A stretch of DNA of 32,761 nt from Planctomycetota bacterium (GTDB lineage Bacteria > Planctomycetota > UBA11346). Location: the NCBI GenBank assembly GCA_007693455.1, contig REDP01000196.1, positions 1-32,761 of the forward strand, given 5' to 3'. The notes beneath the pieces were generated by a model, which was given only the letters and a program-made list of their open reading frames with translations, was not told the DNA's origin and did no database searches. Below, in pieces: positions 1 to 32,761 of the stretch (position 1 is the stretch's first letter; each line of letters begins with the position of its first letter). The translations under genes and the position numbers were made by a program.

Positions 1-1533
1 CTCAATGGCCCTGAAGGTCCATGGTATGAGTTGATTGTCGTAGATGATGATGTTGAACTAACCCCTCCAGGCGGAGATCCCGAAGATGATGCTGAAGAGT
101 TTATGCGCTTCCGCATCAGCCAAGAGATGATTGATGCTTTTGATACAATGGCCGATCTGTACATCTTCCTGGAAACCGGCACTTATCGTGTTGCGCAGCC
201 CATTACCGTGGCCACTGCAGAGCGTAAGTTTGCGCACTTTACCAAGAAGGATTTTTTCCTGCTCGATACCCTTCCCGATGCTATTGAACCAGGTGAAGAG
301 GTCCTTATGACCGTTCGCTTCCTGCCGCGCTGGTCAACGGGTTTCGACCGTGAGCGTCAGACCATTGCGGGAGAAGCACTTGAGCCATTTACCGAACCCA
401 TCCAGCTGTATCCCCCTAGTCCCTTTACGTGGTATCACTGGACGCTTCCAGATCGTTTACCACCATTATACCCAGAAGGTCGCTTGCATACGGGTTTAGC
501 TACTACCAACTTCCCAGAAACGTACTTACCCATGGGCTGGAATTCTACACGCCTGGACACCAATGCTGGGATGGGTGGGCGAGCCAACTCAAGTATGCGG
601 GAGGCCTATACCGAAGAAGATACGATGCTTATGCCGTTGCGGGAAGACCCCGATAGCGGAAATGATTACCAGGCTCGTGGATGGGTGCAGCATTGGGTAG
701 AGGTCAATATACCCAACACCGATATTGATACCTGGGGTAACTGGAAGACGGGCCAAACCCTTTCCTTCCCACCTGGTGTGTATCCGCATCCCTATGATGA
801 TAAAGATCAGTGGTTTGCGCACAATAATGCGTACGGAGAATTTACCGATGGTGTGGCCCCAGATATGGAGTTTGCTCTCCTGGGGATTGGTCGCAATCCA
901 CGTATTGTCCTGGAAAATGTGCCTGATCCGTGGAAATTAGGAGCGCCGCCCTACGATGGCATGCATCCTCCCTATCTAGCCGGTCCACCCGCTGCTATTC
1001 CGCCCGTCCGTCATGCTCCTGGTGCATTCCAATTCCCAGCAACAGAAGTGCTTGAAAGCACCATGCGGCGGGTGATTATTCGAGCTGGGCGAAACTGGTG
1101 GTGGGATACTGCTTATGGTAGTGTCTATCAGCCGACAGGCCGCCTGCTTTTGGATCCCGATATTGGGCGGGCAGCAACCATTCAGGGACCGGTTCCCCAT
1201 GATTACGATCTGATTGTGGCCGACCCCGATGATACTGACTATATTATGCCAGGTGGTTGGGTATGGGATGATGATAATGATCCTACCAATGTGCGTGATC
1301 CCGAACGGCATGGCTTCTGGGAGCTCATTTATGACTATGACGCCGATACCTCAGAAGTAGTCGTTTTGGATATCTACTTTACGCCTACTTCGGTTACTGA
1401 CCCTGATGATCTGGATGGACAGCCATTCCGTGAAGCAGTGTTGGTGATTCCCAGCAACGATGCTACGGAAGATCCGCTGCGGGTACCGTTGGTGGGTGCT
1501 GGAGAGGCCTCGGATCTTGAGGGCGACTTCTAG
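1..1533 (+). CDS. C-terminal part of a protein with ASH/choice-of-anchor-D-like segments (5'-truncated by the window edge)
   Basis: Frame 1 is open from base 1 (LNGPEGPWYELIVVDDD...) to TAG at 1531-1533, so the listed TTG start at 31 is probably not real. Segments such as 'FLPRWSTGFDRERQTIAGEAL' and 'YFTPTSVTD...EAVLVIPSNDATEDPLRVPLVGAGEA' resemble the 'F.P...G...A.L.I.SND....V.L.G.G' pattern of choice-of-anchor D/ASH repeats. Confidence 0.55.
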   Translation, partial: LNGPEGPWYELIVVDDDVELTPPGGDPEDDAEEFMRFRISQEMIDAFDTMADLYIFLETGTYRVAQPITVATAERKFAHFTKKDFFLLDTLPDAIEPGEEVLMTVRFLPRWSTGFDRERQTIAGEALEPFTEPIQLYPPSPFTWYHWTLPDRLPPLYPEGRLHTGLATTNFPETYLPMGWNSTRLDTNAGMGGRANSSMREAYTEEDTMLMPLREDPDSGNDYQARGWVQHWVEVNIPNTDIDTWGNWKTGQTLSFPPGVYPHPYDDKDQWFAHNNAYGEFTDGVAPDMEFALLGIGRNPRIVLENVPDPWKLGAPPYDGMHPPYLAGPPAAIPPVRHAPGAFQFPATEVLESTMRRVIIRAGRNWWWDTAYGSVYQPTGRLLLDPDIGRAATIQGPVPHDYDLIVADPDDTDYIMPGGWVWDDDNDPTNVRDPERHGFWELIYDYDADTSEVVVLDIYFTPTSVTDPDDLDGQPFREAVLVIPSNDATEDPLRVPLVGAGEASDLEGDF

Positions 1534-1569
1534 TATGTGCTCATGACCCGTTGTGGCATGGCTTCACTT

Positions 1570-1599
1570 GCGAGGGCGCGGTAGTAACCGCGCCCTCGC
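1570..1599. terminator. Perfect 13-bp stem, 4-nt loop hairpin
   Basis: gcgagggcgcggt-agta-accgcgccctcgc, 36 bp after the upstream stop codon and 20 bp before the fabI ATG. Confidence 0.7.
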
Positions 1600-1618
1600 T
1601 TGTTGTGGAGAACCAAAG

Positions 1619-2422
1619 ATGCAAAGCGATATGACCCAGGCTTTACGTGGTGCCCACATTCTTGTGTGTGGTATCGCCAATGAGCGTTCTCTGGCCTACG
1701 CCATTGCTCAGGCTGTTGTCGAGCGCGGTGGTGAGGTGTGGTGTACCTGGCAGGGGGATGCACAGTATAAGCGGGTGCAACGTTGTGTGCAGCATCTTGG
1801 AGCCCGCGCCCATGTACTTGCGCGTTGGGATGTGGTCCAAGAGTCTGACGGTGCTCAGGTGGTGAAGCAGCTCCAGGCTCAGGGGGTTTACCTGCATGGC
1901 TTGGTGCACGCCATTGCCTTTGCTCAGTTACATAGCGATACAGGCGAAACAGTACCAGTACATGGGGTTGATGCTACGCGTTGGTCGCAGGCCTTGCAGA
2001 TAAGCGCCTGGTCGTTACCGATGATGCTGCATACCTTGCTACCCTGCATGGACACAGCGGGTATGTCAGCGGTTACCCTTACCTATCAGGGGTCGCGTGT
2101 GGTTATGCCTGGTTATAATATGATGGGAGTCGCCAAGGCAGCCCTGGAATCGGCGGTGCGCTATTGTGCTGCAGAGTTGGGGGGAGAGGGAGTGCGGGTG
2201 AATGCCGTGAGTGCGGGATCCATACGTACTGTAGCGGCGGCGGCGGTGCCAGGTTTCTCCCAACGGCATCAGAAGGCAGCCGCACACTCACCGATGTGTC
2301 GTACGGTGGAGGCTCAGGAGGTGGCAGCAACGGTGGCATGGCTGTTGTCGCCAGATGCCAGTGCGATTACGGGCGCGGTAATTCCCGTGGATGCAGGTCT
2401 TCATATCATGGGGCCTGGGTAA
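1619..2422 (+). CDS. fabI: Enoyl-[acyl-carrier-protein] reductase, FabI-type SDR
   Basis: MQSDMTQALRGAHILVCGIANERSLAYAIAQAV...TLTYQGSRVVMPGYNMMGVAKAALESAVRYCAAELG...GSIRT; FabI-like glycine-rich N-terminus and Y-x6-K motif. Start moved from 1553 to the ATG at 1619. Confidence 0.85.
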   Translation: MQSDMTQALRGAHILVCGIANERSLAYAIAQAVVERGGEVWCTWQGDAQYKRVQRCVQHLGARAHVLARWDVVQESDGAQVVKQLQAQGVYLHGLVHAIAFAQLHSDTGETVPVHGVDATRWSQALQISAWSLPMMLHTLLPCMDTAGMSAVTLTYQGSRVVMPGYNMMGVAKAALESAVRYCAAELGGEGVRVNAVSAGSIRTVAAAAVPGFSQRHQKAAAHSPMCRTVEAQEVAATVAWLLSPDASAITGAVIPVDAGLHIMGPG

Positions 2423-2429
2423 TAAGAAA

Positions 2430-2459
2430 ACGCCCGTCCATTGGGACATGGACGGGCGT
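2430..2459. terminator. Bidirectional terminator-like hairpin between convergent fabI and gltD
   Basis: acgcccgtccat-tgggac-atggacgggcgt, perfect 12-bp stem, preceded by an A-run (aataagaaaa). Confidence 0.75.
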
Positions 2460-2498
2460 ATGATGAAGATGGTCACCAGGACCTATGCCCCAGGACGT

Positions 2499-3977
2499 TT
2501 AGTAGGCGAATGCCTCAATGCGTACTTCGGGTAGGGCGCTGGGCTGTTTGGTGAGCCAGCTGTCTACGCAGCGGGCTACTTCACGGCCTTCGCTAATGGC
2601 CCAGACCACTAGGCTTTGCCCACGGCGGCAGTCGCCAGCGGCGAAAACGCCATCTTTGCTGCTCATTCGGGTTTCGGGATCAGTGACAATGTTGGAGCGT
2701 TGGTCGGTTTCCAGGCCAAACTGTTCCACCAGGCCCTGGCGTGGGCCAAGAAAACCCATGGCCAAGAGAACGAGGTCGCATTCCCAAATCTTTTTACTGC
2801 CTTCGATTTCCTTCATTTGTCGGCCTTCCCAGGCCAGATCGACGGTTTCCAGGGCGGTGACTTTGCCGTCTTTGCCGATAAAGCGCTTCGTCATAATGGA
2901 ATAAGCCACTTCACCGCCATGCTCGGTCATTTCTTCCACTGAAGAGCTTATGCGCTTAATTCGTGACCACTGCGGCCAGGGGTTATCAGAGCTACGTTCC
3001 TGTGGTGGCTCGGGAAGCAATTCAAAGTTATGCACACTTACCGCACCTTGGCGAAGGGAGGTGCCAATGCAGTCCGATCCCGTATCGCCACCACCAATGA
3101 CGATCACTTTTTTGCCCTCGGCCCAGATTTTCTGTTTTTTGGGATGCAGGGCGGCGACATCCTCGTCCCCCCAATTATTGCGGTTACTTTGCGGGAGGAA
3201 TTCCATGGCAAAGTGGATGCCATCGAGATCACGGCCCTCGGCGGGAAGGTCGCGGGGGTGCTCGGCGCCGGTTGCCAAGACGATGGCATCATGTTTGGTG
3301 CGTAAGTCATCGGCGCTGATGTCTTTACCGACTTCGGTATTATAGACAAAGTGAATGCCTTCGGCGGCCAAGAGGTCTACTCTGCGCTGCACCTTTTCTT
3401 TGCGCAGTTTGTAGTGAGGGATGCCGTACATGAGTAGGCCGCCCGCGCGGTCGGCTTTTTCATAGACGGTAACGCTATGACCAGCCCGGTTGAGTTGCTG
3501 GGCACAGGCAAGTCCAGCAGGACCAGAGCCAATAATGGCTACGGTTTTGCCCGTGCGGGTACTGGGTTTGACTGGCTTAATCCAGCCACGATCAAAACCA
3601 CGGTCGACAATGGAGACCTCGTGCAGTTTGATGGTGACTGGGGGCTCGTTGATGCCGAGCACGCAGGATGTTTCGCAGGGTGCAGGACATACGCGACCAG
3701 TGAACTCTGGAAAGTTATTGGTGGCATGCAGGGCGTTCAGGGCATCTTCCCAGCGACCCCGATAGACGTAGTCATTCCACTCGGGGATTAGATTGCCCAA
3801 TGGGCATCCAGTCATGCAAAAGGGCACTCCGCAGTCCATGCAGCGACTGGCCTGGGTTTGTACCGTCTCTTCTGAAAGCTCTTCATAGTGTTCATCGTGG
3901 TGCTCAATACGCTCGTCCACCGGTTTGAGCTGCGGTGCACGGCGGTCGTGCTTCATAAATCCCTTGGGATCACCCAT
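2499..3977 (-). CDS. gltD: Glutamate synthase (NADPH) small (beta) subunit
   Basis: MGDPKGFMKHDRRAPQLKPVDERIEHHDEHYEEL...CMDCGVPFCMTGCPLGNLIPEWND...GSGPAGLACAQQLNRAGHSVTVYEK; adjacent to gltB on the same strand. Confidence 0.95.
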   Translation of the reverse strand: MGDPKGFMKHDRRAPQLKPVDERIEHHDEHYEELSEETVQTQASRCMDCGVPFCMTGCPLGNLIPEWNDYVYRGRWEDALNALHATNNFPEFTGRVCPAPCETSCVLGINEPPVTIKLHEVSIVDRGFDRGWIKPVKPSTRTGKTVAIIGSGPAGLACAQQLNRAGHSVTVYEKADRAGGLLMYGIPHYKLRKEKVQRRVDLLAAEGIHFVYNTEVGKDISADDLRTKHDAIVLATGAEHPRDLPAEGRDLDGIHFAMEFLPQSNRNNWGDEDVAALHPKKQKIWAEGKKVIVIGGGDTGSDCIGTSLRQGAVSVHNFELLPEPPQERSSDNPWPQWSRIKRISSSVEEMTEHGGEVAYSIMTKRFIGKDGKVTALETVDLAWEGRQMKEIEGSKKIWECDLVLLAMGFLGPRQGLVEQFGLETDQRSNIVTDPETRMSSKDGVFAAGDCRRGQSLVVWAISEGREVARCVDSWLTKQPSALPEVRIEAFAY

Positions 3978-4014
3978 AATATCTCCAATACGTCAAATGC
4001 TCAGGTGGGTACAA

Positions 4015-7000
4015 TTATACTGGGGCAACAGCCTCAGTGGTGGCAGATTCACGTTCGGCGCGCTCACGCTCGGCACGTTCGGTGAGTACGCGGCGGTATT
4101 CATGGGGGAATACTTTGACAAACTGCCGTACGCTGCGGTCCCAATTGGCCAGCACCGCCTTGCCTTTGGCTGAATCGGTAAGGGCCACATGGCGCTCGAC
4201 CAATTCTTTCACCATCTTGATGTCTTCACTGAGGGCAATTTGTTCCACGTCAACCATGCCCATATTGCAGCGGCGAGTAAAGCGTAGATCTTCATCATAG
4301 ATAAAGGCCAAGCCGCCGCTCATGCCGGCGGCAAAGTTGCGTCCGGTCATACCCAGGCACACCACTACCCCGCCAGTCATGTATTCGCAGCCATGGTCTC
4401 CCATGCCTTCGACCACTGCATGTACGCCAGAATTGCGCACGCAGAAGCGTTCGCCAGCGCGGCCGGCAAAGAAGACCGATCCGCTGGTGGCACCGTAGAG
4501 CACGGTATTGCCGACTATCTGATTGTCAGACCATTCAAAGGACGCGGCTTCATCGGGGCGGATCACAATACGCCCGCCAGCCATCCCCTTGCCTACATAG
4601 TCGTTGGCTTCACCGATCAGATTAAAGCTGATGCCGTGGGCCAGGAAGCAGCCAAAGCTTTGTCCGGCAATGCCGCGGAAATTGACGGTAATCGTATCAT
4701 CGGGAAGACCTTCACTAGCATAGCGCTTGGCCACAGCCCCCGAGAGCATGGCTCCAGTGGTGCGGTTGAAGTTGCGAATGTCCCGGTCGATGGTTACTGC
4801 AGTGCCCTTTTCCAGGGCAGGGGCGGCCGCCGTGATGAGGTCACGATCAAGCACCGCATCAATGCCGTGATCTTGCTGATCAACACGGTACCGTTGGTAA
4901 TCCGCAGGCGCCTGTGGCGGGGTAAGAAGGCGCGAGAAGTCGAGGCCTTGGGACTTCCAATGTTTGATGGCATGGTTCATGTCGAGCAGATCGGTGCGAC
5001 CAACCAGCTCATCGATGCTGCGTGCCCCCAGTGCGGCCATGTGTTCGCGTACTTCCGTTGCCAAGAAGGTAAAGAAGTTGACCACATGATCGGCATCACC
5101 GTTGAATTTTTTGCGCAGGGTTTCGTCCTGGGTGGCGATGCCAACGGGGCAAGTATTGAGATGGCATTTGCGCATCATAATGCAGCCCACCGTTACCAAG
5201 GCTACGGTGGCAAAGCCGTATTCTTCGGCCCCGAGCATGGCCGCGATGACCACATCACGACCAGTACGTAGCTGACCATCGGTTTGTACGCGAATACGTC
5301 CACGCAGGTCGTTGAGCACCAGGGTTTGCTGGGTTTCGGCGAGGCCGATTTCCCAGGGAATGCCCGCGTGTTTGATCGAAGACATGGGACTTGCGCCGGT
5401 GCCGCCATCATAGCCAGCGATAACTACACGATCGGCATGGGCCTTACTGACCCCTGCGGCAACGGTGCCAACGCCCACTTCACTGACCAACTTCACCGAA
5501 ACTTCCGCTTCAGGGTTACAGTTTTTCAGGTCAAAGATGAGCTGGGCGAGATCTTCGATGGAGTAGATGTCGTGGTGTGGTGGGGGTGAGATCAAGGTTA
5601 CCCCAGGCACCGAATGGCGTAGCCAGGCAATGTATTCGCTGACCTTATGGCCAGGGAGCTGCCCGCCTTCGCCAGGCTTGGCGCCTTGGCAGACTTTGAT
5701 TTGTAGCTCGTCGGCATTGACCATGTAATAGGGCGTGACGCCAAAGCGACCCGAGGCCACCTGCTTAATTGCCGAGCGCTTACTGTCCCCATTGGGCATG
5801 GGGGTAAAACGCCGATAGTCCTCGCCGCCTTCACCAGTATTGGAGCGGCCGCCGAGTCGGTTCATGGCAATGGCCAGAGTCTCATGGGCTTCCGAAGAGA
5901 TGGAGCCCAAGGACATGGCGCCAGTGCAGAAGCGACGCGCAATGCTTTCCACCGATTCGACTTCCTCCAGGGGAATGGCGTCAGTCTTTTTAAAGGTAAA
6001 GAGGCCGCGCAGGGTACACAGGCGCTTGGCCTGATTGTCAATAAGCGCAGTATAGCGGCGGAATGTGTCCAGTGATCCAGCGCGCACAGAATGCTGCAGA
6101 AGGGCGATGACTTCTGGGTTCATGAGGTGGTGTTCGCCCTCGCGGCGCCAGTGATATTCGCCACCGCGCTCAAGATCACGGGCAGGATCAGGTTGATCAC
6201 CAAATGCACAACGATGGCGCTCGAGGACTTCGCGCGCGATCTCTTCAATGCCAGCGCCTTCGATGCGACTGGGCGTTCCAGTGAAGTATTTGTCGATAAA
6301 GGGCTGGGAGAGACCGACGGCATCAAAGATTTGCGCCGAACAGTAGCTTTGCAGGGTTGAAATGCCGATCTTGGAGAAAACCTTATAGAGGCCTTTGCCC
6401 ACCGCCTTGATATAGTTTTTGAGATAATGGGCCTCGGCATCTTCGGGATCATCGGCATGGGCGTTGCCGTCATGCAGGGGCAGCATGCCCGTATCCACCA
6501 TGTCGCCCAGGCCATCAAAGGCCAGGTAGGGGTTCACCGCCGAGGCACCAAATCCTACCAGGCAGGCGAAGTGATGTACTTCCCGTGGTTCGCCCGATTC
6601 AACCACGAGCGAACATTGGGTGCGCTTGCCAGCACGAATGAGGTGGTGGTTGATGGCCGATACTGCCAAGAGGGCAGGGATCGGCGCGTGTTGCTCATCA
6701 ACCCCACGGTCGGAAAGGATGAGAATGGTGTTACCGGCATCCACGGCCTCTTCGGCATCGGCGAAGAGATGTTCCAGGCGTGCCTCGAGGGCGCTGACCC
6801 CGCCACTGGTTTCAAATACTGTGGAAAGGGTGGTGGCCTTGAGTCCAGGAACATCGCTGCGGCGGAGCTGCTCCAGATCCCAGTTGGTAAGAATGGGCTG
6901 ATCAATCTGCAGCATGCGGCAGCTTTCAGCCGTGGGCAGAAGGATGTTGGAGGCCGCTCCCAAATATTGGGTGAGGCTCATTACCACTTCTTCGCGGATG

Positions 7001-8592
7001 GGATCAATGGCTGGGTTGGTTACCTGGGCAAAGCATTGTTTGAAATACCAATAGAGTAATTTGGGGCGGTTGGAGAGCACTGCCAACGGTGTATCGGTGC
7101 CCATGGAGCCCACTGGTTCTTGGCCAGTGAGGCACATGGGGCTGACGATCACCCGCAAATCTTCCAAGGTATAGCCAAAGGCTTGCTGCAACTGGCGTAC
7201 CTTGCGATGGCTGGGTACTGGCGGCATGGCTGGAGCAGGAAGATCTTGCTTGCGAATCAAGTGCTTATCGACCCAGTTGGCCCAGGGCTGTGATTCGGCC
7301 AGGCGGCGCTTGATTTCCCGATCTTCAATCAAAGCACCTGCTTCGGTGTCAACCACAATCATTTTACCAGGCGCCAGGCGACCCTTACGCACGATATTGC
7401 CTGCTGGGATGTTGAGCACGCCTGCTTCTGAGGCGTAAACAATCTCATCACTATCGGTAACCCAGTAGCGTGCAGGACGCAGTCCATTGCGGTCAAGGAT
7501 AGCGCAGACCTTACGGCCATCAAAGGCCACGAGGTTTGCCGGCCCATCCCAGGGTTCCATCATAGTGGCATGATATTCAAAGAATCCCTTGAGATCGCCA
7601 GCCAATTGCGCTTTGGTGGCCCAGGCTTCGGGCACCATCATGGCCATGGCGTGGGGCAGATCGTAGCCGCAGCGCACCAGGAGTTCGAGGGCGTTATCCA
7701 AGGAGGCGGTGTCGGAATTGCCTTCCATGATCACGGGCCGTAGATCGGCCACTGCTTCCCCAAGAATGGGGTGGGAGAAGACCGCTTCGCGGGCATTCAT
7801 GCGATTGATATTGCCCCGCAGGGTATTGATTTCACCATTATGGGCCACCATCCGGAAGGGCTGGGCCAGATCCCAGGTGGGGAAGGTATTGGTGGAATAA
7901 CGTTGATGCACAAATGCCACGGCCGAAACGAGGCGCTCATCCGAGAGTTCCGGGTAATAGGTGGCCAATTGTTCGGAGAGCAGCATGCCCTTATAGCAGA
8001 CCGTAGCCGCCGAGAGGGACGGAATATAGAAGTATTCACCCTGGGCCAGGTCATCGGCCCGCACAGCATTTTCGGCGCGTTTGCGCGCCAGGTACAGCAT
8101 CAGTTCAAAATAACGGGCGCGGGTTTTGCCGCGACCAATAAACACCTGTCGCACTTTGGGTTCCACCGCACGGGCATTACGGCCGATGGAAGAATTATCG
8201 GTTGGTACGTCACGCCAGCCCAAAAGCACCAAGCCAGAGCGCTCAACCGCATCGGCCATGGCTTGTTCGCAGGCCGCCCGGGCGGCGTTATCCTTGGGCA
8301 AGAAAATATTGCCAGCGGCATATTCGCCTTCTGGGGGAAGTTCGAAGGGGGCCAGGGCACGAAATAGTGCATCGGGGGTTTGAATGGTTAAACCGGCTCC
8401 ATCCCCATCAAGAGGGTCTGCGCCAACCGCACCGCGATGGGTGAGATTACACAGAATATCAATGCCGCGCATGACCAGATCATGGCTTTTGACACCTTTA
8501 ATATTTGCCAGAAAACCTACGCCACAGGCGTCGTGTTCGTTCGCGGGGTCGTAGAGACCATGGGCAGGGGGCATACCGATGCGGTGGGTCAT
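4015..8592 (-). CDS. gltB: Glutamate synthase large (alpha) subunit
   Basis: MTHRIGMPPAHGLYDPANEHDACGVGFLANIKG... (N-terminal glutaminase Cys after a propeptide), CHLNTCPVGIATQ, GGEDYRRF. Start at 8592 supported by upstream gagagg; the ORF-track start at 8670 looks too long. Confidence 0.95.
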   Translation of the reverse strand: MTHRIGMPPAHGLYDPANEHDACGVGFLANIKGVKSHDLVMRGIDILCNLTHRGAVGADPLDGDGAGLTIQTPDALFRALAPFELPPEGEYAAGNIFLPKDNAARAACEQAMADAVERSGLVLLGWRDVPTDNSSIGRNARAVEPKVRQVFIGRGKTRARYFELMLYLARKRAENAVRADDLAQGEYFYIPSLSAATVCYKGMLLSEQLATYYPELSDERLVSAVAFVHQRYSTNTFPTWDLAQPFRMVAHNGEINTLRGNINRMNAREAVFSHPILGEAVADLRPVIMEGNSDTASLDNALELLVRCGYDLPHAMAMMVPEAWATKAQLAGDLKGFFEYHATMMEPWDGPANLVAFDGRKVCAILDRNGLRPARYWVTDSDEIVYASEAGVLNIPAGNIVRKGRLAPGKMIVVDTEAGALIEDREIKRRLAESQPWANWVDKHLIRKQDLPAPAMPPVPSHRKVRQLQQAFGYTLEDLRVIVSPMCLTGQEPVGSMGTDTPLAVLSNRPKLLYWYFKQCFAQVTNPAIDPIREEVVMSLTQYLGAASNILLPTAESCRMLQIDQPILTNWDLEQLRRSDVPGLKATTLSTVFETSGGVSALEARLEHLFADAEEAVDAGNTILILSDRGVDEQHAPIPALLAVSAINHHLIRAGKRTQCSLVVESGEPREVHHFACLVGFGASAVNPYLAFDGLGDMVDTGMLPLHDGNAHADDPEDAEAHYLKNYIKAVGKGLYKVFSKIGISTLQSYCSAQIFDAVGLSQPFIDKYFTGTPSRIEGAGIEEIAREVLERHRCAFGDQPDPARDLERGGEYHWRREGEHHLMNPEVIALLQHSVRAGSLDTFRRYTALIDNQAKRLCTLRGLFTFKKTDAIPLEEVESVESIARRFCTGAMSLGSISSEAHETLAIAMNRLGGRSNTGEGGEDYRRFTPMPNGDSKRSAIKQVASGRFGVTPYYMVNADELQIKVCQGAKPGEGGQLPGHKVSEYIAWLRHSVPGVTLISPPPHHDIYSIEDLAQLIFDLKNCNPEAEVSVKLVSEVGVGTVAAGVSKAHADRVVIAGYDGGTGASPMSSIKHAGIPWEIGLAETQQTLVLNDLRGRIRVQTDGQLRTGRDVVIAAMLGAEEYGFATVALVTVGCIMMRKCHLNTCPVGIATQDETLRKKFNGDADHVVNFFTFLATEVREHMAALGARSIDELVGRTDLLDMNHAIKHWKSQGLDFSRLLTPPQAPADYQRYRVDQQDHGIDAVLDRDLITAAAPALEKGTAVTIDRDIRNFNRTTGAMLSGAVAKRYASEGLPDDTITVNFRGIAGQSFGCFLAHGISFNLIGEANDYVGKGMAGGRIVIRPDEAASFEWSDNQIVGNTVLYGATSGSVFFAGRAGERFCVRNSGVHAVVEGMGDHGCEYMTGGVVVCLGMTGRNFAAGMSGGLAFIYDEDLRFTRRCNMGMVDVEQIALSEDIKMVKELVERHVALTDSAKGKAVLANWDRSVRQFVKVFPHEYRRVLTERAERERAERESATTEAVAPV

Positions 8593-8773
8593 AAACATCC
8601 TCTCACAGTAAAACAGTGTGACTTCGCTTGCAAGAATAGCGCAGGAGAGCGGCACAAACGACAACACCATGGTGGCAAAAAAACGTCGCCACAGGCCACG
8701 CCAAGGCCCTTGCGCTGCGCAAGCGAGGCATTTTTTATGGCAACATAGACCGATGCCAACCAGAAATTACGTA

Positions 8774-9991
8774 TCAACCCGACACAGTGCTTGCATTCTT
8801 GTCGCCAGCTGCATTGGGGTCTTGCGGTGGACTGTCTTCAAGTATGTCGCTGCCAATGCCATAGTAGGGCAGGAGATGCCCCATTACCAGAATGGTGAGC
8901 ACCATCACCATGGGACCAATGATAAAGCCTTTCAAGCCAAAGCTGAGAAGGCCGCCGACAATGCCCAAAAAGAGAAGGAAGGAGAGCCAGGTGCCCGAAG
9001 CCTCATCCAGGCGTTGGCCGATGCGACGGCGCAGTAGCCCCAAGCCCCATGCGGCGGCGAGGCTGAGCACTGCTAAAAGGCCTGCTTCCCATTGATAGCC
9101 AGCGCTCCACTGCACCACCACCAAAGGCAGCCATACCATGGTCGTGCCGATGGCGGGCACGAGCGAAAGAAAGGTGGCCACCAGGATCAGCGGCACTATG
9201 GGGAGACCGGTAAAGACGGCCCCAAGTCCGCCGAGTGCGATGCCGCGGCAGAGGGCAAAGGCTACGGTGTCGGAGAGCAGACGATGGACGATAGAGCGGT
9301 GGCGTTGGGCTACGGCATCCATTTGCTGATCATCAAGCGGGGTGTAATTGAGGATAAAACGGGCCGCTAGCGCACCCTGGGCGTAACAGTTTGGCAGGAT
9401 GATAAAGGCGAGCGCTAAATGGGCCAAGAGGCTACTGGTGCCCCGGAAGAGAAAGGCGAGAAAGGTGGGCCCCCAGGTGGCGGCTTCATCAATGCTGGAT
9501 TCAAGCCAGGTGCGCACCTGTTCCGCTTCAAAGGGGAGGCCTGGGTAGAGACGTAAAAGGGTTGTGGCCTGGCGGTCGATAGCGGCAAAAAGATACTCTA
9601 GGCGCTCTGGATCTTGCAGGGCGATACCAATAAGCGCATCGAAGGCCCGCACGGGGTGGCCCACCGTATTAATGATAAGGGCCAGAAAGGGGGTCAAAAG
9701 TATCGCCAGCAGACATAGAGTGGCGGTAATCCCAGCCAGTTGCTGTCGCGCCATGGGTGCCATGCGAGGAAAGCGTCGTTTGAGAAAGCGGTTGCAGGGC
9801 TCGAAAAGCACTGGTCCAGTAAGTGCAGCAAGGCTCACCGCCAATAAGATGGGATCGCGCAGGGGCAAAAGAACCAACATCGCGAGAAGTGCGGTTGCGG
9901 CTACTAAGGAGAGGAGCAAAAGATGCGGCAGCCAGTGCTGCAACAGACTGCGCGGTCCAGGGTTATCGGGAAGATGCGGTGGCAATGCCAT
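8774..9991 (-). CDS. AI-2E family transporter / permease (PerM/YdiK-like)
   Basis: Multiple hydrophobic helices, 'FLSLVPAIGTTMVWLPLVVV', 'GLLRRRIGQRLDEASGTWLSFLLFLGIVGGLLSFGLKGFIIGPMVMVLTI' typical of the family. Confidence 0.8.
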   Translation of the reverse strand: MALPPHLPDNPGPRSLLQHWLPHLLLLSLVAATALLAMLVLLPLRDPILLAVSLAALTGPVLFEPCNRFLKRRFPRMAPMARQQLAGITATLCLLAILLTPFLALIINTVGHPVRAFDALIGIALQDPERLEYLFAAIDRQATTLLRLYPGLPFEAEQVRTWLESSIDEAATWGPTFLAFLFRGTSSLLAHLALAFIILPNCYAQGALAARFILNYTPLDDQQMDAVAQRHRSIVHRLLSDTVAFALCRGIALGGLGAVFTGLPIVPLILVATFLSLVPAIGTTMVWLPLVVVQWSAGYQWEAGLLAVLSLAAAWGLGLLRRRIGQRLDEASGTWLSFLLFLGIVGGLLSFGLKGFIIGPMVMVLTILVMGHLLPYYGIGSDILEDSPPQDPNAAGDKNASTVSG

Positions 9992-10077
9992 AGTGCTTGG
10001 GTGCCTTTATCTGCTCGGCTAGTCGTGGCCCTGTGCGTGTGATGTCGTCTCCCAGCGCGGGGAGAGCGCATGGAGGG

Positions 10078-10842
10078 CTATCGTCCGTGCCGTAAGCGCT
10101 CGGCCAAGTGGTTGTCCAAGTGGGGGTTGGCTTCGATTGCCGAAGCCGTTGCCTCGACATCATATTCCACACGGCGAAAAACAACGCGTTGATTCCCCGG
10201 CTCGTCATCAAGAAGCACGTAGCTGGCACGGATGTCGCCATCGCGCGGCTGACCAACGGAGCCAATATTGATCAGGGCCTTTTCATCAGGATCAATAAAA
10301 TAGGTTCCAGCAAAGAGTTCAGAGGGTCTGGTAAAGGTGAGGTCCTCGAGAAATACCCCAGGAACGTGGGTGTGGCCGACGAAACACACATGGGGGATGA
10401 GGCTAAAAATTTCCTGCATTTTCCCCACGTTCTTAATGTCACGCGGCATCACATATTCTCGCGTGGGCTGCCGAGGGCTGGCGTGCGTAAAGAGGAAATT
10501 GCCACTCTTGGCGTGAATTTTGAGGTTTTTGAGTACCTGAGCCCGCTGCGCGACAATTTCTGGGCCACCGTCATGCTGAATATGTTCGCGTGTCCAATCG
10601 ATGGCACGGCGCGCCCGCGGATTGAAGTTGTCTGCTCCGTAGAGGAGCGCTTCTTCATGGTTGCCCATTAGCACTGCGCCGCAGCGTTGTACCATATCCA
10701 GGCATTCTCCTGGAAAGGGGCCATAGCCCACCACATCACCAAGGCAGATGATGCGTTTGGCGCCGCCCTCTTCCATATCGGCAATAACGGCCTCAAGCGC
10801 CGCCATGTTGCCGTGAATGTCGCTGATCAACCCTTGGATCAT
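10078..10842 (-). CDS. Metallophosphoesterase (YfcE/MJ0936-like)
   Basis: MIQGLISDIHGNMAALEAVIADME...CLGDVVGYGPFPGECLDMV...GNHEEALL...FVGHTHVPGVF...INIGSVGQPRDGD. Start shortened to 10842. Confidence 0.9.
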   Translation of the reverse strand: MIQGLISDIHGNMAALEAVIADMEEGGAKRIICLGDVVGYGPFPGECLDMVQRCGAVLMGNHEEALLYGADNFNPRARRAIDWTREHIQHDGGPEIVAQRAQVLKNLKIHAKSGNFLFTHASPRQPTREYVMPRDIKNVGKMQEIFSLIPHVCFVGHTHVPGVFLEDLTFTRPSELFAGTYFIDPDEKALINIGSVGQPRDGDIRASYVLLDDEPGNQRVVFRRVEYDVEATASAIEANPHLDNHLAERLRHGR

Positions 10843-10988
10843 GCTCGCTCGCGTTGGCCTTATAAGTCTATGATGGTTCCGTGCCCAAGCAGTGGAACCG
10901 TTTACCCGATGACGCCATCGCCATCTCATGGCACACGGTACTGTGCCTTGGCTTATGCCAGACGCAAGGCCAATGCTGCCGGCAATGA

Positions 10989-11040
10989 CAGGGCGACTCA
11001 ACGCTCGCCCCCGGGATCGCCGATCTCCCGATCGGCAGCA
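10989..11040 (+). repeat. Truncated copy (F) of the MITE-like family 1, left half only
   Basis: CAGGGCGACTCAACGCTCGCCCCCGGGATCGCCGATCTCCCGATCGGCAGCA matches the left TIR plus first hairpin of the full copies; no right end found. Confidence 0.75.
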
Positions 11041-11209
11041 CAGTAGATCGTCGAATGTTCACGCGTAAAAGATCATTCATGGTGCCTCGGTCTGGTGGTT
11101 GACCATTGCCATGATTGCGTGCGTCAGTCCACAAAAGACGGCAATTGACAGTGGCGCGTGACTGGCGACCGTATGCGCGTCCATTGCTTCCTGCTGAAAG
11201 GTTGCCCCC

Positions 11210-12346
11210 ATGCCCGCACTCGGCGAAAGCGCTTTCTTACTCAAATGTCCGGCCTGCTCCCATGAATTTCTGGTGCCGCGTCGTGCGGCTGGTCGTAAAG
11301 TGGCCTGCCCCCACTGTCGCAAAGTGCTCACCGCCCAGCCGCAGCAGGATACGCCAGCAGACCCTCTGGTAGGGAAGGTGATTGCAGGTGTCGAACTGCA
11401 GCGGCGTTTGGGTGCTGGGGCCTTGGGCGTTGTCTATGAGGGGCAGCAGCAATCCCTGGGCCGACGAGTGGCGGTTAAGCTCCTCTCGAAAAAGGCCGCG
11501 GAATCAGAGGTGCAGGTAAAGCGCTTCCAGCGTGAAGCCAAACTGGCGGCCAAGATTCAGCACCCCAACGTGGTGGGTGTATATGACTACGGCTTTGAGC
11601 GCGGACTCCACTATCTGGTTATGGAGTTTGTCGAAGGTGGCAATCTCGCCCAAATGATTGATGATCAGACGCGCTTGCCGTGGCGGGATGCGCTCGATCT
11701 TCTCCTGCAAGTGGCGCGTGCCTTAGAGTTGCTTGCCGGCTATGACATGGTGCACCGTGATGTGAAGCCAGCCAATATTTTGATCACCAGTGAAGGCATT
11801 GCCAAGCTCGCCGACCTGGGTTTAGCCAAGCAGCAGGATGTTAACGGTGATGGTACCATGTTGACCATGCAAGGGATGATGATGGGAAGTCCCGCCTATT
11901 GTTCCCCAGAGCAAGCGCGTGATGCATCTACAGCTGGCCATGCCGCAGATGTCTACAGCCTAGGCGCAACGTTTTTCCACGCGATTACTGGCCAAGCCCC
12001 ATTTCAAGGCAAAACCGCCATGGACGTGGTGCGTCAGGTACTCTCCAAAGACCCGCCGCAGCCCCGTGATTTGGTGCCTGATCTTCCCGAAGGCATCAAC
12101 GATCTGGTGATGCAGCTCATGGAAAAGGATCCCGACGATCGCCCTCAAAATCCCAGTGAATTGATCGCTGAAGTAAGCGCGGTTTTAGAAGCACCCCAGC
12201 GCCGTGTTGTTCGTCGCCCTCGGCGTGGCGGCAAGTCTTCTCGCGGCAAGGGTCGCGGTTCGTCAATGATGCTGCCGCTGATGGCGGTGGCTCTGGTTGT
12301 GGTCATCGCCATAGTCCTCGCGGTAATCCTCTTTACGGGCTCCTAA
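11210..12346 (+). CDS. Serine/threonine protein kinase with N-terminal double-CxxC zinc ribbon and C-terminal transmembrane helix
   Basis: LKCPACSHEFLVPRRAAGRKVACPHCRKVL; GAGALGVVYEG; VAVKLL; HRDVKPANILIT; ADLGLA; C-terminal MMLPLMAVALVVVIAIVLAVILF. Confidence 0.9.
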   Translation: MPALGESAFLLKCPACSHEFLVPRRAAGRKVACPHCRKVLTAQPQQDTPADPLVGKVIAGVELQRRLGAGALGVVYEGQQQSLGRRVAVKLLSKKAAESEVQVKRFQREAKLAAKIQHPNVVGVYDYGFERGLHYLVMEFVEGGNLAQMIDDQTRLPWRDALDLLLQVARALELLAGYDMVHRDVKPANILITSEGIAKLADLGLAKQQDVNGDGTMLTMQGMMMGSPAYCSPEQARDASTAGHAADVYSLGATFFHAITGQAPFQGKTAMDVVRQVLSKDPPQPRDLVPDLPEGINDLVMQLMEKDPDDRPQNPSELIAEVSAVLEAPQRRVVRRPRRGGKSSRGKGRGSSMMLPLMAVALVVVIAIVLAVILFTGS

Positions 12347-12348
12347 GC

Positions 12349-12389
12349 CAAGGGCGTCTGAAAGCTCACGCCAAGGACCGCCGATTTCC
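12349..12389 (+). repeat. Possible diverged left fragment of MITE-like family 1
   Basis: CAAGGGCGTCTGAAAGCTCACGCCAAGGACCGCCGATTTCC aligns with gaps to CAAGGTGGCTCAAAGCTCGCCCCCGGGATCGCCGATTTCC of copy B. Confidence 0.35.
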
Positions 12390-12490
12390 AGACCCAAGGC
12401 ATTAAGCGTTTGGGGTTCGTGTTCGTGCATGTATTAGGGCTTATTGTACATCACCGCATGAATGCCGAGATCACGACTGAGAGTGCCGGT

Positions 12491-12884
12491 AGGTGATTTG
12501 AGGCCCCAACGGGGCTTCACGTGCTACCCTGGATGTGCGCGGTAGGGGATTTGAAGATATACCCCTTGTATCAATGCGCCCTGGCCTAGGGCGTGCGACC
12601 CTGGGTGTGTACAATAGGGGTTTGAAGCCCCAACGGGGCTTCGCATGATAGCCCAGGGTTGCACGCAACGCGTGCTACCCTGGGTGTGCGTGTCTTTTGA
12701 ATCAACCCTGAAAGGGTTGCGCAGGCTCAGCTTCGGAGGGGAGCAGGATGGCGTCACGATTGATACGCCTTCGCAACCCCGTTGGGGTTGCCTCGCTCTT
12801 CCTTCCATTCCCAGGGTAGCGCTCAGGGAGCGCAACCCTGGGCTGGGCTACGGAGCCCCGTTGGGGCTCGATGAGACCACAGGC
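12491..12884. repeat. Cluster of palindromic repeat family 2 (nested 3-nt-loop hairpins, degenerate tandem units)
   Basis: Repeated 'gtgctaccctgg(a/g)tgtg' at about 12521, 12592 and 12672; hairpins GCCCC-AAC-GGGGC (twice), CAACCCT-GAA-AGGGTTG, GCAACCCC-GTT-GGGGTTGC, GAGCCCC-GTT-GGGGCTC, plus two nested CCCAGGGT...ACCCTGGG hairpins. Confidence 0.85.
12792..12884 (+). repeat. 93-bp unit of repeat family 2, inverted relative to 32668-32760
   Basis: CTCGCTCTTCCTTCCATTCCCAGGGTAGCGCTCAGGGAGCGCAACCCTGGGCTGGGCTACGGAGCCCCGTTGGGGCTCGATGAGACCACAGGC equals the reverse complement of 32668-32760 with 5 mismatches. Confidence 0.9.
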
Positions 12885-12908
12885 CTGAGCATTGCGAATG
12901 CTTCATGC

Positions 12909-12988
12909 CACTGATCTCCTGATCGGCCTGTAAAAGCATATCCCGCGAAGCTGGCGCTCCTTTTCCTGATAAGCTTTGAGTGATCAAG
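12909..12988 (+). repeat. Degenerate copy (G) of MITE-like family 1, left end missing and terminator hairpin deleted
   Basis: CACTGATCTCCTGATCGGCCTGTAAAAGCATATCCCGCGAAGC...TTTTCCTGATAAGCTTTGAGTGATCAAG aligns with the middle and right end of the full copies. Confidence 0.6.
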
Positions 12989-13003
12989 GCCTGTTGCCTC
13001 TGT

Positions 13004-16000
13004 TTACGCCCGCATATCCGTATCTGGCCGGGCAAAAATGGGGTGGACGTGCCGAGCCCCCCAGATTTTCTGCAGGCCCTGGATGAGGTCTTTGCTGGGG
13101 TGAATGTGCCAGCGTTCATCAGCACTTAGTTTTACCAACACCTGATCAGGGGTGTGTACGTGGATCATCAGCGGACAGGCTCCAGGGTGCTCCTTGAGCA
13201 GGCTTTCTGTTGCGGGTAGTACCGCATCAAGCCCCAGTTGCTCGTCCACGGTAAGGATGATCTCTCGGGTGAGGCGCTCTTGTAAAATATCGGCGGGAAT
13301 GACATCGCTGACAATTAAACTGGGAATGTCATCCTCCTGCGTCTGTTCGCTTTCCATGGCTGCTGCAGGGTCAATCTCATCGCCCTCTTCGGCGAGCGTT
13401 GGCGCAGGAGGGGCTTGGCGGCGACGCTGACGTTCATCGACTTTGCCCCGAAAAATAGCTACCAGATTATCATCGCAGTCGGCGGCAAAGCGATCATAGG
13501 GGCCTGCTTCATAGTCGCCTCGGCGATTACTGCGTCCGGCAAAGAGGACTGCTTCAAAGCGGCCGCTCAAGTCTTCTAAGGTCAAAACAGCCATCATTTT
13601 GTTGGTGCGGGTTTTGATCGTCCGCTTGCTTATGACAACTGCCGCAATGGCTATCTCGCCACTAGGGCGTTGCCGTAAGTCGGTCGCCACATGGCTGGTG
13701 TGGGGTTTAAGGCTGTCCTGATAACTGCTCAGAGGATGGGAGCTCATCCAATATCCAGTGAGCTGCTTTTCAAAATCAAGGCGTTCGTGCTCGCTGAAGT
13801 CGGGGATATCGGGGTAGCCCTGGGTGTCTGCTTTAAACTCAGGATCCTCTTCAAAAACATCGAACAGGGTGGCTTGCTGTTGCTCGCGGGAGCGGGCAAT
13901 GCGCTGGCCGCGATCAAAGGCTCGGTCCATGGTTTCCAAGAGAGCTCGACGATTACTATGCAAGGCGTCAAAGGCGCCTACCCGAATAAGCGCATCGACT
14001 ACGCGCTTATTGACTGTGCGGGTGGAGATGCGTTCGCAAAAATCATACAACGATCCGAAGGAGCCACTTATTTCGCGCACTTCCATAATGTGTTCAGCGG
14101 CCGCATGGCCGACCCCTTTAATGCCGCCAAATCCGTATAAAATAGCATCGCCGTCAGGAGTGAATTCCCATCCCGATCGATTAATGTCAGGGGGGAGGAC
14201 CTCGTAGCCTTTGCGCCGTAGCTCTTGCACAAAGAGCGACATCTTATCCTTATTCCCCATCTCATAGATAAGGTTGGCGGTCATAAAGGCAGGATAGTGG
14301 TTGGCCTTCATGTAAGCCGTCCAGTAAGCGATTTGCCCGTAGCAGGCACTATGGGACTTATTGAAGCAGTAGCTTGCAAAGCCAACGATTTTATCCCACA
14401 TTTGCTCGGCGAGACGACGATCGAACTGATGCCGTTCCCAGGCACCTTCGATAAACATATCCTTCATCTTGGCCATTACATCGGCGACCTTCTTGCCCAT
14501 GGCCTTGCGCAGATCATCGGCTTGAGAGGGCGTAAAGCCACAGAGTTCGCGACTGATATTCATCACCTGTTCTTGGTAAATAAACAGGCCGAAGGTTTCT
14601 TCAAGTACCTCTTCAAGCACGGGATGCGGGTAGTCCACTTGTTCGCGGCCATGTTTGCGGTCGCAGTATTGGATGTGCATATTGGCCATGAGCGGGCCGG
14701 GGCGATAAAGTGCCACCAGTGCGATCATGTCTTCAAAGCGGTCGGGCTGGAGCAGGCGGATGAGTTCTTGGAAGCCACTCGATTCACACTGAAAAACCCC
14801 CAGGGTATCCCCTTCACCCAAAAGCTCAAAGGTGCGAGTATCATCCATGGGGAGATCTGGGTAAAGGATGGGCGTCGTCGTTGATTGGGTGGCAAGGGCG
14901 ATATCCGCCGCTTTTTTGAGGATGGACATGGTTTTGAGGCCAAGGAAGTCCATCTTGAGCAGGCCGCAGCTCTCCACCTGGGACATATTGTATTGGGTGG
15001 CAGGTTTTTGTTTTACCGTACACACTGGCACATAATGGTGCACAGGACCAGGGGCAATAATCACTCCACAGGCATGCACGCCAAGGCTGCGCCCGAGATT
15101 TTCCAGACGCATGGCGGTGTCCAGGACTACCCGCGTGCGCTCGTCATTTTCATAGCGCAGTCGCATGCTTTCGACGGTGGCATCTTCGCCATCTTTGAGC
15201 GGCTTGAGGCCCAAGCATACAGGGATGGTGTGTTTACCGCCAGGGTCTTCAGGAACGAGGTTGGCGAGATCCTGCGATTCGGCGGGCGTCCATTCGTAGG
15301 CCCGAGCGACATCTTTAATCGCCATGCGCGCCTTCATGGTGCCCAGGGTCATAATCATGGTTACTGCTTGCGAGCCATACTTATCCGACACATAGTCGAT
15401 AACCCGCTGCCGACCATCTTTGCAGAAATCGATATCAATATCCGGCATGGATTTGCGGCCAGGGTTGAGAAAGCGTTCAAACAACAGGCCGTAACGCAGG
15501 GGGCAGATATCGGTGATGCCGAGGCAATACGCAACCAGACTGCCTGCAGCCGATCCGCGACCTGGACCCACGGGGATATCGTTGGCCTTGGCCCAATTGA
15601 TAAAGTCTTGAACAATGAGGAAGTAGGCCTCAAAGCCCATATTTTCAATGGTTTCCAGCTCAAACTGCAGGCGTTGGAGGTGTTCGTCTGTAATATCATC
15701 GCCATAACGTTCCTGTAAGCCATCGTGGCACATGGCCTTCAGATACGAGTTGGTAGTATGCTCGTGCGGACAAGTAAAGAGGGGGAGGTGGTAGCCCTCA
15801 TAAGGAATGCCTGACTCGCGACAGCGTTCAGTTATTTCTCGTGTAGCGGCAAGTGCTTCTGGGCAATCGGCAAAGAGTTCGGCCATTTCATCGGCGGATT
15901 TGAAGAAAAACTCCTGCGAGGGCATGCGCCTGCGCCGAGTATCCGAAAGGGTGGTAACCTTTTGGATGGCCAATTGCACATCATGGGCAGCAGCGTCATC

Positions 16001-16624
16001 ACGCTGTAAATAGTGACACCAGTTGCTTGCCACCACGGGAAGGGAGCAGCGCCGCGCTAGGTCACGATTGGCATCGCGGAGGCTTACGGGCCCATCGACG
16101 CCATGATCGGTTAGTTCGACATACAGGCGGTCACTAAAGATGTCTTGCAGAAGGCCGGCTTGTCGGACGGCTTCATCCATGACGCCAGCCTGCAGATGGC
16201 GGTTAAGGAAACCATCCGGCCCTGCGCCAGTCAGACAAATGATTCCTTCGTGGTGCTGGGCGAGACATTCCAAGTCCACGCGCGGTTCATAATGGAATCC
16301 GTGTAGCCAGCCGAGACTCACTAATTGCATGAGATTGGTGTAGCCCTGTGGATTCATCGCTAACAGCACGAGATTGTGCATGTCGCGACTTTTTTCCGCC
16401 ATACCCAAAGGGGCAATGTTTACCTGGCAGCCGATAATGCCCGTGATGCCAGCTTTTTTGGTAGCTTCGCTAAACTCGTAAGCACCTAAGAGATTGCCGC
16501 GGTCAGTAAGGGCAAGGGCATCCATTTCCAATTCACAGGCCCGCTGCACAAGGCCAGTGATGGTGCTGGTGGATTCCAGCAGGGTGAAGTGGCTATGGCA
16601 GTGGAGGTGAGTGAAGGCGGCCAT
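13004..16624 (-). CDS. dnaE: DNA polymerase III subunit alpha
   Basis: N-terminal PHP domain (HLHCHSHFTLLES), GPGRGSAAGSLVAYCLGITDICPLRYGLLFERFLNPGRKSMPDIDIDFC, CFNKSHSACYGQIAYWTAYMKANHYPAFM; 1206 aa. Confidence 0.95.
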   Translation of the reverse strand: MAAFTHLHCHSHFTLLESTSTITGLVQRACELEMDALALTDRGNLLGAYEFSEATKKAGITGIIGCQVNIAPLGMAEKSRDMHNLVLLAMNPQGYTNLMQLVSLGWLHGFHYEPRVDLECLAQHHEGIICLTGAGPDGFLNRHLQAGVMDEAVRQAGLLQDIFSDRLYVELTDHGVDGPVSLRDANRDLARRCSLPVVASNWCHYLQRDDAAAHDVQLAIQKVTTLSDTRRRRMPSQEFFFKSADEMAELFADCPEALAATREITERCRESGIPYEGYHLPLFTCPHEHTTNSYLKAMCHDGLQERYGDDITDEHLQRLQFELETIENMGFEAYFLIVQDFINWAKANDIPVGPGRGSAAGSLVAYCLGITDICPLRYGLLFERFLNPGRKSMPDIDIDFCKDGRQRVIDYVSDKYGSQAVTMIMTLGTMKARMAIKDVARAYEWTPAESQDLANLVPEDPGGKHTIPVCLGLKPLKDGEDATVESMRLRYENDERTRVVLDTAMRLENLGRSLGVHACGVIIAPGPVHHYVPVCTVKQKPATQYNMSQVESCGLLKMDFLGLKTMSILKKAADIALATQSTTTPILYPDLPMDDTRTFELLGEGDTLGVFQCESSGFQELIRLLQPDRFEDMIALVALYRPGPLMANMHIQYCDRKHGREQVDYPHPVLEEVLEETFGLFIYQEQVMNISRELCGFTPSQADDLRKAMGKKVADVMAKMKDMFIEGAWERHQFDRRLAEQMWDKIVGFASYCFNKSHSACYGQIAYWTAYMKANHYPAFMTANLIYEMGNKDKMSLFVQELRRKGYEVLPPDINRSGWEFTPDGDAILYGFGGIKGVGHAAAEHIMEVREISGSFGSLYDFCERISTRTVNKRVVDALIRVGAFDALHSNRRALLETMDRAFDRGQRIARSREQQQATLFDVFEEDPEFKADTQGYPDIPDFSEHERLDFEKQLTGYWMSSHPLSSYQDSLKPHTSHVATDLRQRPSGEIAIAAVVISKRTIKTRTNKMMAVLTLEDLSGRFEAVLFAGRSNRRGDYEAGPYDRFAADCDDNLVAIFRGKVDERQRRRQAPPAPTLAEEGDEIDPAAAMESEQTQEDDIPSLIVSDVIPADILQERLTREIILTVDEQLGLDAVLPATESLLKEHPGACPLMIHVHTPDQVLVKLSADERWHIHPSKDLIQGLQKIWGARHVHPIFARPDTDMRA

Positions 16625-16683
16625 AAGTGGGTGCGATGTGTGCCTGCTTGCGGCCCGTGTACGGTGGACCGTGACGGGTTGTT

Positions 16684-18012
16684 TTAAAAGTTTACCTGGA
16701 GATTGGCACCAAGGAGGTACATGGTGCGACCCGAAGTGGTGTCGCTGTAGGCGTCATTGATCAGTTGCTCCATGCCGCGGCCAGGACGGAATACCGCACC
16801 GAAGACATTGACGGTGGTTCCTGGTGCATATTGCCAGCCCATGCTTAAATCAAACTCGTTGCCGAGAAAGTCACTTTGGCCACTGGGTGATTCGTCGCGT
16901 AAGAAGTAGCCCCAGGTGAATTTGAGATGGAGGGGGTTGCGGGGTAGGTACTGATCGAATTTATACTCGGCGCTCACTTTGAGCGCCTGCATATTGCCTA
17001 CCAGGAGGTTGGACAACTCGCCATAGCGCTCGTGTTCCATAATGCGGGTGTCTGAAATGCCCTCATGCGGGGCAACAAAGTTGGTATAGCTGCCGGATTC
17101 TTCGGGATCCTTATCGCCGCTGCGATGGTCTATTTGGATGCCAACGATCGCGTTGTTATTTCCAGGAACGTCCCAGTCGACGCCAGCAGACAGGGCATAC
17201 CCACGGAATTTACGATCGCTATCAAGGCGGCCTTCTTGGAACGCGCCCTCTCCCCAGAAGGTCCAGCCGTTAGGACGTTCCCATTCCAGTCCAATATAGT
17301 AATTCATTAATCGATCGCCCACTTGTGGGTTATCGCTGTCGCGACGGTCAAAGACGATATTGCGCTCAAGGCTGAGGGACCCGGTTACAAACACGCGGCC
17401 ATCGCCAGCAACCCCATCGGGCTGCCAGTCCACATGAACCCCCGAGAGGGTATTGGTGCCATCCACGGAGGTGTCGTCGTTACTCAGCAGGAAAGTATAG
17501 GGCTGAAAGGTGAGGGTGTCCCAGTTGTAGTGGGCACGCACGCCGTCCCAGGAAGTGACCTGGGGGCTATTGGCGCGGCTGTCATAGAGAAACCCACCTT
17601 TGCCCTTGCGTAAGTTGTAAGAGACTGGCTGGCGGCCAATGCGTAGATGGAGATCGGGAAAAATAAATCGGCGTAGGAGGACATTGGCATCGTTGAGATG
17701 GATGGATCCAGCCATTGCATCATCACCAGGGGCACCAGCTTCGGCATCATAGACCAGGCTAATGTTGGTTTCCACGCGGTCTTGGATCTGAATTTTGGCC
17801 CCCAGTTTGGCCCGCATCCATCCTACCGAGTTATTGCCATCGGGACGGTCGCTATCGCCGTCCGAGCGATTAATCTGATCCAAAGGAAAGCGCTGCCAAG
17901 AAACGCCTTCAATCAAGGTCTCACCATAGAGTGTCTGATTGATCTCAACGGCGCTTGCGGTGCCCATGCTTGCGGCAATAACCAAGGCACAGGTTGTGGA
18001 TGCTCGTGGCAT
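16684..18012 (-). CDS. Outer-membrane beta-barrel / alginate-export-like porin with signal peptide
   Basis: MPRASTTCALVIAASMGTASAVEINQTLYGE (signal peptide; aaggagag RBS upstream of the 18012 start); alternating beta pattern; ends in ...YLLGANLQVNF (C-terminal Phe). Confidence 0.65.
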   Translation of the reverse strand: MPRASTTCALVIAASMGTASAVEINQTLYGETLIEGVSWQRFPLDQINRSDGDSDRPDGNNSVGWMRAKLGAKIQIQDRVETNISLVYDAEAGAPGDDAMAGSIHLNDANVLLRRFIFPDLHLRIGRQPVSYNLRKGKGGFLYDSRANSPQVTSWDGVRAHYNWDTLTFQPYTFLLSNDDTSVDGTNTLSGVHVDWQPDGVAGDGRVFVTGSLSLERNIVFDRRDSDNPQVGDRLMNYYIGLEWERPNGWTFWGEGAFQEGRLDSDRKFRGYALSAGVDWDVPGNNNAIVGIQIDHRSGDKDPEESGSYTNFVAPHEGISDTRIMEHERYGELSNLLVGNMQALKVSAEYKFDQYLPRNPLHLKFTWGYFLRDESPSGQSDFLGNEFDLSMGWQYAPGTTVNVFGAVFRPGRGMEQLINDAYSDTTSGRTMYLLGANLQVNF

Positions 18013-18116
18013 ACGATAGCTCTCCTTCAGCGAATCCATGGCAGGTTCACTCGCCCATGGTGAGCGCCACGGTAGGTTGCTTGGGTAAGCAGGCAATGGC
18101 TTGTTGCTTGCGCCGC

Positions 18117-18221
18117 CAGGGCGGCGCAAAGCTTGCCCCCGGGATCGCCGATCTCCTGATCGGCCGGCAAAGACGCCCTGAATAGGGCGCTTTTACCCAA
18201 GGTGAGCTTTGAGCCGCCTTG
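18117..18221 (+). mobile_element. MITE-like family 1 copy C (105 bp, internally deleted)
   Basis: CAGGGCGGCGCAAAGCTTGCC...GGTGAGCTTTGAGCCGCCTTG; flanked by CTTGCGCCGC (18107-18116) and CTTGCGCCGT (18222-18231); lacks the CCGCGAAGCGG hairpin segment. Confidence 0.8.
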
Positions 18222-18463
18222 CTTGCGCCGTCAGGCAGTGCGACTCCGTCCTCAGGGCTCTCTGAGCCCAGAGACTATGCAGATATCAGCGGTCCTTGTG
18301 GAACCCTCGTGATATTTTCTCCCAATTGACTGCTTAAGTGCTAGACTTCCTCTATTGTAGGCGGGCGGCAGGGTATTGTCTGGTAAAGCTCGGTATTTTA
18401 CCTTCCTCCCCCAGTGTATGCTAAGAACACGCATCTGATAGGATCGACGATAAAGGAGTGATC

Positions 18464-20722
18464 ATGACTGCTGCAACCCCAACCCCCGATACCATGAGCG
18501 CCTGGCAAAAGTTCCAGTCAGGAAACTGGTGTGAACGCATTGATGTACCTGACTTTATTGTCAGGAACTACACGCCCTATGAGGGCGATGAGGCCTTCTT
18601 GGCTGGCCCGAGCGCGCGTACCAATACCTTGATGGAGCAGGTCGAGGCCCTGCTGCGCGCAGAGCGCGAAGCAGGCGGTGTCTTGGATATTGATACCACT
18701 CGCGCTACCAGCGTCACCGCCCATCCTCCTGGATACATCAATCAGGATCAGGAGGTGATTTACGGCCTGCAAACCGATGCTCCGCTCAAGCGTGCAGTCA
18801 ACCCTTATGGCGGTTTGCGTATGGCTGTGGGCTCGTGTCAGGCCTATGATCGCGAATTCTCGCCTGAACTGGTGGAGATCTTTAGCAAGTACCGTCGCAC
18901 CCACAATGAAGGCGTGTTTCGTGCCTATGATGCTGAAGTACTGGCGGCGCGCCGCTGCGGTATTGTCACCGGCTTGCCCGATGCTTATGGCCGCGGTCGC
19001 ATCATTGGTGATTACCGTCGTGTAGCCCTTTACGGCACGCAGCACCTGATTGCAACCAAAGAGGCAGATAAAGCCAGGCTCTCCATTGATGTGCCCACGG
19101 CCGAGCAGATTCAACTGCTCGAAGAAATTAGCGATCAGATTGATGCCCTCAAGGATCTCACCCGCATGGCGGCTGACTATGGTGACGACATTTCCGTGCC
19201 TGCCGCGAGTGCTCGTGAGGCAGTGCAGTGGGTCTATTATGGGTATTTGGCAGCGGTTAAACAGCAGAATGGCGCCGCCATGTCACTGGGGCGGGTGTCC
19301 ACGTTCCTTGATATTTATATTGAGCGCGATTGTGCTGCTGGCGTCCTTGACGAGGAGCAGGCCCAAGAGCTTATTGATCAATTTGTGATGAAGCTGCGTT
19401 TGACTCGTCAATTACGCACCCCTGAGTATGACGAGCTGTTTGCCGGCGACCCCACCTGGGTTACCGAAAGCATCGCTGGGGTTGGTAACGATGGCCGCCA
19501 TCAGGTCACCCGCACTAGTTACCGTTTCTTGCATACCCTCTATAATCTTAAGCCCAGCCCAGAGCCTAATTTAACCGTGTTATGGTCGGAGGCGCTGCCC
19601 GTTTCCTTTAAGCGCTATTGTGCCAAGGTGTCCATTGAGACGGGAAGTATCCAGTACGAAAACGATGACCTCATGCGTCCGCGTTTTGGTGATGACTGTG
19701 CCATTGCCTGCTGCGTTTCAGCCATGCAGGTCGGCAAACAGATGCAGTTTTTTGGCGCCCGTGCCAACTTGGCGAAACTCCTCCTTATGGCCCTGAATGG
19801 CGGTAAAGACGAGATTTCAGGGGTACAAGTGGGACCCGTTTCGGCCCCAGTGGGCGATGGCCCCTTGGACTTCGGTGAATGTATGAATCGTTGGGTGCAG
19901 TATCTTGATTGGCTTTGCCGCACCTACGTTAAGGCAATGAACATTATCCACTTTATGCATGATAAATATGCCTACGAAAGCCTGCAGATGGCCCTGCATG
20001 ATTCGGAAGTGGAACGCCTCATCGCCTATGGTATTGCTGGTTTGTCGGTGCTCACTGATTCTCTGTCTGCGATCAAGCATGCCACTGTGACCCCCGTTCG
20101 TGATGAGCGCGGTATCATAGTCGACTTTACGGTGGAGGGTGATTACCCCTGCTACGGCAACGATGATGATCGCGTGGATGAGATTGCCGTGGATATTGTC
20201 CGGCGCTTCCATGAAACCCTCAGCAAATATCCCACCTATCGCAATGCCAAGACCACGCTTTCGGTGCTCACGATTACCTCCAATGTGGTGAATGGCAAGA
20301 AAACTGGCTCCACCCCTGATGGTCGTAAGCTTGGTGAGCCCTTTGCGCCAGGCGCCAATCCCATGCATCGGCGCGATCGCTTGGGGGCCATTGCCAGTAT
20401 GAACTCAGTGGCAAAACTGCCTTATGACTGCTGCTTAGATGGTATCTCGAATACCAGTAGCTATACTCCGCAGGCCTTGGGACCCGATCTGCCGACTCGC
20501 ATTGACAATCTGGTAGGTCTTCTTGATGGGTACTTTATCCAGCAAGGCCACCATCTCAACGTCAACGTCTATGACGCCGATCATCTCAAGCGGGCAATGG
20601 AGCATCCCGAAGAGCATCCCAATCTCACCATCCGCGTGAGTGGTTATGCGGTGAACTTCCATCGCCTTACCCGTGCTCAGCAAGAAGAAGTGATTAGCCG
20701 CACCTTCCATGGCTCCTTATAG
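18464..20722 (+). CDS. pflB: Formate C-acetyltransferase (pyruvate formate-lyase)
   Basis: [37 protein letters not shown] (Cys-Cys), GPGxANPMH-like [12 protein letters not shown] region, C-terminal glycyl radical loop [16 protein letters not shown] at 18464 preceded by aaaggag. Confidence 0.95.
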
Positions 20723-20763
20723 TCACGTCAAGCAGTAGGTGCTGTCTCCGGCTCTGCCCGCAT

Positions 20764-20815
20764 GCACGCGCTCAGCGTGCGCACCCCCTTCATGCTTCGT
20801 ATGGAGATGAAGGGG
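20764..20815. other. Two stem-loops downstream of pflB (function unassigned)
   Basis: GCACGC-gctca-GCGTGC (20764-20780) and CCCCTTCAT-...-ATGAAGGGG (20785-20815); no clear T-tract. Confidence 0.45.
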
Positions 20816-20879
20816 CGGGCGGTCGCCTTGCGCCTATAGGGGCAACTCAAAGCTCGCCATGGGCCGGCTTTGCCTTGCC

Positions 20880-21023
20880 CAGGGCGGCGCAAAGCTTGCC
20901 CCCGCGGGATCGCCGATCTCCTGATCGGCCAGCAAAAGCGCCCTGAATAGGGCGCTTTCTGCATGAGAAGTACGCCCCGCGAAGCGGGCATTCCTGGCCC
21001 AAGGTGCGCTTTGAGTCGCCTTG
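20880..21023 (+). mobile_element. MITE-like family 1 copy D, between pflB and pflA
   Basis: CAGGGCGGCGCAAAGCTTGCCCCCGCGGGATCGCCGATCTCCTGATCGGCC...GCGCCCTGAATAGGGCGC...CCCCGCGAAGCGGG...AAGGTGCGCTTTGAGTCGCCTTG. A second left-end-like sequence (caactcaaagctcgcc) lies at about 20843-20858. No flanking duplication found. Confidence 0.75.
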
Positions 21024-21114
21024 CCCGCGCTCCTTTATGGTTTGTGGCAAGGAGCCTGCCAAAGGTTGGCTCAGGGCCCCTTGATTGTCGGGTTTTACAC
21101 CGTGCAATGGCGTC

Positions 21115-21876
21115 ATGAGCAGTGATCTTCGCATTCATTCCATGACCACCTTAGGCTGCGCCGATGGCCCTGGCCTGCGTCTCGTGGTATTTACTCAGGG
21201 CTGCCCCTTGGATTGCGGGTATTGCCATAATCCCGATACGCGCAGCGGTCGTGGTGGCACGGCCCTCTCACTGGCGGATTTCGCCCATCGTGTGCGGCGC
21301 ACGCAAGCGTATTTTGGCGCCCATGGTGGCGTCACCTTTTCGGGTGGGGAGCCCTTGGCGCAGGCTGCTGCCATTCTCCCCATGCTGCAGTGGTGTCGTG
21401 AGCAAGGGATACATACGGTGGTCGATACCGCAGGTTTTGTTCTCTCAGCGGCAGTGCGTGCGCTTGTGGACGCAGTGGATATGGTCATTTTGGATGTAAA
21501 GCATTCTCAGCCTGAGGGTTTCCGGCAGCTCACTGGCGGCGAACTCAGTCGTACCTTGGACTTTTTAGATTATTGCAGCGAGCAGGAAAAACCCTTGTGG
21601 ATACGCCAGGTTATTGTTCCCACGATTACCGATGATCCGGAGCAGGTGCAAGGTCTGGGAGATTTATTGTGCAGTGGGCGGCGGCGCTCCAGCATTGCGC
21701 GCGTAGAGCTCCTCCCCTACCACCGCATGGGGCTCCACAAATACCAAGAAATGGGGATGGAATATCCCCTGGAACATATTCCCGAAGCTGATCCGCAGGT
21801 GGTGGCGGAGTTGGCGCAATTATTGGTGGAGCGAGGCTTGCCGATGCGCACGGGTGCGCCTACGGCTAAGGTATAA
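21115..21876 (+). CDS. pflA: Pyruvate formate-lyase activating enzyme (radical SAM)
   Basis: MSSDLRIHSMTTLGCADGPGLRLVVFTQGCPLDCGYCHNPDTR (CxxxCxxC), VTFSGGEPL, DVKH; downstream of pflB. Confidence 0.93.
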   Translation: MSSDLRIHSMTTLGCADGPGLRLVVFTQGCPLDCGYCHNPDTRSGRGGTALSLADFAHRVRRTQAYFGAHGGVTFSGGEPLAQAAAILPMLQWCREQGIHTVVDTAGFVLSAAVRALVDAVDMVILDVKHSQPEGFRQLTGGELSRTLDFLDYCSEQEKPLWIRQVIVPTITDDPEQVQGLGDLLCSGRRRSSIARVELLPYHRMGLHKYQEMGMEYPLEHIPEADPQVVAELAQLLVERGLPMRTGAPTAKV

Positions 21877-21901
21877 GCACCCACCGTAAGGAGTTTCCTG
21901 C

Positions 21902-23128
21902 ATGCGTAACCGTTGGCTGATTGCTGCTGCTGCCGTAGCCATTCATCTATCTATTGGTTCGGTCTACGCGTATAGCGTGCTCAAAAATCCCCTTGAAGCC
22001 CAGCTTGGCTGGTCGGACTTAACCGTCACGGGAAGCTTCTCCCTGGCGATTGCCTTACTCGGTATTTCCGCGGCCACATTTGGGCCCTTTGTCGAACGGC
22101 GTGGGCCGCGTGTCGCCGCCTCGGTGGCGGGGGTCTGTTACGGCTGTGGTATGCTGCTGGCGGGTTTGGCTTGCCAACTGGAATCGATTGTCCTGTTTTA
22201 TATTGGTTATGGAGTGCTGGGCGGCATTGGGCTGGGGATTGGCTATATTGCCCCGGTAAGTACCCTAGTGCGCTATTTCCCCGATCGTCGCGGCCTGGCA
22301 ACGGGTTTGGCCATTATGGGCTTTGGTTTGGGCGCTTTATTGTATGGGCCGATTATGGCATGGCTGCTTCAGGGCCATGCGGCGATTATGTTCTATGTCC
22401 TTGGTGGGTGGTATATGCTGGTAATGGTGGGTGTGGCCCAGTATCTCAAGAAGCCCGCCGACCCAGCCGATGATCCCGCTCGTGCGACCACTGCTCGGGT
22501 GGCTGATCTCGAGCAGTTGGGAGTCGCCCAGGCCGTACGCACGCCTCGCTTTTATCTTCTGTGGCTGATGCTGTTTATCAATGTTGCTTGCGGGATTGCG
22601 ATTATCTCATCGGCATCGCCCCTGCTTGAGGATGGCTTTGGCATGGATAATGTCGCGGCGGCTGGAATTGTCGGCCTTATGGGCTTATTTAATGGCGTAG
22701 GCCGTCTCTTGTGGGCATCTGCGTCGGACTATCTGGGCCGCGCCAATACCTATCTCGCCTTTTTTATCATTCAGATTATTGCCTTCGCCGCCTTGCCGAG
22801 CATTGGCTCTTTGCTGATCTTTCAGGTGGTGCTGTTTACGATTATGACCTGCTATGGCGGTGGCTTTGCCACTGTGCCCGCTTTTATTGGCGATCTCTTT
22901 GGCACCAAGCAATTAGGTGCGATTCACGGTTGCATCCTTACCGCATGGTCGGCGGCGGGCATTAGCGGCCCGCTGCTGTACTCGTGGCTCTACTCCACCA
23001 CTGGCTCGGCGGAGCTGGTGTTGCGGATTTTTGCCGGTGCCTTTGTGGTGGCGGTGATTGCGACCATGCTCCTGCGCTACGATATGCAGCGCATTCGCCG
23101 CCGTCAGGCCCAAGAGGCACCTGCCTAG
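21902..23128 (+). CDS. MFS transporter, OxlT/YhjX-like (oxalate:formate antiporter-like family)
   Basis: MRNRWLIAAAAVAIHLSIGSVYAYSVLKNPLEAQLGWS...GGIGLGIGYIAPVSTLVRYFPDRRGLATGLAIMGFGLGAL...YGGGFATVPAFIGDLFGTKQLGAIHG. Confidence 0.85.
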   Translation: MRNRWLIAAAAVAIHLSIGSVYAYSVLKNPLEAQLGWSDLTVTGSFSLAIALLGISAATFGPFVERRGPRVAASVAGVCYGCGMLLAGLACQLESIVLFYIGYGVLGGIGLGIGYIAPVSTLVRYFPDRRGLATGLAIMGFGLGALLYGPIMAWLLQGHAAIMFYVLGGWYMLVMVGVAQYLKKPADPADDPARATTARVADLEQLGVAQAVRTPRFYLLWLMLFINVACGIAIISSASPLLEDGFGMDNVAAAGIVGLMGLFNGVGRLLWASASDYLGRANTYLAFFIIQIIAFAALPSIGSLLIFQVVLFTIMTCYGGGFATVPAFIGDLFGTKQLGAIHGCILTAWSAAGISGPLLYSWLYSTTGSAELVLRIFAGAFVVAVIATMLLRYDMQRIRRRQAQEAPA

Positions 23129-23147
23129 AGGCATCTGGCATCGTTCT

Positions 23148-23585
23148 TTAGCGGCCAATAATCCCAGGTAATGCGCTGGCACGGATCACTCCCGCATGTC
23201 GATCCACCTGTGCTCCATCTTGGTAGACCACCGTGGCAGGGATTCCCCGCACGCCATAGTTTTGCGCCAGTTCTGGGTGATCGTCCACATCAATTTCAAT
23301 CACTGGGACATCGGGATGGGCCTGGATAAAGCTGGCGAGCTCTTTCTTGTAGCTTTGGCAGGGCCCGCACCAGGTTGCCCCAAACACGAGTAAGGTGGGC
23401 CCCTGGCTGGCGATCTGTTCTTGCAGGGTTGGTGGCGTAGGCGCATCTGCTCCATTGCTAAAGCCGCTGCGTAAATAGGCGCTGGCAGCCATTATCAGCA
23501 GGGCAACGATGACTACGGTGAGCAGGATATTCACTATGCCGCCATGCTGATGGGGGCGTGAGTGTTGGTGCAAAGTGCTGATCAT
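23148..23585 (-). CDS. Membrane-anchored thioredoxin-fold protein
   Basis: MISTLHQHSRPHQHGGIVNILLTVVIVALLIMAASAYL (single TM) followed by FGATWCGPCQSYKKEL (WCGPC) and GVRGIPATVVYQDG. Confidence 0.88.
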   Translation of the reverse strand: MISTLHQHSRPHQHGGIVNILLTVVIVALLIMAASAYLRSGFSNGADAPTPPTLQEQIASQGPTLLVFGATWCGPCQSYKKELASFIQAHPDVPVIEIDVDDHPELAQNYGVRGIPATVVYQDGAQVDRHAGVIRASALPGIIGR

Positions 23586-23620
23586 AGGGGCTCCTTGTGA
23601 GTGTGCATACGTACCAGAAC

Positions 23621-24577
23621 CTAGACTGTTATAACCAGCCACAGTAAGAGGGTGATGGGACTCAGCAGTGTCGTGGCGACAATAATCGCTGCCATGAGGG
23701 TGCTGTCGCCGCCCAATTGCCGCGCCATGGGGACGGCGCTGACTGCGGTTGGTGACCCCAGGAGAATAACCAAGGCGAGGGTGGTGGCGCGATCAAGGTT
23801 ACACAGCCAAGCCACTACCAGGACACAGGCAGGTGCCAGGAGCAGCTTGGCAATGCTGACGCTGGCAAGGATGGCCCAGCTGCGGCGCAGGAGCGAGAGA
23901 TCCAAAGAAGCGCCAGCCAGGATCAAGGCCAAAGGAATGCTGGAGTCTCCCAAAAAGCGAATGGCAACCCCAGGCGGACTGCTACTCCAATGCGCTCCCA
24001 AGCCACTGATGCCAAGGCCAATGCCCAGCATCGAGGCAAGGATAATGGGATTACGTACGACTTCGCCTGCCACCTGACTCAGCGAGTCCCGGCGCAGTCC
24101 GCGTCCTGGCAATAAAAAGGCAATCACCGCCAGAGCGTTGGTTACCGGTACCATCACTGCCATCATTAAAAAATACCGCGCCTCCAGCCCCTCAAGCTGC
24201 AGGCTTGCCGCTAGCAGGATGATCACGGGCAAACCAACAAAGGCCCCATTCATGCGAAAGCAGCCGTTGATAACCGTCCCTCGTTGCGCTGGCTCCAGCC
24301 GCCGCGAGAGCACTGCGCTCATGACGATAATCATAGTGCAGGCAATAACGCCAACCAGTGATCCCAATAAAACGGTATGCACGGGAGGAAGGCTTTGCCC
24401 CAGGCGATCTACCAGCAGCGCGGGCAGGCACACCCAGTACAGCACGCGGGTCAACTCGTGAATGCCGCGATCGCTGAGCATGCCTTTCCAGGCCACAGCA
24501 CGACCCAGGGCAATAATGATAAAGACAGGGGCAATAGCCCCAAGGATCGGGGTCAAGGTTGCCCAGGTACTTGGCAT
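23621..24577 (-). CDS. AEC (auxin efflux carrier) family transporter
   Basis: MPSTWATLTPILGAIAPVFIIIALGRAVAWKGML...RVLYWVCLPALLVDRL...NGCFRMNGAFVGLPVI...LGSPTAVSAVPMARQLGGD. Start shortened from 24697, because the longer N-terminus (MRQKHTPRSGNS...) is read from repeat DNA. Confidence 0.85.
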   Translation of the reverse strand: MPSTWATLTPILGAIAPVFIIIALGRAVAWKGMLSDRGIHELTRVLYWVCLPALLVDRLGQSLPPVHTVLLGSLVGVIACTMIIVMSAVLSRRLEPAQRGTVINGCFRMNGAFVGLPVIILLAASLQLEGLEARYFLMMAVMVPVTNALAVIAFLLPGRGLRRDSLSQVAGEVVRNPIILASMLGIGLGISGLGAHWSSSPPGVAIRFLGDSSIPLALILAGASLDLSLLRRSWAILASVSIAKLLLAPACVLVVAWLCNLDRATTLALVILLGSPTAVSAVPMARQLGGDSTLMAAIIVATTLLSPITLLLWLVITV

Positions 24578-24622
24578 GGAGGCACTGTGAAAGCCCGTGC
24601 TTAAGGCGCAAGGTGCAAAGAC

Positions 24623-24783
24623 CCCAGGTTCCCAAGGCGGCTCAAAGCTCACCTTGGATAAGGAATTCCCGCTTCGCGGTGTATGCTTTTGGCGCAAAAG
24701 CGCCCTATTCAGGGCGTTTTCGCAGGCCGCTCGGGAGAGCGGCGCTCCCGGGGGCGAGCTTTGAGCCGGCCTGCCCAGGTTCC
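24623..24783 (-). mobile_element. MITE-like family 1 copy A (element 24633-24773, 141 bp) with flanking 10-bp direct repeats
   Basis: CCCAGGTTCC at 24623-24632 and at 24774-24783, exactly abutting CAAGGCGGCTCAAAGCTCACC...GGCGAGCTTTGAGCCGGCCTG (inverted termini). Opposite orientation to the other copies. Confidence 0.88.
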
Positions 24784-24877
24784 TGCGATAAGCCTGCCAG
24801 GATTAAAGTTGTGACAGACAACATATCCCTGCTTGAATAGGTATGGCATTCGGTGCGAGGTCGGCTAAACTGACATT

Positions 24878-27079
24878 ATGCCAATACATGAAGCTGCTGT
24901 AATGAGTCTTGTACGCGCCCAATGCGGCGATCCGTTTGCCATTTTAGGGATGCATCCAGATGGGGATGGTGGTCAGAGTATTCGCGTGTGGTGGCGCGGG
25001 GCGCGAGCTCTGCGCTGGCGCCGACGTGATGGCGATCGCTCTGAGATACCCCTGCGGCGGGTTCACGAAGACGGCCTTTATGAGGGACATCTGCCCGACT
25101 ATCCCGAGGCAGTGCCCTACGAGATCCTTGTCGATGCCGGCGATGGGGTGTATGTGCCCCATCGTGATCCCTATTCTTTTTGGCCCCAGTTGAGTGATTT
25201 CGATCTCGAGCGCATTCAAGCGGGGCAGCATCACCATTTAGAACAGGTGCTTGGTGCCCACCTCTGTCAGGTGGACGGTGCCTGGGGCGTGCGCTTTGCC
25301 GTATGGGCGCCAGATGCCCAACGAGTTAGCGTGATTGGTGACTGGAATGGCTTCGATGGCCGCTATCACCCCATGCGTAAGCGTCATCCAGTCGGCGTGT
25401 GGGAGCTGTTCATTCCCCAGGTTGCGCCGGGTATGCTGTATAAATATGATGTGCTTGGCTGTGATGGCATAGCCCGTGCCAAAGCCGATCCTTGTGCGCG
25501 TGTAGCAGAAATACCTCCAGCAACGGCCTCTATTGTGGCCGAGCCAGACGAGTATCAGTGGCACGATGACGCCTGGATGCAGGCGCGTCCCGATAGCGAG
25601 TGGTGGCGCCAGCCCATGGCCATTTACGAAGTCCATCCAGGATCCTGGCAGCGCGGCGACAATGATCAGCATCTGTCGTGGACCGAAATGGGGCAGCGCC
25701 TAGTAGAGCATTGCCGCAACTGTGGTTTTACCCATGTGGAGTTTTTACCGCTGAGCGCCCATCCCTACGAAGGCTCGTGGGGCTACCAGGTGAGCGGCTA
25801 TTTTGCCCCCAATTCGCGCCATGGTTCACCATTAGAGCTCAAAGCTATGGTGGACATGCTGCATCAGGCTGGCATTGGCGTGATTGTCGATTTTGTCCCC
25901 GCCCATTTTCCCAAGGACGCCTTTGCCTTGGCCCGTTTTGATGGCACCGCATGCTACGAGTATGCCGACCCCCGCGAAGGCGAACATAAAGAGTGGGGCA
26001 CCCTGATCTTTAATTATAAACGCCCCGAGGTGCGTAATTTCCTCTTGGCTTCGGCATTGTTTTGGTTGCGCGAATTCCATATCGATGGCCTCCGAGTGGA
26101 CGCGGTAAGTGCCATGCTGTACCGCAATTATGATCGCAGCGAAGGCGAGTGGCTGCGCAATGAGGAAGGCGGCAACGCCAATCTTGAGGCAGTGAGTTTC
26201 CTTCAGGAGTTAAATGCAACGGTGCACAATCTCTTTAAGGGGGTGGTGACCTGCGCCGAGGAAAGCACTGCCTGGCAGGGCACCACGGCTCCCACTGAAT
26301 GGCAGGGTCTGGGCTTTGATCTCAAATGGAATATGGGCTGGATGCATGACACCCTGCGCTATCTCTCGCAGGACCCCGTCATGCGTTCGGGATCGCATAA
26401 CCTCATCACCTTCCATCAGTGGTATGCCTATGACGAAAAGTGGATTCTGCCCTTAAGTCATGACGAAGTGGTGCACGGAAAGGGCTCGCTGCTCGACAAG
26501 ATGCGCGGTGATTATGGCCAGCGTTTGGCTTCCTTGCGCTTGCTGTATGGCTATCAAGTGGCGGTGCCCGGTCGAAAGTTACTCTTTCAGGGTGCGGAAA
26601 TCGGCCAAGGCCGCGAGTGGAGCTGGCAGCGCTCCATCGACTGGCATGAAGGAGAATTTCCCGAACGGCAAAACCTCTGTCGTTTTCTCAGTGCTGCCTT
26701 GGCCTTGTATGGCAAAGAGGCGGCCTTACATGGCAATGACGACCAGCGCGCAGGATTCCAATGGGTGGACGATCAAAACCCCCGCGAATCCATACTCGCT
26801 TTTTTACGGCGCGCGCCAGGTGCCCGCGATGTTCTTGTGGCGTGTAATTTTACCCCTGTGCCCCGTCACGCCTATCCCTTGGGCTTGCCGCAGGGGGGCG
26901 CCTGGGAAGTGCTATTGAACTCCGATGAACAACGCTTTGGTGGGAGCGGCAGTGGAGCCAGCGGCACCCTTGTCTCCAGCGAGAGCGAATCCCTGGATGG
27001 CTGGCCAGCGATGCTGCGCCTGCCGCTTGCGCCCTTGTCCATTTGCTTTTTGGCTCCTGCGCCAAGCACAGGGGAGTAA
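24878..27079 (+). CDS. glgB: 1,4-alpha-glucan branching enzyme
   Basis: CGDPFAILGMHPDG, VSVIGDWNGFDGRYHPM, YEVHPGSW, GLRVDAVSAMLY, AEESTAW, LSHDEVVHGKGSLLDKM. Confidence 0.96.
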   Translation: MPIHEAAVMSLVRAQCGDPFAILGMHPDGDGGQSIRVWWRGARALRWRRRDGDRSEIPLRRVHEDGLYEGHLPDYPEAVPYEILVDAGDGVYVPHRDPYSFWPQLSDFDLERIQAGQHHHLEQVLGAHLCQVDGAWGVRFAVWAPDAQRVSVIGDWNGFDGRYHPMRKRHPVGVWELFIPQVAPGMLYKYDVLGCDGIARAKADPCARVAEIPPATASIVAEPDEYQWHDDAWMQARPDSEWWRQPMAIYEVHPGSWQRGDNDQHLSWTEMGQRLVEHCRNCGFTHVEFLPLSAHPYEGSWGYQVSGYFAPNSRHGSPLELKAMVDMLHQAGIGVIVDFVPAHFPKDAFALARFDGTACYEYADPREGEHKEWGTLIFNYKRPEVRNFLLASALFWLREFHIDGLRVDAVSAMLYRNYDRSEGEWLRNEEGGNANLEAVSFLQELNATVHNLFKGVVTCAEESTAWQGTTAPTEWQGLGFDLKWNMGWMHDTLRYLSQDPVMRSGSHNLITFHQWYAYDEKWILPLSHDEVVHGKGSLLDKMRGDYGQRLASLRLLYGYQVAVPGRKLLFQGAEIGQGREWSWQRSIDWHEGEFPERQNLCRFLSAALALYGKEAALHGNDDQRAGFQWVDDQNPRESILAFLRRAPGARDVLVACNFTPVPRHAYPLGLPQGGAWEVLLNSDEQRFGGSGSGASGTLVSSESESLDGWPAMLRLPLAPLSICFLAPAPSTGE

Positions 27080-27243
27080 CCTTTTTTGCAAGGTGGCTCA
27101 AAGCTCGCCCCCGGGATCGCCGATTTCCTGATCGGCCTGCGAAAACGCCCTGAATAGGGCTTTTTTTTGCGCCAGAAGCATACACCGCGAAGCGGGAATT
27201 CCTTACCCAAGGTGAGCTTTTTGAGCCGCCCTGACCTTTTTTG
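27079..27243 (+). mobile_element. MITE-like family 1 copy B (element 27089-27233, 145 bp) with flanking 10-bp direct repeats
   Basis: ACCTTTTTTG at 27079-27088 and 27234-27243, abutting CAAGGTGGCTCAAAGCTCGCC...GGTGAGCTTTTTGAGCCGCCCTG. Confidence 0.9.
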
Positions 27244-27339
27244 TTGTCGTGCGAGTGACGTGTGCCCATGGATGTCTTGCAGGAGGTGCAGCGCGGCAGA
27301 GACTACTGGTAGGTATGTATGGAACACAGGGCTCGGATG

Positions 27340-28458
27340 CTACGGTAGACTGAGCTCGTCCAAATCCTTGGCCAGATCGAGAAAGATTACCCACTCCTGT
27401 GCACCTGCTTGTATGGGACTATAGCATTCTAGTTCCAAGTATTTTTGTGGTGATTCCTTGCGTTCGTTGAAATAGAAACTGCCGTCATGGCCGTGGTCTG
27501 GTGGGTTGGGATGGGGGTGGGTCCAGCGCAGGCGGAGGCTTCCGCGCAGGCCATCTACGGATGCAATCCACCCAGAGGCAGTGGTGACATCAAACTTGCG
27601 ATGCTCGGACACATGGCGACTACTCACCCAATGTCCCTGGTCTGCAGGGGCGTTTTCGATGGGAATGAGGCTATCGGCAAGATCGGCATCATCCACTTGT
27701 GGACTGGAAACCACCTCCGCCAGATCGTCATGTGCAGCCAAAGGGATAACGCAGTAGGCGGATCCTGGTACTTGCACTACCGGCCAGATGGCGCGTTCCT
27801 GGGTGCTGTCCATGCCCAGAGTTAAGGCTAGTGCGTCATCGTCAAACTGCAGGCGCATGGACACTTCTGTGTCAAGACGCTGGGAACGGGCACTGGCAAG
27901 CAGAAGCCAGTCATCGCCCTGTTCCACGCTGTATATGCCACCATCCAGGTCGCTGTCTGGGGGCCATCCGGTCCAGGGATAGGGCCATATTTTCATACCG
28001 CCGTAGTTACGCCAGATGGGATCGCCAGCATCATCAACACGTTCCAGGCCGTCTCCAGGATGGGGGAAAAAGGTGGGGTTAAGCCATAGACGATTGCCCC
28101 CAGCAATCGGCCCAAACGCCACCAGGCGACCAATCTCGGGTACCACAGTGGCGGCTAAACTGCCATTATGGAGGGTGAGCGCTGGCCAGCCCATATACTT
28201 GCCGGCTTGGATAGCGGCGCCGTCCTCCTGGAACTCACTCACCGTGGTGGGGTGATCCGAGGGGTTGATCAGCGCAAAATCGCTCTGGCCCCAGGGGCGA
28301 GGCAGCTCAGCAGCAGTACGCGCATCGACCAGACTTGTGGCCAGACCCTGTGTATGCGGAGCATGGAGAGCAGTGGTGGTAGAGTGCTCGGAGGCTGCGA
28401 GGACACTGAGGCAGCAGCCATATACCGAGAGCATCGTGAGCGAGAGTATGTAACGCAT
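27340..28458 (-). CDS. Secreted hypothetical protein, DUF4380-like
   Basis: MRYILSLTMLSVYGCCLSVLAASEHS signal peptide; GWPALTLHNGSLAATVVPEIGRLVAFGPIAGGNRLWLNPTFFP resembles the aldose-epimerase-like DUF4380 N-terminus. Start set at 28458. Confidence 0.55.
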   Translation of the reverse strand: MRYILSLTMLSVYGCCLSVLAASEHSTTTALHAPHTQGLATSLVDARTAAELPRPWGQSDFALINPSDHPTTVSEFQEDGAAIQAGKYMGWPALTLHNGSLAATVVPEIGRLVAFGPIAGGNRLWLNPTFFPHPGDGLERVDDAGDPIWRNYGGMKIWPYPWTGWPPDSDLDGGIYSVEQGDDWLLLASARSQRLDTEVSMRLQFDDDALALTLGMDSTQERAIWPVVQVPGSAYCVIPLAAHDDLAEVVSSPQVDDADLADSLIPIENAPADQGHWVSSRHVSEHRKFDVTTASGWIASVDGLRGSLRLRWTHPHPNPPDHGHDGSFYFNERKESPQKYLELECYSPIQAGAQEWVIFLDLAKDLDELSLP

Positions 28459-28698
28459 GGCAAGCATTCTCAGGCGATCCCCCACGGGGCAAATGCCTCC
28501 CGCAGAGGGCGGGCGCTGATGATCACACGCTGATAGGGCTGCGTCTTGGATAGGCATCGTTGTTGTAAAAGGTTGAATGTGAATGCATTACGGAAAATGC
28601 TCTGGTGTATAACGCAGGCCTATTGGGCGCCCAGCGATAAGCTGGTTGCCGTGGGGAAATTTTACGGCATCGTCTCTCCTGCGAATGGGAGATCGTCT

Positions 28699-29934
28699 AT
28701 GAATCTGCACGAGTATCAAGGCAAGGCATTGTTTGCGCGGCACGGTGTTCCCGTGCTCAAGGGCTTCCCCTGCACCACTGCTGCCGAGGCTGAACAGGCC
28801 GCCACTCAACTGGGCTCACCGGTGGTGGTGGTGAAGAGTCAAATCCACGCTGGTGGCCGCGGCAAGGGAACGGTGTATGCCGATGCCCAACGTAGCTCAG
28901 TGGTTATGGAAGGCGGCGTAAAGCTGGCTAAGAGTCCCGCCGAAGCGGGCACCTTGGCGGGCAAGCTGTTGGGCAATTGGCTCGCCACCAAGCAGACAGG
29001 TGATGATGCCAAGCAAGTGGGCACGGTATATATTGAAGATGGCTGCGATATTGCCAAGGAGCTGTACTGCTCGGTGTTGCTGGATCGCAGTGTTTCCAAG
29101 CCCATGATTGTGGTTTCGGCTGAAGGTGGCATGGACATCGAAGAGGTGGCTGAAAGTAATCCCGAAGCCATCCACAGCCTCCACATTGATCCCGGTTATG
29201 GTCTACAGGCCCATCAGGCCCGGTCCTTGGCGTTTGCCATTGGTCTCAGCGGCAAAGAGGTGGGCGCTTTTGCCAAGGCCGCCGGCGCTTTGGTGCAGGC
29301 CTTCTTGGCTGAAGACTGCGAAATGGTAGAAGTGAATCCTTTGGTGGTAACTGCTGATGCCCAGGTCGTAGCACTGGATGCCAAGGTCTCCATTGATGAT
29401 AATGCGCTCTACCGCCATCCTGAAACGGCTGCCATGCGCGATCCCAATGAGGAAGATCCCGCCGAGTTGGAAGCCAAAGAACACGGCATGGCCTTCGTCA
29501 AACTTGATGGAAATATTGGCTGCTTGGTAAATGGTGCTGGTTTAGCCATGGCCACCATGGATGCCATCGCCACCTACGGTGCTGAACAAGGGGCATTCCC
29601 CGCCAACTTCCTTGATGTGGGTGGCGGCGCCAATGCCCAGCAAGTAACCCATGCCTTCAAACTGATTCTCAAAGATCCTTCTGTGGAAGCCATTTTGGTG
29701 AATATTTTTGGCGGCATTATGAAGTGTGATGTTATCGCTGAAGGTGTATTGACCGCAGTGCGCGAAGTGGGTCTGGACCGACCTTTGGTGGTGCGCCTGG
29801 AAGGTACCAATGTGGAAGCTGGTAAACGCCTCATCGCTGAATCCGATCTGACGGTGATTGCCGCCGATGATCTTAAAGATGGATGTATCAAGGCGGCAAA
29901 GGCTGCCGTTGCTTGGCGCGAGGAACGCGCCTAA
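28699..29934 (+). CDS. sucC: Succinate-CoA ligase (ADP-forming) subunit beta
   Basis: MNLHEYQGKALFARHGVPVLKGF...KSQIHAGGRGKG...EVNPLVVTADAQVVALDAKVSIDDNALYRH...NIFGGIMKCDVIAEGV. Confidence 0.96.
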   Translation: MNLHEYQGKALFARHGVPVLKGFPCTTAAEAEQAATQLGSPVVVVKSQIHAGGRGKGTVYADAQRSSVVMEGGVKLAKSPAEAGTLAGKLLGNWLATKQTGDDAKQVGTVYIEDGCDIAKELYCSVLLDRSVSKPMIVVSAEGGMDIEEVAESNPEAIHSLHIDPGYGLQAHQARSLAFAIGLSGKEVGAFAKAAGALVQAFLAEDCEMVEVNPLVVTADAQVVALDAKVSIDDNALYRHPETAAMRDPNEEDPAELEAKEHGMAFVKLDGNIGCLVNGAGLAMATMDAIATYGAEQGAFPANFLDVGGGANAQQVTHAFKLILKDPSVEAILVNIFGGIMKCDVIAEGVLTAVREVGLDRPLVVRLEGTNVEAGKRLIAESDLTVIAADDLKDGCIKAAKAAVAWREERA

Positions 29935-29986
29935 TTGGCGGCGCGTGTGCTGCACTCCTGTCATTTTCGCCCTGTGAGGATTTATC

Positions 29987-30871
29987 ATGTCCGTACTCGT
30001 TGATCGCAATACCCGCCTCATCTGCCAAGGCCTCACCGGTAAGGTGGGAGGTTTTCATTCCAATGGTGCCATCACCTACGGGACGACCTTTGTTGGCGGC
30101 GTAACCCCCGGTAAAGGTGGCAGCTCCTGGCGCGGTGAAGACGGCAAGGACTACCCCGTGTGGAATACCGTTGCCCAGGCCATGCGCGAAGGTGGCGCCA
30201 ATGCCACCATGATTTTTGTCCCGCCACCTTTTGCTGCCGATGCCATCCTTGAGGCCATAGCCGCTGGCATGCCGTTGATTGTTGCCATTACTGAAGGCAT
30301 CCCCGCCCGTGATATGTACGCCGTCAAGCAAGCGTTGGATGCCTCGCAGAGCGTGCTCATTGGTCCCAACTGCCCTGGTATTGTGACTCCAGATGAGTGT
30401 AAAATTGGCATTATGCCAGGATACATTCACCAGCGCGGCACCACTGGCATCGTTTCTCGTTCAGGCACCCTTACCTACGAGGCGGTTTTCCAAACCACTC
30501 GTGCTGGCCTGGGACAAAGCACCTGCATTGGCATCGGCGGCGATCCCATCAAGGGCCTGGACTTCATCGACTGCCTCAAATATTTCCAGGATGACCCGGA
30601 GACTGAGCAGATTATTATGATCGGTGAAATCGGTGGCGATAGTGAAGAGCGCGCCTGCGCGTTTATCAAAGAGTATGTGACCAAACCTGTTGCTGGCTTT
30701 ATTGCCGGATCGCATGCCCCCAAGGGCAAGCGCATGGGTCATGCTGGTGCCATTGTCAGTGGCAATACCGGTAGTGCGGAAACCAAATTTGCCGCCATGC
30801 GTGACGCTGGCGTAGCCATTGCTGAAAGCCCAGCAGTGCTCGGCGAGACATTGCTGGCAGCCATTAAATAG
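29987..30871 (+). CDS. sucD: Succinate-CoA ligase subunit alpha
   Basis: [45 protein letters not shown]...[23 protein letters not shown]...[10 protein letters not shown]...[12 protein letters not shown]. Confidence 0.96.
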
Positions 30872-30896
30872 CATTCTCTCAGCAAGAATGTACCGC

Positions 30897-31057
30897 CATC
30901 CCACCTCAGAGCGACTCAAAGCCTGCCCTCGGGATCGCCGATCTCCTGATCCGCCTGCAAAAATAACCTGAATAGGGCGCTTTTTGCGCTCAAAGCATGG
31001 ACCGCAAAGCGGGGATTCCTTTTCTAGACAAGCTTTGAGCCGCCCCGCATCCCACCC
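30897..31057 (+). mobile_element. MITE-like family 1 copy E (element 30907-31047, 141 bp) with near-perfect flanking direct repeats
   Basis: CATCCCACCT at 30897-30906 and CATCCCACCC at 31048-31057, flanking CAGAGCGACTCAAAGCCTGCC...CAAGCTTTGAGCCGCCCCG. Confidence 0.82.
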
Positions 31058-31926
31058 TAGGTTTTGGCGTTGCGGCGGAGCTTGGTGAACCGCTCCGTAT
31101 AATCGCTGCGATTGCAGCTGAGGAGTTTTTTGGGGCCAATGCCGCTGGCGCAGAGGCTGGCCACTGCGCTGGCCTGGGCAAGGGCGCGTTTGAGCGTGCG
31201 CCAGTCACATTTGCCGTGTTCGGCGATGCTGCCACACAGGGCGCCGGCAAAACTGGCGCCAATGCCAGTGGCATCTTTGACCGTGGTGGGAAGGCTGTGC
31301 CAAGTGGTGATTTTTTGCTGATAGCAGGCCAAGCCACCCAAGACGCCAGCGCTCAGGCAGACGATCTTGGCCCCCATGTCTTGTAAAACTCGGGCGGCGC
31401 TCAAGGGATCTGCGCAGGAGGTGGCGCGCATGGCGCAATGGGCGGGAAGAATAATCGCCCCACTTTCCTGGCAGCAGGTCGCCAAATAGCTTGGTTCGGC
31501 GATAATGTCTTGGGGATGCGGGGCACTTATCAGGGTATGGGCAACTTGGTTGTGGAGCTGTGCACAGGCTGCGCGCGCTCGTTGCCACTCGTCAAAGGGA
31601 AGGTGAATGAGGAGGGCGCAGGCCAAATCCTCGGTGCTCACGGGTTCGCCAGCCGCCAAGAAGGGGCCATGGCCCTGCAAACCCTGGTCGGGGTGATGGC
31701 GGTATGGCGTACCCTCATACGCAATCCCAGCTTCATCAATATGGCGTGCGGTAATCACTCGGCGTAAGCTGCCATCAAGGTCTCCGGCACGGGTCCACAG
31801 TTGGCTCAGGGCGAAGGGCGCTGCCGCCGCTGCCGCGTAGAATCCACCTCCACCAAGGATATCTGGTTGGTCGCCAAGTTGGTCGAGGATGAGCGGGCCG
31901 GCAATAAGACAGGTATGTGATTTCAT
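31057..31926 (-). CDS. PfkB/ribokinase-like protein with a degenerate catalytic motif
   Basis: N-terminal GPLILDQLGDQPDILGGGGFYAAAAAAPF and C-terminal VKDATGIGASFAGALCGSIAEHG, aligned with the PfkB signature DTTGAGDAFxGAL. Confidence 0.7.
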   Translation of the reverse strand: MKSHTCLIAGPLILDQLGDQPDILGGGGFYAAAAAAPFALSQLWTRAGDLDGSLRRVITARHIDEAGIAYEGTPYRHHPDQGLQGHGPFLAAGEPVSTEDLACALLIHLPFDEWQRARAACAQLHNQVAHTLISAPHPQDIIAEPSYLATCCQESGAIILPAHCAMRATSCADPLSAARVLQDMGAKIVCLSAGVLGGLACYQQKITTWHSLPTTVKDATGIGASFAGALCGSIAEHGKCDWRTLKRALAQASAVASLCASGIGPKKLLSCNRSDYTERFTKLRRNAKT

Positions 31927-32528
31927 AATGATGGCGATATCCAAGTGGTGTAGTGATCGGGATCCTGGCGTGGGGGCACAGGCGGCTGGGCTACGACTCC
32001 GCCCAGCCAGAGGGAGGCAACCATGCGCTCGCGTTCAGGATCTATGCCCAGGTGCTGGAGCACGGCGGGATTGCAGAGGGTTGCCGCGGTAGACCAAAAA
32101 TGACCTAGGCCCAGGCTTTCCGCCCCCAAAAGCATGTTTTGTACCCCAGCAGACACGGCGGCATAATCCTCACGGTCCTGATGCTCGCTAGGCGCACGAA
32201 CCTGCGTGACTTGAATGATAGCCCCCAGGCTAGGGAAATAATAACTGAGGAGTTTCTCGATTTTCGCCCGATCCTTTTCCGGCTTATCACTGTGGCGCAA
32301 CACCACATCGCGATGATCGGCAATCCATTTTCCCAGTGCATGGGTGGCAGGCTGGTCCAAAACATAGGCCCGCCAGGGCTGGGTGACCCGATGATTGGGT
32401 GCCCAGCGCAAGAGCTCCACCAGCCAAGAGAGATGTTCAGGCGATACCGCAGCGCCGCTAAAGCGTTTATGGGTGCGTCGTGCACGGATTAAGTGCGCAA
32501 TCTGTTCAGGGCTCATGCTCTGCAGCAT
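31923..32528 (-). CDS. Nitroreductase family protein
   Basis: IRARRTHKRFSGAAVSPEHLSWLVELLRWAPNHRVTQPWRAYVL...AGVQNMLLGAESLGLGHFWST...LWLGG. Start at 32528 or 32516; 4-bp ATGA overlap with the PfkB-like gene. Confidence 0.85.
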   Translation of the reverse strand: MLQSMSPEQIAHLIRARRTHKRFSGAAVSPEHLSWLVELLRWAPNHRVTQPWRAYVLDQPATHALGKWIADHRDVVLRHSDKPEKDRAKIEKLLSYYFPSLGAIIQVTQVRAPSEHQDREDYAAVSAGVQNMLLGAESLGLGHFWSTAATLCNPAVLQHLGIDPERERMVASLWLGGVVAQPPVPPRQDPDHYTTWISPSL

Positions 32529-32667
32529 GTCAGCGCTTAGCCCTGGAGCAATATGCGCCGTTTCCCAGGCCCTATCCCAGGTCCCCTGCAGAATGACGCA
32601 AGCCACGCTCCCTGGGCTGCCGATCCCCTGATCAATGCCAATAAGTATTGGCGGTACAGAAACCCAT

Positions 32668-32760
32668 GCCTGTGGTCTCATCGAGCCCCAACGGGGCTCC
32701 GTAGTCCAGCCCAGGGTTGCGCTCCTTGAGCGCTACCCTGGGAATGGGGGAAAGAGCGAG
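32668..32760 (-). repeat. 93-bp unit of repeat family 2, continues to or past the window end
   Basis: Reverse complement of 12792-12884 with 5 mismatches; contains CCCAGGGT-T-GCGCTC-CTT-GAGCGC-T-ACCCTGGG and GAGCCCC-AAC-GGGGCTC hairpins. Confidence 0.9.
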
Positions 32761-32761
32761 T

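Follow-up and report, generated by a model that had tools for sequence, protein, structure and literature searches.

Promoter targeting by bacterial transposases has previously been described for a few Mutator-like families. The elements TnGBS, ISLre2 and ISKra4 (p-MULT 3 and 4) have Mutator-like transposases and insert upstream of sigmaA promoters, at a constant distance from them (PMC3942029). For TnGBS and related Mutator-like elements, insertion occurs 15-17 bp upstream of the -35 box. The inverted repeats of TnGBS-type elements set the insertion orientation through their asymmetry; where the ends are nearly symmetric, both orientations occur (PMC3942029, PMC4701971). Here we describe a family of MITEs that was noticed in a 32,761-nucleotide stretch of DNA from a Planctomycetota bacterium (the window). 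Most copies of this family also lie at a fixed distance upstream of predicted promoters, and the ends of the family match those of an ISAs1-family insertion sequence.

There are six copies or fragments of the MITE in the window, at 10989, 18117, 20880, 24633, 27089 and 30907. The original prediction described an element with inverted termini between two exact ACCTTTTTTG direct repeats, and we confirmed this arrangement. The type copy (145 bp; 27089..27233, + strand) has terminal inverted repeats at 27089..27109 (left, +) and 27211..27233 (right, +), and is flanked by ACCTTTTTTG at 27079..27088 and 27234..27243 (neither assigned a strand). It is placed between convergent genes, and the left duplication begins, at 27079, on the final base of the glgB stop codon. 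Within the type copy are an internal hairpin, GCCGATTTCCTGATCGGC (27119..27136, +), and an intrinsic-terminator-like hairpin, GCCCTGAATAGGGC, followed by a run of T (27147..27168, +). Because a run of A precedes the latter hairpin, it is possibly a bidirectional terminator.

Three further copies had been predicted, and all three are real and have the flanks that were described. The copy at 24633..24773 is on the minus strand and has the 10-bp duplication GGAACCTGGG (minus-strand reading; 24774-24783 and 24623-24632). The copy at 30907..31047 (+) has the duplication CATCCCACCT/C. The copy at 18117..18221 (+; duplication CTTGCGCCGC/T) is an internally deleted form of ~105 bp. Two copies had not been listed: a degenerate one (20880..21023, +), with a duplication past recognition, and a left-end fragment (10989..11036, +). 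In a genome of the same genus (G001), a very degenerate MITE-like match (contig C148; L136 3926-4066) lies close to the ortholog of the 24633 locus; it could reflect an older insertion common to both genomes or an independent one. The window also contains a second, unrelated repeat family. This family includes a 96-nt inverted pair (12792-12887 and 32665-32760; 94% complementary) and matches at 12626-12684 and 12497-12529, carries AGCCCCAACGGGGCT and CCCAGGGTAGC hairpins, and had five matches in 381 kb sampled of the source genome and none in 568 kb of the congener.

We determined how widely the MITE is distributed. The source genome (G000; 3.63 Mb) is a fragmented assembly of 334 contigs and is 91% complete. 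From 275 first-look candidates, 41 family matches were scored in it. The end motif CARGGCGGCTCAAAGC, allowing up to two mismatches, occurred 338 times, compared to once for the reversed control. Overall, there are dozens to hundreds of copies in the source genome and in one congener. Among 59 related genomes, the family was found only in that congener, G001, where most scored copies have 85-89% identity to the type copy; orthologous blocks of the two genomes are mostly 60-76% identical when aligned. Exact-pattern scans with the MITE core found none in the contigs of GTDB r220 or in viral contigs, collections that may leave out the source genome itself or very near genomes, so the MITE looks genus-restricted. 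Two weak matches in other genera of the same bacterial family were very short, lacked the element ends and were taken as chance. Copies are ~142 bp and non-coding, with ~20-bp imperfect terminal inverted repeats and several internal hairpins, including a terminator-like one. The family has the features that define a MITE: it is short and non-coding, has inverted ends, target-site duplications and many dispersed copies, and shares its ends with a resident IS.

The length of the target-site duplication was determined from copies whose boundaries were fixed by the inverted ends. Copies were retrieved by similarity, and hence lean to younger ones. Flank identity was at background for all lengths except k = 10, where it was 0.87, compared to 0.30 for mispaired flanks (38 copies). 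The 10-bp flanks agreed at 9 or 10 of 10 positions in 50 of 64 copies, compared to 0.15% of mispaired flanks. When the set was enlarged to 90 distinct copies, 66 agreed at a minimum of 9 of 10 positions (~0.15% by chance). These data fix the length of the target duplication at exactly 10 bp. The duplications of 9-10 bp that had been predicted are real, with the length narrowed to a single value, and the enrichment of direct repeats at copy flanks is far beyond chance, as had been argued for the four pairs in the window. The fraction of copies with a matching duplication drops in more diverged copies, as expected from decay.

Unoccupied target sites, which the original prediction had proposed to look for, were found in part. 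At the site of the 27089 copy in the congener, the DNA sequence continues uninterrupted through the glgB stop codon and a single ACCTTCCTCG, with no element. At the 30907 site, the alignment reaches the first base past the duplication, also with no element. The unoccupied target is visible on one side only at both sites; two-sided alignments mostly failed because the intergenic DNA is too diverged.

The MITE had been predicted to be mobilized in trans, and a search for an IS with matching ends identified a candidate driver. The single ISAs1-family transposase in the source genome is encoded on contig C217, where one copy of the IS is assembled (L049; 1004-2894; ends CAGGGCGACGCAAAGCTC / GAGCTTTGAGTGGCCCTG). 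The ends of this IS are those of the MITE, apart from substitutions that are mostly seen among MITE copies too, and there is no similarity between the two outside the terminal repeats. The transposase matches both DruA (PF14236) and transpos_ISAs1 (NF033564). It is frameshifted: frame 1 contains DruA and the N-terminal part of ISAs1, frame 2 contains the remainder, and the frame change is in an A7 run that could reflect decay, an assembly error or a programmed frameshift. The IS has no matching duplication. The right flank of the IS and that of one MITE copy in the congener are orthologous (73% over 468 bp), while its left flank differs from the congener's, indicating that the contig belongs to the same genus and that the IS is at a synteny breakpoint, which explains the missing duplication. 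No ISAs1-type IS was detectable in the congener at E <= 1e-10, and a search of genome contigs with the C217 transposase recovered only a distant fragment.

Elements with similar properties are present elsewhere. Other genera of the phylum also encode DruA-ISAs1 fusions. One of these elements, in G106, is bounded by CACGGC..GTCAAAGT (CACGGCAACGTCAAAG / CTTTGACAGCGCCGTG) and flanked by an exact duplication of 10 bp, GGGAGATTAT. In G143, the ends of a plain ISAs1 element are CAGGGC, and its duplications are likewise 10 bp long. The ends and duplication length of the MITE agree with those of ISAs1 elements. It is well supported that the MITE, with its many copies and an autonomous-type element whose ends match, located elsewhere in the genome, is moved in trans by an ISAs1-type enzyme, and we infer that the C217 IS, or a lost sister, supplied it. 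An IS1-, IS4- or IS256-like enzyme, which had been suggested from the duplication length, is probably not the driver, given that the one resident IS identified with matching ends is of the ISAs1 family. DruA-domain proteins were also detected in multi-copy elements of G138 (L269-L272) and G227 (L273-L276), whose ends are unlike those of ISAs1. The distribution of DruA (DUF4338), described as a GNAT-like domain (PMC10853773), suggests that it is a recurrent accessory module of bacterial transposons.

We aligned copies on their ends and analyzed the sequence outside them. With 63 copies aligned, TT at +22/+23 was the one strong signal. Among the 90 copies, TTG starts exactly at +22 in 50 (36 on the right, 16 at the mirrored left position, 2 on both), compared to ~2% at other offsets. 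The near-exclusive use of left or right is predicted if there is one promoter per insertion. TTG is within 1 bp of +22 on either side in 63 of 90 copies (control offsets, 1 to 10); the remaining 27, the type copy at 27089 among them, have none within 1 bp on either side. The copies used to find the +22 offset overlap with those used to test it, a minor concern given how sharp the signal is and that it recurs in both genomes. For the source genome alone, TTG was present on the right in 19 of 52 copies (p = 1e-18) and on the left in 7 (p = 1e-5); for the congener alone, the corresponding numbers were 17 of 38 (p = 3e-19) and 9 (p = 2e-8).

Individual loci illustrate the arrangement. Strong single cases include TTGTTT-N17-TATAAT and TTGCCC-N17-TATACT, and CTTGCATA occupies the equivalent position, +21..+28, outside the left end of the C217 IS. 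Of the window copies, the one at 24633 obeys the rule and the one at 27089 is an exception. The right end of the 24633 copy faces a minus-strand transporter-like gene with a likely start ~55 bp away. The predicted -35 box, TTGCGC, is at +22 to +27 past that end (24606..24611, -), and CTTGCGCC is at the expected place for a promoter, in a stretch that is also present in the congener; the -10 match is weak. The 30907 copy was rejected as a promoter example: it has CAA at the mirrored left position and is still counted among the 16 left matches, but the gene points away. One locus has the structure TSD-A-TSD-B-TSD, with tandem copies and GGCAAGCCCC three times (one of them mismatched at one position), which would be expected had one and the same promoter-proximal site been used for both insertions.

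Our preferred explanation for these findings, to which we assign a probability of about 0.8, is a MITE moved in trans by a DruA-ISAs1 DDE transposase, with a 10-bp cut and a target fixed upstream of the -35 box. An ISAs1-family DDE transposase with an N-terminal DruA domain would act on the ends of the MITE and make a 10-bp staggered cut. The 10 bp that become duplicated, its preferred target, would span about -56 to -47 relative to the transcription start (with the -35 hexamer taken as -35 to -30), 11 bp upstream of the -35 box. The element would thereby insert 21 bp upstream of the -35 box, in either orientation, with its right end preferably facing the promoter. The promoter would probably be recognized as an RNA-polymerase-bound or polymerase-shaped complex, rather than as a short motif.

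The strongest alternative is that the transposase reads a short motif directly (CTTG ~11 bp outside the cut) and that promoters are incidental, brought in by the TTG. TTG is indeed the strongest part of the signal, and we consider this unlikely without dismissing it. Against it, a -10-like hexamer follows the TTG at a spacing of 15-18 bp, with the best average matches at 15 and 16. Element-adjacent TTG sites precede such boxes more often than other TTG sites do (p = 6e-10) and more often than in shuffled sequences (p = 9e-13 right; p = 5e-5 left). Copies without a right TTG had no right-side -10 signal (p = 0.40). Further, the gene beside the end that faces the promoter points outward in 33 of 36 right and 14 of 16 left cases. 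Promoters were predicted from sequence with E. coli weights, and the genes around copies are simple longest-ORF calls. With that qualification, position, -10 boxes and gene direction support the placement of insertions by predicted promoters. Direct recognition of an extended promoter sequence is compatible with both the -10-box enrichment and the outward genes, and we retain it as an alternative.

Random insertion, followed by selection that keeps harmless upstream copies, is improbable. Most copies lie between genes that diverge or run in the same direction, and the terminator-like hairpin could perhaps insulate the downstream promoter, both of which would suit such a process. Yet a peak one base wide (on right flanks, TTG at +22 in 36 copies, at +21 in 6 and at +23 in 2), in the same register in both genomes, is not easily made by selection. 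Mobilization by a known promoter-targeting Mutator-like transposase of the TnGBS, ISLre2 or ISKra4 type is more improbable still. Insertion at a fixed distance upstream of sigmaA promoters by such elements (PMC3942029) speaks for it, but the MITE ends (CAGGGCGGCTCAAAGC) match those of the ISAs1 element, and here 21 bp separate the element from the -35 box, compared to the published 15-17 bp. There was no match to the ISKra4 transposase (NF033572) in the source genome; a search for UPF0236 (PF06782) also gave no match, a weak result since it was silent in every control genome too. That the copies are static REP- or terminator-like repeats that never transposed, as the several internal hairpins and terminator-like stem might suggest, can be dismissed given the 10-bp duplications at one boundary in most copies and the element-free 27089 and 30907 sites in the congener, and the original prediction had rightly favored transposition.

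For the preferred explanation, a DruA-ISAs1 transposase directed upstream of promoters, the location of the target bears on how a promoter might be sensed. The interval from -56 to -47 corresponds to the distal site of the alpha C-terminal domain of RNA polymerase, and this overlap makes tethering to polymerase, or a polymerase-induced bend, attractive if unproven. It is possible, though less likely than not, that the ISAs1-family transposase, perhaps via DruA, is tethered to promoter-bound RNA polymerase, and that promoter-guided transposition arose independently of the Mutator-like families. No promoter register was visible in the DruA-containing elements of G138 and G227, so DruA alone does not explain targeting. 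Plain ISAs1 copies in G143 and G307 had no TTG at +22, with too few copies to judge. In G106, TTGAC is at +19 in 3 of ~16 ends, which is suggestive only. Two shorter-looking DruA-ISAs1 derivatives were seen in that genome, L254 (ends ~700 bp apart) and L255, and TTGACA-N16-TATAAT starts 19 bp beyond the left end of L254. These two derivatives are a possible second case of promoter targeting.

Promoter targeting in an ISAs1-linked MITE suggests that this habit evolved more than once. In a lineage that has not been cultured, the copies serve as natural promoter markers, the majority flagging a predicted -35 box, and they provide a small and testable setting in which to study promoter sensing by transposases.

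The MITE shares features with several known systems. Static REP or terminator repeats differ from it in that the MITE has flanking duplications and its position is not conserved. MITEAba12 (PMC6382973) and the Correia elements, as reviewed in PMC10969869, are likewise short and non-coding with inverted repeats and target duplications, and the terminal repeats of MITEAba12 also match a resident IS. In contrast to the family described here, the target sites of MITEAba12 showed no sequence trend, and both MITEAba12 and Correia elements are described as having promoters of their own (PMC6382973, PMC10969869), whereas here the promoter is the host's and is outside the element. Ty1 also integrates at a defined position upstream of genes, to which the transcription machinery directs it through tethering to RNA polymerase III (PMC10050235); Ty1 is a yeast retrotransposon, and for the MITE, tethering would be to a bacterial polymerase and is no more than a possibility. 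With ISAs1 insertion sequences, the family shares terminal repeats that start with CAGGG, 10-bp duplications (as in G143 and the G106 fusion) and, through its candidate driver, a match to NF033564. It differs in that the MITE is non-coding and has only the terminal repeats in common with the C217 IS, which itself has the additional DruA domain. We found no report of promoter targeting by ISAs1 in the openly available literature searched. The closest likeness in targeting is to TnGBS, ISLre2 and ISKra4, from which the MITE is set apart by an ISAs1-family rather than a Mutator-like transposase, a distance of 21 bp and a duplication of 10 bp.
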